This document shows, in pieces, positions 1-64,000 of a DNA stretch of 64,000 nucleotides. The notes beneath the pieces are model-generated. The model saw only the letters and a program-made list of their open reading frames with translations. It was not told the origin of the DNA and made no database searches. This stretch comes from Novosphingobium subterraneum (GTDB lineage Bacteria > Pseudomonadota > Alphaproteobacteria > Sphingomonadales > Sphingomonadaceae), in assembly GCF_000807925.1 (NCBI RefSeq), contig NZ_JRVC01000002.1, forward strand, positions 1-64,000, given 5' to 3'. The translations under genes were made by a program, and so were the position numbers. Position 1 is the first letter of the stretch. The number at the start of each line of letters is the position of its first letter.

Positions 1-80
1 TGAAAGACCCCCGTGACTGCAAGCCTTTCGCCATCACACTGGACACAGTTTACATGGACAGTTATGGTATCGGTATTAAC

Positions 81-91
81 ATAATCATTAT
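81..91. promoter_or_regulatory. Small AT-rich palindrome upstream of mazG
   Basis: ATAATCATTAT is a perfect inverted repeat with one central base, inside an AT-rich island (about 62-104) in otherwise GC-rich DNA. It lies about 67 bases before the mazG start. It resembles part of a Fur/Zur-type operator or an AT-rich promoter element. The gene upstream lies outside the window, so the target cannot be assigned. Confidence 0.25.
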
Positions 92-157
92 TATCAAATC
101 TGATTTGGCCGGTTGGATCGACACCCTAACTCCGGTCAACCGAACCGGGAAAATACC

Positions 158-943
158 ATGAGCGCAGCTTCCACGCCCAATCTATCGCGGCTCCTAGCCA
201 TCATGGCCCGCTTGCGAGATCCGGCGCGCGGTTGCGAATGGGATTGCGCGCAGACTTTCGCAACGATCGCGCCGTACACTATCGAGGAAGCTTACGAAGT
301 CGATGATGCCATCGCCCGCAACGACATGGCCGCGCTGAAGGAAGAACTTGGCGACCTGTTGCTTCAGGTCGTGTTCCATGCACGCATGGCCGAAGAGCTC
401 GGTCTGTTCTCGTTCGAGGACGTGGCGGAAGCCATTTCCGCGAAAATGGAAGCACGCCATCCTCATGTGTTTGGCAACGAGGCTGACGAAGGCCAGTCGC
501 GTGAGGACCGCTGGGAGAGCGCCAAGGCCGCTGAACGCAGGTCAAAGGGGGCGACCAGTGCCATGGACGGCGTAGCGCTGGCGCTTCCGGCGCTGATGCG
601 GGCCGAAAAGCTCCAGAAGCGCGCTGTCAGGCAAGGCTTCGATTGGCCCGACCCATCCGGCGCAGCTGCCAAGGTTTATGAAGAGATACAAGAGCTTGCA
701 GAAGCTTCCTCAGACTCTGAGCGCGTTGCGGAAGCCGGTGACCTGCTTTTTGCGGCGGTCAACCTTGTGCGCAAGCACGGCGTCGCGCCGGAAGAAGCGC
801 TGCGCCAGGCTAACGCCAAGTTCGAGCGGCGCTTCAGGGGCATGGAGCAACTGGCCGAGGGCCGCTTTGCGCAGCTGACCCTCGACCAGCAGGAAGAGCT
901 TTGGCAGGCAGTGAAAGCGTCAGAGCGCGGTGAAACGGCCTAG
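158..943 (+). CDS. mazG: Nucleoside triphosphate pyrophosphohydrolase MazG
   Basis: This is a 261-residue all-alpha NTP pyrophosphohydrolase that converts (d)NTPs to monophosphates as cytosolic house-cleaning. The N-terminal MazG domain shows the metal-binding pattern EEAYE followed by ELGDLL, and a second, weaker MazG domain follows (VYEEIQELAE ... EAGDLLFAAVN). That matches the two-domain, roughly 260-residue family form. I chose the ATG at 158. The reading frame is open back to a TTG at 113, but those extra residues do not look like family sequence. The last 24 bases overlap the 3-prime end of the convergent hflX gene, leaving no room for a terminator between them. Confidence 0.93.
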   Translation: MSAASTPNLSRLLAIMARLRDPARGCEWDCAQTFATIAPYTIEEAYEVDDAIARNDMAALKEELGDLLLQVVFHARMAEELGLFSFEDVAEAISAKMEARHPHVFGNEADEGQSREDRWESAKAAERRSKGATSAMDGVALALPALMRAEKLQKRAVRQGFDWPDPSGAAAKVYEEIQELAEASSDSERVAEAGDLLFAAVNLVRKHGVAPEEALRQANAKFERRFRGMEQLAEGRFAQLTLDQQEELWQAVKASERGETA

Positions 944-2269
944 CTCACGCTGGGTCAACCGCACCTTGATGCGCAGCGCCGGATCGCCACCCGCAGTTTC
1001 CGCCTCGGCTTCCTCCAGGATATCGCCGTGGGCGTGCAGCCAGGCAATGCGCTGACCGTCTGACAAAGGAATCGTAAACTCCAGCATCTGCGCCCCGCCG
1101 GTGAGCATCTGGCCCAGCTGCTCGAGCAGCGCATCCACACCCGCGCCGGTCAAGGCCGAGATCGGCACCACCGGAACTTCGGCAATGCGCGCGGCAATGA
1201 GGTCCCGGCGCATCGCCTGCTCTTCGGCAGTCAGCAGGTCCCACTTGTTCCACGCCTCGACAATCGGGATCTTCGAGCCCCCTTCCCCGATCACATCAAG
1301 GTCGGCGAGGATCTGTTCGACTTCAGCCTTCTGATCCGCCGTCGCGGGATTGGAAACGTCGCGCACGTGCACGATCACGTCCGCCGCCGTGACTTCCTCG
1401 AGCGTGGCGCGGAAGGCCGCGACCAGTTGCGTCGGCAGCTCGGAGATGAAGCCCACGGTGTCCGACAGGATGGCCTTCTCGACGCCCGACAGCCGGATTG
1501 CCCGCATCGTCGGATCAAGCGTGGCGAACAGGAGATCTTCCGCCATGACGTCAGCGCCTGTCAGGCGGTTGAACAGCGTGGACTTGCCGGCATTGGTGTA
1601 GCCCACCAGAGCAATCACCGGCCAGGGCGCTCGCTGCCGCCGGTTGCGGTGGAGTCCGCGCGTGCGCCGGACCTGTTCCAGTTCCTTGCGCAGCCGCGCC
1701 ATGCGTCCGCGGATCTGGCGACGGTCCGCCTCGATCTGGGTCTCGCCCGGGCCACCAAGGAAGCCGAAGCCACCGCGCTGACGCTCAAGGTGTGTCCATG
1801 ATCGCACCAGTCGCCCGGCCTGATAATCGAGATGCGCCAGTTCGACCTGCAGCCGCCCCTCGGCAGTTGCCGCACGCTCGCCGAAGATCTCGAGGATCAG
1901 GCCGGTCCGGTCGATGACCTTGCGCTTGAGTTTTTCCTCAAGGTTACGCTGCTGGATTGCCGACAGCGAGCCGTCGACGATGACCAGTTCGGCGTCTGAC
2001 TGGTTGCAGGCCACGCCGATGCGTTCCACCTGCCCCTCACCGAACAGGGTGGCGGGGCGGACGGCGCGGATCGGCAGAATGAAGGCATCGACCACTTCGA
2101 TGCCGATGGCGCGGGCGAGGCCCTGCCCTTCTTCAAGGCGGCTTTCCGCATCCGAGCCAAGCCCCCCTCCCCGTTGCTTGATATCGGGGAGGACGACAAC
2201 GGCGCGCGCGCCACGGGTGACTTCACCGGCTATTTCGCCGGTGTTGTTGCCAAATTCAAAAGTACTCAG
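920..2269 (-). CDS. hflX: GTPase HflX (ribosome rescue/splitting GTPase)
   Basis: HflX is a ribosome-associated GTPase that splits stalled or stress-inactivated ribosomes. The G domain is clear: G1 [11 protein letters not shown]3 DTVGFI and G4 NKWD, preceded by the helical HflX domain ([13 protein letters not shown]). The first obvious GTG (2095) would cut off conserved N-terminal sequence ([11 protein letters not shown] ... [19 protein letters not shown]). Extending upstream reaches a stop after a CTG at 2269. This CTG sits in the sequence CTGA, overlapping the hfq stop codon, with GAGG five bases upstream. I therefore propose a CTG start, giving 449 residues, a usual HflX length, translationally coupled to hfq. 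The CTG start is inference; the family call is firm. Confidence 0.9.
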
Positions 2270-2841
2270 GAATCCTCACCATCCCAGTCGCCGGTGAGAT
2301 CAACATGACCGGCAGGCTGAATTGTCGAAACGGCATGCTTGTAGGCGAGCTGTACGTAACCCTCGCGCTCGAGCAGCATGCAGAAGAGATCATAGGACGC
2401 GACCTTGCCCTGCAGCATGACGCCGTTCACGAGGAACATCGTCACCTGCACGCCGGAATCGCGCACGCTGGACAGGAACACTTCCTGCAGCAAGCGGGCC
2501 TTCTTGCCGTTTTCCTCACCACCCGTCTGGAAGTGCGCAACCGAAAGCTGCTGCCCGGGCATGATCGTCGAGATCGCATGCTTGTAGACCAGCTGCGACT
2601 GGCCATCGCGGCGCAGCAGGATCGAGAAGTTGTCGAACCACGTGACGATGCCCTGCAGCTTGACACCCTTCACGAGGAACATCGTGACAGGGATCTTGTT
2701 CTTGCGCAGGTGGTTGAGGAAAAGGTCCTGAAGGTTCTGCCCCTTACCTCCGCTCGGGCCGGTTACCGGTGCCGAAGCTTCCGCGACTGGAGCGGGTTCG
2801 GGCTTGGGCCGAGGGCGGGCAGACAAGGTCTTTCCGGTCAT
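2266..2841 (-). CDS. hfq: RNA chaperone Hfq with two tandem Sm domains
   Basis: Hfq normally has about 80-100 residues and forms a hexamer that pairs small RNAs with mRNAs. This 191-residue protein holds two complete Hfq modules after a proline-rich leader. Module 1 (about 35-96) has NLQD, KGVKLQG, FDNF and YKH. Module 2 (about 117-177) has LLQE, NGVMLQG, YDLF and YKH. Module 1 keeps a basic rim (RKNK) and the lysine of KLQG. Module 2 has RDSG and MLQG there, so the rim and part of the proximal face are altered. Six modules could come from three chains. It is followed by hflX with an overlapping stop/start. The gap to ntrX upstream (189 bases) leaves room for its own promoter. Confidence 0.95.
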
Positions 2842-3030
2842 TTCACGTGACTCCGTTTTCTATTGGCTCGGCCCTGCGGGGGCCTTCGCGATCTGGCCTT
2901 CGTGCTGATCGCACTCTGGCCGGGTTCATTGACGAGTTTATGTCCCCCCGCGCGTTCCGTAAACATGGGAAATTGCACAGGGTTCCGAATTAATGCGTAT
3001 TCACACGCGCGAAATCAATCTGTCGCGCGA

Positions 3031-4416
3031 TTATTCGTCGTCCTCATCCTCCCGACGCTCCGCCATTCCCAATAGCTTGAGCTTGCGGTGCAGGGCCGAG
3101 CGTTCCATGCCGATGAAGCTCGCAGTCTTTGAAATATTTCCGGAAAACCGCCTTATCTGGACCTTGAGATACTCGCGTTCGAAATTCTCCCGCGCCTCGC
3201 GCAGCGGCACGCCCATCAGGGCAGAACCTGCAGATTCTCCGCCCATCGGAGTGCTGACGATCTCTGACGGCAACATGTCCGAGTCGATCCGCGCCAACCG
3301 GTCACGCGGTGCCAGAATCACCGTCCGTTCGACAACGTTGCGAAGCTGACGCACGTTGCCCGGCCAGTCATAGCTTTGCAGGGCCGCCATCGCCTCGGGC
3401 GAGATTGCAGGCGGCGCTACGCCCTGTTCGCTAGCGTACCGGGCGAAGAAGTGGTCCACCAACGGCGGAATGTCGTCGCGCCGGTCGATCAGCGAAGGAA
3501 TGGCAACCGGCACCACGTTCAGCCGGTAATAGAGGTCTTCGCGGAAACGCCTTTCGGCGATCTCCTTTTCCAGCGGGCGCGACGAGGACGAGACCACGCG
3601 AACGTCCACGCGCAATTGGCGATGGCCGCCAACGCGGGCAAACGACTGCTCGGTCAATACGCGCAGGATCCGCGCCTGGCTCGACGCGGGCATGTCGGAC
3701 ACTTCGTCAAGGAACAGCGTTCCCCCGTCCGCCATCTCGAGCAGCCCCGCCCTCACCAGCTTGCCGTCGATTTCCTCTCCGAACAGCTCCTGTTCAAAGC
3801 GCTCGGGCGTGATGCGGGCGGAATTGACGGTGATGAACGGGCTCTGCGCCCGCGGGCTCCAGGAATGGAGCAGGCGCGCCGCAACTTCCTTGCCGGAACC
3901 GGCCGGGCCGGTAATCAGCAGGCGGCTGCCCGTGTTGGCAACGCGCTTGAGTGTCGCGCGCACCTGGTTGATCGCCGAACTGTTGCCGGTGAACTCCTCT
4001 GCCATGGCAAAACCCTGGCGCAGGCGGGCGTTCTCTCGGCGCAGGCGCTCGGTCTCGGTCGCCCGTTCCACCAGCAGCAGCAGGCGCTCGGCCTCGAAGG
4101 GCTTTTCGAGAAAATCCATGGCCCCGCGGCTGATCGCGGAGACGGCCGTGTCAATGTTGCCATGCCCCGAGAAGATGATGACGGGCAGCTCCGGCTCGCG
4201 CTTCTTGATCTCGTCGAGGACTTCCAGTCCGTCCATCGGGCTGCCGTGCAGCCAGACGTCCAGCAGTACAAGGCTGGGCCGACGCTCGTCGATCGCGGCA
4301 AGTGCCGAGGTGCTGTCCGCCGCCATCCTGCAGCCATAGCCTTCGTCGGAGAGAACGCCTGCGACCAGTTCGCGGATGTCGCGTTCGTCGTCTACGATGA
4401 GGATATCGAGTGCCAT
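3031..4416 (-). CDS. ntrX: Nitrogen-type response regulator NtrX
   Basis: This is a 461-residue response regulator partnered with NtrY. Domain order is a receiver (DD at 9-10, phospho-Asp53 in LLDVWL), an AAA+ module (Walker A GPAGSGKE, Walker B GGTLFLDEV, RFREDLYYRLN) and a C-terminal Fis-type helix-turn-helix (ISKTASFIGMERSALHRKL). The loop after ELFG reads EEIDGKLVRAG, so the sigma-54-contacting GAFTGA motif present in ntrC and prsR of this window is missing. That suggests action without sigma 54. The start is the ATG at 4416, with AGGA eight bases upstream, 13 bases after the ntrY stop; the frame is open further upstream inside ntrY. Confidence 0.93.
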   Translation of the reverse strand: MALDILIVDDERDIRELVAGVLSDEGYGCRMAADSTSALAAIDERRPSLVLLDVWLHGSPMDGLEVLDEIKKREPELPVIIFSGHGNIDTAVSAISRGAMDFLEKPFEAERLLLLVERATETERLRRENARLRQGFAMAEEFTGNSSAINQVRATLKRVANTGSRLLITGPAGSGKEVAARLLHSWSPRAQSPFITVNSARITPERFEQELFGEEIDGKLVRAGLLEMADGGTLFLDEVSDMPASSQARILRVLTEQSFARVGGHRQLRVDVRVVSSSSRPLEKEIAERRFREDLYYRLNVVPVAIPSLIDRRDDIPPLVDHFFARYASEQGVAPPAISPEAMAALQSYDWPGNVRQLRNVVERTVILAPRDRLARIDSDMLPSEIVSTPMGGESAGSALMGVPLREARENFEREYLKVQIRRFSGNISKTASFIGMERSALHRKLKLLGMAERREDEDDE

Positions 4417-4429
4417 TGCTTGGGTCCTG

Positions 4430-6658
4430 TCAGTCCTGTTCGGCCATTGCGCGTGATGAAGAAAGCGGGTCGCGGGCAAAGCGCATGGTCACGCGTGTCC
4501 CTCCGCCCGGCTCGGGGGTGAAGGCCATTTCGCCGCCGTGCTCCTCGACGATCTTGTGAACGATGGCGAGGCCCAGGCCGGTGCCCTTTTCCCGCGTGGT
4601 CATGTACGGTTCGAGAATTCGCTCGCGCTCCGCCGGTAGCCCGATGCCATTGTCGGTGACGCTGACGGTCACTGTGTCGTGGTCTCCTGCCAGGGTCACC
4701 GCCACGCGCCCACGGTAATCGACTTCCTCGCTCTTCGCCCGCGTTTCAATGGCTTCGACGGCGTTTTTCAGCACATTGGTCATCACCTGGCCGAACTGAT
4801 GGCGATCGCACTGCAACGGCATCGACGCGGCATCGCAGGCGAAGCTGAAATCGATCCCCGTATGCGCCACTTCCTGCAGGAACAGGGATTGTCTGACGAG
4901 GTCGCTGGCGTCCTCGGTCCGGAAGACAGGCTTGGGCAGCCGGGCGAACGAGGAAAACTCGTCCACCATCTTCCTGAGATCGCCGACCTGCCTGATGATG
5001 GTGCTGGTCAATTCCTCGAACAATTCGGGATCATTCTCGATCTGGCGGCCATAACGGCGGCGCAGACGTTCGGTGGCCAGCTGGATCGGTGTCAGCGGGT
5101 TCTTGATCTCGTGGGCGATGCGGCGGGCCACGTCCGACCAAGCCGCGCGACGCTGATCGAGCAGTTGCCGGGTAATGTCCTCAAAGGTGATGACGTGACC
5201 GTTGCTGTCCTGCACGACGCGCACCGCCAGCGTGCGCAGGTCACCATCGAGCGGATACTGGATCACGTTGTTGGGCTGACCCGAGTTCACGAGCTGCGCG
5301 AAAACCGGCGAAACTTCCGCGAGGGGACGGCCGATCGGGTTCTGGGCCGCATCCGCAAGAAGCACGCGCTGTGCAGAGGAGTTGATCAACTGAACCGCGC
5401 CATCGCGCCCGATCGACACGATGCCCGCCGTGATCGATTCCAGAACGGCCTCGATGAACGCGCGACGCACCTCGAGCTGCGCATTGGCGGTAACGAGAGC
5501 TTGCGTCTGGCCTTCGAGCTGCTGGGTCATGCGATTGAAGGCACGCGCCAGCAGCCCCACCTCGTCGGTCCCGCTGCTCTGCGCCACGCGCATCGAGAAA
5601 TTCCCGCTACCGATGGTTCGGGCTGCGGAAACCAGTTCGGCAAGCGGCGCCACCTGCCTGTCGGCAAAGCGCAGGGCTGCCCATACCGCAACCCCCACCA
5701 GTGCGAGGCTGACGCCGAACAGGGCAAGGTTGAAGCGCAGTTGCAGCGCCCTCGCCCGCGTCGTCAGCATGTCGTAGGACTTGAGCACGGTCTGCGCCCG
5801 CTCCCACTGCTGGAGCGCAAGTGCGTTCGACGTCCGCGCGGCAAAGAGATAGATGCCTCGGGCCTTGTCGATGGGCGTTACCGCCTCGATCCGCTCGGCC
5901 GATGCGCGGACGACCACGGCTTCGCCGGCATCGAGACGTTTCAGATCCGCCTGCGTCACGCGCTGCTGGCGGTCGGTCTTTTCGGGATCTACTATGGCGG
6001 CAGTGCGAAGCGTGCCGTCGCCTGCGCGTTCGAGGATCGCGGACTCGTTGAGCTGGCGACTGAGAACCTGGAAGGAGTACCCTTCGGCAAATTCGGTTGA
6101 GGTGATCGGCGCCTGGTCGAGGTAATCGCGAATGTCACCAGCCATGGTGACCGTTTCGTTGCCGACGTCGCGCAGCTTGTCCTCGTAATAGCCCCGCGCG
6201 AGCTTGTTTGCATTCTCCAGCATTCCGCGGGAATTGTCAGAGAACCAGAATTCGACGCCGGACTGGAACAGGAAAGAGGCGAAGATCACGACCAGAAGCG
6301 TCGGGATTGCTGCGATCAGCGAGAACAACCAGACCAGGCGGACGTGGAGGCGCCCGCTCGATCCAAGCACGCTTTGCGCGGCGCGTCTGATTGCCAGTCT
6401 CCGGCCCCACAGTATCTGGAGGGCCATGGCCGGGACAAGCGTTCCGATCAGAAGACTCGACGTGAGGCGCGAAGGCAGGATCTGGCCTTCGCTGCCGCTG
6501 CCGGTGACCGTCAGCCAGCTGACTGCCAGCATCAACGCAAGGACCGTAGAGGCCGCCACTTCGAGCAGGAAGAACACGTTTGCGCGGCGCAGGCCGACGG
6601 CCATTCGCCGCACCCATCGCGGCATCCTGCGGACCGTGACTCTAGACTCCTGCATCAT
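4430..6658 (-). CDS. ntrY: Sensor histidine kinase NtrY
   Basis: NtrY is a membrane-bound sensor kinase of the alphaproteobacterial NtrYX nitrogen/redox system. About 742 residues show several N-terminal membrane helices (FFLLEVAASTVLALML, LVWLFSLIAAIPTLLVVIF), an extracytoplasmic sensor part, another helix, a HAMP segment (PLAELVSAARTIGSGNF), a PAS-like region, the H-box [13 protein letters not shown], and an ATPase domain with NVLKNAVEAIE, DNGIGLP and KGTGLGLAIV. The start is uncertain. I use the first of two ATGs at 6658, which leaves an 85-base gap to ntrC. The open frame runs to 6781 and would overlap ntrC. No strong ribosome-binding site is visible for any candidate. Confidence 0.92.
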   Translation of the reverse strand: MMQESRVTVRRMPRWVRRMAVGLRRANVFFLLEVAASTVLALMLAVSWLTVTGSGSEGQILPSRLTSSLLIGTLVPAMALQILWGRRLAIRRAAQSVLGSSGRLHVRLVWLFSLIAAIPTLLVVIFASFLFQSGVEFWFSDNSRGMLENANKLARGYYEDKLRDVGNETVTMAGDIRDYLDQAPITSTEFAEGYSFQVLSRQLNESAILERAGDGTLRTAAIVDPEKTDRQQRVTQADLKRLDAGEAVVVRASAERIEAVTPIDKARGIYLFAARTSNALALQQWERAQTVLKSYDMLTTRARALQLRFNLALFGVSLALVGVAVWAALRFADRQVAPLAELVSAARTIGSGNFSMRVAQSSGTDEVGLLARAFNRMTQQLEGQTQALVTANAQLEVRRAFIEAVLESITAGIVSIGRDGAVQLINSSAQRVLLADAAQNPIGRPLAEVSPVFAQLVNSGQPNNVIQYPLDGDLRTLAVRVVQDSNGHVITFEDITRQLLDQRRAAWSDVARRIAHEIKNPLTPIQLATERLRRRYGRQIENDPELFEELTSTIIRQVGDLRKMVDEFSSFARLPKPVFRTEDASDLVRQSLFLQEVAHTGIDFSFACDAASMPLQCDRHQFGQVMTNVLKNAVEAIETRAKSEEVDYRGRVAVTLAGDHDTVTVSVTDNGIGLPAERERILEPYMTTREKGTGLGLAIVHKIVEEHGGEMAFTPEPGGGTRVTMRFARDPLSSSRAMAEQD

Positions 6659-6743
6659 CGTTGCATGGTCACAACACCACTGTTGCAGAAATGCAAGAGG
6701 AAACCGACGAGTGTCTGGCGGTGGACGACAAGTGTCGCAACCA

Positions 6744-8183
6744 TCAGTCGCGCAGGGCGAAGTCCTCCGCAATAATGCCAAGCTCGGACAGCCGCTTCCG
6801 CAACGTATTGCGATTTATGCCGAGGATCTGGGCAGCGCGCAGCTGGTTGCCACCGGTCTGGCTGAGGATCGCTGCAAACAGGGGGCGTTCGAATGCGGCG
6901 AGCGCTGCGTCATAGACGTCTCCCGGTGCCGGACTGTTGCTCGAAAGCCAATGCTCTACAGCCACGGCGATGTCGCTTTGAGCAGATTCGGTCGTGTGCT
7001 GCAGTTCCTGAGCCGGAGAGCTGCCTTCAGCGTGAACAAGCAAGGGTTCGATCGCAGTGGCGTCGATGATCTCGTCGCGTGCCAGCAGGGCGAGCCGATA
7101 GATGAAGTTGCGCAGTTCGCGCACGTTGCCCCGCCACGGCTGGCGCGACAGCAGCTCGGCGCCGGACTGGGTCAACTGGCGGCGAGGCAGGCCTTCGGCT
7201 GCGGCATTCGCCAGAAAATGGCGGGCGAGAGCCTCGATGTCGTCTGCCCGGTCTCGCAACGGTGGCAGCTCGATCGGCACCACGGCCAGGCGATAGTAAA
7301 GGTCTTCGCGGAACGTCCCTGCGGCAATCATCGGCAGGAGATCGCGATTGGTGGCGGCGACGATCCGGCAATCCAGTGTGATCTCGTCACGCCCGCCAAC
7401 GCGACGGATCCGTCCAGACTGCAAGGCGCGCAGCAGGCGCGTCTGGGCCTGCATGGGCATGTCGCCGATTTCATCGAGGAACAATGTGCCACCGCTCGCC
7501 TGTTCGAACTTGCCGATCGAGCGGGCAACTGCGCCCGTGAATGCACCTTTCTCGTGGCCGAACAGCTCGCTCTCGATCAGCTCGGCGGGGATGGCAGCGG
7601 TATTGACGGCCACGAAGGGCCCGGACCGGCGATTGCCGAGCTGGTGGATCGCTTCAGCCACAAGCTCCTTGCCCGTCCCGGATTCGCCCAGGATCAGCAC
7701 GGTCAGATCGTTGCGCAAGACCCGCGTTATCATGCGGTAGACCGCCTGCATTGCGGCGCTACGGCCAACCAGCGGAAGGCCCTGCGTGACGTCCTGCGGC
7801 ACGTCGATCTCGGCGGCTTCGGCCTTGCCGATGGCCTGCGTGACCGTGCGGACCAGTTCCTCGAGGTCGAAGGGCTTGGGGAAGTATTCGAACGCTCCGG
7901 TCTCGCTGGCGCGCACCGCCGTATCCAGCGTGTTCTGCGCTGAAAGGATAATGATCGGCATGGAGGGATGTGCATCGCGCACCGATCCCAGCGTTTCGAT
8001 CCCGTCGCCGTCGGTCAGCATCACGTCGGTCAGCAACAGGCGATAGTCAGCGCCCGCAAGATGCCGGTCACGCCCAGCGACCGAATCGCAGTGATCGACG
8101 TCGAAGCCTTCGGCTTCAAGGGCAGCAGTGATGACGAGGGCGATCGAGGCGTCGTCCTCGACCAGAAGAACGCGCTTGGTCAT
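6744..8183 (-). CDS. ntrC: Nitrogen regulation response regulator NtrC
   Basis: This is a 479-residue sigma-54-dependent activator phosphorylated by NtrB under nitrogen limitation. The receiver has the acidic pair ED-D and phospho-Asp53 (LLTDVML). The AAA+ domain has Walker A GESGTGKE, an intact GAFTGA loop (HEKGAFTGAV) and Walker B GGTLFLDEIGD. The C-terminal Fis-like helix-turn-helix is NQLRAAQILGINRNTLRKRL. Its ATG overlaps the ntrB stop by one base (TGATG), so the two are probably translationally coupled. Confidence 0.95.
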   Translation of the reverse strand: MTKRVLLVEDDASIALVITAALEAEGFDVDHCDSVAGRDRHLAGADYRLLLTDVMLTDGDGIETLGSVRDAHPSMPIIILSAQNTLDTAVRASETGAFEYFPKPFDLEELVRTVTQAIGKAEAAEIDVPQDVTQGLPLVGRSAAMQAVYRMITRVLRNDLTVLILGESGTGKELVAEAIHQLGNRRSGPFVAVNTAAIPAELIESELFGHEKGAFTGAVARSIGKFEQASGGTLFLDEIGDMPMQAQTRLLRALQSGRIRRVGGRDEITLDCRIVAATNRDLLPMIAAGTFREDLYYRLAVVPIELPPLRDRADDIEALARHFLANAAAEGLPRRQLTQSGAELLSRQPWRGNVRELRNFIYRLALLARDEIIDATAIEPLLVHAEGSSPAQELQHTTESAQSDIAVAVEHWLSSNSPAPGDVYDAALAAFERPLFAAILSQTGGNQLRAAQILGINRNTLRKRLSELGIIAEDFALRD

Positions 8184-9298
8184 CAGGGCACCGATCCGGC
8201 AACGGGGAGGTGAATACGGAAATGGGTGAGGCCGTTGGCCTCGTCCCGGTCATGCGTGATGCGCCCGTTCATTTCACGCACCAGCTTCTGGACCAGCGCA
8301 AGGCCAAGGCCCTGCCCGCTCTTTTTGCCGGTCACGAACGGTTCGAAGATGTGATCGCGCAGCTTGGGGTCGATGCCCGGGCCATTGTCTGACACGCGCA
8401 GCTCGATCGGCAGGCGCAACGGCTTTCCGCCCGGCCCGACATGCAGCTGGATGCCGCTGGCAAAGCGCGTACGCACCGAAATTCGCGGCTGCAGCTGGTG
8501 CTGGCAGGCTTCCCGCGCGTTGCTCAACAGGTTGAGCAGGACCTGCACCAGCGAATCCGCATTGGCTGTCACCGGGGGAAGCGATGGGTCGAACTCCTCC
8601 TCGATCACCACGTTCGAAGGGTGCCCGGCCACCAGCACCGCCTCGGCGCGCCGAACGGCCTCATGCAGGTTGCACTCCTGCGCCGGCTCGGCACTGCGGC
8701 GGGAGAGCGACTGCATCTGGTCGATCAGCTTGGCGATACGGTCGACCTCGGCCGTGATCAGCCCGGTCATTGCCCGGTCCCGCTCGCTCAGCTTGCGGTC
8801 GAGCAGTTGCGCCGCGCCGCGGATGCCGGCAAGCGGGTTCTTGATCTCGTGCGCCAGCACTTCCGGCGCACGCAGGGCCACGCCCTCGCCGCCGCCCGCG
8901 CCTCGCCCGTCGCCGGTCAGCGCCTCGACGCCGACGCCTTCGTGCAGCATCAGCAATTGCCAGCCCGGACAATGGGTCACCGGGCTCGTCATCACGTCGA
9001 ACGTGCGCACCGGCTGCCCCATGATCCGCACGCCCACGCCGCGTGCAAATAGGTTCGCCTCGCCATCTGCCAGACGCCCGAGGATCAGCGGTTCCTCGAA
9101 TTCGAACAGTTCCGCCACGGACTTGCCGACCAGGCGCCGGTAGCTCTGGCCCATCAGTTGCTCGGCGGCGGGGTTGACCGAAGCCACCACCAGCTCCGGA
9201 TCGAGCTGCAACAGGGCGAGCGGCAGGCTGGCGACGACGCGCTTGGGATCGGGCTTCTGCCCGGGCTCGGTCCTGCGCCAGTCGGGCAGCAAGCTCAT
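8183..9298 (-). CDS. ntrB: Nitrogen regulation sensor kinase NtrB
   Basis: NtrB is a cytosolic two-component kinase/phosphatase for NtrC that normally reads nitrogen status through PII proteins. The 371-residue protein has an N-terminal PAS-like part, an H-box with His150 ([12 protein letters not shown]) and an ATPase domain with [16 protein letters not shown] and SGQGLGLAL. It has no membrane segment, as expected. The start is the ATG at 9298, which forms ATGA with the dusB stop. The open frame continues far upstream within dusB but has no family sequence there. dusB-ntrB-ntrC is a classic alphaproteobacterial order. Confidence 0.95.
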
Positions 9299-10338
9299 GC
9301 CGCCGCGCGCTGCCCCACCTGTGCCGAAAGGCTGTGCTCGATCGCGCGCTTGTAGAAGTCGGCCAGGTTGGCGAGCACCGCCTTGGGGTCGTCGATGAAG
9401 TTGACCTTGTTGCGGAAATCGGCCGAACCGTGGAGGCCCCTGGTGTACCACCCGATGTGCTTGCGGGCCATTTTGACCCCGGTGACCGTCCCGTAGTGCT
9501 CCTGCATCGCCTCGTAGTGTTCGACGATCAGCGCATACTGTTCGGGGAGAGTTGGATCGGCCAGGCGCTCGCCCGTCTCCAGCCAGTGCATGACCTGGCC
9601 GAGCAGCCAAGGCCGCCCGTAGGACCCGCGCCCGATCATCACGCCATCGGCACCGCTCTGTTCGATCGCAGCGGCAACGTCCTCGATCCCGCAGATATCG
9701 CCATTTACGATGACCGGGATCGACACCGCGTCCTTCACGCTGCGCACGAAACCCCAGTCGGCATTGCCCTTGTACATCTGGTTGCGGGTGCGGCCGTGGA
9801 CCGTGATCATCTTCGCACCGATGTCTTCGGCAATCCGCGCGAGTTCCGGCGCGTTGAGGCTGTCATGGCACCAACCCATGCGCATCTTCACGGTCACCGG
9901 CACCTTCACCGCCTTGACCGTTGCCTCGATCAGGCGTGTGGCGAGCGGGATGTCACGCATGAGCGCGGAACCGGCATCACCATTGACCACCTTGCGCACC
10001 GGGCAGCCCATGTTGATGTCGATGATCGCCGCGCCCTGCTGCTCGACCAGCTTCGCCGCTTCGGCCATCTGCGCCGGGTCACAGCCCACCAGTTGCATCG
10101 AAACCGGCTCTTCCATCGCATGCCAGGCTGCCTTCTGGATCGACTGGCGCGTCTCGCGGATGGCAGCCGGGCTGGCGATCATCTCGGTCACGTTGAGACC
10201 CGAGCCGAAGCGACGCACGATCGTGCGGAACGGCAGGTCCGAAACCCCGGTCATCGGTGCGAGCACGACCGGGCAATCGACCGTTACAGGGCCGACCTTG
10301 ATGGGCTTGAGCACGGGCGGGACGGGAGCGTCGGACAT
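9295..10338 (-). CDS. dusB: tRNA-dihydrouridine synthase DusB
   Basis: This FMN enzyme reduces uridines in the D-loop of tRNA with NADPH. The roughly 347-residue protein has the flavin-binding start [14 protein letters not shown], the catalytic cysteine in [10 protein letters not shown], and VTVKMRMGW and TVHGRTR further on. Together these give the TIM-barrel order of DusB/Nifr3 proteins. The start is the ATG at 10338; a TTG three codons upstream is less likely. It is the first gene of the dusB-ntrBC unit, whose promoter must lie in the 103-base gap shared with divergent ispDF. Confidence 0.94.
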
Positions 10339-10441
10339 CGGGATCAAATCTGCCTAAAAAACAGGCAGGCGCTTAGTCGATTACAGGTGAAACGGCAAGA
10401 CGGTTGCTCATCCGCCCCAAGCGCTGGTAGAGGCGCCGCGA

Positions 10442-11602
10442 ATGAGCGATCCCCTTCCCTCCCGCACCGGGCCGGTTGCCGCCGTCGTCGTGGCCGCGGG
10501 CAAGGGCTCGCGCACCGGCGGCAGCGTGCCCAAGCAGTTCGTCACATGGCGCGGAAAGCCTCTCGTCCGCCATTCGGTCGAAGCACTGGTGGAAGCGGGC
10601 ATCGCCCCGATCGTCGTCGCCATACCACAGGGCTTTGAGGCCGAGGCGGCGCAGGCGCTGTCGGGCCTTCCCGGCATCAGCTTCACGCACGGGGGCGCCA
10701 CGCGGCAGGAATCCGTCCGCCTCGCCCTGGAAACACTGCAGCACGACGCGCCCGCGCGCGTGCTGATCCACGACGCGGCACGCCCAGCTCTGCCACAGGC
10801 CGTGATCGCTTCACTTCTAGGCACTCTCGACCGTGGCCTCGCCGCGATCCCGGTCCTCCCCGTGGTCGACAGCATGATCCGCGGTATCGACCACGCGATG
10901 GCGCAAAAGGTCGTGCGCGAGGAACTCTACCGCGTCCAGACCCCGCAGGCCTTCGACTACGCCGCAATCCTCGCCGCGCACCAGGCGTGGACCGGCGAGC
11001 CCGACGCGGGCGACGATGCACAGGTTGCCGCCTCAGCCGGCATTAATGTGCTGCTTGCCAATGGCGACGAAGTTCTGCGCAAGATCACATTCGCCGCCGA
11101 CCTTGAGGAACAGGACATGACCCGATTGCCCCGCACCGGCATGGGCTTTGACGTGCATCGCCTGGTCGAGGGCGAGGAGCTTTGGCTCTGTGGCGTGAAG
11201 ATCGCGCACAGCAAGGGGCTGTCCGGCCATTCGGACGCCGACGTTGCAATCCATGCACTGGTCGATGCGCTGCTGGGCGCCGTGGCCATGGGCGATATCG
11301 GCGATCACTTCCCGCCATCCGACCCGCAGTGGAAAGGCGCATCGTCCGACCGCTTCCTCGCGCACGCTGCACGTCTCGTCCGGGAAGGCGGGTACGAGAT
11401 CGGCAACCTGGATGTCACGATTATCTGCGAGGCCCCGAAGATCGGGCCGCACAAGTTCGCGATGCGCGAGGCGCTTGCCCGGATTCTCGGGATTGACTCA
11501 AGTGCCGTCTCGGTCAAGGCGACGACTACGGAACGCCTTGGCCTTACCGGCCGGGGCGAAGGTATCGCGGCACAAGCGGTGGCGACGGTCGTCCCCCGCT
11601 GA
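10442..11602 (+). CDS. ispDF: Bifunctional IspD/IspF of the MEP isoprenoid pathway
   Basis: This single 386-residue chain carries two non-consecutive MEP-pathway enzymes. The N-terminal part is 4-diphosphocytidyl-2-C-methyl-D-erythritol synthase (Isp[26 protein letters not shown]). The C-terminal part is 2-C-methyl-D-erythritol 2,4-cyclodiphosphate synthase (Isp[40 protein letters not shown]). The junction lies near residue 222 ([14 protein letters not shown]). Such fusions are common in alphaproteobacteria. The ATG is preceded by GAGG nine to twelve bases upstream. The downstream genes follow closely on the same strand and may be co-transcribed. Confidence 0.96.
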
Positions 11603-11622
11603 TCCGCAGGAGCAAAGACGTT

Positions 11623-12174
11623 ATGGTCTCTTCCCGTATTCTTTTCGGCGCGCTTGCAGGTGCAGCGCTCATGCAGGCCCAGATGGCGCAGGCCGCAACA
11701 GCAACGGCGCCTTGTCTCAGTGAAAGCGAAGTGACCGCGCTGGTCGGGTACGCCCTGCCCTCGGTCATCGATGGCACGATGAAGGGCTGCAAGCCGCACC
11801 TAGCCGCAAATGGCTACTTCGCCACCCGCGGCAGCGAATTCCTGAACCGCTATGCCGCGCGCAAGGATCAGAACTGGCCGCTCGCCAAATCCGCATTCCT
11901 CAAGCTTGGCGGTTCGAAGGACGCCAAGATGGCGGACATGATGCAGAACCTGCCCGACAATGCCGTCCAGCCCTTCGTCGAGGCGATGGTCAGCGAAATG
12001 GTCAGCGGCGAGATCAAGCCCGATCAGTGCACTGCTATCGAACGCGGCGTGCGCATTCTCTCGCCCCTTCCGCCGGAAAACACGGCAGAGCTGGTGACCT
12101 TCATCCTGGTCATGGCGGACAAGCCGAAGCCCGGCAAAGCCTCGTCGTTCCCGATCTGCAAGCCGGCGGCCTGA
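11623..12174 (+). CDS. Exported protein of unknown function
   Basis: I do not recognise the family. The 183-residue product begins with a clear signal peptide (hydrophobic core ILFGALAGAALM, likely cleavage after AQA), so it is probably periplasmic. Three cysteines lie in the mature part (PCLSESE, GCKPHL, QCTAIE) and a fourth near the C-terminus (ICKPAA), allowing two disulfides. The rest looks mostly helical. It has AGGAG ten bases before the ATG, begins 20 bases after ispDF, and is followed after three bases by pncC. Confidence 0.75.
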   Translation: MVSSRILFGALAGAALMQAQMAQAATATAPCLSESEVTALVGYALPSVIDGTMKGCKPHLAANGYFATRGSEFLNRYAARKDQNWPLAKSAFLKLGGSKDAKMADMMQNLPDNAVQPFVEAMVSEMVSGEIKPDQCTAIERGVRILSPLPPENTAELVTFILVMADKPKPGKASSFPICKPAA

Positions 12175-12177
12175 TCA

Positions 12178-12687
12178 ATGCCGATGGAAAGCCTGCTTCC
12201 TGAAGAAATTGGCGATCTTGCACGTCGCGTGATTGCCGAGAATGCCGCTCTCGGTCGCAAGGTCGCGGTAGCCGAAAGCTGCACCGGCGGGCTTGTCGCT
12301 GCGGCCCTTACCGAAGTCCCCGGCAGCTCCGCCGTGCTCGATCGCGGCTTCGTGACCTATTCGAACGAGGCCAAGAACCAGCTTCTCGGCGTATCGGAAG
12401 ATCTCATCGATACCTTCGGTGCAGTTTCGATCGCCGTCGCGTGGTCGATGGCGCAAGGGGCGCTCAAGAAGTCCGGGGCCGATGTCGCCGTGGCCATCAC
12501 GGGCGTGGCCGGGCCGGATGGTGGTTCGGAACAGAAGCCGGTCGGAACCGTCGTCTTTGCCTGCGCCAAGCGCGGCGAGGACCCCGAAGCAACCAACGCG
12601 GAGCTCAAACTGTTCGACAGCGCCAGCACGCGCGCCGAAGTGCGCTTTCAGGCGACGCTCACCGCGCTGGAACTCTTGCTGCCGTAA
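12178..12687 (+). CDS. pncC: Nicotinamide-nucleotide amidase (CinA C-terminal family)
   Basis: The protein is a 169-residue stand-alone CinA-C domain. It deamidates nicotinamide mononucleotide to nicotinic acid mononucleotide in pyridine-nucleotide recycling. Diagnostic motifs are AESCTGGLVAAALTEVPGSS, GFVTYSNEAK and ITGVAGPDGGS. There is no N-terminal CinA (MoCF-like) domain. The start is the ATG at 12178 or 12184. The 3-prime 40 bases overlap the end of the convergent Coq10/RatA-like gene. Confidence 0.92.
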   Translation: MPMESLLPEEIGDLARRVIAENAALGRKVAVAESCTGGLVAAALTEVPGSSAVLDRGFVTYSNEAKNQLLGVSEDLIDTFGAVSIAVAWSMAQGALKKSGADVAVAITGVAGPDGGSEQKPVGTVVFACAKRGEDPEATNAELKLFDSASTRAEVRFQATLTALELLLP

Positions 12688-13109
12688 AGCTGCTCGGCCC
12701 TCTTCTCGAACGCGGCGACCATCTTGCGGAACGCCGCGTCGAGATACTGCCCGGCGAGCTTTTCGAAGATCGCGCTGCGGAACGTGAAATCGACGCAGAA
12801 GTCGATCACGCACCCCCCGTCGGGCCCTTCCCGGAACGTCCAGTCGTTCTCGAGCCGCTTGAGCGGGCCGTCAATGTACTCGACCTTGATCGACCGCGGT
12901 CGGTCCTTGACCACGCGCGAGGTGAACTTCTCGCGCAGTGCGCTGAAGCCTACGAGCATGTCGGCGATCATCTCGCTATCGCTATCGGACTTGATCCGGG
13001 TGGCGACCACCCACGGCAGGAACTCCGCATAACGACGCACGTCGGCAACAAGGTCGAACATCTGTTCGGCCGACCATTGCAGCGTCCGGGTTTCGGTAAT
13101 CCTGGGCAA
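12648..13109 (-). CDS. Coq10/RatA-type START-domain protein
   Basis: This is a 153-residue START/polyketide-cyclase fold protein. Recognisable features are RITETRTLQWSAEQMFDLV at the N-terminus, the segment VRRYAEFLPWV, a middle beta region (PLKRLENDWTF) and the C-terminal helix DAAFRKMVAAFEKRAEQLYG. Relatives bind ubiquinone or its precursors (Coq10) or are labelled RatA; the sequence alone does not separate them. The best start is a TTG at 13109, just after the lipA stop. The open frame runs further into lipA without family sequence. It is probably co-transcribed with lipA. Confidence 0.85.
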   Translation of the reverse strand: MPRITETRTLQWSAEQMFDLVADVRRYAEFLPWVVATRIKSDSDSEMIADMLVGFSALREKFTSRVVKDRPRSIKVEYIDGPLKRLENDWTFREGPDGGCVIDFCVDFTFRSAIFEKLAGQYLDAAFRKMVAAFEKRAEQLYGSKSSSAVSVA

Positions 13110-13116
13110 GTCAGGC

Positions 13117-14055
13117 CTACATTCCGACCTTGGCAGCAGCCTTGGCCAACTGGGCATCGCGCGCGGCGCGCATCGCGCGGAAATCGTCGCCTGCGTGATA
13201 GCTGGAACGGGTCAGCGGGCTCGCCGCAACCTGCAGGAAGCCCTTGGCGCGCGCGATCGAGCCATACGCCTCGAATGCCTTCGGCGTAACAAAATCGATC
13301 ACCTTGGCGTGCTTCGGCGTCGGCTGCAGATATTGTCCCATGGTCAGGAAGTCGATCTGCGCTGAACGCATGTCGTCCATGACCTGGTGAACCTCGAGGC
13401 GCTCTTCACCAAGGCCCAGCATGATCCCCGACTTGGTGAAGATGCGCGGATCGTGGCGCTTGACCTGCTCGAGCAAACGCAATGACGCATAATAGCGCGC
13501 GCCTGGACGGATCGTCGGATAGAGGCGGGGGACCGTCTCGAGATTGTGATTGTAGACGTCCGGCCCCGCCTCGACGATCGATTCGACGGCCGCTTCCATC
13601 TTGTTGCGGAAATCGGGCGTCAGGATCTCGATCGTGGTGTTGGGTGTGAGCTCGCGCAGAGCCTTGATCACCTTGACGAAGTGGCCGGCACCGCCGTCGG
13701 GCAGGTCGTCCCGGTCGACCGAGGTGATGACGATGTGCTCAAGCCCCATCTTCGCCGCAGCCGTCGCCACGTTCATCGGCTCCATCGGATCGACAGCGCG
13801 CGGCATCCCGGTCTTCACGTTGCAGAACGCACAGGCGCGGGTGCAGACCTCGCCGAGAATCATCACCGTGGCGTGCTTCTTGGTCCAGCATTCGCCGATG
13901 TTCGGGCAGGCCGCTTCCTCGCACACGGTGTTCAGCCCGAGTTCGCGCATGAGGGCGCGAGTCTCGCCATAGCCCTTGCTGGTCGGAGCCTTGACGCGGA
14001 TCCAGTCGGGCTTGCGCTGGCGTTCGGGGCGGAGATTCTGGGCCGGTTCGGTCAT
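13117..14055 (-). CDS. lipA: Lipoyl synthase
   Basis: LipA is a radical SAM enzyme that inserts two sulfurs into octanoyl groups on lipoyl domains of pyruvate and 2-oxoglutarate dehydrogenases. Both iron-sulfur sites are visible: the auxiliary cluster C-x4-C-x5-C ([12 protein letters not shown]) and the SAM cluster C-x3-C-x2-C (CTRACAFC). The C-terminal RSSYHA serine motif is present. The 312-residue length is standard. I use the ATG at 14055 (MTEPAQNL); a longer frame begins at 14097 but would nearly abut the divergent carbonic anhydrase start. Confidence 0.96.
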
Positions 14056-14121
14056 GGCGCCCAGATAAGCCGTTACGCCAGCACTTGAAAGACCCAATCT
14101 ATGTGGTCATTAGCTCAGGCC

Positions 14122-14772
14122 ATGACCCAGGCATCTCCCGAACTCGACCGCCTCATTGCAGGCTATCGCCGCTTCCGCGAAAGCGGCTGGACCCCGAAGC
14201 TTGAGCGCTGGCGCGAACTGCGCGAGGGTCAGGAACCGCAGGTGATGATCATTGCCTGCTCCGATAGCCGGGTCGATCCGGCACAGATCTTCGATGTCGA
14301 TCCGGGCGAAATCTTCGTGGTCCGCAACGTGGCGGCTATGGTGCCCCCGTTCGAAACCAATCCCGGCCATCACGGCGTCTCGGCGGCGCTTGAATTCGCG
14401 GTACAGGTGCTGAAGGTCAAGGAAGTCGTGGTCATGGGCCACGGCATGTGCGGCGGCTGCAAGGCAGCCCTGACACAGAGCCTCAAGGGCACTGAGCCGG
14501 GTGAAGGCGGCTTTGTGGCTGACTGGATTTCACTGCTCGACGATGCACGAGAGGACGTCGTCTCGCACTTCGGGACCGAAGGACATGAAGCCGAGCGGGC
14601 GATGGAGCAGGCCGGCGTTCGTGCCAGCCTTGCCAACCTGCGCACATTCCCGTGCGTTCGCCGCAAGGAGGCGAGCGGCGAGCTCAAGCTTCGCGGTGCA
14701 TTCTTCGCGATTTCAGACGGCGTGCTGCATGTGCTGGACGAACCCAGCGGAGCATTCGCTCCGGTCAACTGA
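14122..14772 (+). CDS. Beta-class carbonic anhydrase
   Basis: A zinc enzyme that interconverts carbon dioxide and bicarbonate in the cytosol. The zinc ligands and active-site residues are clear: CSDSR (Cys, Asp, Arg) and HGMCGGC (His, Cys). The 216-residue length fits the beta class. The start at 14122 gives the family-like beginning before LDRLIAGYRRFR; an ATG at 14101 is an alternative and would add seven residues. The divergent start of lipA is only 45-66 bases away, so the two promoters must overlap. A strong hairpin follows the gene. Confidence 0.93.
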   Translation: MTQASPELDRLIAGYRRFRESGWTPKLERWRELREGQEPQVMIIACSDSRVDPAQIFDVDPGEIFVVRNVAAMVPPFETNPGHHGVSAALEFAVQVLKVKEVVVMGHGMCGGCKAALTQSLKGTEPGEGGFVADWISLLDDAREDVVSHFGTEGHEAERAMEQAGVRASLANLRTFPCVRRKEASGELKLRGAFFAISDGVLHVLDEPSGAFAPVN

Positions 14773-14794
14773 CCACGGCAATCGCTCCAGAAGC

Positions 14795-14826
14795 AAAAAA
14801 GGGCGGCCTGCGAAGGCCGCCCTTTT
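14795..14826. terminator. Bidirectional intrinsic terminator
   Basis: Arms GGGCGGCCT and AGGCCGCCC enclose the loop GCGA. A run of A precedes the stem and TTTT follows it, so the structure can terminate the carbonic anhydrase gene on the plus strand and the exported protein gene on the minus strand. Confidence 0.9.
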
Positions 14827-14847
14827 CGTTTGCCAGAAGCCTCAGGC

Positions 14848-16158
14848 TTACTTTGCCTGGGTGTTGGCGAAAGCCAGCCACAGGCGGCCGAGCGTTGCAC
14901 GGGCGCCGCCGACTTGGGCAAAGGTCGCCTTGGCGTCGGCGAACTTGTCCTGGTCGAGCTGCGCGATGCCGAGGCGAGTCAGGGCACGGTCCTTGTCGAT
15001 GCCACCCTTTTCGATGGCCATCTTGTAGAACTCTTCCGCCTTGGCGGCTTCGTCGTACGAAAGGTACGCATCGGCCATGGCCATCGGGCTCTTGCCGTCC
15101 TTGGCAGCGCGGGCTTCCTTGTCCAGCGCCGGGAGCGAGGCCTTGTCAGGCGCGATGCGGCCCTTGGCCTGCGAGATGGCGTCCGTGACGAAAGCATCGT
15201 TCGCCTTCAGCACGCCGGCCTGCACGCCCATGTTGGCAACCTTCAGCACTTCGCCCGGCAGACGACGCGGGTCAGCTGCTTCGATGTACTCGACGTATTC
15301 GCGCTCGACGTACTTCGGATCGTTCTGGAAACCGCCCGAACGCATCAGCAGACGGCCTAGGTCCAACGACTCCTGGTTGGTGAACTGGCTGAACTCGCGA
15401 ACCAGCTGACCGGCACCGAGCCAGTTCAGCGGGGTCGGGTTGTTTTCCACCATCAGGGTCGACCATTCGATCGCCTGCGGCCCGAGCTTGTTCTTGTAGG
15501 CAATCAGGTTTGCACGCTTGAACCAGCCTTCGGGCACTTCGGCACCGGCTGCCTTGCGCGCATCCAGTGCCATCTTCAGCGCGGTCAGCGCTTCAGCGTT
15601 CTGGCCCTGCTGCGAGTACGAGTCCGCCAGCAGCTCGGCTGCCGTATCGTCCTTGTAGTTCGCCTGGACAACCGGGGTCAGCGCCTTGACGGCGGTGGCG
15701 TAGTCCTTGTTCGAATAGGCGAAGTTGCCGAGGTAGAACTGGTACTCGGTCACGTTCGCCGCCGGAACCTGCCCGCTGTCGAGCATGTTCTGGATGCCGC
15801 GCTGGCGCATCGCGATGTCGTTCAGCGTACCGCCGATGCTGACAGCCCACCCGCCTGCCGCCATGCGGTCGAGCGGTGTCTTGATCGCTGCTTCGGCAGC
15901 AGCGAGTTCAGCCGGAGCGTTGGCCAGCAGCGCCTTCTGCGCAGCGGCATCGGCACCCTTCTTCTTGGCTTCATCAAGCGCGGTCACGGTCTTCTGGATC
16001 GGGCCGGCAGCGGCCACGAATTCCTTCGAGTAGCTGGCCTTCTCGGCCTTGGCTTCCTTTTCCTTGGCGAATGCCGCGGTCGACGTGACCGACAGTGCGC
16101 CGGCCGAAAGCGCGAGGGCCATCGCCGTCTTGCCAATCAGTCCGAAAGTAGCACGCAT
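14848..16158 (-). CDS. Exported TPR-like repeat protein of unknown function
   Basis: This 436-residue protein starts with a strong signal peptide (MRATFGLIGKTAMALALSAG, cleavage near AFA) followed by a lysine/glutamate/alanine-rich stretch. The remainder is alpha-helical with tetratricopeptide-like pairs, for example NFAYSNKDYATAVKALTPVV and YSQQGQNAEALTALKMAL, and near the C-terminus YLSYDEAAKAEEFYKMAIEKGG. It is probably periplasmic and likely mediates protein contacts. I do not recognise a named family. The start at 16158 is chosen because the signal peptide begins there; the frame is open to 16239. Confidence 0.82.
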   Translation of the reverse strand: MRATFGLIGKTAMALALSAGALSVTSTAAFAKEKEAKAEKASYSKEFVAAAGPIQKTVTALDEAKKKGADAAAQKALLANAPAELAAAEAAIKTPLDRMAAGGWAVSIGGTLNDIAMRQRGIQNMLDSGQVPAANVTEYQFYLGNFAYSNKDYATAVKALTPVVQANYKDDTAAELLADSYSQQGQNAEALTALKMALDARKAAGAEVPEGWFKRANLIAYKNKLGPQAIEWSTLMVENNPTPLNWLGAGQLVREFSQFTNQESLDLGRLLMRSGGFQNDPKYVEREYVEYIEAADPRRLPGEVLKVANMGVQAGVLKANDAFVTDAISQAKGRIAPDKASLPALDKEARAAKDGKSPMAMADAYLSYDEAAKAEEFYKMAIEKGGIDKDRALTRLGIAQLDQDKFADAKATFAQVGGARATLGRLWLAFANTQAK

Positions 16159-16475
16159 AGAAATCGTCTCCTGTTCGACCGGATGCGTCTGGCGGAAGCG
16201 ACCCTGCCCCGACACCTTCGCACCCCGGTGTCCTCTCACCTCTGGTCGATCCCGCTAGTGGCGCGGAATTGGGCCCTTGGCAACGGTTTGCGCACTATCC
16301 TTTTCACGGTGAACGCCATTTGAATGGCGTCTCGTCCGAATATTCATGCATCTGGTCGCAGGTGTGGAAAACCGGCTTCGTTTCAGGCCCACCGTGGCCC
16401 GATTGCTGGCTATCGTGCGGCAATTGGCCTAGGGCCATCTTTCATCCCTTGTAGCTATAACGAAAAGCAGTTCCC
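16159..16475. other. 317-base divergent intergenic region before gyrA
   Basis: No convincing gene is present. The short open frames here lack family features or a ribosome-binding site. The region must hold promoters for the exported TPR-like gene (minus) and gyrA (plus). The one clear structure is a perfect dyad at 16313-16330, listed separately. No riboswitch or small-RNA signature is evident by eye. Confidence 0.6.
16313..16330. promoter_or_regulatory. Perfect dyad upstream of gyrA (candidate operator)
   Basis: ACGCCATTTGAATGGCGT has eight-base arms separated by TG. It lies about 146 bases upstream of the gyrA start and 155 bases from the divergent exported-protein start. The size and symmetry suit a dimeric repressor or activator. 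A small RNA hairpin is possible, but there is no T-tract. Confidence 0.4.
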
Positions 16476-19232
16476 GTGAGCGACGACACCACGATCATCG
16501 ACCCCCCAGTCCCCGCCCCGGAAGGCGAGTTCCAGCGGATCGACATCGTCGACGAGATGAAGACCAGCTACCTCGATTACGCGATGAGCGTGATCGTCAG
16601 TCGCGCGCTGCCCGATGTGCGCGATGGCCTGAAGCCGGTCCACCGTCGCATCCTGTGGACCAGCCACGAAAACGGCTTCGTCTCGACCAAGGCCTATCGC
16701 AAGTCCGCCCGTATCGTCGGCGATTGCATGGGCAAGTATCACCCGCACGGCGACGCCGCGATCTATGATGCCCTTGCGCGCATGACGCAGGACTGGTCGA
16801 TGCGCCTGCCGCTGATCGATGGGCAAGGCAACTTCGGCTCGATGGACCCCGATCCGCCGGCCTCGATGCGCTACACCGAAGCGCGCCTTGCCAAGGTCGC
16901 GGATTCGCTGCTCGGCGATATCGAGAAGGACACGGTCGACTTCATCCCGAACTACGACGGGTCGGAGCATGAGCCGCAGGTCCTGCCCGCGCGCTTCCCC
17001 AACCTGCTGGTCAACGGCGCGGGTGGCATCGCCGTCGGCATGGCCACGAACATTCCGCCGCACAACCTCGGCGAAGTGATCGACGGCTGCCTTGCCTACA
17101 TGGACAACCCGCTGATCTCGATCGACGAGCTGATCCAGATCATTCCAGGGCCGGACTTCCCGACTGCCCCGCTGATCCTCGGCACCGCGGGCGCCCGCAA
17201 GGCCTACCATGAAGGCCGCGGCTCGATCATCATGCGCGCCCGCCACCAGATCGAGGAAGGCCGGGGCGATCGCCGCTCGATCGTGCTCACCTCGATCCCC
17301 TATCAGGTCGGCAAGTCCGGCCTTGTCGAAAAGATCGCCGAAGCCGCCAAGGACAAGCGGATCGAGGGCATTTCCGACATTCGCGACGAATCCAACCGCG
17401 AAGGCGTGCGCGTCGTCATCGATCTCAAGCGCGATGCTACGCCCGAAGTCGTCCTCAACCAGATCTGGCGCAACACCCCTGCGCAATCGAGCTTCCCGGC
17501 CAACATGCTCGCCATCCGTGGCGGCCGTCCGGAAGTCCTCAACCTCAAGGACATCATCGAAGCCTTCGTCCGCTTCCGCGAAGAGGTCATCACCCGCCGC
17601 ACCAAGTTCGAACTGAACAAGGCGCGCGATCGGGCGCATATCCTGCTCGGCCTCGTCATCGCGGTGACCAACCTCGATGAAGTCGTGCGCATCATCCGTG
17701 GCTCGCCGAACCCCGCCACGGCGCGCGAAACCCTGCTCGCCCGCGAATGGCCGATGGGCGAGATCGCGCAGTACATCAAGCTGGTCGAAGCCATCGAAGA
17801 CATCGGCGTGGCCGATGCTGCCACCTATCGCCTGTCCGAAATCCAGGTCCGCGCCATCCTCGACCTGCGCCTCCACCGCCTGACCGCTCTGGGCCGGGAT
17901 GAGATCGGTGAAGAACTCGAAGGCCTCGCCACCGCGATTGCCGAATACCTCTCGATCCTGGCTGACCGCGTGAAGCTTTACGGCGTCATGCGCCAGGAAC
18001 TGCTCGAAGTCCGTCAGGCCTTCGCCACGCCGCGCCGCTCGGAATTGACCGCGCCTGCCGATGGCATCGAAGACGAAGACCTGATCGAGCGCGAGGACAT
18101 GGTCGTCACCATCACGCTTGACGGCTATATCAAGCGCACGCCGCTCTCCACCTTCCGCGCCCAGAACCGGGGCGGCAAGGGCCGGTCGGGCATGGCGACG
18201 AAGGACGAGGATGCCGTGGCGACGATGTTCGTCACCAGCACCCACACTCCGGTCCTGTTCTTCTCGACTGCGGGCAAGGTCTATCGCCTCAAGGTCTGGC
18301 GCCTGCCCGAAGGGGGGCCGACCACGCGTGGCCGCCCCGTGATCAACATGCTTCCGGCGCTCGACAAGGACGAGACCATCGCCACCGTGCTGCCGCTGCC
18401 GGAAGACGAGGCGGAATGGGGCAAGCTTTCGGTCGTCTTCGCCACGGCCAAGGGCAATGTCCGCCGCAACTCGATGGATGCCTTCGCCAACATTCCGTCG
18501 AACGGCAAGTTCGCGATGAAGTTCGATGAAGACAGCGACGATCGCCTGATCGGCGTCGCCCTGCTCGAAGCAACGGACGACGTGCTGCTCGCTACCCGCG
18601 CCGGGAAGGCCATTCGCTTCGCAGGCGACGAAGTCCGAGAATTCACCAGCCGCACCTCCACCGGCGTGCGCGGCATGACGCTTAAGGGCGACGACGAGGT
18701 CATCTCGCTGTCGATCCTGCACCGCGTCGGCACCACGCCTGACGAGCGCGAGGACTACGTCCGCTTCGCACCCTGGAAGGGCGAGAAGGAAGGCGAACCG
18801 GCCTTGTCGGCCGAGCGCTATGCCGAACTTCAGGCACGCGAACAGTTCATCCTTACCGTCTGCGCCAATGGCTACGGCAAGATGTCCTCGGCCTATGAAT
18901 ACCGCCGCACCGGACGTGGCGGTCAGGGCATCACCAATATCGACAACATTGCCCGCAACGGCCCGGTCGTGGCCAGCTTCCCGGCGACGCAGGCCGACCA
19001 GCTCATGCTCGTCACCGATCAGGCCAAGCTGATCCGCCTGCCGCTCGATTCGCTTCGCGTGATCGGTCGCGGCTCGGCGGGCGTGCGCCTGTTCAACGTC
19101 TCGGGCGACGAACATGTCGTCAGCGCCGTGCGTCTTGCCGAAGGCGAAGGCGAGGATGCCGAGACGACCGAGCCCAGCAGCGGCGATGAAAGCGCACCCC
19201 CCGCCGCACCGGAAGACGGCACCGCCGAATGA
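16476..19232 (+). CDS. gyrA: DNA gyrase subunit A
   Basis: Subunit A of the type II topoisomerase that introduces negative supercoils. The 918 residues contain the breakage-reunion domain with [20 protein letters not shown], the quinolone-determining region around [17 protein letters not shown] and the catalytic Tyr133 (MRYTE), then the beta-pinwheel domain with the GyrA box QNRGGKG, which distinguishes it from ParC. The position equivalent to E. coli Ser83 is Ala94, while the Asp87 equivalent (Asp98) is kept. The C-terminal tail is acidic. The start codon is GTG. The stop overlaps the next gene as ATGA. A very long antisense open frame here is a codon-bias artefact. Confidence 0.97.
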
Positions 19233-19582
19233 CTGACCTCCCCCTCCTCGCCTACAAGGTCCTGACCGGCCCGCAGATGGCGCAGCTTGAAGCGGACGGC
19301 GTGTTCAAGGGTGCCGCGGTCGATCTGGCGGATGGCTACATCCACCTGTCGACCGAGGCGCAGCTGACCGAAACCGTCGACAAGCACTTCGCAGGGCAGG
19401 ACGATCTCCACGTCGCCGCCGTCGATCTCGCCGCACTTGGCTCTGCGGTAAATTGGGAGCCGTCGCGCGGCGGCCAGCTTTTCCCGCATATCTACGGCGA
19501 TCTGCCGTTGAATGCAGTCGTCGCCTATTCTCCGATGGAGCGGGATCAGGACGGAACGGTCAGGTTGCCGATCGCAAGCTGA
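19229..19582 (+). CDS. DUF952 family protein
   Basis: This small 117-residue protein has the DUF952 pattern: YKVLTGPQM at the start, DGYIHLST in the middle and LFPHIYGDLPLNAV towards the end. The biochemical role is unknown. It overlaps gyrA by four bases (ATGA), so its translation is coupled to gyrA. The next gene is on the opposite strand 26 bases away. Confidence 0.85.
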   Translation: MTDLPLLAYKVLTGPQMAQLEADGVFKGAAVDLADGYIHLSTEAQLTETVDKHFAGQDDLHVAAVDLAALGSAVNWEPSRGGQLFPHIYGDLPLNAVVAYSPMERDQDGTVRLPIAS

Positions 19583-19608
19583 CCGTCTGGGCTAGGGCGG
19601 AAACCGCT

Positions 19609-20790
19609 CTAGTTGCCCGCGTCGATCAAGGCCTGAACTTTCCGATAGAAGCTTTCGCGCGCCTCGGGCTGTGGTCCGGCGCTGGCGCGCGGCCAATCCG
19701 AATTGCTGGCAATCACCAGTTTGCGCTTGGGGTCAATGAAGATGCCCTGGCCGAAGATGCCTTGGGCGGCGAAAGTGCCATCGTCATTGGTCCACCACTG
19801 GAAGCCATAGCCGCGCCCTGCCCGGCCGATATCCCTCTGCTTGGTCGTCGCCTGTGCGAACCAGTCCGACGGCACGATCTGCCTGCCATCGCGCCCCTTG
19901 CCACCGTTCAGCACAAACAGGCCGAACCTTGCGTAATCGCGTGTCGCGGCCTGCAGACAGCAACCACCGATCTCGAGCCCGGTCTTCCCCAACAGCCACG
20001 TCGCCTCGGCTTCCATTCCGGCAGGTTGCCAGACCTTCTCCTGCAAATAGGCGGACAATGACTTGCCGGTGGCCGAACTCACAAGCACGCCGATCAGGTT
20101 GGTCTCGCCAGTGTTGTAATGCCACACCTCCCCGGGCGGATGGGCGCGCGGCAGCTTGCGCATATAGCTGACGGTGGCATCGAGGCCGTCCTCCGGCTGG
20201 GCCCGATTGAACTCGGCAACATCCGACTTCGGGTCTTCGTAATCCTCGTTCCAGCGTACGCCTGATGACATGGTCAGCAGCTGTCGCACGCTCACGTCAT
20301 CGTAAGCGCTGCCCTTGAGGCCAGGAATATACTGGCTGACCTTGTCGTCCAAGCTCCTGATCGCGCCATCCTGCAAGGCTGCGCCGACAAGGGTCGAGGT
20401 GAATGACTTCGCCACCGAAAAGCTGGTCCAACGACCCTTGGCATCGAAGTCCAGACCGTAGCGCTCCAATCGCACTTTGCCATCCTGCACGATCACCAAC
20501 CCCGCCGTGCGCTGGCTTGCCATGTATTCGTCCAGTCCCGGCACGGTCAGCGGCTTGCCTGCTGGAAGAGGCAAAGGTTCGGCCGCAGGCGCAATCGTGT
20601 TGGCCTTGGCCAGAAACGGCAACCTGTCCATCGCCCGGAAAGCCGCATCACGCTGCCCTTCCCGCCAAGACAGCACGTCGGCATTGGTCGGTAGCGCAAG
20701 AAGAATTCCCCGCGTTTCCTTGTCAAGCGAGGCAAACCCGGCACCTCCGGCCAGCACGACCGCTCCTAACAAAACCCACCGCTTCCGCAT
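19609..20790 (-). CDS. Exported serine hydrolase of the beta-lactamase/NylB family
   Basis: A 393-residue penicillin-binding-protein-like hydrolase. The N-terminus has a signal or anchor segment (WVLLGAVVLAGGAGFASL). The SxxK motif is SVAK (SFSVAKSFTS), and the second motif region is HYNTGETN. The segment LTMSSGVRWNEDY is typical of esterases and 6-aminohexanoate-dimer hydrolase relatives. It could be an esterase, amidase or D-alanyl peptidase; true beta-lactamase activity is not implied. It is the only gene of its transcription unit, convergent with the DUF952 gene. Confidence 0.83.
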   Translation of the reverse strand: MRKRWVLLGAVVLAGGAGFASLDKETRGILLALPTNADVLSWREGQRDAAFRAMDRLPFLAKANTIAPAAEPLPLPAGKPLTVPGLDEYMASQRTAGLVIVQDGKVRLERYGLDFDAKGRWTSFSVAKSFTSTLVGAALQDGAIRSLDDKVSQYIPGLKGSAYDDVSVRQLLTMSSGVRWNEDYEDPKSDVAEFNRAQPEDGLDATVSYMRKLPRAHPPGEVWHYNTGETNLIGVLVSSATGKSLSAYLQEKVWQPAGMEAEATWLLGKTGLEIGGCCLQAATRDYARFGLFVLNGGKGRDGRQIVPSDWFAQATTKQRDIGRAGRGYGFQWWTNDDGTFAAQGIFGQGIFIDPKRKLVIASNSDWPRASAGPQPEARESFYRKVQALIDAGN

Positions 20791-20851
20791 CCACCGCTCC
20801 CGTTATTGACACTTGGGACAATAGCGAGCGCTGGCAGGGCGGCAAGTGACG

Positions 20852-21601
20852 TCAGGCCACCAACCGCACCTGCGATTGGGTGGAACCCGCAATCTTTTCA
20901 ACGGCGAAGCGGCCGTCCTTCTTGAACACTTGCAGCCAGCTCCTTGATCCGAACGAGGCGGGTTGGAGCTTCGCCTTGCTCAGGACGGTAGCGAGCTCCG
21001 GCAATGCCACCCATTCCCGCTGGCTGGCCAACTCGTTCAAAGCTTCCCTGACTTTGGCCCAGTTGGCGGCTTCCGATTTGGACGGCTCTTGCGGGGGCTT
21101 GGCTTTGGTCGCAGCTGCCGTTGGTTTCTCGACTTTCTCAGAGGATGTTGCGGCAGCCTTCCTCGTGTTCAGAACGATATGGTATTTCGAGCAACTGTTT
21201 CGGAGTTTCAGGTCAGCGGCATCACCGCCGAAACCATGCACTTCGGCGCCCTCCCTGCGCAGAAATTCGACAAGTGGCTGAAAGTCACGGTCATTCGATG
21301 CAATGCAGACGCAATCAAACCCCTTGCGCAGGACGATTTCGACTGTCTCGACAGCCAAGGCGATGTCGGTGGTGTTCTTCTTGTTCTTTGAAGGTGTAAC
21401 CTGTCTCACATCGAGCGGATGGTCTTTGGAATGGTCTATCCATTCGCCATTCGCCCCGTTTGCAAAGTTTCCATAGACACGGCGCAACTGCACGTCCCCC
21501 AACGACGTTGCGATCGCTTCAATCTTTGACATCGTGCTTGCGGGCACGTTCTCGCCATCAATCATGATGGCAACACGCTTCTTGTTCTGCACAGTATTCA
21601 T
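20852..21601 (-). CDS. NYN-domain (PIN-like) ribonuclease candidate with C-terminal OST-HTH/LOTUS-like domain
   Basis: The 249-residue protein begins with a NYN/DUF88 domain. Conserved acidic residues stand at IMIDGENVP, TTDIALAVE and ASNDRDFQPLV, as in LabA-like and MARF1-like PIN nucleases, and the fold completes with VHGFGG. After a lysine/alanine/proline linker (about 152-180), the segment ALNELASQREWVALPELATVLSK followed by SFGSRSWLQVF and GRFAVEK resembles an OST-HTH/LOTUS RNA-binding domain. It is likely an RNA-processing or RNA-surveillance factor; the substrate is unknown. The start is an ATG at 21601 with a TTG one codon upstream. It is a single-gene unit. Confidence 0.82.
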   Translation of the reverse strand: MNTVQNKKRVAIMIDGENVPASTMSKIEAIATSLGDVQLRRVYGNFANGANGEWIDHSKDHPLDVRQVTPSKNKKNTTDIALAVETVEIVLRKGFDCVCIASNDRDFQPLVEFLRREGAEVHGFGGDAADLKLRNSCSKYHIVLNTRKAAATSSEKVEKPTAAATKAKPPQEPSKSEAANWAKVREALNELASQREWVALPELATVLSKAKLQPASFGSRSWLQVFKKDGRFAVEKIAGSTQSQVRLVA

Positions 21602-21826
21602 CAATGTGCTTATTGCGGCAGAAGGCTAACGAAATCCCAATATGTAGTCACTTCGGATTGGAAACGCTTTCCTACAGGGCAGGTTTTTGCCATGGTGCCG
21701 ACTGTCAGCGAAGCACCTTGAAAGCCCCGGAAATCCGCGCCAAAACTGCGTTCCAACTCCCGTTCCGCAGTTCTCTCTGGACAGTGTAAACCCCGTAAAC
21801 CCCCATTCAGCATTCCAGGGACAACG

Positions 21827-22300
21827 ATGAACGACCTCACCCATCTCGATTCGAATGGCACCGCTCGCATGGTCGACGTCGGCGGCAAGACCGAGACGCA
21901 CCGCGTCGCGATTGCGCGTGGTATGATTCGCATGTCTGACGCCACGCTCGAGGCGATCAGGTCCGGCAATGCTCCGAAAGGCGATGTGCTTGGCCCAGCG
22001 CGGATTGCCGGGATCATGGCAGCGAAAAGGACCGGCGACCTCATCCCGCTCTGCCATCCGCTGGCGCTCGATGCGGTCAACATCGATTTCGCCTTCATAG
22101 CCGACGGCATCGAATGCACCGCCACCGCTTCGTTGACCGGTCGCACGGGCGTAGAGATGGAAGCGGTGACGGCGGTGAGCCTCGCCCTGCTGACGATCTA
22201 CGACATGGCCAAGGCTCTCGACAAAGGCATGGTGATCGAAAGTGTCCGTCTGATCGAGAAGCGGGGCGGCAAGTCCGGAACCTGGCGCGCTCCGGAATGA
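21827..22300 (+). CDS. moaC: Cyclic pyranopterin monophosphate synthase MoaC
   Basis: MoaC works with MoaA to make cyclic pyranopterin monophosphate, the first intermediate of molybdenum cofactor synthesis. The 157-residue protein shows [38 protein letters not shown] and the signature [20 protein letters not shown]. This is the usual family length. The stop overlaps the moeA start as ATGA, so cofactor assembly genes are coupled. The 222-base gap upstream probably carries its promoter. Confidence 0.96.
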
Positions 22301-23502
22301 AAGCGCCGCCCCTACCCCTTGCCGAAGCGCAGAGCCGGTTGCTCGCGCTCGCGCCTTCGCTGCCCGTCGAGCATCGCTCGGTTGCCGAATGCCTTGGCCA
22401 TTACCTCGCCGAGGACCTCCTTGCCCGGCGCACGCAGCCAGCGGCAGCCCTTTCGGCGATGGACGGCTATGCCATGCGCAGCGCCGATCTTCCGGGCCCG
22501 TGGCGCGTGATCGGTGAAAGCGCGGCCGGCCACCCCTTCGGCGGCGAGGTCGGCCCCGGTGAAGCCACCCGCATCAGCACTGGCGCCATACTGCCCAAAG
22601 GCGCGGACATGGTGCTGCTTCAGGAGGACAGCGCGCGCAACGGCAACGAGCTGAGCTTGACCGGCGAGCCACCGCAGCCTGCTTCGCGCCACGTTCGAGC
22701 CGCCGGCATGGATTTCAGCTCTCGCGAAACGCTGATCTCTGCGGGTAGCCGCATTAGCCCTGCGCAAATCGCGCTCGCCATCGCCGGTGGCCACAGCCAT
22801 CTCCCCGTGCGCCGGCGTGTCAGCCTGGCCGTCATCGACAGCGGCGACGAACTGGTTCCTCCCGGCCACCTGCCCGACCTGCACCAGCTTCCCGCCAGCA
22901 ACGGGCCGATGCTCTGTGCGATGGCCGCCTCCCTGCCGGTCGATATCCGCCATGCCGGTCCTGTGGCGGACGAACTCGCAGAATTGGTCCGCGCGCTGGA
23001 CGCGGCAAACAGCTCGGACATCATCGTCACAAGCGGCGGGGCGTCAGTCGGGGATCACGATCTCGTTCGCCCGGCGCTCGAGGCCGTTGGCGCCTCGATC
23101 GACTTCTGGCGCATCGGCATCAAGCCGGGCAAGCCGCTGCTGGTGGCAACGCGTGGATCCCAGATCATTCTCGGCCTGCCCGGCAATCCCGCCTCGGCCT
23201 TCGTCACGGCCTACCTGTTCATGCTCCCCCTGCTGAGAGCGATGCTCGGCGCGAGTGCGCCTCTGCCAAAAGCCATCCCTGCCCGGCTTGCAGAGCCACT
23301 GGCGCAGGGCGGGAGCCGAATGGAGTTCCTGCGCGCGATATGGGACGGAGCGTCGGTAAGGCTCGACCCGCTCCAGGATTCCGGAGCGCTCTCTCCACTT
23401 TCAAGGGCCAACGCGTTGGCCGTGCGGGAAGCAGGGGCCGAGGCCAAACCGGCCGGAACGGATGTTCCTATCTACCTCCTCGAAAATGGCGGAATTGCTT
23501 GA
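22297..23502 (+). CDS. moeA: Molybdopterin molybdenumtransferase MoeA
   Basis: MoeA inserts molybdate into adenylylated molybdopterin. The 401-residue protein shows AMDGYAM near the N-terminus, the gephyrin/MoeA pattern [21 protein letters not shown], and the MoCF domain motifs SGDELV and [11 protein letters not shown], then [11 protein letters not shown]. The start is the ATG at 22297, overlapping the moaC stop. A longer open frame reads back through moaC but is out-of-frame shadow sequence. lexA follows after 119 bases with its own SOS box. Confidence 0.95.
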
Positions 23503-23526
23503 CGAGTCGCAACAGGTTGCTTATCC

Positions 23527-23541
23527 GTTCCGCATTCGTTC
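23527..23541. promoter_or_regulatory. SOS (LexA) box upstream of lexA
   Basis: GTTCCGCATTCGTTC fits the alphaproteobacterial LexA operator GTTC-N7-GTTC exactly. It lies 81-95 bases upstream of the lexA start, in the moeA-lexA gap, and implies negative autoregulation. Confidence 0.85.
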
Positions 23542-23621
23542 GCCGGGATGGAACATTCACTCCCGGTCCATGAAAGACCAGCGGCTTTGCCTCGAAGCCG
23601 CGCATTGCGGAGTGGCCGCCG

Positions 23622-24341
23622 ATGTTGACGCGCAAGCAGCACGAACTGCTCACCTTCATTCAGGTCCGGCTTGAAGAGTCGGGCATCTCCCCCTCGTTCG
23701 AGGAGATGAAGGAAGCGCTCGATCTGAAGTCCAAGTCGGGCGTCCACCGGCTGATCTCGGCGCTTGAAGAGCGTGGCTTCATCCGCCGCCTCCCCAACCG
23801 CGCACGGGCACTCGAAGTCCTCCGCCAGCCAGACAGCGCGGTGGGCAAGCAGAGCGCCGTTCAACAGATTGCCAATGCAGATGGTGGAGCAACGGGCGGA
23901 AGCGTCACGGCGCTTCGTCCTGCACCAAAAGCGCCTCCCGTGCCTGTGGCGGCAAACGACGTGATCGAGCTGCCGCTGCACGGCAAGATTGCAGCCGGTG
24001 TGCCAATCGAAGCCCTCGAGACGACGGCGACCCTGCCGGTTCCTGCCGCGCTACTGGGCGCAGGAGAGCATTACGCACTCGAAGTGTCCGGTGACTCGAT
24101 GGTTGAAGCCGGGATCTTCGATGGCGATTACGCGCTTGTCCGCAAGACCGATATGGCGCGCGATGGCGAGATCGTGGTTGCACTTGTGCGCGGGGAAGAG
24201 GCCACGCTCAAGTATCTCCATCACGAAAAGGGCATGGTTCGGCTGGATCCCGCCAACGCTGCCTATGATCCTCAGTTCTATCGCCCCGACGAGGTGACCG
24301 TGCAGGGCAAGCTTGCAGGCTTGTTGCGGCGCTACCACTGA
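23622..24341 (+). CDS. lexA: SOS repressor LexA
   Basis: LexA represses DNA-damage genes and cleaves itself when RecA filaments form. The 239-residue protein has an N-terminal winged helix ([33 protein letters not shown]), a linker rich in alanine and proline (about 75-115), the Ala-Gly cleavage site in KIAAGVP, catalytic serine in [13 protein letters not shown] and lysine in EATLK. The linker is longer than in E. coli LexA, as usual for alphaproteobacteria. An exact SOS box precedes it, and the same box occurs before imuA and before the radical SAM-UdgX-dnaE2 operon in this window. Confidence 0.97.
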
Positions 24342-24387
24342 CGTTTGTTGCAACATAGCGCCCGGCCTTCGGGCGTGCCTGATGACA

Positions 24388-24424
24388 AAGGCCGCTGCGC
24401 AGGAAATGCGCGGCGGCTTTTTTT
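24388..24424 (+). terminator. Intrinsic terminator of lexA
   Basis: Arms GCCGCTGCGCA and TGCGCGGCGGC (one mismatch) enclose GGAAA and are followed by a run of seven T. It lies 47 bases after the lexA stop. Confidence 0.88.
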
Positions 24425-24591
24425 GCATCAGCATGTTATGGCAAATATCAATCGATTCGGTTGAGATTCTTCTGGATGTGATCCAGTGTGAAGGATAGTA
24501 TCCACTGTTACCGAATGCCCCGCCATGGGGCGCCCCTTTCCGGGACGGCCCGCCAGAACATGGGGCGTCGGCAACGGAAGAGATGTTGCCA

Positions 24592-25260
24592 ATGGCTTAT
24601 GCAATCGAGAATACGAGACGCAGGCAGACACAGACCTTCATCGCGGTCGGGCTGCTTCATGGAGTGGCGATCTGGGCGATCGCTTCAGGGTTCGCCAACA
24701 GCATGGTCACGATCCTGACGGACCGACTTCCTGCCAAGCAGTGGGAGGACGAGGAGGTGAAGGTAACGCCTGTCGTGCCGCCGCCGGACGTGAAACCTTC
24801 CCCACAGCCTGACAGCCGCTCGCTGGTGGCCCCCCGCCCCGACATCGCGATTACGCCGGTGGATCCTTCAAGCACAGTCCGGGATATCGAGGTCATCCCG
24901 ATCACACCAGTCGACCCTACCCCCAACATTCTGCCGGAGCCCCGCCCCTCTCCCTCGCCGAGCTTTGCCGTGCGCACATTATCGCCGAAGGGATCGCCGG
25001 GCTCATGGATCTCGGACCGCGACTATCCCTCGGCCGCAATCAGAGAGGAAAGAGAAGGGCTAACCCGGTTTCGCCTCTCGATAGGCGTGGATGGCCGCGT
25101 CACGGGATGCGAGATTACCGGATCGAGCGGGTCTCCTGACCTTGATGCAGCGACATGCACGAAAGTCAGCGCGCGGGCGCGGTTCATTCCTGCACTTGGC
25201 AGCGACGGCATGCCGACTGCGGGGAGCTACGTCGGTTCGGTGCGCTGGGCCCTTCCCTGA
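24592..25260 (+). CDS. TonB-family energy-transducer-like protein
   Basis: The roughly 222-residue protein has a short cytoplasmic N-terminus, one membrane helix (TFIAVGLLHGVAIWAIASGF), a long proline-rich periplasmic linker (PVVPPPDVKPSPQP and repeats of ITPVDP) and a C-terminal TonB domain (YPSAAIREEREGLTRFRLSI, then GSPDLDAATC). TonB proteins couple the proton gradient to outer-membrane receptors. No exbB/exbD genes are adjacent, so it may be an accessory TonB. Two cysteines in the C-terminal domain could form a disulfide. The start is uncertain between ATGs at 24583 and 24592. Confidence 0.85.
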   Translation: MAYAIENTRRRQTQTFIAVGLLHGVAIWAIASGFANSMVTILTDRLPAKQWEDEEVKVTPVVPPPDVKPSPQPDSRSLVAPRPDIAITPVDPSSTVRDIEVIPITPVDPTPNILPEPRPSPSPSFAVRTLSPKGSPGSWISDRDYPSAAIREEREGLTRFRLSIGVDGRVTGCEITGSSGSPDLDAATCTKVSARARFIPALGSDGMPTAGSYVGSVRWALP

Positions 25261-25268
25261 TGAATTGA

Positions 25269-25295
25269 GCCGGGCGAACATCAGGTTCGCCCGGC
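25269..25295. terminator. Hairpin between convergent TonB-like gene and comEC
   Basis: Perfect 11-base arms GCCGGGCGAAC and GTTCGCCCGGC enclose ATCAG, just after the TonB-like stop. There is no T-tract, so it is either a terminator for the convergent pair or an mRNA 3-prime stabiliser. Confidence 0.6.
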
Positions 25296-25369
25296 AAGTT
25301 CGGCGGAAAGGAGCGCTGCTTCGAGATTATCGCCCGCCGGACAAGGGAATGGACCGCCCTGGGTCGCAT

Positions 25370-27661
25370 TCATCGCTTGGAAGCCACTGGCACCGTTACC
25401 GGCACGGTTGCATCTGGCGTTTTGGCTCCGGCGTCGTGGAGGTGCGTTTGGCTGAGCGTCGGGCGGGGTTCGGGCCAGCGATACCAACCGTGCTGGCCCT
25501 GCGTTTCTGCTACGGTGCGAATCCGGCCAGAGGCAAGATGGATGGATATGCCTCCCGTATTGGCGAGATAGGATCGGTCTGCCTTAAGCATGCGGGGGCG
25601 GCACGATGCCGGAAGGCGTCGATCGGCGATGACGATGTCTGCCCGCTCGCAGGCCGCCACAAGCGCCATGTCGTCAATGTAGTTTCGGCTGCGGGCCATC
25701 AGGAGCGTAAAACGCCGTTCGTTTCTGAGAACGACTGCAACGCAGAAGTCTTCATTGCAGCGAGCACCCGGCCATTCATCGAGGTGACGAAGGCTGCCTT
25801 CCATTCCGGCAAGTTCGAGCAAGTTGTCCCGCATGTAATCGCCCCTTCCCATGCGCAGGACGATCAGGTCCGATCCTTCGCCGGCTATGCCGACATGATG
25901 GCCATCACCGGTGACAAGCACATCGGGCCGCGGCGTCAGGACCATGGCGGTGATGGCAAGACCGGCGGGTATGGTGCCAAGAAGGCGCACCTTGCCCACC
26001 CAGAGTGCCAGCCACAACATGCCGACGAGGAACAGCGCGTAGCTCCATGTTTCGAAGGGCGGCATTGCAGTTACTGAGCCGGGTTGTGATGCCACGAAGT
26101 GTGCCAGCGCCAGCAGCAGATCGAGGGACTTGCCAACCAGCCACCAAACCGGTGCGCCAAGGCCTGCGAGATCAAACACCAGGGCCAAGCCGATCAGCGG
26201 CATGGTCACGAAAGTAGTCAGCGGAATGGCAATGACGTTTGCCAGCGAGCCATAAACGCCAGCGCGATGAAAATGGAACAGGCCGATTGGCATCAGTGCG
26301 AGTTCAATGACCATGCCGGTGGCCAGCAACATTACGAAGCTTCGCCCAGCCCGGACCAGGGGCCCATGGTGTTCACCGGTGAGGAACGAGCGGACCGGGC
26401 CCGCCGAGTGAAAGGCGATGATCGCAATCACGGCCGCGAAACTCATCTGGAAGCTGGGGCCAAGGACGGCATCGGGCCAGAACAGCATGACGACAAAGCC
26501 GCCAACCGCGACCATTCGCATCGATAGTGGATCGCGTCCCAAGGCCAGCGCACCAAGGACAAGCAATGCCCCGATGCACGACCGGATGGTGGGCACTTCC
26601 GCTCCGGTCAGCAAGGTATAGCCAAATCCTGCCAGGGCGCCTGCCAACGCAGCTGCAAGAGGCACGCGGATCCTGAGCGCAACCCAGGGAAAGAGCGCGA
26701 GCAAGCGCGCAACCAGCCAATAGACGGCCCCCACCAGCGCGCTGACATGCAAGCCGCTGATCGACAGGAGGTGGGTCAGTCCCGCATCGCGCATGGCGTC
26801 TTCATCGCTGGCAGCAATCGCCCCGCGATCCCCGCTGGCAAATGCGGCCGCAATTGTCCCCGCCGATCCGGTCAACCGTGAGCGGACATGCTCGGCCAGC
26901 GACTTCTGCAAGCTGCGAAGCGTGGTATCACGATCTGATCTTCCGACCACTCGCACATCGCCCAGCACCGTTCCCGTCGCTGCAAGGCCATCGAACCAGG
27001 CCCTGCGAGCAAAATCGTACGCGCCCGGAAGCATGGGAGCGGCTGGCGGCATCAGCCGCGCACGCAGGACGATCCGGGCACCCTCAGCCACATCGCCCGG
27101 ATCCTTGTCGTAAGGCAGGTTGACCCGCACGCGGACAGGATCGGCCAGGCCATCCAGCATCACCCGCAATACGAGGCGCGCGCGCGCCTTTGCCGGCTCC
27201 TCCCGTCGTTCAAGAACTTCTCCGGAAAGACCCGAAACCTGCGGTCTCGCTATGCCCGGTTGCCCCACCAGCGCGGAGCGCGTCCAGATGGTGACCTCGC
27301 CGGCAGCCACCATGATCGCCAGTCCTGCCACGGCGAGGCGCAGGTGAGGCCGCTTCTCGGCATTGATCGCCAGCAGGGCAAGGATGGCGATGGCCCCAAG
27401 CGCCAACAGTGCGGCAATCCAGTCGGAGCGGGAGGGAAGCGCTACCCACAGCACGATGCCTGCGGCAAAGGCCACCACCAGCCAGAGCCCGCGTTCGAAC
27501 GGGTGTGCATCCAGGAAGCGTTCTGCAGCGTCGATCCGACCATCAAGCATGCTGGACAATCGCGCGCGGATGTCCCAATGCCGCGCGCGTTCGCCCGGTT
27601 CAGGGACCGGTTCGGCGGCGGGGTAGTCTGCCGCTGGCCGATCTGCAGCCGGAGACGCCAT
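25370..27661 (-). CDS. comEC: ComEC/Rec2-family DNA-uptake channel protein
   Basis: This 763-residue polytopic membrane protein belongs to the family that carries single-stranded DNA across the inner membrane during transformation. It has N-terminal helices (LWLVVAFAAGIVLWVAL), an OB-like soluble region (SGEVLERREE ... GAYDFARRAWFDGL) and the competence-domain signature HLLSISGLHVSALVGAVYW, followed by many helices. The C-terminal part that is a metallo-beta-lactamase domain in other ComEC proteins lacks the HxHxDH motif (here GDGHHVGI). The start at 27661 leaves 29 bases to the divergent gltX start; an upstream start at 27697 would overlap gltX. Confidence 0.9.
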   Translation of the reverse strand: MASPAADRPAADYPAAEPVPEPGERARHWDIRARLSSMLDGRIDAAERFLDAHPFERGLWLVVAFAAGIVLWVALPSRSDWIAALLALGAIAILALLAINAEKRPHLRLAVAGLAIMVAAGEVTIWTRSALVGQPGIARPQVSGLSGEVLERREEPAKARARLVLRVMLDGLADPVRVRVNLPYDKDPGDVAEGARIVLRARLMPPAAPMLPGAYDFARRAWFDGLAATGTVLGDVRVVGRSDRDTTLRSLQKSLAEHVRSRLTGSAGTIAAAFASGDRGAIAASDEDAMRDAGLTHLLSISGLHVSALVGAVYWLVARLLALFPWVALRIRVPLAAALAGALAGFGYTLLTGAEVPTIRSCIGALLVLGALALGRDPLSMRMVAVGGFVVMLFWPDAVLGPSFQMSFAAVIAIIAFHSAGPVRSFLTGEHHGPLVRAGRSFVMLLATGMVIELALMPIGLFHFHRAGVYGSLANVIAIPLTTFVTMPLIGLALVFDLAGLGAPVWWLVGKSLDLLLALAHFVASQPGSVTAMPPFETWSYALFLVGMLWLALWVGKVRLLGTIPAGLAITAMVLTPRPDVLVTGDGHHVGIAGEGSDLIVLRMGRGDYMRDNLLELAGMEGSLRHLDEWPGARCNEDFCVAVVLRNERRFTLLMARSRNYIDDMALVAACERADIVIADRRLPASCRPRMLKADRSYLANTGGISIHLASGRIRTVAETQGQHGWYRWPEPRPTLSQTHLHDAGAKTPDATVPVTVPVASKR

Positions 27662-27690
27662 GACATTCAAAGCAAAGGAAAGCGCGGCCG

Positions 27691-29154
27691 ATGGCAAGCG
27701 CCACTGACACCGTTTCTGCAGGATCGCCCGGCAATGCCCCGGTCGTCACCCGTTTCGCCCCTTCGCCCACTGGCTTCCTGCACATTGGCGGCGCGCGTAC
27801 GGCGCTGTTCAACTGGCTCTATGCTCGCCACAACGGCGGCAAGTACCTGCTGCGCATCGAGGATACCGATCGTGCTCGCTCGACCGATGCGGCCATCGAA
27901 GCGATCTTCGACGGGCTGAACTGGCTGGGTCTGGGCGGAGACGAGGAGCCTGTGTTCCAGTTCGCCCGCTCGGAACGGCACGCTCAGGTCGCGCACCAGA
28001 TGCTGGAGGCCGGACACGCCTATCGCTGCTACCTGACGCAGGAAGAGCTCGCCGCTCGTCGCGAGAAAGCCCAGGCCGAGCGCCGCCCCTTCCGCATCGA
28101 TAGCGAGTGGCGCGATGCGACGCCTGATCAGTGGCCGGCCGACCAGTCCTACGTGGTGCGCATGAAGGCGCCGCGGGAAGGCGAAACGACGATTCCCGAT
28201 CGCGTTCAAGGTTTTATCACGGTCCAGAACAGCGAGCTTGACGACTTCATCGTGCTGCGTTCGGACGGCACGCCGACATACATGCTCGCTGTCGTGGTCG
28301 ACGATCATGACATGGGCGTCACCCATGTGATCCGCGGCGACGATCACATCAACAATGCGTTCCGTCAGCTGGTGATCGTCCGTGCGATGAACGAGATCGA
28401 AGGTGGTTGGCCCGATCCGATCTACGCGCACATCCCGCTGATCCACGGTGCTGATGGCGCCAAGCTCTCAAAGCGTCACGGTGCGCTGGGCGTCGACGCC
28501 TATCGCGACGAGATGGGGCTGCTGCCCGAAGCGGTGTTCAACTACCTGCTGCGCCTCGGCTGGGGCCATGGTGACGAGGAAATCATCAGCCGCGATCAGG
28601 CGGTTGAATGGTTCGATATCGCCAACGTCAACAAGGGCGCATCGCGCTTTGATCTCAAGAAGCTGCTGAACCTCAATGGCCACTACATTCGCGAGGCTGA
28701 TGATGCCCGGCTTGCCGGGCTGGTCGCCCCGCGTCTGGCTGTGCTGGAGCCTGGCTTCGACGCCAAAGCGGGCATGGATCTGCTGACCAGAGCGATGCCG
28801 GTGCTGAAGGTGCGCGCTGCCGATCTCAACGAACTGGCGACCTCGTCGGTGTTCCTGTTCGCGCAGCGCCCCCTGCCCATGGCGGAAAAGGCGGCCGCAC
28901 TGCTGACCGACGATTCGCGCGCGATACTGGCCAAAGTGGTGGCTGCGCTCGAGGCGGAAAACGGCTGGACAATCGAAGGGCTGGAGGCCACTTTGAAACA
29001 AATAGCCGAGGAGCTTGGGATAGGCTTGGGCAAAATTGCCCAACCGTTGCGCGCGAGCCTGACGGGACAGACTACCTCGCCGGGAATATTCGACGTATTG
29101 GCACTGCTCGGCAAGGACGAGTCGCTGGCGCGCATCCGCGATCAGTTGGCTTGA
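27691..29154 (+). CDS. gltX: Glutamyl-tRNA synthetase
   Basis: A class I aminoacyl-tRNA synthetase that charges tRNA-Glu, and in many alphaproteobacteria also tRNA-Gln for later amidation. The 487-residue protein has the HIGH-type motif [28 protein letters not shown], and the KMSKS-type loop [11 protein letters not shown], with a C-terminal anticodon-binding domain. AAAGGA lies upstream of the ATG. Since gltX duplicates are frequent in this class, a second copy elsewhere is possible. It is followed after 46 bases by gltA. Confidence 0.96.
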
Positions 29155-29200
29155 ACCCGGGCATAAACTGTAAAGACAGAAGAAACAGGAGGGCTTAGGC

Positions 29201-30487
29201 GTGAGCGAAAACCAGGCTTCTTTGACCGCTGGCGGCAACAGCGTGGACATGCCGATCAAGAGCGGCACCATCGGGCCGGACGTCATCGACATCCGCAAGC
29301 TCTATGGCCAGACGGGCATGTTCACCTATGACCCGGGCTTCACTTCGACGGCAAGCTGCGACAGCGCACTGACCTACATCGACGGTGATGAGGGCGTGCT
29401 TCTGCACCGCGGTTACCCGATCGGCCAGTTGGCCGAGCATTCGTCGTTCATGGAAGTGAGCTACCTGCTGCTTAACGGCGAACTGCCGAGCCAGCAGGAA
29501 CTTGCGGACTTCAGCCGCACGATCACCCGCCACACGATGCTGCACGAGCAGCTTGCCACGTTCTATCGCGGCTTCCGTCGCGATGCGCACCCGATGGCGA
29601 TCATGTGCGGCGTCGTCGGCGCGCTCTCGGCGTTCTACCACGACAGCACCGACATTGCTGACCCGACGCATCGCAAGATCAGCTCGCACCGCCTGATCGC
29701 CAAGATGCCGACGATCGCGGCGATGGCCTACAAGTATTCGGTTGGCCAGCCCTTCGTCTATCCGGACAACAAGCTGTCCTATACCGGCAACTTCCTGAAG
29801 ATGACTTTCGGCGTTCCGGCCGAAGAGTACGAAGTGATCCCTGCTGTCGAGAAGGCAATGGATCGCATCTTCATCCTTCATGCCGATCACGAGCAGAACG
29901 CTTCGACCTCGACCGTCCGTCTGGCCGGTTCCTCGGGCGCCAATCCGTTTGCCTGCATCGCGGCAGGCATCGCCTGTCTGTGGGGCCCGGCGCACGGCGG
30001 CGCGAACGAAGCCGCGCTCAACATGCTCAAGGAGATCGGGACCCCCGATCGCATCCAGCACTACATCGACCGCGCCAAGGACAAGAACGATCCGTTCCGC
30101 CTGATGGGCTTCGGTCACCGCGTCTACAAGAACTACGATCCGCGCGCGACCGTCATGCAGCAGACCGTGCGCGAAGTGTTCGACGCGCTGAAGGTCAACG
30201 ATCCGCTGTTCGAGACCGCCCTGCGCCTCGAGGAAATCGCGCTCAGCGATCCGTACTTCGCGGAGAAGAAGCTGTTCCCGAACGTGGACTTCTACTCGGG
30301 CATCATCCTTTCGGCGATTGGCTTCCCGACGACGATGTTCACGGTGCTCTTCGCCCTCGCCCGTACCGTGGGCTGGGTCGCACAGTGGAACGAAATGATC
30401 AGCGATCCTGGCCAGAAGATCGGACGTCCGCGCCAGCTCTACACCGGCCCGACGCAGCGCGACTACGTGCCGCTGAGCGAACGCTGA
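29201..30487 (+). CDS. gltA: Citrate synthase (type II)
   Basis: This is the first enzyme of the citric acid cycle, condensing acetyl-CoA and oxaloacetate. The 428-residue protein has the catalytic histidine segments [13 protein letters not shown] and [15 protein letters not shown] and the aspartate in [10 protein letters not shown], the layout of hexameric Gram-negative citrate synthases. It starts with GTG, preceded by GGAGG. The last 60 bases of the gene are duplicated 116 bases downstream (see the repeat entries). Confidence 0.97.
30428..30487 (+). repeat. Direct repeat copy 1: 3-prime end of gltA
   Basis: This 60-base segment encodes the citrate synthase C-terminus including the stop. 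It recurs at 30544-30603 with only two mismatches (58 of 60 identical). Confidence 0.93.
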
Positions 30488-30496
30488 GGCGTGAGA

Positions 30497-30550
30497 GGCG
30501 CGGCCGCACTTTTCGTGCCGGTTTCTCGAGAGAAACCGGATGGCCGCGCC
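30497..30550. repeat. Long imperfect hairpin between gltA repeat copies
   Basis: Outer arms GGCGCGGCC (30497-30505) and GGCCGCGCC (30542-30550) flank inner arms CCGGTTTCTC and GAGAAACCGG (30518-30539) separated by GA. The right outer arm overlaps the start of repeat copy 2. There is no T-tract. It could act as the gltA 3-prime stabiliser or terminator, or be the core of a small palindromic mobile repeat. Confidence 0.7.
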
Positions 30551-30603
30551 GGCTCTACACCGGCCCGACGCAGCGCGACTGCGTGCCGCTGAGCGAACGC
30601 TGA
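30544..30603 (+). repeat. Direct repeat copy 2: duplicated gltA 3-prime end
   Basis: This is the non-coding second copy of the gltA terminal 60 bases, with an A-to-G change at its eighth base and another at its 38th base. The 116-base offset is not a multiple of three, so it is not an in-frame extension of gltA. Confidence 0.93.
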
Positions 30604-30630
30604 TCGATTGAGAAACAGGAAAGGGCGACG

Positions 30631-30822
30631 ATGGCGACAGTTCTCAGGATTTTCGGCATCGTCGCCCTTCTCATGGGCGGCTTGTGGATCGGACAGGGGC
30701 TGGGCCTGATCATGTGGCCGGCATCGAGCTTCATGCTCGCCCAGACACAATGGGCCTATATCGGCGCAGGCTTGATGCTGATCGGCGCGCTTGCAATCTG
30801 GCGCGCATCGCGGCGTGGCTGA
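30631..30822 (+). CDS. Small two-helix membrane protein
   Basis: The protein is 63 residues long with two predicted membrane helices (VLRIFGIVALLMGGLWIGQGLGL and WAYIGAGLMLIGALAIW) joined by a short loop and ending in a basic tail (RASRRG). AGGAAAGGG lies upstream of the ATG. The function is unknown. It ends three bases before the stop of the convergent kinase-like gene. Confidence 0.65.
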   Translation: MATVLRIFGIVALLMGGLWIGQGLGLIMWPASSFMLAQTQWAYIGAGLMLIGALAIWRASRRG

Positions 30823-30825
30823 GCG

Positions 30826-32205
30826 TCAGCCCGCTGCGGTTGCCTGCGCGGCAGTGTCAGCCGGCAACAACAGCACGAATTTCGCGCCGCCATCTGGCGC
30901 CTGCTGGACAGTGAGATCGCCTCCCATCGCGCGTGCCAGTCTGCGCGAGATATAGAGGCCCAGTCCGCTGCCGCCATCGCCACTGCGACCAAGGCGCTCA
31001 AATTTCTCGAAAACCTTTTCGGCGTGCTCCTGAGCAATGCCCTGCCCCTGGTCCAGTACGGTGATCCAGGCGAACTCCCCATCGATGCCGCAATCGACCT
31101 CGACCCGGGTATGTTCAGGCGAGTACCTCACGGCGTTGCCGATGAGGTTGAGGAGAATTTGCAGCACGCGGCGGAATTCCGCGATGGCTGGCGCTGCCAC
31201 ATCGGGCGCGGGGAGTACGAACGCAATGCCCCGTTCCTGCGCCCGCACGCCGAGGATGCCTGCTGCGCGCCGTGCACAATCTACAAGATCGATGTGATCG
31301 GGAGCAGGTGCAAAGCCTTCATCTTCCACCGTCTCAAGGTCGGCAAGGTCTTCGACCAGAGACAGCAGGTGCCGCCCCGCCTCTGCAATATCGCCGGCGT
31401 ACCCTACGTACTGTTCTGCCAATGGACCGGCGAGGCGTGTCCGGATGGTTTCGGCATTGGCCACGATCCGGTTGATTGGCAAACGCAGTGCCGGCGCCAG
31501 CTTGCGCCCCAGCAATCCCTTCCAGTCTGGCTGTGGGAGGGGTTCCGGCGCAGCAGCGACAGCCTTGGCCGGGACATTGATCAACACAGTCTCTGCTACG
31601 AGGAGCAGTTCGAACCCCCCGGCACGCAACGGAAGAATGCGCGTCTTCCACACACGGGACGAGCCGGGTACGGCCACCCGGGCTTCGTCAAGCAATCGCC
31701 AGTGCAGCGGTTGGCGGTGTGCATTGCCTTCAAGCGTTACGAAATCGGTCCAGTATTTGCCAAAGCCTTGCTGCAGGCCCGATGCGAGGTCGGCAAGATC
31801 GCCCGCCGTTACAGAACCCGATACGATGCGCTGCTCAGCGTCCAGAACAATGTGCGCCTCGGCCAATTGGCGGACCAGTGCTTCATCGGCGGATGCGGCT
31901 TCATCGCCCTGCCAGGCGTCCGAGGCGACCTTCCAGTCGCTGATCTCGATTCTTGTGCCCGCCCCATCGGGGATGGCGCGCGCCGAAAACGAAAGCGGTT
32001 GCCCTTCGTCCGTCACAGTCATGGCGGCACCCAGGGTCGCTCCCGCCATTCGCGCACGACGAACCAGCGACAGGAGTCCGGGCAGCGCAATCACTCCGGG
32101 GTACCCCCCGCCCAGCCGAACCTGCAGCGCCGCAAGGATCTCGTCGGACTCGACCAGACGGTCCGCACTGTCGCAGCGGGCGCTGATTAGACCTGCGGTG
32201 GTCAC
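30826..32205 (-). CDS. Histidine-kinase-like protein lacking the phospho-accepting histidine
   Basis: The 459-residue soluble protein has a PAS-like N-terminal half, then a dimerisation segment and a well-kept HATPase domain: N-box NLIGNAVRYSP, DQGQGIA and GSGLGLYISRRLA. The region aligning with the kinase H-box reads LAPALRLPIN (about 236-245), so the invariant His and Glu are Pro238 and Ala239, while the later proline remains. Autophosphorylation at the usual site is therefore impossible. It may be a pseudokinase that binds ATP and scaffolds or modulates partners. It is the last gene of a four-gene minus-strand operon. It starts with GTG preceded by AAGGTG. Confidence 0.85.
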   Translation of the reverse strand: MTTAGLISARCDSADRLVESDEILAALQVRLGGGYPGVIALPGLLSLVRRARMAGATLGAAMTVTDEGQPLSFSARAIPDGAGTRIEISDWKVASDAWQGDEAASADEALVRQLAEAHIVLDAEQRIVSGSVTAGDLADLASGLQQGFGKYWTDFVTLEGNAHRQPLHWRLLDEARVAVPGSSRVWKTRILPLRAGGFELLLVAETVLINVPAKAVAAAPEPLPQPDWKGLLGRKLAPALRLPINRIVANAETIRTRLAGPLAEQYVGYAGDIAEAGRHLLSLVEDLADLETVEDEGFAPAPDHIDLVDCARRAAGILGVRAQERGIAFVLPAPDVAAPAIAEFRRVLQILLNLIGNAVRYSPEHTRVEVDCGIDGEFAWITVLDQGQGIAQEHAEKVFEKFERLGRSGDGGSGLGLYISRRLARAMGGDLTVQQAPDGGAKFVLLLPADTAAQATAAG

Positions 32206-32229
32206 GGGGACACCTTCATCTGCTGATCG

Positions 32230-33204
32230 CTATCCGAACGCTTCGCGACGCATCAGGGAAGACGCCAGCATCGCCGCAGCTGCATCAGGTACGATCTGAT
32301 CGATGCCATCGGGCAAGCTGGTCTGCGGATGAAGCGCGGCGAAAGTGGTCACCAGATTCGTGCGGTCAGCTCCTGCAGCCGACAGTGCGAGAGCCATTCG
32401 CGCCATCTGACTTTCGGTCGTGCACATGATCGCCATCTCGCGCGACATGCCCGCTCCCGATGCAAGGGTCGATAGAAAGAGCGCAATGCCCGCAGTATCA
32501 ATTTTCAGACCGCAGCCTGAATCTCCGGCCAATTGGCCAATGACGTGATCGAGAAGTTCAAGACGCGATGCCGCAGTCATCCGTTGCTGGCGCAGCGTGC
32601 TTTCTGCCGCCCCGGCAGCAGCCAGTCCGGATGGGTCCTCGGCAACATAGGCCTGCATCGTCATCAATGCGATATGATGAAGGTCGCCCGGAAGTTCCGA
32701 AAGCGGAATCTGCATGCGTCGCATCAATTGCCCGAATCGCGCCTGCGCCGCGAGCAGGTTCATTCCGCGCGCGGCAAGATCGGGATCGCGCGAAGCGATG
32801 ATGTCTTGAAGCAGGGGGGTAAGCACAGGATCCAGTCCGAGCCTGCCCTGCACCTTCTCGGTGAGTTGCCACTCCACGGCCAGCATGTGCAGATGATTCA
32901 ACAGGGCCTGGTTGCCGGCGAGCATATCCGCCAGGCCATCGCTCGCCTCCCGCGCCCAAGCGGCAGAATTGTCATGACCCGCAGCCTGGCCGACCGCTTG
33001 CACAAGCTGCCGGGCAAGATCGGACAGCATGCCCCGGACCCGGGCAATGATCTCGTCGCTGAAGATCGAGTTATCGTCGTTCCGGAGAAGATGCTGAAGG
33101 ATCGGCCCCATGTGAATCATGACCTGATCGGCATGAGCGAGGTCATCGCGCAGAAGCGCCTCTATCGCGCCGGGATCGGGGGTGAAAGGTACGGTCAGTG
33201 CCAT
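32230..33204 (-). CDS. Unrecognised helical protein in the pseudo-signalling operon
   Basis: A 324-residue, almost entirely alpha-helical soluble protein with no signal peptide or membrane segment. The N-terminal part (ALLRDDLAHADQVM, HMGPILQHLL) and the C-terminal part (LELLDHVIGQLAGDSG, LFLSTLASGAGMSREM) suggest a helical repeat. The C-terminal region faintly recalls the alphaproteobacterial DUF2336 group, but I cannot confirm it. It sits nine bases after the membrane protein gene and 24 bases before the kinase-like gene, so it is co-transcribed and probably functions with them. Confidence 0.7.
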   Translation of the reverse strand: MALTVPFTPDPGAIEALLRDDLAHADQVMIHMGPILQHLLRNDDNSIFSDEIIARVRGMLSDLARQLVQAVGQAAGHDNSAAWAREASDGLADMLAGNQALLNHLHMLAVEWQLTEKVQGRLGLDPVLTPLLQDIIASRDPDLAARGMNLLAAQARFGQLMRRMQIPLSELPGDLHHIALMTMQAYVAEDPSGLAAAGAAESTLRQQRMTAASRLELLDHVIGQLAGDSGCGLKIDTAGIALFLSTLASGAGMSREMAIMCTTESQMARMALALSAAGADRTNLVTTFAALHPQTSLPDGIDQIVPDAAAAMLASSLMRREAFG

Positions 33205-33213
33205 AAGTTGCTC

Positions 33214-34503
33214 TTACGGCCGACTGGTTAACTGCGAGTTAGGCGATCTCTCGGTTGCTGGCGATCTTCCGAGCTGAAGCAACAGTAGGCAGGTGCCGAG
33301 GAGCGCCAGAACGGCAAGTCCGATCGTCGCATCGAATGGCAGCGCCACGCTGACGATGGCGAGCAACAAGCCAAACACCAATCGATCTTCCAGCCAGGCG
33401 GAACGGGGGAAACGCGGCAAGGCAAGGCGCACAAGGCGCGCTCCGCCGACAAGCAGGATCGGGGTGAACCAGTTGAGTCCAAATGGAATCGCGCTGGTGT
33501 AGGGCAACTCGCTGCGCCACGCGGCCAACGTCACCAGTCCAGCGTCGACAATGAGATGGAACAGGGCCACGGCCTTGCGTTCAAGACCCGACGCCAGGAG
33601 CGAATCACGCTCCACCTGCCCCATGAGGCTGGCCACGCGCTCCACCAGCCAGGATAACCCGACAAGCAGGAACCCGGTGGCGGCGTTGCCAAGCCAGCCA
33701 AGGCCCAGACCGAGCAGCCCCAGTATCCCGGCAGCAAGTCCGATCAACGCAGGCCGGGTTCCTGCATGAAGCATGGCTGGACCGAACCTGCGGACGAAGG
33801 CCATGGCCAGCAGCACCCCCGGAGACCCCTCCGCCGCGTCACCGGTAGCCGTATGCAGCCGCAGCCACTGGCGTTCTGCGGCATGGGCTTCTGGCTCGCT
33901 GCGGACCATGGTCCAGCGGCCATCTCCCAGCATGGCGGCAGATACACCGCGCAAAGGCAAGCGGGCCTGAACGGCGAGGCGCAGCAGCGCCGATTGCGCG
34001 TTCCATTCGGGCGGCAGGTCCGCGAGGCCTGCAGCGATCCGTCCCGGAAAGCGCATTGCTCCGGCAAATGCGTGGTTGATGTCGATGCGCTCGAACCCGA
34101 GCGGCAAGGCGCTTTCCGCTGGAAGGGTGAGGACACCCGGCCCTGCCTCGATCAGATCCCGAAACACATCGGGCATGGCGATCAATCCATCACCCACGAC
34201 GATCACGTCGTCTTCGGGCGCGAGCAATGGCACGAGTGCGCGTGCGGTCGCTACGACATGAAACTGCGCTCCGCCTGCCTCGACAACATGCTGAAGCGCA
34301 ACCAGCTCGCCACTGATCCCCTCGGCCATGACCACAAGGCGTTTGGCGCCCAGCGAGAGGGCCAGTCCGATCTGGTGGCGTAATAGCGAGCGTCCGCCTA
34401 TTGGCAGATACCCGCGCAGCCCCGAAGGCGTCGTCGCCGACGCACCCGCAGCCTGCGCCGGATGGGAAGTTTCAATCAGGGAAAGAACCGCGACCCGCAA
34501 CAA
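33214..34503 (-). CDS. Nucleotidyltransferase-like domain fused to an integral membrane domain
   Basis: This is a 429-residue protein. Residues 1 to about 225 look like a Rossmann-type NTP-transferase/MobA-like fold: LPIGGRSLLRHQIGLALSLGAKR, a central VIVVGDGL, and FERIDINHAFAGAM. Residues from about 230 form roughly five to seven membrane helices (LIGLAAGILGLLGLGLGWL, FLLVGLSWLV, FGLLLAIVSVALPF, GLAVLALLGTCLLLL). The layout resembles bifunctional inositol-phosphate cytidylyltransferase/CDP-alcohol phosphotransferase proteins, but the aspartate-rich CDP-alcohol motif is not visible, so the membrane part may be degenerate or different. It is co-transcribed with the Hpt-like and kinase-like genes. 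Confidence 0.72.
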   Translation of the reverse strand: MLRVAVLSLIETSHPAQAAGASATTPSGLRGYLPIGGRSLLRHQIGLALSLGAKRLVVMAEGISGELVALQHVVEAGGAQFHVVATARALVPLLAPEDDVIVVGDGLIAMPDVFRDLIEAGPGVLTLPAESALPLGFERIDINHAFAGAMRFPGRIAAGLADLPPEWNAQSALLRLAVQARLPLRGVSAAMLGDGRWTMVRSEPEAHAAERQWLRLHTATGDAAEGSPGVLLAMAFVRRFGPAMLHAGTRPALIGLAAGILGLLGLGLGWLGNAATGFLLVGLSWLVERVASLMGQVERDSLLASGLERKAVALFHLIVDAGLVTLAAWRSELPYTSAIPFGLNWFTPILLVGGARLVRLALPRFPRSAWLEDRLVFGLLLAIVSVALPFDATIGLAVLALLGTCLLLLQLGRSPATERSPNSQLTSRP

Positions 34504-34573
34504 TTGCCTCCTGTCGCACCATCGTAGGGACTGGCGACGGTCGTGCCAAGGCGGACCGCGGTCGTATCGGGGA

Positions 34574-34879
34574 TTAAGGTTCTATCGCCAAGTCGGCCAG
34601 CATCTGGCGAAGGCGACGAAGAATCGCCGGATCGCCGGGGGCACCGTCCAGCGCCTCCTCCGCAAGGTCGATCAGGCCTTCGGCGTGGAAGCTTGCCGCA
34701 AGGCCTTTCAAACGCAAGGCAGCAACGTGCCAGTTGCCATCGCAGCGGGCCCGACCAAGTAGATCTACCTGCCGCTCGGCACTTTCGATGAATGCCGCGC
34801 GCAGTTCGCGCACGAGTTCGGGATCGTGCCCGGCAGCAGCGGCGAGGTTTGCGTCAAGGGAGGCGCCTTCGTAGGCCAT
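34574..34879 (-). CDS. Hpt-like protein lacking the phospho-accepting histidine
   Basis: The 101-residue helical protein aligns well with histidine-phosphotransfer domains: an opening like LDANLAAAAGHDPELVRELRAAF, then GNWHVAALRLKGLAASF and LIDLAEEAL. In active Hpt proteins the key segment is A-H-x-L-K-G; here it is A-L-R-L-K-G, so leucine replaces the histidine. It probably keeps the four-helix fold as a docking partner instead of a phosphate carrier. It is the first gene of the four-gene operon ending with the kinase-like protein, and lies opposite the coiled-coil gene starting at 34951. Confidence 0.75.
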   Translation of the reverse strand: MAYEGASLDANLAAAAGHDPELVRELRAAFIESAERQVDLLGRARCDGNWHVAALRLKGLAASFHAEGLIDLAEEALDGAPGDPAILRRLRQMLADLAIEP

Positions 34880-34903
34880 GTGAAAGCGCTACGGGCCGAA
34901 GCG

Positions 34904-34918
34904 TTAAGGCGGGGTTTA
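34904..34918. promoter_or_regulatory. Near-consensus CtrA-type site
   Basis: TTAAGGCGGGGTTTA matches the CtrA motif TTAA-N7-TTAA at seven of eight fixed positions. It lies in the 71-base divergent gap between the Hpt-like operon and the coiled-coil gene. A few such near matches are expected by chance in a window of this size. Confidence 0.3.
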
Positions 34919-34950
34919 TGGATGGGTCGAAATCGTGATATGACAGCGTC

Positions 34951-37506
34951 ATGAACGGGGGAAGACGGATCATTCCGATCGATGGCGTCAATGAGGACGC
35001 CGGTGAGGCAACCATGGCCGGGCCAACTGCGCCCGACGATCCCGGTCTGGCATATGTGCCTCCAGCTTTCCTTGAAAAAGCGTCTGCAAGCGATTGGGAT
35101 AGCTCTGAAATGCCTCCGCCTGACAAGGCTTGGCCGGTGCTCCTGCTGGCCGGTGGGGTGATCGCGGGTTGGACGGCTTTCTTCGTATGGGCCGTGATCC
35201 TTGCGCAGCCGGCACCCGCGTCCGCACAGCAATGGGCATGGTGGTCAACGCAATGGAGCGTGCCTGTCCTGCTTGTGCTCGTCCTGCTCCTGGTGGTCAT
35301 GCGTACAAGCCGGCGGGAAGCGGCCCGCTTCGCCGATGCGGCGCGTCTGCTTTCGAACGAATCGGCCGACCTTGAAAGGCGCCTCGTCTCGATCAACACC
35401 GAACTCGCGCTGGCCCGCGACTTCATGGCCGCGCAAGGCCGCGACCTCGATTCGCTGGGACGGATTGCGGTCGATCGCCTTTCGGGCAGCGCCTCACAGC
35501 TTGATGGGCTGATCAGCAGGAACGGTACGCAGATCGACAGGATCGCCGAAGTTTCAGCAGCCGCTCTCGACAACATGGAGAAGCTGCGTGGACAGCTGCC
35601 GGTCATTGCCAATGCCGCCAAGGACGTAACCAACAACATCGGCAATGCCGGACGTACCGCGCATCTGCAGCTTGAAGAACTGGTCTCGGGCTTTCAGCGC
35701 CTCAACGAGTTCGGCCTTGCGAGCGAACGGCAGGTCATGTCGTTTCGCGACCGGGTCGACATTGCTCTTGAAGGCTTTGCCAAGGCTTCCGAAGACCTCG
35801 GCCTTCTTGCCGAGAATCGCTTCGACGCGCTGACGCAGCGCAGCGCCGATCAGGCAGCCCTGGCAGCCGATGCGGAGCAGGCTGCCCTTGCGGCTTGGCG
35901 GGAGCGCAGCGATGCGCATTCGGCATCCCTCAAGGAAACTCTCGCCCAACTCGGCGAGGCGCACGAGGGACTCATCGCGGACTCGGCCGGACGTCTGGCA
36001 CGCTTCGAGGAGGCCGCGCGTTCGCTCACCGCAATGCTCGAAATCCAAGGCCGCGACCTTGACGAACAGCTGGCGCGCAGGCGGGCATCTGCCGAAGCTG
36101 GCGCTGCGGAACAACGCGTGGCTCTCGAAAAACGTCTGGCGGAAATTGACGAAGCCGTTGCCGAGCGCCGCTCTGCGATGGAGCGAGCCGCCGCTTCTGC
36201 TGCCGAAGCTTTGGCGTCCAAGCTGGCCGAGCTTGACCAAGCGATCGAGGCACAGCGCAGGACCCAACTTGTCGAGGCGGAGAATCTCGCCTCCAGATGC
36301 GAGGAAATCGGAAGCAAGGTCAGTGCTTTCTCCGAAGTACTTCGCAACTCTGGTGAACAAGGCGCGCAGACAGCATCCCAGGTCGACCAAGCAATGGCCG
36401 ACCTTAATGCGCGGTTGGGTGAAATGCGCCACGCGCTTTCGGGCACGGACCTGCAGATCGGTGAATTGACCGACTCCGCCGTAAGGCTTCTCGAACTGAT
36501 CCAAGCCGGTGGCGACCACACGCGCACCCAGATTCCGGAAGCCCTGCGCAGCACCGAGGCCGGGCTCAAGGGTCTGGAGGACCGCGTGTTCACTTTGCGC
36601 GATACCTTGCGCGAGGCAGGCGACGGTGGGCGCAGCCTGGCCGAAACCGTTGGGTCTGCTCGCAATGAAGTTTCCAGCACGATCAAGGAATTGCAGAAGG
36701 CGCAGAAGACACTGTCCGAGCAAACGGCCGAGCGCGAGAAGCAACTCGATGCGTTGCGAGAGGTGCTGGCAGGGGTGCGCGCGGAAAGCGATGCGCTTTC
36801 GCGTGACATCGAGAGCCGGCTTTCGGGAGCAATTGGCAGCTTGAACGAGGCTGCGGCCAAGGCTGGCGAAGACCTGCGCGCCAGCACTGCGGGTGAAATC
36901 GAAGGCTTGGCCGAAAGGCTTGGCGAACAGAGCAGCGCTGCCATTGCGCGCGTGCTTCAGGGGCGCGCGGCCGAACTTGTCGGTCGCCTGGAGGAAGCCA
37001 TCGATGCTGCCGCGGCAGCAAGTCGCGACACCGCAATCCAGATGCGTGACCAGTTGGCCAAGGTTGATGAACTGGCCGGCAATCTGGAGGCGCGGGTCGA
37101 TCGGGTTCGCGAAAAGGCAGAGGAAAAGGTCGATAACGACTTTGCCCGTCGTGCCGCCTTGATCACGGAATCGCTGAATTCGTCAGCCATCGACATCGCC
37201 AAGGCGCTTTCGACGGATGTCTCGGAAACCGCTTGGGCATCGTACCTGCGCGGGGACCGCGGCATCTTTACGCGCCGCGCCGTTTCGCTGCTGGAGAGTG
37301 CCGAAGCAAAGGCGGTTCAGGCGCATTATGAAGCCGAAAGCGAATTCCGCGAACACGTGAACCGCTACATACACGACTTCGAATCCATGTTGCGCCAGTT
37401 GCTTTCCACGCGTGACGGTAACGCTCTGGGCGTTACGTTGCTCTCGTCCGACATGGGCAAGCTCTATGTCGCACTGGCGCAGGGGATTGAGCGCCTGCGT
37501 ACCTGA
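34951..37506 (+). CDS. Large membrane-anchored coiled-coil protein, TipN-like architecture
   Basis: An 851-residue protein with a short cytoplasmic N-terminus, two membrane helices (about 61-83, VLLLAGGVIAGWTAFFVWAV, and about 103-117, VPVLLVLVLLLVVM), a very long charged coiled-coil (roughly 120-740, rich in Ala, Glu, Arg, Leu and Gln) and a conserved-looking C-terminal globular end (DRGIFTRRAV, HVNRYIHDFESMLRQLL, GVTLLSSDMGKLYVALAQ). This size and layout are those of Caulobacter TipN, a pole and division-site landmark; identity is inference. An alternative ATG at 35014 has a better ribosome-binding site (GAGG). It diverges from the pseudo-signalling operon. Confidence 0.8.
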   Translation: MNGGRRIIPIDGVNEDAGEATMAGPTAPDDPGLAYVPPAFLEKASASDWDSSEMPPPDKAWPVLLLAGGVIAGWTAFFVWAVILAQPAPASAQQWAWWSTQWSVPVLLVLVLLLVVMRTSRREAARFADAARLLSNESADLERRLVSINTELALARDFMAAQGRDLDSLGRIAVDRLSGSASQLDGLISRNGTQIDRIAEVSAAALDNMEKLRGQLPVIANAAKDVTNNIGNAGRTAHLQLEELVSGFQRLNEFGLASERQVMSFRDRVDIALEGFAKASEDLGLLAENRFDALTQRSADQAALAADAEQAALAAWRERSDAHSASLKETLAQLGEAHEGLIADSAGRLARFEEAARSLTAMLEIQGRDLDEQLARRRASAEAGAAEQRVALEKRLAEIDEAVAERRSAMERAAASAAEALASKLAELDQAIEAQRRTQLVEAENLASRCEEIGSKVSAFSEVLRNSGEQGAQTASQVDQAMADLNARLGEMRHALSGTDLQIGELTDSAVRLLELIQAGGDHTRTQIPEALRSTEAGLKGLEDRVFTLRDTLREAGDGGRSLAETVGSARNEVSSTIKELQKAQKTLSEQTAEREKQLDALREVLAGVRAESDALSRDIESRLSGAIGSLNEAAAKAGEDLRASTAGEIEGLAERLGEQSSAAIARVLQGRAAELVGRLEEAIDAAAAASRDTAIQMRDQLAKVDELAGNLEARVDRVREKAEEKVDNDFARRAALITESLNSSAIDIAKALSTDVSETAWASYLRGDRGIFTRRAVSLLESAEAKAVQAHYEAESEFREHVNRYIHDFESMLRQLLSTRDGNALGVTLLSSDMGKLYVALAQGIERLRT

Positions 37507-37516
37507 GTTTGCGCCT

Positions 37517-40500
37517 CTAATGAAAATCGCGTGACTTGGGGATGATCCTCACGTCACGCGGGTGCGTGCGGGCACCGGGTCCGGCTCTTTCAGGGATCGG
37601 CCTGTTGCACTCGTCCGCGCGCGCAATCGGCGGCAGCAGCCTGTCGGCATCTGACAGCGCATCTAGGCTGGCGCTGGCGTCGGTCAAGTTCATGGCGATG
37701 ACATGGATGACCTCGTCGTCGTACTCCACCCGCCCACGCACTTCCATCAGCCGTGCGCCCATGATGACCTTGCGCTGCTTCTCCATAAGGTCAGGCCAGA
37801 TCACCAGATTGACCACGCCGGTCTCGTCCTCGAGCGTGATGAAGCAGACGCCCTTGGCGCTGCCGGGGCGCTGGCGCACCAGAACTACGCCGGCCACCAG
37901 CACCGTGGCGCGATACTTGTGGCTCCTGAGGTCTGCCGCCCGCACGAAGCCACGCTCGCCCAGCATCGGTCTCAGGAAAGCCAGTGGGTGCGCCTTCAGC
38001 GACAGGCGATGCGTCTGGTAATCAGCCACGACCTCTTCCGACAGCGGCATCATCGGCAGCACGGCGCGGGTACGCTCCTCGCCTTCCGAACGTGACGTCA
38101 TGGCGGCAAACAGCGGCAGTTCCTTGGGCGCGACAAGGCTGCGGGCATCCCACAGCGCCTGCCTGCGCGACAGGCCAAGCGAGCCCAGCGCATCGGCTGC
38201 GGCAAGCCGCTCAACCACTGCCGGAGACAGCCCGGCCCGTTCCTTGAGGCTGGCCGCATCGGTGAAGGCCCCGCCCGCGCCCCTCGCCGCGACGAGCATG
38301 GCAGCCGCATGTTCGGGAAAGCCATCGATCTGCCTGAAGCCAAGGCGGAGCGCGCCTCCCCCCTGCTCCAGCGTACAGTCCCAGTCCGAGTGGTTCACAT
38401 CGACCGGCAGCACCGGCACGCCATGCCGGGCCGCATCGCCCACGATCTGTGCGGGCGCGTAGAAACCCATCGGCTGCGAATTGAGCAGGGCACAGGCAAA
38501 GGCCGCCGGATAGTGGCACTTGAACCATGATGAAACGTAGACGAGGTGGGCGAAGCTGGCGGCGTGGCTTTCGGGAAAGCCGTACTCGCCGAAGCCCTTG
38601 ATCTGGTTGAAACAGCGTTCGGCAAAATCGGGATCATAGCCGCGCTCAACCATGCGGCCGACCATCATGTCTTCAAGTTCGTGCACCATCCCTCGCGAAC
38701 GGAAGGTGGCCATGGCCTTGCGCAGGCGATTGGCTTCAAGGCTCGAGAACTTCGCTGCATCGAGCGCAATCTTCATGGCCTGCTCCTGGAAGATCGGGAC
38801 GCCTAGGGTGCGGTTGAGAATCGAACTCAGTTCATCTGCAGGGCCATGTTCTGGGCCGGGCGCAGGTATCTCCACCTTCTCCTCGCCCCGCCTGCGCTTG
38901 AGATAGGGGTGGACCATGTCGCCCTGGATCGGCCCCGGGCGGACAATGGCAACCTGGATCACGAGATCGTAGAACTGCCGCGGCCGCAAGCGCGGCAGCA
39001 TGTTCATCTGCGCACGGCTTTCCACCTGGAACACGCCAAGGGAATCCCCCTTGCACAACATGTCGTAGACCGCCGGATCTTCGCGCGGGACTGTGGCCAG
39101 CGTCAGATCACGGCCGTGGTGCGCACCCAGCAGATCAAGGCACTTGCGAATGCAGGTGAGCATGCCGAGCGCGAGCACATCGACCTTGAGGATGCCAAGC
39201 GCGTCGATGTCATCCTTGTCCCATTCGATGAAGCTGCGATCGGCCATCGCGCCATTGCCGATCGGCACTGTTTCCGTCAGTGGCCCTTGTGTCAGGATGA
39301 AGCCGCCAACATGCTGGGAAAGATGGCGCGGCATTCCAATCATTTGCTGGGCTATGCTGATCACGCGCCTGAGGTAGGGATCGGTGCCGTCCAACCCGCT
39401 TTCGTTGACGTTCTTCTCGCCCACTTCGGTACCCCAGCTGCCCCAGACAGTGCGAGCGAGCGCGCCGGTCACGTCTTCGGAAAGGCCCATGGCCTTGCCC
39501 ACCTCGCGGATCGCCATGCGCGGCCGGTAGTGAATGACCGTGGCGCAGAGGCCTGCTCGGGTGCGACCGAAACGGCGGTAGATATACTGGATGACCTCTT
39601 CGCGTCGCTCATGCTCGAAATCGACGTCGATATCAGGCGGCTCCTTGCGCTCTTCGGAGATGAAGCGATCGAACAGCAACGCATGCTTGGCGGGATCAAC
39701 GGCAGTGATGCCGAGGCAGTAACAGACCGCGGAATTGGCAGCTGAACCACGCCCTTGGCACAGGATGGGTGGATCGCAATTACGGGCAAAATCAACAATA
39801 TCCTTGATGGTCAGAAAGTAGGTTGCGAGGTTCAGCTTGCCGATGAGGTCAAGTTCGCGACGCAAGGTTTCACCCACGCCATCGGGCACGCCTTCGGGAT
39901 AGCGTCCGCGTGCCCCTTCCCAGGTTTGCATCTCCAGCCAGGATTGCGGATCGTGGCCCTCCGGGCAGATCTCCTCGGGGTATTCGTAGCGCAACTCCCT
40001 GAGATTGAACCGGCAGGAGTCCGCCAGATTGCGCGTCGCTGCGATCGCATCGGGCCAGCGTTCGAACAGGCGCACCATATCCTGCGGAGATTTCAGGTGC
40101 CGTTCGGCATTGGGTTGGAGCAAGTGCCCGGCCTTGGCAACGGTGGTCTTGTGGCGAATTGCCGTCATCACGTCTTGAAGCGGACGGCGGTTTGGTGTCG
40201 CGTAGAGCACTTCGTTGGTAGCCAGCAGGCCGAGGCCATTGCTCCGTGCCAGACCGTTCAACCTTTCGATCCGGGCGATGTCGTCGCCGACGTAAAGGTA
40301 GCTTGCAGCCAGATGGCGCATGGTCGGCAAGCTGTGGACAAGCCGGGGGAGAAAATCGGGAAAAGGCAGGGAAAGGCTGTTCCTGACCTGTGGAAGAGCT
40401 GGGGACTCTGCTCCCGGAAAAGCATAGACATTGCTTTCGCTTTCCACCGTAAACATCTGATCCAGATCAGCAGGCGGCACGAGGATCAGGTGGATGCCCT

Positions 40501-40933
40501 CGGCATGGGCTGCCAGCATGGGCAGATCGATCTCGCAGGTGCCTTTCGCCTGCCACTCTCCGGTGAGCGTGCGCATTCGCCCTTCGGAGATGAGCCGACA
40601 CAGCCGGCCGTACGCGGCGCGGTCCTGCGGATAGGCCAGAAAGACAAGGTCTTCGACGGTTTCGATCCGGCAACCGATAACCGGACGTAGCCGCGCAGCC
40701 TCGGCCTCGGTATGCAGGCGCACCACGCCAGCCATGGTATTGGCGTCGGCAATGCCAAGAGCATCGTATCCCAAGGCACGTGCCGTGGTGACGAGATCGA
40801 TCGCGTCCGACGCGCCACGCAGGAACGAAAAGCAGGTCGCCAGGCCCAGTTCCACGAACGGTGCCGGCGGCAGGTCGCCCTCGTCCACCGGTTCGACATG
40901 GCGGCGGCGCGGTGTCAGCGGCTGTTCGGGCAT
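37517..40933 (-). CDS. dnaE2: Error-prone DNA polymerase DnaE2 (ImuC)
   Basis: A C-family polymerase used for SOS mutagenesis with ImuA and ImuB. The 1138 residues show an N-terminal PHP region, palm catalytic aspartates in PPDIDVDFEHERR, GRGSAANSAVCYCLGI, and SHAASFAHLVYVSSWFKCHY, and an OB domain near the C-terminus (GVCFITLEDETG). The tail IIPKSRDFH is typical of alphaproteobacterial DnaE2. The PHP metal-binding histidines are gone: the first motif is ELGLATCFSFLRG and the next is GIADANT. It starts three bases after the UdgX stop, making it the third gene of an SOS-controlled operon instead of following imuAB. Confidence 0.95.
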   Translation of the reverse strand: MPEQPLTPRRRHVEPVDEGDLPPAPFVELGLATCFSFLRGASDAIDLVTTARALGYDALGIADANTMAGVVRLHTEAEAARLRPVIGCRIETVEDLVFLAYPQDRAAYGRLCRLISEGRMRTLTGEWQAKGTCEIDLPMLAAHAEGIHLILVPPADLDQMFTVESESNVYAFPGAESPALPQVRNSLSLPFPDFLPRLVHSLPTMRHLAASYLYVGDDIARIERLNGLARSNGLGLLATNEVLYATPNRRPLQDVMTAIRHKTTVAKAGHLLQPNAERHLKSPQDMVRLFERWPDAIAATRNLADSCRFNLRELRYEYPEEICPEGHDPQSWLEMQTWEGARGRYPEGVPDGVGETLRRELDLIGKLNLATYFLTIKDIVDFARNCDPPILCQGRGSAANSAVCYCLGITAVDPAKHALLFDRFISEERKEPPDIDVDFEHERREEVIQYIYRRFGRTRAGLCATVIHYRPRMAIREVGKAMGLSEDVTGALARTVWGSWGTEVGEKNVNESGLDGTDPYLRRVISIAQQMIGMPRHLSQHVGGFILTQGPLTETVPIGNGAMADRSFIEWDKDDIDALGILKVDVLALGMLTCIRKCLDLLGAHHGRDLTLATVPREDPAVYDMLCKGDSLGVFQVESRAQMNMLPRLRPRQFYDLVIQVAIVRPGPIQGDMVHPYLKRRRGEEKVEIPAPGPEHGPADELSSILNRTLGVPIFQEQAMKIALDAAKFSSLEANRLRKAMATFRSRGMVHELEDMMVGRMVERGYDPDFAERCFNQIKGFGEYGFPESHAASFAHLVYVSSWFKCHYPAAFACALLNSQPMGFYAPAQIVGDAARHGVPVLPVDVNHSDWDCTLEQGGGALRLGFRQIDGFPEHAAAMLVAARGAGGAFTDAASLKERAGLSPAVVERLAAADALGSLGLSRRQALWDARSLVAPKELPLFAAMTSRSEGEERTRAVLPMMPLSEEVVADYQTHRLSLKAHPLAFLRPMLGERGFVRAADLRSHKYRATVLVAGVVLVRQRPGSAKGVCFITLEDETGVVNLVIWPDLMEKQRKVIMGARLMEVRGRVEYDDEVIHVIAMNLTDASASLDALSDADRLLPPIARADECNRPIPERAGPGARTHPRDVRIIPKSRDFH

Positions 40934-40936
40934 GAT

Positions 40937-42370
40937 TTATGCCGATAGTTCCGAAAGCCTCTGCGCTACCTTGCGCAAGTCTTTGGCAAACTTTGCCTCT
41001 TCCTCGGCACGACCGTGATCGTGCAGACGCAGCAGATAGCTGGGGTGCGTGGTGATCCACAGCTCGCTGCCATCTGCCAGCGCCTGAGGTTCGCCTCGCA
41101 CTTTTTGCACGCTGACTGTTTTGCCGAGAAGGCTGCGTGCCGCGCTTGCGCCCAAGGCGAGAATGAGCCGGGGCTGGACCAGCGCGCGCTCGCCATCAAG
41201 CCACCAGCGGCAGATGTCGATTTCCTTGGCGGTGGGATTCTGGTGGAGGCGGCGTTTGCCGCGGGGGACAAACTTGAAGTGCTTGACCGCGTTGGTGACG
41301 TAAGTGCGTTCGTCCGAAATGCCTGCTTCTTCGAGATGCGAACGCAGCAGGCGGCCGGCCGGACCGATGAACGGACGGCCCTGCTCCTCTTCGGTATCGC
41401 CCGGCTGCTCGCCCACGATCATGAGTGCGGCTGATGAGGGCCCTTCGCCCATGACTGCCCGGGTGCCGTTGCAGCCGATCTCGCAGCGGCGGCAGCCGAG
41501 GATCGCTTCGCCAATCGCGCCAAGGCTTTGCGGCCGTTCGCCGAAGTCCTGTTCGCCCGCCTTCACCATCTGTGCCTCGCGTGCCTGCGCTCCGGCGATC
41601 AACTCGGGGATGAGCGCCGCCTCCGGCATGTTCTTCCAGTACTTGCGGGGCATTTCCTTGAGCATGGCCCCGACCTTCAAACGCGCAGGATTGAAGATCG
41701 ACGCATAATACTTCCGCCACAGGGCCTCGACCGGATCGCCAGAGGGAGCATCGGCCCGGGTAGCCGGCGGGCCTTCCTGCAGCGCCTCGCCATCCCAGTG
41801 CAGGGTCCCGCGCGGGGTGAGGATCGACCAGCGCATGGTGGTGAAACGGCGCACGAAGAACCCGGCGTTGGCGCGCAGGATATGATGCTCGGGCTCGAAC
41901 CAGGCGACATAGCGCTCGCTCCCCTCACCCTCGACGCTGCGGAAGCGGACGAAGGCGCGCATCTTGTGGATGTCGCGCCGGACCTGCCGCGCCAGATCCT
42001 CCATCGAGCGAACGTCAGGATCGGCCTTGTCTTCCATAAGGCGCGGGCGGGACTGCAGGCGCCATAGCACGCGATAGAGCAGGGAAAAACGCGTTGAATC
42101 AGAATGAAGGATCACGCTTTGGGCAAGCTGCAGGAAGTCTCGTGAAACGCGCGGTTGCGGGGCATCGGCAGGGGGCGACGGCAGGCGACGGTCCCCTTGG
42201 GCGAACAGGTCCGCTCCCGGATCGGCCGGCGATTCCCAGGTGATCCGGTCTGGCGGCACATCAGCGCGGACCATGCGACGGGCAGCATCACGCCAGCCTT
42301 CGAAATCATCGGGCGCGGCAAGCTGGATCCGGAACGCTTCGGCCAGGCGCATGTCGCGGAACGGCTTCAT
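40937..42370 (-). CDS. UdgX-type uracil-DNA glycosylase fused to a DUF4130 domain
   Basis: This 477-residue fusion has an N-terminal DUF4130 (radical-SAM-linked) part at about 75-265 (FLQLAQSVILHSDSTRFSLL, FVRRFTTMRWSIL). A C-terminal uracil-DNA glycosylase domain follows, with cluster cysteines at about 293-300 (CRRCEIGC), GEQPGDTEEEQGRPFIGPAGR, and THPSYLLR. The R-loop reads KRRLHQNP; the histidine (His376) corresponds to the one in mycobacterial UdgX that forms a covalent bond with the abasic sugar after uracil release. So it probably caps uracil sites irreversibly. ATGA overlap with the radical SAM gene; dnaE2 follows after three bases. Confidence 0.92.
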   Translation of the reverse strand: MKPFRDMRLAEAFRIQLAAPDDFEGWRDAARRMVRADVPPDRITWESPADPGADLFAQGDRRLPSPPADAPQPRVSRDFLQLAQSVILHSDSTRFSLLYRVLWRLQSRPRLMEDKADPDVRSMEDLARQVRRDIHKMRAFVRFRSVEGEGSERYVAWFEPEHHILRANAGFFVRRFTTMRWSILTPRGTLHWDGEALQEGPPATRADAPSGDPVEALWRKYYASIFNPARLKVGAMLKEMPRKYWKNMPEAALIPELIAGAQAREAQMVKAGEQDFGERPQSLGAIGEAILGCRRCEIGCNGTRAVMGEGPSSAALMIVGEQPGDTEEEQGRPFIGPAGRLLRSHLEEAGISDERTYVTNAVKHFKFVPRGKRRLHQNPTAKEIDICRWWLDGERALVQPRLILALGASAARSLLGKTVSVQKVRGEPQALADGSELWITTHPSYLLRLHDHGRAEEEAKFAKDLRKVAQRLSELSA

Positions 42371-43614
42371 GCGAAGAGTTCCATCTGGGCAGGCTTGGTC
42401 GCGGGTACCAGAAGGCTGTGCAGATCTGCCCGGTCGGTCAGCATGACCGGCCGCCAATCCTCGGTGACGATGAACGGACGCACTTTGGCAATGGAGACGG
42501 TAAGCTTGCCGACATCGGCGAGACGCAGGCGGCGTTGGCGGCGCGCGGCGACGAGCGCGTTGACGGCTTTCACGCCCAAGCCCGGCACGCGCAGCAGCTT
42601 CTCGCGCGGGGCACGGTTGACGTCGACCGGGAAATCTCCGCGAAAGCGCAAGGCCCAGGCGAGCTTGGGGTCGATGTCGAGCGGAAGCATGCCATCGTTG
42701 CCGGCGGCCTGCTGCACCTCGTGCGGGGCAAAGCCGTAGAAGCGCATCAGCCAGTCGGACTGATAGAGCCGATGTTCGCGCATCAAGGGCGGACGCTTCA
42801 GCGGCAGGACTGCGCTGGCGTCGGGGATCGGGCTGAAGGCTGAGTAATAGACGCGGCGCAGGCGGAAGCGATCATAAAGCGTGCTGGCGCGGCCGACGAT
42901 ATCGGCATCGGTCGCGGCATCGGCACCGACGATCATCTGGGTGGACTGGCCGGCGGGGGCGAATTTCGGCGCATGGCGGAAGCGCTTGCGGGCGTCCTTG
43001 GCCTCGACAATCGCTTCCTTCAGCGACCCCATGGCCCCTTCGATCTGCGGTGCGGACTTGTCGGGCGCGAGGCGGGTCAGGCCGGCTACCGTTGGCAACT
43101 CGACGTTGATCGAGACGCGATCGGCATAGAGCCCGGCCTGGGCGACCAGCTCGGGATCGGCTTCGGGAATCGTCTTGAGGTGGATATAACCCCGAAAATC
43201 GTGTTCTTCGCGAAGGATACGGGCGACTTCTATCAACTGCTCCATGGTGTGGCTGGAGCTTTTGACGATGCCGGAGGAGAGAAACAGGCCTTCGATATAG
43301 TTGCGGCGGTAGAACGACAGGGTCAGGTCCACCACCTCCTGCGGGGTAAAGCGCGCGCGGCGGGTGTTCGAACTCTTGCGGTTCACGCAGTAATGGCAAT
43401 CGAACACACAGTGATTGGTCAGCAGGATCTTGAGCAGCGAGATGCAGCGACCATCGGGCGCATAGGCGTGGCAGATGCCCATGCCCTCGGTCGACCCGAT
43501 GCCTTTTCCGCCCTTGCTGTTGCGCTTGGTGGTGCCCGACGAGGCGCAGGAGGCATCGTACTTTGCGGCATCGGCCAGGATTTCGAGGCGTTCGAGAACG
43601 GTAAGCTGCGACAT
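42367..43614 (-). CDS. Radical SAM protein linked to UdgX (putative DNA modification/repair)
   Basis: The 415-residue protein carries a radical SAM cluster motif C-x3-C-x2-C (CVFDCHYC) after TNH, followed by NRKSSNTRR and IEGLFLSSGI. The C-terminal part has a helix-hairpin-helix DNA-binding element (LLRVPGLGVKAVNALVAARR). It belongs to the group that accompanies UdgX/DUF4130 proteins in many genomes; the substrate and reaction are not established, and DNA lesion repair similar to spore photoproduct lyase is one idea. Start at 43614: its AAGGA ribosome-binding site lies inside an exact SOS box. First gene of the radical SAM-UdgX-dnaE2 operon. Confidence 0.92.
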   Translation of the reverse strand: MSQLTVLERLEILADAAKYDASCASSGTTKRNSKGGKGIGSTEGMGICHAYAPDGRCISLLKILLTNHCVFDCHYCVNRKSSNTRRARFTPQEVVDLTLSFYRRNYIEGLFLSSGIVKSSSHTMEQLIEVARILREEHDFRGYIHLKTIPEADPELVAQAGLYADRVSINVELPTVAGLTRLAPDKSAPQIEGAMGSLKEAIVEAKDARKRFRHAPKFAPAGQSTQMIVGADAATDADIVGRASTLYDRFRLRRVYYSAFSPIPDASAVLPLKRPPLMREHRLYQSDWLMRFYGFAPHEVQQAAGNDGMLPLDIDPKLAWALRFRGDFPVDVNRAPREKLLRVPGLGVKAVNALVAARRQRRLRLADVGKLTVSIAKVRPFIVTEDWRPVMLTDRADLHSLLVPATKPAQMELFA

Positions 43615-43616
43615 TC

Positions 43617-43631
43617 GTTCCTTATATGTTC
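43617..43631. promoter_or_regulatory. SOS (LexA) box overlapping the ribosome-binding site of the radical SAM gene
   Basis: GTTCCTTATATGTTC on the plus strand (GAACATATAAGGAAC towards the gene) is an exact GTTC-N7-GTTC LexA operator. It ends two bases before the ATG, so it covers the Shine-Dalgarno AAGGA. It should control the radical SAM-UdgX-dnaE2 operon and could also touch the divergent hydrolase promoter. Confidence 0.85.
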
Positions 43632-43738
43632 TTTCAGCCTCCAGTGCCAGCCCGTACCTGTGGGCAGACGGGCATCGGAACGCGAAACGGGACGAGCCGT
43701 TCAGGCACCACACGGGCGGGGCCTGAGGAGACAGTTTG

Positions 43739-44635
43739 ATGCCGATGATCGAGACCCGGGATGGGACCCGCCTTTATGCCAAGTCGTGGGGCGATGGGCC
43801 GCCGGTGGTGCTGATCCATGGCTGGCCACTCTCTGGCGACAGCTGGGACCCGGTGAGCAACGCACTGGCCGATGAAGGCTTCCGTGCGATTGCCTATGAC
43901 CGGCGCGGGTTCGGACGGTCGGACCAGCCTTCGGATGGCTATGACTACGATACCTTTGCCGACGATCTGGCTGACGTCATGGCAGCAATGAATGCCAATA
44001 ACGGCGCGGCTCTGGTCGGATTCTCGATGGGCGGTGGCGAGATCGCGCGCTACATGTCGCGCTATGGCGGGCAGGGCGTTTCGCGCGTGGCGCTGGTGTC
44101 ATCGGTCGTGCCCTACATGCTCCAGACCGACGACAATCCCGAGGGCGTGCCGCAATCGACGTTCGATGAGATGACCGAAGGCATGCTGGAGGACCGTGCG
44201 AAATTCTTCACCGGCTTCTTCCGCGATTTCTATGGCGTGGGCATGCTGAGCAAGCCGGTCAGCGACGAGACGCTGAAGCTGTCCTGGGCGACCGCCATGC
44301 AGGCAGGCCTGAGGCCCACGCTGCTTTCGGCGAAGGCTTTTGCCACCACCGATTTCCGGGGTGACCTGCCCTCGTTCAGCGTGCCGACGCTGGTGATCCA
44401 CGGGACTTCGGACGCCACTGTACCGATCGAGGCAACCGGACGCGCCGTGGCCAGGGCCGTACCACACGCGACGCTGATCGAGTACGACGGCGAGCCGCAT
44501 GGCCTCTTTGCAACGCAGACCGAGCGTCTGACCAAGGACCTGCTCGATTTTGTCTCCGGCCGTCCGGCAGAGACCATGCCGCAGGAAGTGATCGATACGC
44601 TGACGGCACAGACCATCGTGGCACCATCGATCTGA
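43739..44635 (+). CDS. Alpha/beta hydrolase, non-heme chloroperoxidase/esterase type
   Basis: The 298-residue alpha/beta-hydrolase has an oxyanion segment HGWPLSGDSWD, nucleophile elbow GFSMGGGE, acid GTSDATVP and histidine GEPHGLF, the standard Ser-Asp-His triad. The overall pattern (YDRRGFGRSDQP) matches cofactor-free perhydrolases/esterases often annotated as chloroperoxidase. ATG at 43739 with GGAG upstream. It sits alone on the plus strand between two SOS-controlled repair operons; no functional link to repair is evident. It ends four bases before the imuB stop. Confidence 0.9.
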   Translation: MPMIETRDGTRLYAKSWGDGPPVVLIHGWPLSGDSWDPVSNALADEGFRAIAYDRRGFGRSDQPSDGYDYDTFADDLADVMAAMNANNGAALVGFSMGGGEIARYMSRYGGQGVSRVALVSSVVPYMLQTDDNPEGVPQSTFDEMTEGMLEDRAKFFTGFFRDFYGVGMLSKPVSDETLKLSWATAMQAGLRPTLLSAKAFATTDFRGDLPSFSVPTLVIHGTSDATVPIEATGRAVARAVPHATLIEYDGEPHGLFATQTERLTKDLLDFVSGRPAETMPQEVIDTLTAQTIVAPSI

Positions 44636-44639
44636 TACT

Positions 44640-46217
44640 TCAGGCAAAGAGCCCCTGGATGAACCATTCGGGGGCTCCGCCGCGGCCATCGCCGATCACG
44701 CCGTGGCGATAGATCCAGTAACGGCGGCCGACTTCGTCCTCGATCCGGTAGTAATCCCGCAAGCGCACGGTAGAGCGTTCACGCCACCATTCGGGGGCAA
44801 TGCGTTCAGGCCCCTCGGCGCGGACGACCTTGTGCAGCTGGCCGCGCCATTGGAACTGGCGAGGTAGACCGTCCGGAGTTTCATAAATAACCGAAACTGA
44901 TTCCGGTTTATCCAATATTTTCAGCGGCCTGCGATGAAAACGCAATTCTTCCTGTGAAGATGACATATCTGCCAGTGGAGGCTGCCAGCGCTGGGCGCGT
45001 TCAGGCACATGGCTGCCATGAACGACCGGGCGGCGCACCGCTTCTGGCCCGAGCCGTATGGTCAGGCGATCGATACAGGCGGCAAGGCTGGTACCATGGC
45101 GCTCAGCCGCGGCATCGAGATCGGCCTGGGACAGATTCAGGGGTTCGGCCCATGGCACGCGCAGGCGCACGAGTTCTATCCCGAATCCGGCATCGAGATC
45201 ATCGAGCCGCGCGGCAAACAGGCGGCAGATATGGGCCGGATCGCGCGAGGCGGCGGCCATCTCGAGCCGCCGCACCATGACCTCGCCATCGACCTTCCAC
45301 ATTCCGAGCTCGAGGCGACGTGCGCCCTGCCCCAGTCCTTCGAGCAAGCGCGCCAAGTCGGCAGCGAGGTCCTCGACCACGCGATCGAGCAGAGTGCGGT
45401 GGCGGATCGGTTCCATCAGACGGCGCTGAACCATCGGGGCGGGCACGCCCACGACAGGCAGCAGCGGTTCGGGCCGCAAACCGAAGATCTGATCAAGCCG
45501 CAACAGCGGGTTCGCTGCAGCCGATCGGTGGTTGCGGAAGCGACGGGCGAGGTTCTCACGCGTCAGGCCTTCGATCTGACCCAATCGCTTGAGGCCGAGC
45601 CGGCGCAGCAGCAGGATCACATCGGCATCAAGACGCAAGGCGGCTACAGGCAGATCGGCAAGGAATGTGCGTGGGTCTGCCTCTGGGGGCTGGATTGCAG
45701 CCACAGGTCCGTGCCGCGCAAGCGCCCAAGCCGCGCCTGCAGTGGGGGCGAGCGCAGCACGGGCCGTCAAACCACGCTTGTTCAGCAGGGCCAACGTGTC
45801 AGCGATCAGGGCTTGCTCGCCGCCGAACAGGTGAGCCACGCCGCTGGTGTCGACGAGCAGGCCATCGGGGGGATCAAGCGCGCTCCATGGCCCCCAGCGT
45901 TGCGCCCACAGGGCAAGGTTTTCAAGAAAGGCGAGGTCGCCCGCAGCATCAGCGGGGCGCACGGCGAGCGCGGGACAGAGCGTACGCGCATCGGTGAGGC
46001 GCATTGACGGCACAGCCCCCGCGGCATGGGCAGCAGCGTTGGCGGCAGCAATGCGCGGGCCGTGGGCGGTATCTTCGATCAGAGCGAGCGGGGTGGCGTC
46101 GAGCCCTTCTCCGTGAGCCAGCCCCTCAACCAGTCGCCAGCGATCGATCGCCAGATTCGTGCACCAGATCGCCATGATCCGGCGTGAAGGGTTCGGCGAC
46201 GAGGAGAGCGTCGTCAT
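44640..46217 (-). CDS. imuB: ImuB, inactive Y-family polymerase-like mutasome subunit
   Basis: ImuB is the adaptor that links DnaE2 to the sliding clamp and ImuA during translesion synthesis. The roughly 525-residue protein follows the Y-family fold but lacks catalytic acidic residues: the N-terminal strand reads MAIWCTNLAIDRWRL, and the palm motif is LLVDTSGVAHLFGGE where active enzymes have S-x-D-E. A helix-hairpin-helix-like segment (LKRLGQIEGLTRENLARRF) and the little-finger region follow, ending in EWFIQGLFA. The start is the ATG at 46217 or 46175, inside imuA, so the overlap is 92 or 50 bases. No polymerase activity is expected. Confidence 0.92.
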   Translation of the reverse strand: MTTLSSSPNPSRRIMAIWCTNLAIDRWRLVEGLAHGEGLDATPLALIEDTAHGPRIAAANAAAHAAGAVPSMRLTDARTLCPALAVRPADAAGDLAFLENLALWAQRWGPWSALDPPDGLLVDTSGVAHLFGGEQALIADTLALLNKRGLTARAALAPTAGAAWALARHGPVAAIQPPEADPRTFLADLPVAALRLDADVILLLRRLGLKRLGQIEGLTRENLARRFRNHRSAAANPLLRLDQIFGLRPEPLLPVVGVPAPMVQRRLMEPIRHRTLLDRVVEDLAADLARLLEGLGQGARRLELGMWKVDGEVMVRRLEMAAASRDPAHICRLFAARLDDLDAGFGIELVRLRVPWAEPLNLSQADLDAAAERHGTSLAACIDRLTIRLGPEAVRRPVVHGSHVPERAQRWQPPLADMSSSQEELRFHRRPLKILDKPESVSVIYETPDGLPRQFQWRGQLHKVVRAEGPERIAPEWWRERSTVRLRDYYRIEDEVGRRYWIYRHGVIGDGRGGAPEWFIQGLFA

Positions 46218-46893
46218 CGCACAAGATCCATTGTCCGGGGTGGAAGGTGTGGGCACGAAACAGATCGGCCCGCCATGTGGCGATGCCCGGCGCATGGGCA
46301 TTCCAGCGCGGGCGTGGCGAAGGCGCGGGCGCAATCTCCCAGCGCATTCGCGCTGCGCCGAGATCGCGCCTGGCATCGAGCCGGACCAGCCATAACGGCA
46401 CGCCATGCTTTTCCGCCGCGAGGCTGAGGCGGCGCGACGCGGTGAAATCGAGGGCGCGAGGATTGCCTGCAATCTCGCCAATCACGAAAGCCATATCGTG
46501 GCAGCGCAAGCCCTCTTCCAGCGCGAAGAGGGCATCTTCGGGCGTGGCGGCGGCAACGTGGACAAGGCGATGGCGCAAGTCGGCCGCCAGACCGGGCAGG
46601 TAAGGCCTGCCGGAAAGACGCAGCGCCGCCTTGTCCTGCACCCACAGGAAGGGGCGGCGATCGTGCAGCTCTGCGGCGCGCTGCTGGCGCAAGGCATCGC
46701 GGGCCAGTGCCAGCGCCATTCCTGCCCCGCAGGCATCGCGGGCCCGCGCGAACAGTTCGACATGGGGGCAATCGAGGGCCAATCCCGGTGTCCAACGATG
46801 CGTCCGGTCCGACGCGCCGATACCGCGCACAAGGCCTGGAGCAAGAGTGCCGAGGGCTGCGACTGGATCGCGGATAGGGGCGTGTTCGATCAT
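46126..46893 (-). CDS. imuA: ImuA, RecA-like mutasome accessory protein
   Basis: ImuA is a RecA/SulA-like accessory factor of the ImuABC mutasome. The 255 residues keep a RecA-like core pattern (CGAGMALALARDALR, RPFLWVQD, LVHVAAATPEDALFALEEGLRC, GEIAGNPRALDFTASRRLSLAAEKHG) without a proper Walker A. ATG at 46893 with AAAGGA upstream and an exact SOS box 16 bases further upstream. The frame is open towards 47124 but that stretch is non-coding. imuB follows with a long overlap; dnaE2 does not follow, being in another operon 3.7 kb away. Confidence 0.92.
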   Translation of the reverse strand: MIEHAPIRDPVAALGTLAPGLVRGIGASDRTHRWTPGLALDCPHVELFARARDACGAGMALALARDALRQQRAAELHDRRPFLWVQDKAALRLSGRPYLPGLAADLRHRLVHVAAATPEDALFALEEGLRCHDMAFVIGEIAGNPRALDFTASRRLSLAAEKHGVPLWLVRLDARRDLGAARMRWEIAPAPSPRPRWNAHAPGIATWRADLFRAHTFHPGQWILCDDDALLVAEPFTPDHGDLVHESGDRSLATG

Positions 46894-46908
46894 GCGATTC
46901 GTTCCTTT

Positions 46909-46923
46909 GTTCTTATTATGTTC
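46909..46923. promoter_or_regulatory. SOS (LexA) box upstream of imuA-imuB
   Basis: GTTCTTATTATGTTC is an exact GTTC-N7-GTTC LexA operator, 16-30 bases upstream of the imuA start, within an AT-rich promoter-like stretch. A further GTTC lies four bases to its left, but at the wrong spacing to form a second box. Confidence 0.87.
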
Positions 46924-47054
46924 TATTTTGAGGAACGCACAATCCATGCATCCTTTCCCTTTTGTGCACAGCCTTGGGGAAAAACCTGGGGGGAACCTCA
47001 CCCGCCTCGTCCCGTTCATCAGGCAACTGCCGACAAGCAAAGGACATTCCAGCG

Positions 47055-47537
47055 ATGAAGTACGATCAGGGCAATCCCGAAGAGCTGCGCGAAAAATTCT
47101 GGAAGGCGATGTCGTCGTCGCCATATGTCATGCTCCAGCTCGACAACGATCCGGATTCGGCCGCGCCCATGACCGCGCAGCTCGACAAGGACGCCAACAG
47201 TGCGATCTGGTTCTTCACGAGCCGTGACAATCGCTTCGCCAAGATGGGCGGCGCCACCGCCACGTTCTCTTCAAAGGGACACGACGTGTTCGCCCGCTTC
47301 CACGGCATGCTGGTCGAGGAAACCGATCGCGCCGTACTGGAGAAGCACTGGAACAACTTTGTCGAGGCCTGGTTTCCCGGCGGGCCGGATTCGCCCAACC
47401 TGCTGTTCATGCGCATGAACCTGGGAGATGCATCGATCTGGGCTGGCGAAATGGGCCTGATCGGAACCGCAAAGATGGCGCTGGGCATGGACGTCACCAA
47501 CGACGTCAAGGGCGGCTACACCGACACCCAACTCTAA
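47055..47537 (+). CDS. Pyridoxamine-phosphate-oxidase-like (FMN-binding split barrel) stress protein
   Basis: The 160-residue protein of the general-stress-protein-26 type has LREKFWKAMSSSPYVMLQL, then AIWFFTSRDNRFAK, ATATFSSKGHDVFARFHG and LEKHWNNFVEAWFPGG. These are features of a split-barrel flavin- or heme-binding domain. Probable role: flavin-dependent redox or sensing in stress. Catalytic pyridoxamine oxidase activity is not implied. ATG at 47055 with AAAGGA upstream. A terminator follows. It diverges from imuA, but the SOS box is about 130 bases away. Confidence 0.88.
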   Translation: MKYDQGNPEELREKFWKAMSSSPYVMLQLDNDPDSAAPMTAQLDKDANSAIWFFTSRDNRFAKMGGATATFSSKGHDVFARFHGMLVEETDRAVLEKHWNNFVEAWFPGGPDSPNLLFMRMNLGDASIWAGEMGLIGTAKMALGMDVTNDVKGGYTDTQL

Positions 47538-47556
47538 GTCGTTCCATCGACAAAAC

Positions 47557-47590
47557 GAAAAGGGCCGCCCCGGAAGGAGCGGCCCTTGTC
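47557..47590. terminator. Bidirectional terminator
   Basis: Arms AAGGGCCGC and GCGGCCCTT enclose a GC-rich loop that can pair further. A-rich sequence precedes and TTGTCATTT follows. It separates the convergent FMN-binding protein gene and the permease gene. Confidence 0.85.
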
Positions 47591-47609
47591 ATTTGCTCGA
47601 AGCAAAGGA

Positions 47610-49130
47610 TCAGTCGATCGGCGGCACCGGCTGCGGCGGTGCGTCAGCGTCAGCTTCGTGCACTTCGACCGAACCGCGGCCCACGTGGCTGCGGCTGCGG
47701 CTGTAAGCATAATAGACCACCAGCCCGACCGCAGCCCAGATTACGAACAGCAGCTGGCTCTTCGCGTCGAGCTTGTAAAACAGGTAAAGGCAACCTGCGA
47801 ACGCCAGCGGCGAAGTCAGGTAGATCGCCGGAGTACGGAACGGCCGATGACGGCCCGGTTCGCGGCGACGGATCACTAGAACCGCGATGGACACGGCGGC
47901 AAAGGCGAACAGCGTGCCCGAGTTCGAAATGTTGGCGAGCAGCCCGACCGGGAAGAACGCCGCGAACAGCGCCACGAAAACGCCAGTAATGATCGTGATC
48001 ACGTGTGGCGTGTTGTAACGCGGATGAATCTTCGAGAACGAAGCAGGCAGCAGACCGTCGCGGCTCATCACGAAGAAGATGCGGGTCTGGCCGAACATCA
48101 TCATCAGGATGACCGACGGCAAGGCAAGACCAGCGGCAAGGCCAATCAGGTTGCCGATCTGAGGCCAACCGATTTCACGCAGCGTCCATGCCAGCGCTTC
48201 CTTCGAGCAGACGACAGCCTGATCGCCCATGGCCATGCACTGCGCAGCAAGTTCCCGGCTCCCCGGCTCCATACCAAGACCGTTGGCGTCAAGCACAGGC
48301 TGTGCGCCGACCGAACCGATCACGCCCGCTGCAACCAGCAAGTAGAACACGGTGCAGATTGCAAGGCTACCGATCAGGCCGATCGGCATGTTGCGTTGCG
48401 GGTTCTTCGTCTCCTCCGCCGCTGTCGAGACAGCGTCGAAGCCAACGTAGGCGAAAAAGATCGAGGCCGCAGCCGCGCCGATCCCACTGAAGCCGAGCGG
48501 TGCGAAGGGCTCGAAGTTTTCCATCTTCATCACAGGCACGGCCAGAATGATGAACAGGGTGAGCGCCGAAACCTTGATCGCCACCAGCACCGCGTTGACC
48601 GAGGCGCTTTCCTTGGTGCCGATCACCAGCAGCCAGGTGACGAGCCCGGCAATCAGCATCGCGGGAAGGTTCACCACGCCGCCATCATAGGGCCCGCGCA
48701 CCAGAAGGTCAGGTATGTCTATGCTGAAGGCGTTCTCGATCAGCCCGACGACATAGCCAGACCAGCCCACGCTGACCGCACCTGCCGCCACGGCATACTC
48801 GAGAATAAGTGCCCAACCTACCATCCACGCGATAAGTTCACCCATCACGGCGTAGCTGTAAGTGTAGGCAGAGCCCGAAACCGGGACCATCGACGCCATC
48901 TCGGCGTAACACAATGCCGCTACGGCGCAGACGAAGCCGGCGATGATGAAGCTGATCATCATCCCGGGGCCAGCCTTCTGCGCGGCCTCGGCCGTCAGCA
49001 CGAAGATCCCGGTGCCGATGACAGCACCAACGCCGAGCATGGTAAGCTGGAAGGCTCCCAGCGAGCGATGCAACGATTTCTTTTCAGCAGTTGCTAGAAT
49101 GGCGTCGAGCGGTTTGACGCGACCGAACAT
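47610..49130 (-). CDS. APC-family amino acid permease
   Basis: A 506-residue inner-membrane transporter of the amino acid/polyamine/organocation superfamily, cationic amino acid transporter-like branch. The helix 1 signature is [24 protein letters not shown]. Later motifs are [47 protein letters not shown] and [17 protein letters not shown]. Around twelve to fourteen helices are predicted. A loop with two cysteines ([14 protein letters not shown]) could form a disulfide outside the membrane. The substrate cannot be told from sequence. Start ATG at 49130; the frame extends to 49166. Confidence 0.9.
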
Positions 49131-49335
49131 GAAATTCTCCCGCCTTGGTCCGGCACCTGAAACCAAAACGGTTGCGCCGGAAACCAGGTTATGGCGCGCA
49201 ACGCTAGCGGGAACGTCCTTTCGCGCAAGCCATTTTTCCCCAGACTTGCATCAAATATGTGCCACACATCGGGCCACCTTGCGGGTTTTCGACAAGCAAG
49301 TAGAAGCATCTGCCCGCTTCAGAGGATGCGCAACG

Positions 49336-50205
49336 ATGTCCACGACCTTCCAGCTCGACACCGCCACCAGCCGCGCGAACCCTACGCCCGCGCCGATGAA
49401 GCGGCTGACGATCCCGGCGATCCGCCAGCGCAAGAAGGATGGCGTGACGAAGGAACCGGTCGTCATGCTCACCGCCTATACCGCGCGGCAGGCGCAGCTG
49501 CTCGACGCTCATTGCGACCTGCTGCTGGTGGGGGATTCGCTGGGCCAGGTGATCTATGGCCTGCCCTCCTCGGTGCCGGTCACGCTCGACATGATGGCCG
49601 CCCACGGCGCAGCGGTGGTGCGCGGATCCTACCATGCCGCTGTCGTGGTCGACATGCCGTTCGGTTCCTACGAAGCCTCGCCGCAGCAGGCATTCGAAAG
49701 CGCCTCAAGGCTCCTCAAGGAGACCGGTTGTGCCGCGGTCAAGCTCGAGGGCGGGGAAGCCATGGCCGAAACCGTCGCCTTCCTGACCAGACGCGGCATC
49801 CCGGTGATGGGTCACGTTGGCCTGACCCCGCAGGCGGTCAACGTGCTCGGCGGCTACAACGCGCGTGGTCGCAGCGAAGCCGAAGCCGCCAAGATCGTCG
49901 GCGATGCGCAGGCGCTGGCCGAAGCCGGCGCCTTTGCCATCGTGATCGAGGGCGTGGTCGAACCCATCGCCATCGCCATCACGCAGGCCGTGCCCTGCCC
50001 CACCATCGGCATCGGCGCATCGGCGCAGTGTGACGGACAGGTGCTGGTGACCGAGGACATGCTCGGCATGTTCGAGCGGGTGCCGCGCTTCGTGAAGATC
50101 TACGAGAATATCGCCGAGACCATCTCCGGCGCAGCCGCCCGCTATGCTGCCGAAGTGCGCTCTCGCGCGTTCCCCGGTATTGAACAGACCTATCAGCCGA
50201 AGTAA
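49336..50205 (+). CDS. panB: 3-methyl-2-oxobutanoate hydroxymethyltransferase (PanB)
   Basis: The first committed enzyme of pantothenate (coenzyme A) synthesis, adding a hydroxymethyl group from methylene-tetrahydrofolate to alpha-ketoisovalerate. The 289 residues show [46 protein letters not shown] and [16 protein letters not shown], with [15 protein letters not shown], the full decameric TIM-barrel set. ATG at 49336 preceded by GAGG. No panC or panD is adjacent. The TerC-like gene follows after 32 bases and may share the transcript. Confidence 0.96.
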
Positions 50206-50237
50206 CGCGCCGCGACACGCCAACAAGGGAATTCCGC

Positions 50238-51305
50238 TTGCTCCGCTTCTACAAGGGTTCGATCCTTTTCACGCTGGTCTGCCTGGCATTGGCCGTCGCC
50301 TATGGCTGGATGCAGACCGGCACCGCCAGTGGCACCATGTCCCTGCTATGGATCGTGTTCGTCCTTTCCATCCTCGAAATCTCGCTGTCGTTCGACAACG
50401 CGGTGGTCAACGCGGCCGTGCTCGAGGAAATGGACGAAATCTGGCAGAAGCGCTTCCTGACCTGGGGCATGATCATCGCCGTGTTCGGCATGCGCATCGT
50501 ATTTCCGCTGGCCATCGTGGCGATTGCAGCGGGATTGGGGCCGGTAGAGGCCTTGAACCTCTCCCTGAACGATCCCAAGCGCTATGAAGAGATCGTCAGC
50601 AGCGCGCACGTTGGCATTGCCGGTTTTGGCGGCGCGTTCCTTGCAATGGTTGGCCTGAGCTTCTTCTTCGATGGCGAAAAGGAAGTGCACTGGATCCGCT
50701 GGGTCGAGGAAAAGCTCGCCGTCGTCTCCAACGTCAAGGCTGCCGAGATCGCGCTGCTGCTGCTCGGAATTTATGGCATCTCCCTGATGCTGCCTGAAGC
50801 CGAAGCCCTGACATTCATCGTCTCGGGCGTGCTTGGCCTGGTGACTTTCATCGCCGTCGAGGCGCTGGGCACCATCCTCGAGATGCGCGACGAGGCACAA
50901 AAGGCCGCAGGCGTGGTGGTGCGCTCGGGCGTTGGCGGTTTCCTCTACCTCAACGTGCTTGACGCATCATTCAGTTTCGACGGCGTGATCGGCGCATTCG
51001 CCCTGTCCAACAACATGGTCATCATCGCGCTCGGCCTGTCGATCGGCGCAATGTTCGTCCGTTCGATGACGATCATGCTGGTAAAGAAGGGCACCCTCTC
51101 GGAATACCGCTACCTCGAGCATGGCGCGTTCTGGGCGATCATCGCGCTCGGAGCGATCATGCTGCTGTCCGCGAAGTTCCATATTCCCGAAACGATCACC
51201 GGCCTGATCGGCGCAGCCCTTATCGGACTGTCGCTGTGGTGGTCGGTCCGCCACAAGCGCAAGTACCCGGACAGCGAGATCGACGCCGCCATCCGGGCAG
51301 ACTGA
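50238..51305 (+). CDS. TerC/DUF475-family integral membrane protein
   Basis: A 355-residue polytopic protein of the DUF475 branch of the TerC superfamily. The hallmark aspartate-containing helices are ILEISLSFDNAVVNA and LDASFSFDGVIGAFA, with GMRIVFPLAIV between them and a C-terminal helix set ending in a basic tail. Related proteins act in tellurite resistance or metal (manganese/calcium) export; the ion here is unknown. TTG start at 50238 with AAGGGA upstream. The gene ends four bases before the stop of the convergent racemase gene. Confidence 0.88.
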   Translation: MLRFYKGSILFTLVCLALAVAYGWMQTGTASGTMSLLWIVFVLSILEISLSFDNAVVNAAVLEEMDEIWQKRFLTWGMIIAVFGMRIVFPLAIVAIAAGLGPVEALNLSLNDPKRYEEIVSSAHVGIAGFGGAFLAMVGLSFFFDGEKEVHWIRWVEEKLAVVSNVKAAEIALLLLGIYGISLMLPEAEALTFIVSGVLGLVTFIAVEALGTILEMRDEAQKAAGVVVRSGVGGFLYLNVLDASFSFDGVIGAFALSNNMVIIALGLSIGAMFVRSMTIMLVKKGTLSEYRYLEHGAFWAIIALGAIMLLSAKFHIPETITGLIGAALIGLSLWWSVRHKRKYPDSEIDAAIRAD

Positions 51306-51309
51306 CCTC

Positions 51310-52371
51310 TCAGCCCCGCCCGGCCAGTGAGGGCTTGGGCGCGGGCGTACCGAGGAAACGCGGCGCCGGCGCAGGCATGACCATCCCCTCGTCTTCGACG
51401 AACGTCTCGCGCGCGGTGTTGTGGGGATGCTTTGGAGCCTCGCGCAAGCTGAGAACCGGAGCGAAGCAGATGTCGGTGCCATCCATGATCGCCCACCATT
51501 CGTCTCGCGTCTTGGTCAGGAACAACGCGGCAAGTCGCGCCTTCAGGTCCGGCCAGACGCGCGGGTCCATCTGCGGGGCAAAAGCGGGATCGTCCTTCAG
51601 GCCGGTCTTTTCCAGCAGCAGGGCATAGAACTGTGGCTCGATCGAACCGATCGAGATCCACTTGCCGTCGCTCGTTTCATAGGTGTCATAGAAGTGCGCG
51701 CCGCCATCCAGCAGGTTGACGCCGCGCTCGTCTTTCCACCGGCCAAGCCCCAGGAAAGTATAGGTCATGGCCGAAAGGATCGCCGCGCCATCCACCATGG
51801 CGCAATCCACCACTTGCCCCTTGCCAGTGCGCTGCGCCGAGAACACGGCGGCCATCACACCGAACGCCATCAGCATGCCACCCCCGCCGAAGTCTCCGAC
51901 AAGGTTGACGGGGAACTGCGGCTTTCCGCCCGCCTGACCGAAGCTGTGAAGTGCGCCCGCCAGCGCGATATAATTGATGTCATGCCCGGCAAGCGGAGCC
52001 ATCGGCCCGTCCTGCCCCCACCCGGTCATGCGCCCGTAGACCAGCCTGGGATTGTCGGTGAGCAACACATCCGGTCCCAGGCCAAGCCGCTCCATCACGC
52101 CGGGGCGATAGCCTTCGACTATGGCATCGGCGTCCTTCGCCATTTCGCGGATCCGGGCGATCGCGACGGGGTCCTTGAGGTCAAGCTCGATCCGTTCGCG
52201 ATTGCGGTTCAGGATATCGCGGTTTCCGCTGTCCCCAACACGGTCACCCTTTGCCGGTCGGTCGATGCGGATGACGCGCGCCCCATGGTCCGCCAGCATC
52301 ATGCAGGCAAACGGTCCGGGGCCGATCCCTGCGAATTCGAGTACCGTCAGCCCTTCGAGCGCCCCTGCCAT
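51310..52371 (-). CDS. Alpha-methylacyl-CoA racemase (CaiB/BaiF family)
   Basis: The 353-residue class III CoA-transferase-fold protein matches alpha-methylacyl-CoA racemases. It opens LEGLTVLEFAGIGPGPFACMMLAD; the catalytic pair is expected in GHDINYIALAG (His) and NLVGDFGGGGML (Asp); it also has GQVVDCAMVDGAA. The enzyme epimerises 2-methyl branched acyl-CoAs for beta-oxidation of branched or steroid side chains. Start ATG at 52371 with GGAG upstream. An imperfect 18-base dyad lies 15-32 bases upstream of the start. Confidence 0.92.
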   Translation of the reverse strand: MAGALEGLTVLEFAGIGPGPFACMMLADHGARVIRIDRPAKGDRVGDSGNRDILNRNRERIELDLKDPVAIARIREMAKDADAIVEGYRPGVMERLGLGPDVLLTDNPRLVYGRMTGWGQDGPMAPLAGHDINYIALAGALHSFGQAGGKPQFPVNLVGDFGGGGMLMAFGVMAAVFSAQRTGKGQVVDCAMVDGAAILSAMTYTFLGLGRWKDERGVNLLDGGAHFYDTYETSDGKWISIGSIEPQFYALLLEKTGLKDDPAFAPQMDPRVWPDLKARLAALFLTKTRDEWWAIMDGTDICFAPVLSLREAPKHPHNTARETFVEDEGMVMPAPAPRFLGTPAPKPSLAGRG

Positions 52372-52385
52372 GATCCGTCTCCGCA

Positions 52386-52403
52386 TTTAATCGTTCGATT
52401 GAA
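52386..52403. promoter_or_regulatory. Dyad upstream of the racemase gene (candidate operator)
   Basis: TTTAATCGTTCGATTGAA has arms TTTAATCG and CGATTGAA matching at seven of eight positions around TT. It lies 15-32 bases before the start of the racemase gene, where a TetR- or GntR-type repressor could block transcription. Confidence 0.35.
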
Positions 52404-52426
52404 TTCGGATTAAGGTCATGGCGCTC

Positions 52427-52443
52427 CTCTGTCGAGGACAGAG
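52427..52443 (-). terminator. Short hairpin after the TPR gene
   Basis: Arms CTCTGTC and GACAGAG around GAG lie immediately after the stop of the TPR protein gene on the minus strand. No clear T-tract follows, so terminator function is only possible. Confidence 0.35.
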
Positions 52444-52444
52444 T

Positions 52445-54040
52445 TCATGACAGATTGCGCAATGCTCGCTGCTGCAGGATGCCCTCGATCGCGTCCTGCC
52501 CGGAATTGGCACCCAATGCAGCGCGTCCCGCAGACAGCAGCTTCAGGGCCTGCGGACTGCCAGGGTTCTGCCGCAAGTAGCGGGCGAGAACGCCGTTTGC
52601 TTCCACGGGCTTACCAATTGCACGCAAGGCGTAGTCTATTCTCTGCAGTGTCGGCAGGTTGAAGCGAATGACCGCTGCCCGACCGTACTGGTCAAGCGCC
52701 CCGGCTTGATCCCCAGCCATGAGCCGGGCATCGCCTGCCAGCAGCCACGCCTCAGCTCCGCCGGGATTGGCAAGCCGGAGACGGTCCGCAACCGACACAG
52801 CCTGACCAGCATTGCCGCTCGCGATCAGTCCGCGGATGTAGGGCACGGCGTTCGCCGCAAAGTTTGGCGCATCGCCATACGCCAACGCGAGCACAGGCAA
52901 TGGCTGATCTGCGGAAATAACCGTCGCAGTGCGTTGGCCAGTTGCTTTCGATCGTTCCCGGTAGGACGCGGCGGCGAGCTTGTTCCCAAGACCCGCCTCG
53001 GCATCGCCGGCGAGCACCAGCAGATAAGGCGTGGCAAAGTTCTGCTTCGCCCAGGCAGACGCAATCTCGCTCGCCTGCTGATGAAGGCCCTGTCGTTCCA
53101 GAGCCCGCACCAACAGCATTCGCGCCTGCAGGTTATCGGGCTGCACGCGCAGCAGCCGGTCGAAATGGCCGACGGCAAGGTTGGCGTTGCCGGCGCGATA
53201 TTCGAGAATGCCGTTGAGCAGCATAGCCGCAGGCATGTCGCGCAAGGCAGTGCCAGTCTGCAGCAGGATCTTGCGGGCCAGATCGGTCTGCCCTGCCCTA
53301 GCCGCCAGGACCGCCTGAAGATAGAGCGCGCGGACGTTGCCGGGATCGACCTTGGCCAGCTTGCGGCAGACGACCAGCATGGCTCGGTATTGCCCCATGT
53401 CGCCAAGCGTTGCAGCATATTCGCCCAGCAGCCCCACGTCATCGGGCGCAGCGCGAAGCCCTGCCTCGAACCAGGGCAATGCAGCCTGCAGGCCAAACTG
53501 TTCGCGTATCAGCAACCCCCGCAATTCAAGCGCGCGTGGGTCTTGGGGCGCCAACTCTACCGCACGCTCTGCCGCCTCGATCGCCTGGGCCTGCTCGCCG
53601 CCGCTGAAACGCAGCCGTGCAATGTCGACCCACAACGAAGCATTGTCCGGCGAGAGGCGATAGGACTGGTCCAGCGCCTGCCCGGCCGCTGCCAGCCGGC
53701 CGTCCATTAGCTCGATGCGTCCGCGCAGTTGCCAGCCATGCGCAGCGCTTTCGGCCCGGAAGTCACCGCCGTAAAGCACCTTGCGCGCCTCGCGCCGGTC
53801 CCCTTGCAGGAGCAGTGCCTCGCCGAGTTCCGCCCGCACGTCATCGGGGGACGCTCCCTGCCGCATCGCCGCCCGCAACGGTGCCTCGGCTGCGATGCCG
53901 TCGCGCTTCGCGATGGCATCGCGCGCCTTGGCGAGCAGGTCCGCTGGCACGTCGCCCCGCACCGGTCCGCCAAGGACCAATGCAATCAGCGCGGCCGCGG
54001 TGAATCTAGTTATGGAGATCGTACTGCTTGAGCAGGTCAT
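52445..54040 (-). CDS. Exported TPR protein of the prsK/prsR locus (PrsT-like)
   Basis: The 531-residue protein has a signal peptide (hydrophobic ALIALVLGG, cleavage near VRG) and then nine to twelve tetratricopeptide-type repeats, for example YRLSPDNASLWVDIARLRFSG and AVELAPQDPRALELRGLLI. It is shorter than the roughly 900-residue PrsT proteins of PEP-CTERM systems but sits in the same neighbourhood, downstream of prsK-prsR. The likely role is assembly or surface export of polysaccharide. Start ATG at 54040 overlaps the prsR end by 35 bases. Confidence 0.85.
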   Translation of the reverse strand: MTCSSSTISITRFTAAALIALVLGGPVRGDVPADLLAKARDAIAKRDGIAAEAPLRAAMRQGASPDDVRAELGEALLLQGDRREARKVLYGGDFRAESAAHGWQLRGRIELMDGRLAAAGQALDQSYRLSPDNASLWVDIARLRFSGGEQAQAIEAAERAVELAPQDPRALELRGLLIREQFGLQAALPWFEAGLRAAPDDVGLLGEYAATLGDMGQYRAMLVVCRKLAKVDPGNVRALYLQAVLAARAGQTDLARKILLQTGTALRDMPAAMLLNGILEYRAGNANLAVGHFDRLLRVQPDNLQARMLLVRALERQGLHQQASEIASAWAKQNFATPYLLVLAGDAEAGLGNKLAAASYRERSKATGQRTATVISADQPLPVLALAYGDAPNFAANAVPYIRGLIASGNAGQAVSVADRLRLANPGGAEAWLLAGDARLMAGDQAGALDQYGRAAVIRFNLPTLQRIDYALRAIGKPVEANGVLARYLRQNPGSPQALKLLSAGRAALGANSGQDAIEGILQQRALRNLS

Positions 54041-55385
54041 AAAGCGTGGGCCTGCTGATGCCGAGCAGCCGCGCGGTGCTGGAGATGTTGCCCTCGCTTC
54101 GCGCAAGGGCATGGCGAATGACCTTGCGATCGGTCACTTCACGCGCAGTCTTGAGATTGAGAGGCGAGGCCTCCGGCGACTCGCCCGTCGGCAGATCGAG
54201 GTCGGCCGCAGAGACGAGCTTCCCGTCGGCCATGATCACCGCGCGCTTTACCCGGTTCTCAAGCTCGCGCACGTTACCCGGCCAGTTCCACCCATCGATG
54301 GCGGCCAGCGCATCGGGCGCGAAGCCCTTGACCGAAGGATTCATCTCCTTGGCAAAGCGCAGCAGGAATGACTTGGCGAGAAGCGTCGCATCGCCCGGAC
54401 GCTCGGCCAGCCCCGGAATGCGCACCACGATCTCGGCCAGGCGATAGTAAAGGTCCTCGCGGAAGCGGCCGTCAGCGATCATTGCCTCGAGGTTCTGGTG
54501 CGTTGCGCAGACGATGCGCGTGTCGACCTCGATCGAACGTCGCCCACCGATCCGCTCGATGGTTCGCTCCTGCAGGAAGCGAAGCAGCTTCACCTGCAAC
54601 TGCAGCGGGATGTCGCCGACCTCGTCGAGGAACAGCGTGCCGCCGCTCGCCATTTCGATCTTGCCCTCGGTCGTCTTTACCGCGCCGGTGAACGCACCCT
54701 TTTCATGCCCGAACAGTTCGCTTTCCAGCAGGTTTTCGGGGATGGCCGCGCAATTGATCGCGACGAATGCGCCCTGTGCCCGGCCCGAGCAATCGTGCAG
54801 ACCGCGTGCAAGAAGCTCCTTGCCGGTACCGCTGGCTCCCAGCAGCATGACCGAGACATTGGTGTTGGCCACGCGCTCGATCGTACGCGCCACCTTGATC
54901 ATCTCCGGTGCAGCCGTGATCATGCGACCAAGCACCTTGTTGTCCGACGAGGCCCGCGTCGCCAGGACACGGTTTTCCGCTTCGATCTGGGACAAATGCA
55001 GTGCGCGCCGCACGATTAGGCCCAGCGCGTCGATGTCCACTGGCTTCTGGTAGAAATCGTAGGCGCCCTTCTCGATCGCCTTCAGGGCCGATTCCCGCGC
55101 ACCGTGCCCGCTGGCGACAATCACCTTGGTCTGGGGACGCAGCGCCATGATCTCGTCAAGCACGGCAAACCCCTCGGTCGTTCCATCCGGATCGGGCGGA
55201 AGGCCGAGATCGAGGGTCACGACAGCGGGCTCTTCCGACCTAAGCAGCGTCAACGCCGTTGCCCGGTCGCCGGCGATGACGACCTCGAAGTCCTCGTAGG
55301 CCCATTTGAGCTGAGCCTGCAGACCCGGATCGTCCTCGACGATCAGCAGCACCGGCCGCTGTCCGGACTTTGCGTCACTCATCAT
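54006..55385 (-). CDS. prsR: PEP-CTERM-box response regulator PrsR (sigma-54 type)
   Basis: The 459-residue response regulator has a receiver with phospho-Asp59 (VVTLDLGLP), an AAA+ domain with GASGTGKE, an intact sigma-54-binding GAFTGA loop and GGTLFLDEVGD, and a Fis-type helix-turn-helix (SEGNISSTARLLGISRPTLYDLL). In PEP-CTERM/exosortase genomes this family pairs with PrsK and activates surface-polysaccharide and PEP-CTERM genes through sigma-54 promoters. The ATG overlaps the prsK stop (ATGATGA). Confidence 0.93.
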   Translation of the reverse strand: MMSDAKSGQRPVLLIVEDDPGLQAQLKWAYEDFEVVIAGDRATALTLLRSEEPAVVTLDLGLPPDPDGTTEGFAVLDEIMALRPQTKVIVASGHGARESALKAIEKGAYDFYQKPVDIDALGLIVRRALHLSQIEAENRVLATRASSDNKVLGRMITAAPEMIKVARTIERVANTNVSVMLLGASGTGKELLARGLHDCSGRAQGAFVAINCAAIPENLLESELFGHEKGAFTGAVKTTEGKIEMASGGTLFLDEVGDIPLQLQVKLLRFLQERTIERIGGRRSIEVDTRIVCATHQNLEAMIADGRFREDLYYRLAEIVVRIPGLAERPGDATLLAKSFLLRFAKEMNPSVKGFAPDALAAIDGWNWPGNVRELENRVKRAVIMADGKLVSAADLDLPTGESPEASPLNLKTAREVTDRKVIRHALARSEGNISSTARLLGISRPTLYDLLKQYDLHN

Positions 55386-57517
55386 GCCACCTTTTTCCCA
55401 TGGGGGGTGCTTTCCCCCTCAATCGAACTGATCAGCCCCTGCGCTGCCGCCAGCGGCAGGCGCACCGTAAAGCGGCTGCCCAGCCCTTCGCGGCTTTCAA
55501 CCTCAAGCTTGCCGCGCATTGCCCGCACCATTTCGCGCGCTTCGTAGGCACCGATGCCGAATCCGCCTTGCTTGGTCGATACGAATGGCCGGAACAGCCG
55601 ATTGCGGATGAATTCAGCGCTCATTCCGCAACCGGTGTCGATGACTTCGATCGTGCCGTAGAGCCCGTCGACGTTGCATTGCAGGAAAACCGCCATGCCC
55701 TCGGCGCTGGCGTCGATCGCGTTCTGCACCAGATGCAGGACCACCTGCTCGAGCACTTCACGGTTGGCCAGGACACGGCACGGCGCATCATGCGTGACGT
55801 GGACCTGCAACTGCCCCGGCGCATTGTAGCGATTGGCCACTGCGCGGATCACTTCGCTCGCATCGATGTCTTCGACGCGCTCTGCAGCATTGCCACCGTA
55901 GCGCGAAAGCCTGGCCAGAAGAGCGTTCAGCTTGTCGGCGGAATTGCGCAGCGTGATCAGCATGTCCGCCCGGAATGCCGGATTTTCCGCATGCTTCTCG
56001 GCATTGCGCGAAAGCAGGCTCAACTGGCTGGCAAGGTTCTTGATGTCATGCATGACAAACGCCATGCGACGGTTGAATTCCTCAAACCTGCTCGCCTCGA
56101 GCAGTGCCGACTGGCCCGCATGCTCGGCGAGGTAGCTGGCCAGCTGCATGCCGACGACGCGCAGCAGGTCGAAATCCTCCCAATCGAGCTTTCGCGCCAC
56201 TTGCGGGCGCCCGAGCACCACCAGACCGACGAGACGATCAAAGTGAAGCAGCGGCACCAGAGCCCAGGCGGAATGCTCTTCCACCAGCCACTGGGGCACG
56301 GCAGCATCCTCGCCCTGATGGTTCACGCCGGCACGCAGTTCGTCGAGGTCGACAATGAACCCACGTTTCTCGAAAAAGTCGACCCGGTCGATCGACAGCG
56401 CCTCGGCAGGAACGTCGGCAGTCGGCCATTGCCAGCGCGCGGAAAGCACCATCTCGCCATTCTCGCCCTGGCACAGAAGCAGGCCCGCTGAACTGTCGGT
56501 AATGTCGGCGACAGCCTGGACCACGCGCTCATGCAATGACGGCGCATGCGTGCCACCGCGGCCGATCGTCCGGGTGAAACGCAGCCACTCCGAGCGATAG
56601 TCGTAGCGGTGCTGGAAGAAGTGCTTGGCGAGCATGACCTTCATCCAGCCACGCAGGCGCCCCGAGGGCAGAATGGCCAGCACGAGCACGCTGGTCACGA
56701 ACACGAAGCCCAGCTGCGCAAGCTGCCCGGCGTCGCCGCCGAGCCAGGTCAGCGATTGGGCTGCGCCAACCATCAGGATCATGTAGGCGCCGATCACCAG
56801 CAGCGAGAGCGACTGGAACGCCACCGCGCGCGACGGTGAGAAGCGCAGCGCCGACCGTCCTCGCACCGCACCAATGGCAAGCAACAGGGCGACGCCGATC
56901 TGCGCCACGCCGCGCATGGCTTCGAGTTCGACCGGCAAGGTCCGCGCGAGATAGGCAATCGTGTAAAGGTTGAGGTCGTATCCCCAAACCGTTGCCATCG
57001 CGATGCAGCTCCAGCGCAGCGCCACGCGCTGTTGCGCCATGGCCCCGGCATAGAGGTTATGCACCAGCACCAGCGCGCCCGTTGCAACCAGCAGCCGGAA
57101 CAGCATCGAGATCTGGAAGATCATCGCCTGCGCCGCAGCGTTGCCGCCATAACGCACATTCAGCATGAGCAGGATGAACTGCAGTGTTTCGACGAAGATC
57201 AGCGCCGCCATGACCGGCCTGATCGGCGCCACACTCGTATGGCGCCCATCGCGGGAAAACAGTACGAACGCGAGGCTGAGCCAGGCGAAAGTGCGGAAGC
57301 TTTCGAATACCTGCGCGACCAGCGTCGCATATCCGGTGCCTGCGACCACAAGCGCCCAGGCACCGCTTACGATGAAGGCACCAAGCTCTGCCCGGGCAGA
57401 CCCCTCCTGCGCGTTACGCCGGCGCTCCCAGCGCCAGCCTGTCAGCATCAGGAAGCAGAACGCGGCAATGAGAAATGCCCATTGCCCGAAGCCCTGCCAT
57501 GACAAGGGGGTCTGCAT
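55382..57517 (-). CDS. prsK: PEP-CTERM system sensor histidine kinase PrsK
   Basis: The 711-residue membrane kinase has about eight to nine N-terminal helices (residues 10 to about 290), then a GAF-like region (HERVVQAVADITDSSAGLLLC ... LVGLVVLGRPQV), the phospho-acceptor segment FVMHDIKNLASQLSLL with His, and an ATPase domain (LVQNAIDASAEG, DTGCGMS, GGFGIGAYEAREMV). The H-box HDIKN, not HE-x-x-x-P, is typical of PrsK. Start ATG at 57517; AAGGAGG is seven bases upstream, with a GTG one codon before. Partner prsR follows with overlap. Confidence 0.93.
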   Translation of the reverse strand: MQTPLSWQGFGQWAFLIAAFCFLMLTGWRWERRRNAQEGSARAELGAFIVSGAWALVVAGTGYATLVAQVFESFRTFAWLSLAFVLFSRDGRHTSVAPIRPVMAALIFVETLQFILLMLNVRYGGNAAAQAMIFQISMLFRLLVATGALVLVHNLYAGAMAQQRVALRWSCIAMATVWGYDLNLYTIAYLARTLPVELEAMRGVAQIGVALLLAIGAVRGRSALRFSPSRAVAFQSLSLLVIGAYMILMVGAAQSLTWLGGDAGQLAQLGFVFVTSVLVLAILPSGRLRGWMKVMLAKHFFQHRYDYRSEWLRFTRTIGRGGTHAPSLHERVVQAVADITDSSAGLLLCQGENGEMVLSARWQWPTADVPAEALSIDRVDFFEKRGFIVDLDELRAGVNHQGEDAAVPQWLVEEHSAWALVPLLHFDRLVGLVVLGRPQVARKLDWEDFDLLRVVGMQLASYLAEHAGQSALLEASRFEEFNRRMAFVMHDIKNLASQLSLLSRNAEKHAENPAFRADMLITLRNSADKLNALLARLSRYGGNAAERVEDIDASEVIRAVANRYNAPGQLQVHVTHDAPCRVLANREVLEQVVLHLVQNAIDASAEGMAVFLQCNVDGLYGTIEVIDTGCGMSAEFIRNRLFRPFVSTKQGGFGIGAYEAREMVRAMRGKLEVESREGLGSRFTVRLPLAAAQGLISSIEGESTPHGKKVA

Positions 57518-57529
57518 CACGGCGCCTCC

Positions 57530-58915
57530 TTACCTAGCGCCCTCGTGCCAGAGCACGACGCGCAGAGTCTGAAGAAGGATCAGCAGGTCCAGGAAAGGGG
57601 TGTAGTTCTTGGCGTAGTAAAGGTCGTACTCGAGCTTGTGCCGCGAATCCTCGATCGACGCACCATAGGGATAATTGATCTGCGCCCAGCCGGTGATTCC
57701 GGGCTTCACCATGTGGCGCTCGGCGTAATACGGCAGCTTTTCCTCAAGATCCGATACGAACTCGGGCCTCTCGGGACGGGGGCCGACAAAGCTCATCTCG
57801 CCTTTCAATACCGACCATGTCTGTGGCAGTTCATCGATGCGGACCTTGCGGATGAAGCGGCCGATCCGGGTCACGCGGGGGTCGTTCTCCTGCGCAAACT
57901 GCGCGCCGTTCACCTCGGCATCGGTACGCATCGAGCGCAGTTTGATCACATCGAACGGCTCGCCATAGAGGCCGACGCGGCGTTGGCGGAAGAACGCCGG
58001 CCCCTTGCTGTCGATCTTCACCAACAACGCAAACAGCACGATCACCGGCAGGGTCAGGACCAGCAGCAGCAAGCTCGCCGTGATATCGAAGATACGCTTT
58101 GCCGCACTCGACAGCGCGCGGCCCGACGAAAACCCGTCCGAGAAGATCAGCCAGCTGGGGTTGACCGTGTCGAGATCGACCCTGCCCGTCTCGCGTTCCA
58201 TGAACGTCGAGAAATCGTTGACGTGCACCCCCGTGGTCTTGATCCGCAGCAGATCCTTCAGCGGAAGCGCATTTCGGCGCTCTTCCAGCGCCAGCACGAC
58301 TTCGCTTACACCCAGATTCTCCACATAGCGCGTGAGGTTGTTGATCGCGTCGCGGTGTATCGCTTCCTCGACAACCGGTGCGGCACTGCTCATGCCGATG
58401 TACCCGACAATGGCGAAGCCTGCCTCGGGCCGCTCGCCCAGCTTGCGCAGGCGATCCGCTCGCGCTCCGGCGCCCAGCACCAGCACGCGCCGACGGAATG
58501 CCGATGTCCCGAGAAGTCCTCCCAGCAGCAGACGGATCAGGACCAGGAAGGCCATGGCGATGAACATGGCGTAGAACAGGTTCGATCGCCACAGCGTGCG
58601 CCCCGGCAGCATGAAGTAGACGACGGAAAGGGCTATGATCCCGAGGCTCACCGCCACCAGCAGGCGGGCCGTAGCGTAGCGCATCGAACGCAGCGCGTCC
58701 GAGCCATAGACACCGACTGCGATCATCGCGGTCTGCACCAGCACCGCAAACAGCAGCAATGGCGTCAACCGCATGGGCACCATGCCCGGGTCGATGCCGA
58801 TCTGGTGCGCGCGCAGTTGCCACCCCAGTTCGCCGGCGCCGATCAACAGGACAAAGTCCAGCAAGCCCAGCAGCAGGACGGAATGCGGTATGTAATGCTT
58901 GAACAGGCGGATCAT
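57530..58915 (-). CDS. Polyprenyl-phosphate sugar transferase, PEP-CTERM/EpsB type
   Basis: A 461-residue initiating glycosyltransferase that attaches the first sugar phosphate to undecaprenyl phosphate for exopolysaccharide synthesis. Four or five N-terminal helices lead to a CoA-binding-like NAD domain (VLVLGAGARADRL), a central membrane helix (ITASLLLLVLTLPVIVLFALLV) and the catalytic domain with KGPAFFRQRRVGLYGEPF, KLRSMRTDAE, KVRIDELPQ, SFVGPRPERPEF and KPGITGWAQINYPYG. It resembles the PEP-CTERM-associated EpsB-like subgroup. It is probably the first gene of the unit with prsK, prsR and the TPR gene. Start at 58915. Confidence 0.92.
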   Translation of the reverse strand: MIRLFKHYIPHSVLLLGLLDFVLLIGAGELGWQLRAHQIGIDPGMVPMRLTPLLLFAVLVQTAMIAVGVYGSDALRSMRYATARLLVAVSLGIIALSVVYFMLPGRTLWRSNLFYAMFIAMAFLVLIRLLLGGLLGTSAFRRRVLVLGAGARADRLRKLGERPEAGFAIVGYIGMSSAAPVVEEAIHRDAINNLTRYVENLGVSEVVLALEERRNALPLKDLLRIKTTGVHVNDFSTFMERETGRVDLDTVNPSWLIFSDGFSSGRALSSAAKRIFDITASLLLLVLTLPVIVLFALLVKIDSKGPAFFRQRRVGLYGEPFDVIKLRSMRTDAEVNGAQFAQENDPRVTRIGRFIRKVRIDELPQTWSVLKGEMSFVGPRPERPEFVSDLEEKLPYYAERHMVKPGITGWAQINYPYGASIEDSRHKLEYDLYYAKNYTPFLDLLILLQTLRVVLWHEGAR

Positions 58916-58932
58916 TTGCCCGGCACTCGTCA

Positions 58933-58963
58933 CCCCACTCGGGCACGGAATGGCCCAGTGGGG
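58933..58963. promoter_or_regulatory. Hairpin in the leader of the sugar transferase gene
   Basis: Arms CCCCACT and AGTGGGG enclose further pairing GGGC/GCCC. It starts 18 bases upstream of the sugar transferase ATG, so it could shape mRNA leader structure or be an operator. Confidence 0.4.
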
Positions 58964-59054
58964 CGGTCTTACACCGCAAAGGGTAAAGCGTCGGTTACAC
59001 TGACACCGGCAAGCTCATAATCCGGAGTTCACATCTATCTGAAATATATAGAGA

Positions 59055-59091
59055 AAACTCCGCCCACAAAAACAATCTGTCGGCGGAGTTT
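59055..59091 (-). terminator. Stem-loop after the small membrane protein gene
   Basis: Perfect ten-base arms AAACTCCGCC and GGCGGAGTTT with a 17-base A/T-rich loop lie 26 bases beyond the stop of the minus-strand small membrane protein gene. The T-rich end (GTTTTCTC in that direction) supports termination. Confidence 0.65.
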
Positions 59092-59116
59092 ACATTCTTG
59101 GCTGATCCGAGCGGAT

Positions 59117-59389
59117 CTATTTGCCGTCGGCAACGTCCTTCGCCGCGTCTCCAATGTCCTTGGCCGCGCTCCCTACGTTATCGGCGGCACGCTCGATCGC
59201 AGTGTCGCGGCTCGCGCGGCTGTCCGCCATCTGCATGATGAAATAGCCACCAACGACCAGCGCGATCAAAAGGATAATGGCAACCAGCCAGCCACTGCCG
59301 CCGCTGCGCGGGAGTTCGTCATAGACTGTCGTATGCGTGTGTGCGGACCCGTCAGGTTCACGCACTTCTACCGTACGTTGCTCGACCAT
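59117..59389 (-). CDS. Small single-span membrane protein
   Basis: The 90-residue protein has a polar N-terminus (VEVREPDGSAHTHTTVYDE), one membrane helix (WLVAIILLIALVVGGYFIM) and a helical Asp/Ala/Lys-rich C-terminus with DIGDAAKDVADGK-like repeats. GAAGGG upstream of the ATG supports translation. Function unknown; the C-terminal amphipathic repeat recalls small stress-related periplasmic tails. It has no PEP-CTERM motif. The patatin-like gene lies divergently, 128 bases away. Confidence 0.75.
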   Translation of the reverse strand: MVEQRTVEVREPDGSAHTHTTVYDELPRSGGSGWLVAIILLIALVVGGYFIMQMADSRASRDTAIERAADNVGSAAKDIGDAAKDVADGK

Positions 59390-59517
59390 GGTTTCGTCCC
59401 TTCTGATGAAGCTTTTCCGTCCAACGCGCAGGCAAACATGACGTTCCTTTCATCCACATCCGCGCCTTCTCGCCAAAGCCTCTGGTTCGCGACGCGCTGG
59501 CGTGCCAATGTGCCTCA

Positions 59518-61827
59518 ATGCGGCAGAAGGAACTGCGTCTCGCCCTCATCTGCTACGGCGGCATCAGCCTTGCCGTGTACATGCATGGAGTAACGAAGGA
59601 ACTCTGGCACGCCACGCGCGCAAGCCGGGCATTCCACTGCCCGCATGAACCGAGCCCCGGTGGTGTCGAGGCGGTTTACCTGAGATTGTTCGAAGAGATT
59701 GCCCTGACCCGTGATCTGCGGCTGCGTCTTCTGCCCGATATCGTCTCCGGGGCCAGTGCCGGCGGGATAAACGGCGTGTTTCTGGCGCAGGCCATTGCCA
59801 CGGGGCAAAGCCTGGAACCTCTCACGGCAATGTGGCTTGAACGCGCCGATATCGACGTCCTGCTCGATCCCGACGCAAAGCCGTGGAGCCGGTTCGCCAA
59901 GTTCTGGGCGCAACCTCTTGTCCGGTTCGTGCTGAAGCGGCCGGGAAATGTCGTCAGCAGTACTGTCGCGCCCGAGACTCGCTCCGAAGTGCGCCGCAAG
60001 GTCTCACGCCTGATCCGTGCGCGCTGGTTCGCTCCGCCTTTCAGCGGCATCGGCTTTTCCCGAATGATCGCCGATGCGATCGACGCCATGGCAGCCACGC
60101 CGATGGGCGATCCGCTTTTGCCCGAAGGCCATCCCATGGACCTGCTGGTAACGGCGACCGACTTCAACGGCCATCTCGAAGAACTGCGCCTAAACAGCCC
60201 CGAAACGGTGGTCGAGAGCGAGCACCGCCTCTCGATAGGTTTCCATCGATCGACCAGCAGGCATGGCAATCGGGACCTCGCACCATGCCCCGAACTGGTG
60301 CTTGCCGCCCGATCCACAGCCAGTTTCCCCGGTGCATTTCCGCCCCTAGTCATCGATGAGATCGATCAGCTCGTCGCCGAACGTGGCGCCACTTGGCCGG
60401 GACGCTCGCAGTTTCTCCAGCGCATCATGCCCAGCCATTGGAAGCGCGGCGACCTTGGCAGCGTGGCGCTCGTCGATGGCGCGGTGCTCGTCAATCGTCC
60501 CTTCGCGCAAGCCATCGGCGTCCTTCGTGACAGACCCGCGCGTCGTGAGGTCGATCGACGCTTCGTATATGTCGATCCCAGTCCCGATCACATGCGCATC
60601 GCGCCGAAGGGCGGGCGCACGATCGGCTTCTTTTCGGCCATCTTCGGCTCGCTATCCTCGATCCCGCGCGAACAGCCGATCCGCGACAACTTGGAATCGC
60701 TCGAGCGGCAATCACGACAACGGCAACGCCTTAGAACCATCGTCGATGCCCTTCGCCCCGAGATCGAGGAGACCGTGGAAGGGCTGTTCGGCCGAACCCT
60801 GTTTTTCGATCACCCCAACCAGCGACGGCTCACCGCATGGCGCAACAAGGCCCAGCAAGCTGCTGCCGAGCGTGCGGGATATGCCTTCCACGGCTATGCG
60901 CAAACCAAGCTGGCCGGAATCGTCACCGATCTTGCGGCGCTGATCCACGAAGCCGCGCCAGCTGCAGCCTCGCTTGACAAGGTCGAGGCTGCCTTGTGGG
61001 ATCACCTTGCCAGTACGGGGCTCGACCGCCTGTCGGCCTTGCGGGGGGGCGCAACCGACAAGGCCATTGTCTTCTTCCGCACCCACGATCTTTCTTTTCG
61101 TATTCGCCGCCTCAAGCTGCTCGCCCGCCGCCTGACGCACGATTGGGAGGAAGGTGAGAACGTCAGCATTACCGACCGCGAGGCCGCGCGAGATGCTGTC
61201 TACCGTGCCCAGGCGCTCTACCAGGGTCGAGAGACTTTCGAGGGTCTCGGCCCGGGCTTTGCCGAAACAGCTGCCTTGGCCACGGTCGATCCCGGCGCGG
61301 TTCTCAACGCAATCGCCACGCGGCGCGATCTCGTCGGGCTGGACCTACAGGTCGATTCCATGCTCGTGGCCGCACTTGAAAAGATGGACAAGTCGCTGCG
61401 CCGCCGCTTCCTCCACGCCTATCTGGGCTTTCCGTTCTACGACACCGCCACTCTGCCCCTGCTGCAGGGTGAGGGGATGGGCGAGTTCGATCCGGTAAAG
61501 GTCGATCGCATTTCACCAGATGATGCCACGTCCATCCGCAAGGGCGGCACGTTCGCGTGTCTGCGCGGTGTCGAATTCTTCAACTTCGGCGCGTTCTTCA
61601 GCCGCGCCTACCGCGAGAACGACTATCTGTGGGGCCGCCTCCACGGCGCCGAGCGCGTGATCGACCTGATCTGCTCCACGGTGGAGAACCCGCTACCAGG
61701 CGAAGTGATCGCAGCCTTCAAGCGCGACGTCTTCCTGGCGATTCTGGAGGAGGAGCAGGGGCGGTTGATGGCCGAGCCGGGACTGGTGGACCGGGTCCGC
61801 ACCGAAGTCGTTGCCGCATTTCAGTGA
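59518..61827 (+). CDS. Large patatin-like phospholipase-family protein (DUF3376 type)
   Basis: A 769-residue protein with an N-terminal patatin domain: glycine-rich oxyanion segment CYGGISLAVYMHGV, nucleophile elbow SGASAGGINGVFLA (G-x-S-x-G) and the catalytic aspartate in LVDGAVLVN. These give the Ser-Asp dyad of patatin lipid acyl hydrolases. The long C-terminal region (about 400-769) is helical and matches the DUF3376-type architecture of 700-1000-residue patatin-related proteins. No signal peptide is visible; probable role is membrane-lipid hydrolysis. The ATG at 59518 has no strong ribosome-binding site. Confidence 0.9.
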   Translation: MRQKELRLALICYGGISLAVYMHGVTKELWHATRASRAFHCPHEPSPGGVEAVYLRLFEEIALTRDLRLRLLPDIVSGASAGGINGVFLAQAIATGQSLEPLTAMWLERADIDVLLDPDAKPWSRFAKFWAQPLVRFVLKRPGNVVSSTVAPETRSEVRRKVSRLIRARWFAPPFSGIGFSRMIADAIDAMAATPMGDPLLPEGHPMDLLVTATDFNGHLEELRLNSPETVVESEHRLSIGFHRSTSRHGNRDLAPCPELVLAARSTASFPGAFPPLVIDEIDQLVAERGATWPGRSQFLQRIMPSHWKRGDLGSVALVDGAVLVNRPFAQAIGVLRDRPARREVDRRFVYVDPSPDHMRIAPKGGRTIGFFSAIFGSLSSIPREQPIRDNLESLERQSRQRQRLRTIVDALRPEIEETVEGLFGRTLFFDHPNQRRLTAWRNKAQQAAAERAGYAFHGYAQTKLAGIVTDLAALIHEAAPAAASLDKVEAALWDHLASTGLDRLSALRGGATDKAIVFFRTHDLSFRIRRLKLLARRLTHDWEEGENVSITDREAARDAVYRAQALYQGRETFEGLGPGFAETAALATVDPGAVLNAIATRRDLVGLDLQVDSMLVAALEKMDKSLRRRFLHAYLGFPFYDTATLPLLQGEGMGEFDPVKVDRISPDDATSIRKGGTFACLRGVEFFNFGAFFSRAYRENDYLWGRLHGAERVIDLICSTVENPLPGEVIAAFKRDVFLAILEEEQGRLMAEPGLVDRVRTEVVAAFQ

Positions 61828-61838
61828 GCTGAACTGCG

Positions 61839-61916
61839 CCCCCGCGCAGGCGGGGGCCTCAGTCGGTTCAAGCAGCCGGTCTGTAACACCGCCCAGGTCC
61901 CCGCCTGCGCGGGGAC
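61839..61916. repeat. Inverted pair of GC-rich palindromes (REP-like)
   Basis: Unit 1 contains CCCCGCGCAGGCGGGG (61839-61856 overall) and unit 2 contains CCCCGCCTGCGCGGGG (61897-61916 overall). Each is a hairpin, and unit 2 is the exact reverse complement of unit 1. They sit 40 bases apart between the convergent patatin and dnaJ genes. The arrangement is that of REP/BIME-type intergenic repeats and may also terminate both genes. Confidence 0.75.
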
Positions 61917-61925
61917 GCGGCAAGC

Positions 61926-63056
61926 TTACTCCGTCAGATCCGTCCAGGCATCCTTGATGCGCTCGAAGAAGCCCTTTGACTGCGGGCATTCCTCACCGGT
62001 CTCGGTCGCCTGGAATTCGCGGAGAATTTCCTTCTGGCGCGCCGAAAGCTTGGTCGGGGTCTCGACGTGGATTTCGACGACAAGATCGCCGATGCCGCGG
62101 CCCTGCAGCACGGGCATCCCGCCGCCACGTTTGCGCAACTGCTTGCCCGACTGGATGCCGGCCGGAATTTCAATCGTGTGGACCTTGCCGTCGAGGCCCG
62201 GAATCTCGATCTCGCCGCCCAGCGCTGCGGTCGTGAAGCTGATCGGGCAGCGTGTCAGCAGAGTCGTGCCTTCACGCTCGAACACCTTGTGGCGCTGGAT
62301 ATGCAGGAACAGGTAGAGGTCGCCCGGAGGCGCGCCGAACGGCCCCGCCTCGCCCTTGCCGGCAAGGCGGATGCGCGTGCCATTGTCGACGCCCGCCGGA
62401 ATGTTGACCTGCAGGCGCTGCTCGGCATCTACCCGGCCTTCGCCGCGACAGGCCTTGCACGGGCTCTCGATCACTTCCCCCCGGCCGTGGCAGTTCGGGC
62501 AGGCCCGCTCCACCATGAAGAAGCCCTGCTGCGCCCGCACCTTGCCGTGCCCGCCGCAAAGGTTGCAGCGTCGCGCCGAAGTGCCGGGTGTTGCGCCTGA
62601 ACCACCGCAAGGGTCGCACTTCTGCGAAACCTCGACCGCGATCTCGGTCTCCTTGCCGTGGAATGCGTCCTCGAGGCTAATTTCCATGTCGTAGCGCAGG
62701 TCCGCGCCGCGCCGCGCCTGCTGACGGCCACCGCCGCCAAACGCACCGCCGAAGATCGTCTCGAAGATATCGCCAATATCGCCGAAGTCTCCGCCACCGA
62801 AGCCACCTTGGCCGCCACCTGCGCCCTGCTGGAACGCGGCGTGACCATAGCGGTCATAGGCTGCCCGCTTCTGCGGGTCGGAGAGACAGGCATACGCCTC
62901 GTTGATCTGCTTGAACTTGGCCTCGCTCTCGGCACAGCCCGGATTCTTGTCCGGGTGGAACTTCATGGCGAGTTTTCGGTATGCAGACTTCAGGACCTTC
63001 TCGTCCGCAGTCCGCTCAACTTCGAGCAATTCGTAGAAATCGATCTCGGCCGACAT
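61926..63056 (-). CDS. dnaJ: Chaperone DnaJ
   Basis: The Hsp40 co-chaperone that delivers clients to DnaK and stimulates its ATPase. The 376-residue protein is complete: J-domain with KFHPDKNPG, a Gly/Phe region (GGGQGGFGGGDFGD), four zinc-finger repeats (CDPCGGSG, CNLCGGHG, CPNCHGRG, CKACRGEG) and the client-binding C-terminal domains. It lies 70 bases downstream of dnaK on the same strand, with a hairpin in the gap, as in most bacterial dnaKJ operons. Confidence 0.97.
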   Translation of the reverse strand: MSAEIDFYELLEVERTADEKVLKSAYRKLAMKFHPDKNPGCAESEAKFKQINEAYACLSDPQKRAAYDRYGHAAFQQGAGGGQGGFGGGDFGDIGDIFETIFGGAFGGGGRQQARRGADLRYDMEISLEDAFHGKETEIAVEVSQKCDPCGGSGATPGTSARRCNLCGGHGKVRAQQGFFMVERACPNCHGRGEVIESPCKACRGEGRVDAEQRLQVNIPAGVDNGTRIRLAGKGEAGPFGAPPGDLYLFLHIQRHKVFEREGTTLLTRCPISFTTAALGGEIEIPGLDGKVHTIEIPAGIQSGKQLRKRGGGMPVLQGRGIGDLVVEIHVETPTKLSARQKEILREFQATETGEECPQSKGFFERIKDAWTDLTE

Positions 63057-63077
63057 TGCGCTTCCCTAACGCGAAGA

Positions 63078-63109
63078 CCCGCCGCCAGCGCATTCACGCG
63101 AGCGGCGGG
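63078..63109 (-). terminator. Hairpin in the dnaK-dnaJ gap
   Basis: Arms CCCGCCGC and GCGGCGGG separated by 16 bases lie between dnaK and dnaJ. No long T-tract follows in the direction of transcription, so it may attenuate or process the dnaKJ message instead of ending it. Confidence 0.5.
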
Positions 63110-63126
63110 CCGGTTTCATCGCAACA

Positions 63127-64000
63127 TCACTTGTTGTCGTCGACTTCCGAGAACTCGGCGTCGACCACGTCGTCATCAGCCTTCGGAGCCTCGGCGCCTG
63201 GAGAAGCCGCAGCAGCCTGCTCCTTCTCGTAGATCGCCTGGCCCATCTTCATGGCCTTTTCAGTGAGCGCCTGGGTCTTGGCGGTCATCTCTTCCGAGTT
63301 ACCACTTTCAACCGCTGCCTTCGCCTCGGCGATGGCGGCTTCGATCTCTGCCTTCAGCGATGCGTCAATCTTGTCGCCGTTCTCTTCAAGCTGGCGCTCG
63401 GTCGCGTGGATGAGGCTTTCGGCGTTGTTCTTGGCTTCCGCCTCGGCACGACGCTTCTTGTCCTCTTCGGCGAACTTCTCGGCATCGCGGACCATCTGGT
63501 CGATGTCAGCGTCCGACAGACCACCAGACGCCTGGATGCGGATCTGCTGTTCCTTGCCGGTGCCCTTGTCCTTCGCGCTCACGTTCACGATGCCGTTGGC
63601 GTCGATGTCGAACGTCACCTCGATCTGCGGCACGCCGCGCCGTGCGGGCGGAATGCCGACGAGGTCGAACTGGCCGAGGAGCTTGTTGTCCTGCGCCATT
63701 TCGCGCTCGCCCTGGAAGACCCGGATCGTCACTGCCTGCTGATTGTCCTCGGCAGTCGAATAGACCTGGCTCTTCTTGGTCGGGATCGTGGTGTTGCGGT
63801 CGATCATCTTGGTCATGATGCCGCCCAGCGTCTCGATCCCCAGCGAAAGCGGGGTCACGTCGAGCAGCAGCACATCCTTGACGTCGCCCTGCAGCACGCC
63901 TGCCTGGATTGCAGCACCCATGGCGACGACTTCGTCCGGGTTCACACCGGTGTGCGGATCCTTGCCGAAGAAGTCCTTCACCACTTCGCGGACCTTGGGC
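63127..64000 (-). CDS. dnaK: Chaperone DnaK, C-terminal part (gene continues beyond the window)
   Basis: This is the 3-prime part of the Hsp70 gene; about 290 residues lie within the window and the frame stays open to the edge. Visible are the end of the nucleotide-binding domain ([16 protein letters not shown], then the linker [19 protein letters not shown]), the substrate-binding domain ([23 protein letters not shown]-type segment [15 protein letters not shown]) and the alpha-helical lid, ending in [16 protein letters not shown] with the canonical EEVD-like acidic tail. It pairs with dnaJ downstream. The start and the ATPase core are outside the window. Confidence 0.96.

Follow-up and report, generated by a model that had tools for sequence, protein, structure and literature searches.

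Gene content and layout of the locus

The window (the whole 64,000-nucleotide stretch of Novosphingobium subterraneum DNA that was analyzed) contained four open reading frames on the minus strand at positions 30826-34879, separated by gaps of 70, 9 and 24 nt in the order Hpt-like, membrane protein, DUF2336-related and kinase-like gene, at the place given for one operon in a preliminary description of this DNA. A long coiled-coil protein was encoded divergently. The features were as follows:

34574..34879 (-): Hpt-like protein (pseudo-Hpt), 101 aa, acceptor His replaced by Leu55
34703..34720 (-): ALRLKG replacing AHxLKG in the Hpt-like protein, with Leu55 at the His position
33214..34503 (-): membrane protein, degenerate relative of IPCT-DIPPS, 429 aa
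33616..33648 (-): LVERVASLMGQ, what is left of the CDP-alcohol phosphotransferase motif; (P)LDGVDGKLAR in intact relatives
32230..33204 (-): helical protein, divergent DUF2336 relative, 324 aa
30826..32205 (-): histidine-kinase-like protein (pseudo-HK), 459 aa
31471..31500 (-): degenerate H-box LAPALRLPIN, residues 236-245, with His replaced by Pro238 and Glu by Ala239
30856..31173 (-): HATPase_c (CA) domain, N, G1, F and G2 boxes intact
34904..34918 (+): TTAAGGCGGGGTTTA, CtrA-box-like, in the divergent promoter region; a lead only
34951..37506 (+): divergent long coiled-coil protein, a syntenic neighbor and putative member of the module

Gene order and strand were identical in 74 of 74 loci holding all four operon genes; a separate count of gene order in loci with every gene present gave 65 of 65. 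Among 120 loci selected by the kinase, the coiled-coil gene adjoined the operon in 100, and it occurred together with all four operon genes in 74. The Hpt and kinase were not obligate partners: the kinase occurred without the Hpt in 39 of the 120 loci, and, where the membrane gene was used to select loci (49), 5 had the Hpt, membrane and coiled-coil genes without the kinase or the DUF2336 gene, some loci being cut off at contig ends. In three genomes (G007, G040 and G052; numbers of this kind are our own), the DUF2336-kinase pair adjoined an flgL-like gene. Median dN/dS was 0.14-0.24 (Hpt 0.14, membrane protein 0.21, DUF2336 protein 0.17, kinase 0.17; pairs with dS < 1.5), a range at which all four proteins are under purifying selection. 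No response regulator was present within the operon, as had been stated previously; a receiver gene occurred at the G007 locus, and a BLAST search with it found no other similar gene in the fetched loci. The coiled-coil protein, read by eye, has a probable membrane segment near its N-terminus.

The CtrA-like pattern TTAA-N7-TTWA was found in 26 of 124 divergent regions (the remaining 98 lacked it), compared with 0/110 for gltA, 0/11 for gltX, 0/124 for the kinase and 5/114 for the DUF2336 gene in control regions of 150 bp upstream. TTAA-N7-TTAA with up to one mismatch occurred in 38/124 divergent regions against 5.3 expected from shuffles, the regions compared being related by common ancestry. 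The spacer contained a conserved GGG, which CtrA would not need, and across the window genome the reversed control had 64 strand matches, more than the 18 of the pattern itself. We consider possible control of the divergent region by CtrA a lead only.

Active sites of the operon proteins

The kinase-like protein matched HATPase_c (5.4e-25), and HisKA below the cut-off (2.2e-4). Its ATP-binding motifs were intact, including N357, DQGQG (385-389) and GSGLGL (412-417). The acceptor His was absent in 113 of 121 orthologs; in these His-less proteins N357, D385, G387, G412, G414 and G416 were invariant (113/113) and G389 was present in 111. Pro occupied the acceptor position in 71 of the 113, the rest being mixed. 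The earlier observation that the H-box His and Glu were lost (Pro238/Ala239) while the N, G1 and G2 motifs were kept holds for the window protein, and the loss of His extends to most orthologs. The kinase-like protein can probably bind ATP.

The Hpt-like protein scored just under the cut-off of the Hpt profile (PF01627; 7.6e-5, 23.3 bits, cut-off 24.6). The replacement of AHxLKG by ALRLKG, also noted before, was confirmed, the acceptor His being missing in 80 of 84 orthologs (with the state in G007 assigned by hand). The residue table, covering 82 of the 84, had Met (23), Leu (21), Gln (18), Trp (10), His (2) and others at this position. The helix around the lost His was kept (W50, R56, L57, S63 and F64), with W50 in 82/82 and F64 in 81/82 sequences; residue 65 was His in 49/82 and Gly in 26/82. 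Absence of the Hpt His everywhere was refuted by four carriers, L150 in G034 and L152 in G127, both with a His-less kinase, and the outgroup loci of G085 and G007. The G085 ortholog has AHRLKG and passed the Hpt profile (5.5e-9, 36.6 bits).

For the membrane protein, an AlphaFold2 model (pLDDT 79) had 4mnd as its best PDB match (Foldseek 2.7e-9; Z 23.5 over 366 residues). The predicted two-domain fold combines a nucleotidyltransferase-like domain with a CDP-alcohol phosphotransferase fold, as in IPCT-DIPPS; the preliminary assignment, which named the former domain, can be corrected to the whole IPCT-DIPPS fold that includes it. The protein aligned with its intact relatives across the N-terminal half (hhalign, 2e-20), and a profile of these relatives matched 4mnd (1.3e-14). 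The DxxDGxxAR motif was intact in 15 of 136 genomes and lost in 121. In the fetched stretch, an inositol-phosphate synthase gene was present in all 15 intact-motif genomes (15/15) and in two decayed-motif genomes (G040 and G441), 17 in total. We asked whether the enzyme decayed because inositol synthesis had been lost; this relation was not clean, since the window genome (elsewhere) and 40 others of 149 family genomes contain inositol-phosphate synthase. Elsewhere in the order, 7 of 14 loci read from other families had lost the motif (G493, G441, G456, G440, G434, G482 and G487), and neither a kinase ortholog nor an Hpt of the operon's kind was found in these 14 loci.

The helical protein had no Pfam match at E <= 1, PF10098 (DUF2336) included, and a Foldseek search of its fold gave nothing at E <= 0.001, although it may have a known fold. 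It had been described as unknown; hhalign placed its close group with DUF2336-positive relatives (probability 95.9, E 5e-9), and we now regard it as DUF2336-related. Relatives in the same operon position matched both the DUF2336 (PF10098) and SpbR (NF052659) models, the latter with 42-158 bits against a cut-off of 400, whereas the window protein matched neither. SpbR was reportedly studied by Wang and Bowman in 2019. The DUF2336 gene adjoined the kinase in basal intact-His loci as well. This distant DUF2336/SpbR link hints at a role at the cell pole or in the cell cycle.

Ancestry and pattern of the losses

The basal G085 set was intact in all respects, with SHELRTPL in the kinase, AHRLKG in the Hpt, DGVDGKLAR in the membrane enzyme and, in addition, inositol-phosphate synthase. 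Both His residues were present in G085 and G007, suggesting that a former phosphorelay-type set became non-canonical. Alignment of orthologs had been proposed to establish whether both His residues are missing throughout: they are absent in most of the family (113/121 and 80/84) but not universally. Intact-His orthologs, anticipated as a sign of recent decay, do exist; they are mostly basal, which argues that the decay is old. Both His losses date far back and have become fixed in most members of this large family, which lives in soil and water. The 113 His-less kinases among 121 orthologs and the low dN/dS led us to reject a recent decay or an error of sequencing.

Three enzyme-derived proteins of one operon are thus, at the level of sequence, without their catalytic residues. 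With active sites gone from the kinase, the Hpt and the lipid-synthesis enzyme alike, these former enzymes were apparently kept for a job that is probably structural or regulatory. The preliminary description viewed the change as a coordinated conversion of a phosphorelay. The conversion of a former phosphorelay-type set is supported by our data; the word coordinated is too strong, because the losses are separable and the membrane enzyme has decayed elsewhere without the kinase. In G012 the kinase H-box is intact and the membrane enzyme decayed, G017 has a His-less kinase with the membrane-enzyme motif intact, and G034 and G127 combine an Hpt His with a His-less kinase. On a weakly resolved GltA tree, the losses of the three active sites did not all fall on one branch. 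A single cause for all three was weakened by the 7 of 14 motif-less membrane proteins of other families, where no kinase or Hpt was found; decay of the enzyme need not belong to the signaling change.

Relation to known systems and possible function

The absence of a described system of this composition, suggested earlier, agreed with our literature search, which covered few subscription journals. Among the matches listed, no such operon was seen under pseudo-histidine kinases, His-less Hpts, inositol-phosphate synthase with CDP-alcohol phosphatidyltransferase, SpbR or a His-less kinase in Novosphingobium, and the search gave no paper on DUF2336, on SpbR together with PopZ or on histidine pseudokinases of Sphingomonadales. 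Precedents exist for single parts, including DivL and plant pseudo-HPts. AHP6 is a plant pseudo-HPt, with the Hpt fold and no acceptor His. Plant pseudo-HPts are eukaryotic, and the papers on His-less Hpts among the matches listed concerned plants. IPCT-DIPPS of Archaeoglobus (4mnd) and AF2299 (4o6m) share the two-domain architecture of the membrane protein, which lacks their active-site motif. DivL of Caulobacter (PDB 4q20), also alphaproteobacterial and the nearest pseudo-kinase studied so far, resembles the window kinase in having a histidine-kinase fold that lacks the acceptor His; it has been retained as a regulator. According to PMC4211667, its residue at that position is Tyr550 and its binding of an ATP analog is weak, whereas the window family mostly has Pro rather than Tyr at the His position and strictly conserved ATP motifs. 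Identity of the window kinase as the sphingomonad DivL was not supported: in one sequence search of the PDB its match to 4q20 (7e-9) was well below those to other kinases (best 2.9e-20), and its nearest His-bearing relatives have SHELRTPL, so the loss of His in this family looks independent of DivL. CCNA_03265 of Caulobacter, whose kinase domain was reported to lack the conserved His (PMC11481889), is a hybrid kinase with a receiver domain, a domain absent from the window operon.

We propose, with about an even chance of being right, that the operon encodes a membrane-linked signaling or scaffold module of former enzymes whose canonical sites have ceased to carry out phosphotransfer. In one sub-module, the DUF2336 protein would pair with the pseudo-kinase, and binding or release of ATP may shift conformation. 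The pseudo-Hpt, acting as a docking adaptor, would form a membrane sub-module with the decayed IPCT-DIPPS-like protein and the coiled-coil protein. Jointly, the sub-modules would relay a protein-protein signal instead of phosphate, in a manner broadly like that of DivL. Gating of the pseudo-kinase by ATP may occur; given the weak binding reported for DivL in PMC4211667, it would not be the presumed mode of that precedent. Against a non-phosphorelay module, the Hpt His65 (49/82) could be another acceptor, and the kinase His is kept in G024 and G109 (DHSFKP), as is the Hpt His in G034 and G127.

His65 is also part of a rather unlikely alternative, in which the kinase remains catalytic in trans, its CA domain phosphorylating the His of a partner kinase, or another residue such as Hpt His65 acting as the acceptor. 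The strictly conserved ATP-binding residues and the 44 HATPase_c matches in the window genome, offering many possible partners, speak for such catalysis, and a nearby His or a heterodimer was suggested for the His-less CCNA_03265 (PMC11481889); however, the Glu adjacent to the acceptor is also gone, no single residue substitutes for the His (Pro in 71/113, the rest mixed) and Hpt position 65 is Gly in 26/82. We give an equally low probability to the genes being mere neighbors, with the pseudo-Hpt and the membrane protein serving the coiled-coil protein and the DUF2336-pseudo-kinase pair forming a separate unit. The Hpt and kinase genes do occur apart (5/49 and 39/120 loci), so they need not belong to one complex; the pair beside the flgL-like gene and the decay of the membrane gene without a kinase in other families point the same way, whereas the co-occurrence of all four genes and the coiled-coil gene in 74/120 loci and the short gaps of the window operon argue for one unit. 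Still less probable is that the membrane protein keeps a lipid- or nucleotide-related activity that is regulated by the signaling-like proteins. Its fold is kept and its ancestral context is the synthesis of inositol-phosphate lipids, but the motif is lost in 121/136 genomes, and only 17 have inositol-phosphate synthase within the stretch fetched, the window genome having one elsewhere.

In its fullest form, the module of former enzymes would be an ATP-gated device in which the pseudo-kinase and the DUF2336 protein are docked via the pseudo-Hpt to the coiled-coil membrane protein and to what was once an inositol-lipid synthase, carrying a conformation-only signal at the cell pole or in the cell cycle under CtrA-like control in much of Sphingomonadaceae; we think it doubtful that all of these elements hold together. 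Single pseudo-kinases are known; here, one operon combines a kinase, an Hpt-type protein and a biosynthetic enzyme, each with its active site decayed, and it appears to be selected family-wide and has intact relatives. The operon and these relatives would constitute a natural series for the change from a phosphorelay to a scaffold, supplying defined proteins along with ancestral-type controls.

Operon layout and gene neighborhood

The four genes are transcribed in the order Hpt-like protein, membrane protein, helical protein and kinase-like protein, with intergenic gaps of 70, 9 and 24 nt.

30826-34879, minus strand: four-gene operon, with gltA (plus strand) on one side and a divergently oriented coiled-coil gene on the other
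34951-37506, divergent from the operon and adjoining it: coiled-coil gene

Pfam recognized HATPase_c (5.4e-25); HisKA and Hpt were both below threshold, and the membrane and helical proteins of the window matched no Pfam model. A kinase search of 149 Sphingomonadaceae genomes gave matches at E <= 1e-20 in 137, the window genome included, some of them to other kinases; the best 120 loci by kinase match, window apart, were kept and 16 genomes with weaker matches were left out. All four genes occurred together in 74 of these 120 loci, with identical order and strand in 74/74, and wherever the operon, gltA and the coiled-coil gene were all found (65/65 loci) their arrangement was that of the window. 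The fetched stretch included gltA in 101 loci, and iterated profiles detected the helical protein in 109, the membrane protein in 109 and the Hpt in 81 of the 120 (with one sequence as query, the helical protein was picked up in just 69 of the 149 genomes). The coiled-coil gene was present in 103 or 100 loci under a looser or stricter threshold; these counts include loci ending at contig ends.

Median dN/dS values, computed from those of 22 pairs of relatives that had both genes and dS < 1.5, were 0.14 for Hpt (10 pairs), 0.21 for the membrane protein (9), 0.17 for DUF2336, the helical protein family (11), 0.17 for the kinase (13), 0.24 for the coiled-coil protein (12) and 0.05 for gltA (15). 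On sequence grounds, the operon and coiled-coil genes are working genes, not relics, under weaker constraint than gltA.

Several other features were observed. The last 67 nt of gltA, including the stop codon (30421-30487), are duplicated 116 nt downstream at 30537-30603 with 94% identity, which may be the scar of an insertion; no further copy was found in the genome with a 28-nt core and <=3 mismatches. A small plus-strand ORF at about 30634-30819, convergent with the operon and reading MATVLRIFGIVALLMGGLWIGQG..., likely encodes a small membrane protein. The divergent promoter region has a CtrA-box-like TTAAGGCGGGGTTTA at 34904-34918, and TTAA-N7-TTWA was present in this region in 26 of 124 loci. 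On contig C1 of genome G000, equally scoring kinase matches (70603/295738 and 110241/335376) form two pairs, each 225135 bases apart, which suggests a large duplication or an assembly artefact.

Acceptor positions of the kinase-like and Hpt-like proteins

The H-box LAPALRLPIN and the Hpt motif ALRLKG were confirmed in the window sequence. The acceptor histidine is absent from 113 of 121 kinase orthologs (120 loci and the window) and from 80 of 84 Hpts; eight kinases and four Hpts keep it. Residues replacing it in kinases were Pro (71), Arg (11), Ala (9), Gln (5) and others. As first described for the window protein, the His-less kinases retain their ATP-binding motifs: N357, D385, G387, G412, G414 and G416 were invariant in all 113, and G389 was kept in 111. 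Canonical SHELRTP was found in six genomes (G085, G012, G040, G007, G052 and G056) and DHSFKP in two (G024 and G109). The six canonical kinases form one clade, with the His-less G017 protein as sister, in a tree built by a quick method, with long branches and no inferred root. In a GltA tree that took other families of the same order as outgroup, five of the six canonical genomes, G024 and G109 lie at an unresolved fork at the family base, and G012 is placed inside the family with G005.

The acceptor position in 82 Hpts (81 loci and the window) was occupied by Met (23), Leu (21), Gln (18), Trp (10), His (2, G034 and G127) or others, while W50 was retained in 82/82 and F64 in 81/82. Outgroup loci added His-bearing Hpts in G085 (AHRLKG) and in G007 (DAHRLKA, directly after which the reading frame breaks). 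The acceptor His was missing from all 16 Hpts of named genomes, several of these genomes having been counted already. His65, present in 49/82 and aligned with Gly in the G085 protein, could be an alternative acceptor.

The gltA locus of G085 contained what we call an ancestral-type set: an intact-H-box kinase, DUF2336, inositol-phosphate synthase, an intact-motif membrane enzyme, the His-bearing Hpt, the coiled-coil gene and, on the opposite strand, a second CDP-alcohol phosphotransferase. G007 (assembly 86% complete, 7% contamination) had a receiver-domain gene besides its Hpt His, a motif-less membrane gene that looks frameshifted, DUF2336, genes reading by eye as flgK and flgL, and an intact-H-box kinase within an ORF running on into other domains. 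A flgL-like gene also adjoins the DUF2336-kinase pair in G040 and G052. The G007 receiver domain (locus L269:6021-7091) shares one ORF with an Hpt-like stretch, and its phospho-acceptor Asp seems, by eye, to be Asn (LIISNWEMSPVDG).

Membrane and helical proteins

The AlphaFold2 model of the membrane protein (pLDDT 79) best matched Archaeoglobus IPCT-DIPPS, 4mnd (Foldseek 2.7e-9; Z 23.5 over 366 residues, rmsd 5.1), with the next entry about four Z lower, and a profile of intact relatives found 4mnd by sequence (1.3e-14). AGxG[TSA]R, a nucleotidyltransferase signature, occurred in 0/139 N-terminal domains, intact-motif relatives included; therefore, this domain looks non-catalytic throughout. 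Of 136 genomes, 15 have an intact D..DG..AR motif, 8 of them from the window's family and 7 from elsewhere in the order; the window protein has LVERVASLMGQ in its place. Pfam-checked inositol-1-phosphate synthase was within the fetched stretch of all 15, as well as of G040 and G441, both with a decayed motif, and 14 of the 15 had a second CDP-alcohol phosphotransferase gene. This inositol-lipid set may merit study. In intact-motif relatives (loci L256, L257 and others), His replaces the third Asp of the CDP-alcohol motif, e.g., GDLEHVADK.

The membrane protein was matched in 331 of 396 genomes of the order. Among 289 genomes of the class (E <= 1e-10) there were 17 matches; four, from the window family, were full length and the 13 others were mostly confined to the C-terminal part, those of G309 and G408 extending further. 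Outside the family but within the order, the motif was decayed or altered in 7 of 14 loci read (L262, L264, L266, L267, L268, L270 and L271), beside which no kinase or Hpt of the operon kind was found. A second, intact CDP-alcohol enzyme adjoins the decayed one in 4-5 of the seven (L262, L266, L270 and L271 clear; not in the match list for L264, L267 and L268), and the decayed protein is perhaps its pseudo-enzyme partner.

The window helical protein, initially described as unknown, matched no model by itself and joins the DUF2336 group by profile comparison with relatives (probability 95.9, E 5e-9). Operon relatives at the same position matched DUF2336 (locus L131 at 6e-39), as did a protein next to a kinase elsewhere (L175, 2e-64). 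Matches of DUF2336 relatives to the NCBIfam model of SpbR, which a passage of PMC12700997 cites as a Caulobacter cell-pole development protein, were far below cut-off. The predicted model was all-helical (pLDDT 78), with no clear match in PDB.

Linkage of the losses and a possible mechanism

In 84 genomes with both histidines scored, both were lost in 80, both kept in 2 and only that of Hpt kept in 2. For the kinase His and membrane motif (111 genomes), both were lost in 104, only the His kept in 5, only the motif in 1 and both in 1; neither set of counts is corrected for kinship. Of the 120 kinase loci, 39 lacked Hpt, and of the 49 named loci possessing Hpt, 5 had neither kinase nor DUF2336. 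On the GltA tree, the kinase His needs at least 2 changes of state, the Hpt His 3 and the membrane enzyme motif 6, counts that cannot separate loss from gain. Given this co-occurrence and the separate occurrence of Hpt and kinase, the states are broadly linked but do not trace to one branch, and it may be the membrane protein and the coiled-coil gene, not the kinase, that the pseudo-Hpt serves. The motif decay in other families also argues against a tidy joint loss, and the coordinated conversion first proposed is not borne out.

Judging from sequences, predicted folds and conservation, the loss of catalytic residues in this operon is real, old and widely conserved, and the decay is wider than the preliminary description had it, involving three enzyme-derived proteins instead of two. 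The pseudo-kinase may signal through an ATP-dependent conformational change, with the pseudo-Hpt as a putative docking part of a module that would be anchored at the membrane; a cell-pole or cell-cycle role is possible. DivL, a His-less Caulobacter kinase described as sensing a protein partner, offers a working precedent. However, DivL binds an ATP analogue weakly, according to PMC4211667, unlike what would be expected of the operon kinases from their strictly kept ATP motifs. The operon is a variation on the pseudo-enzyme theme that merits experimental study.
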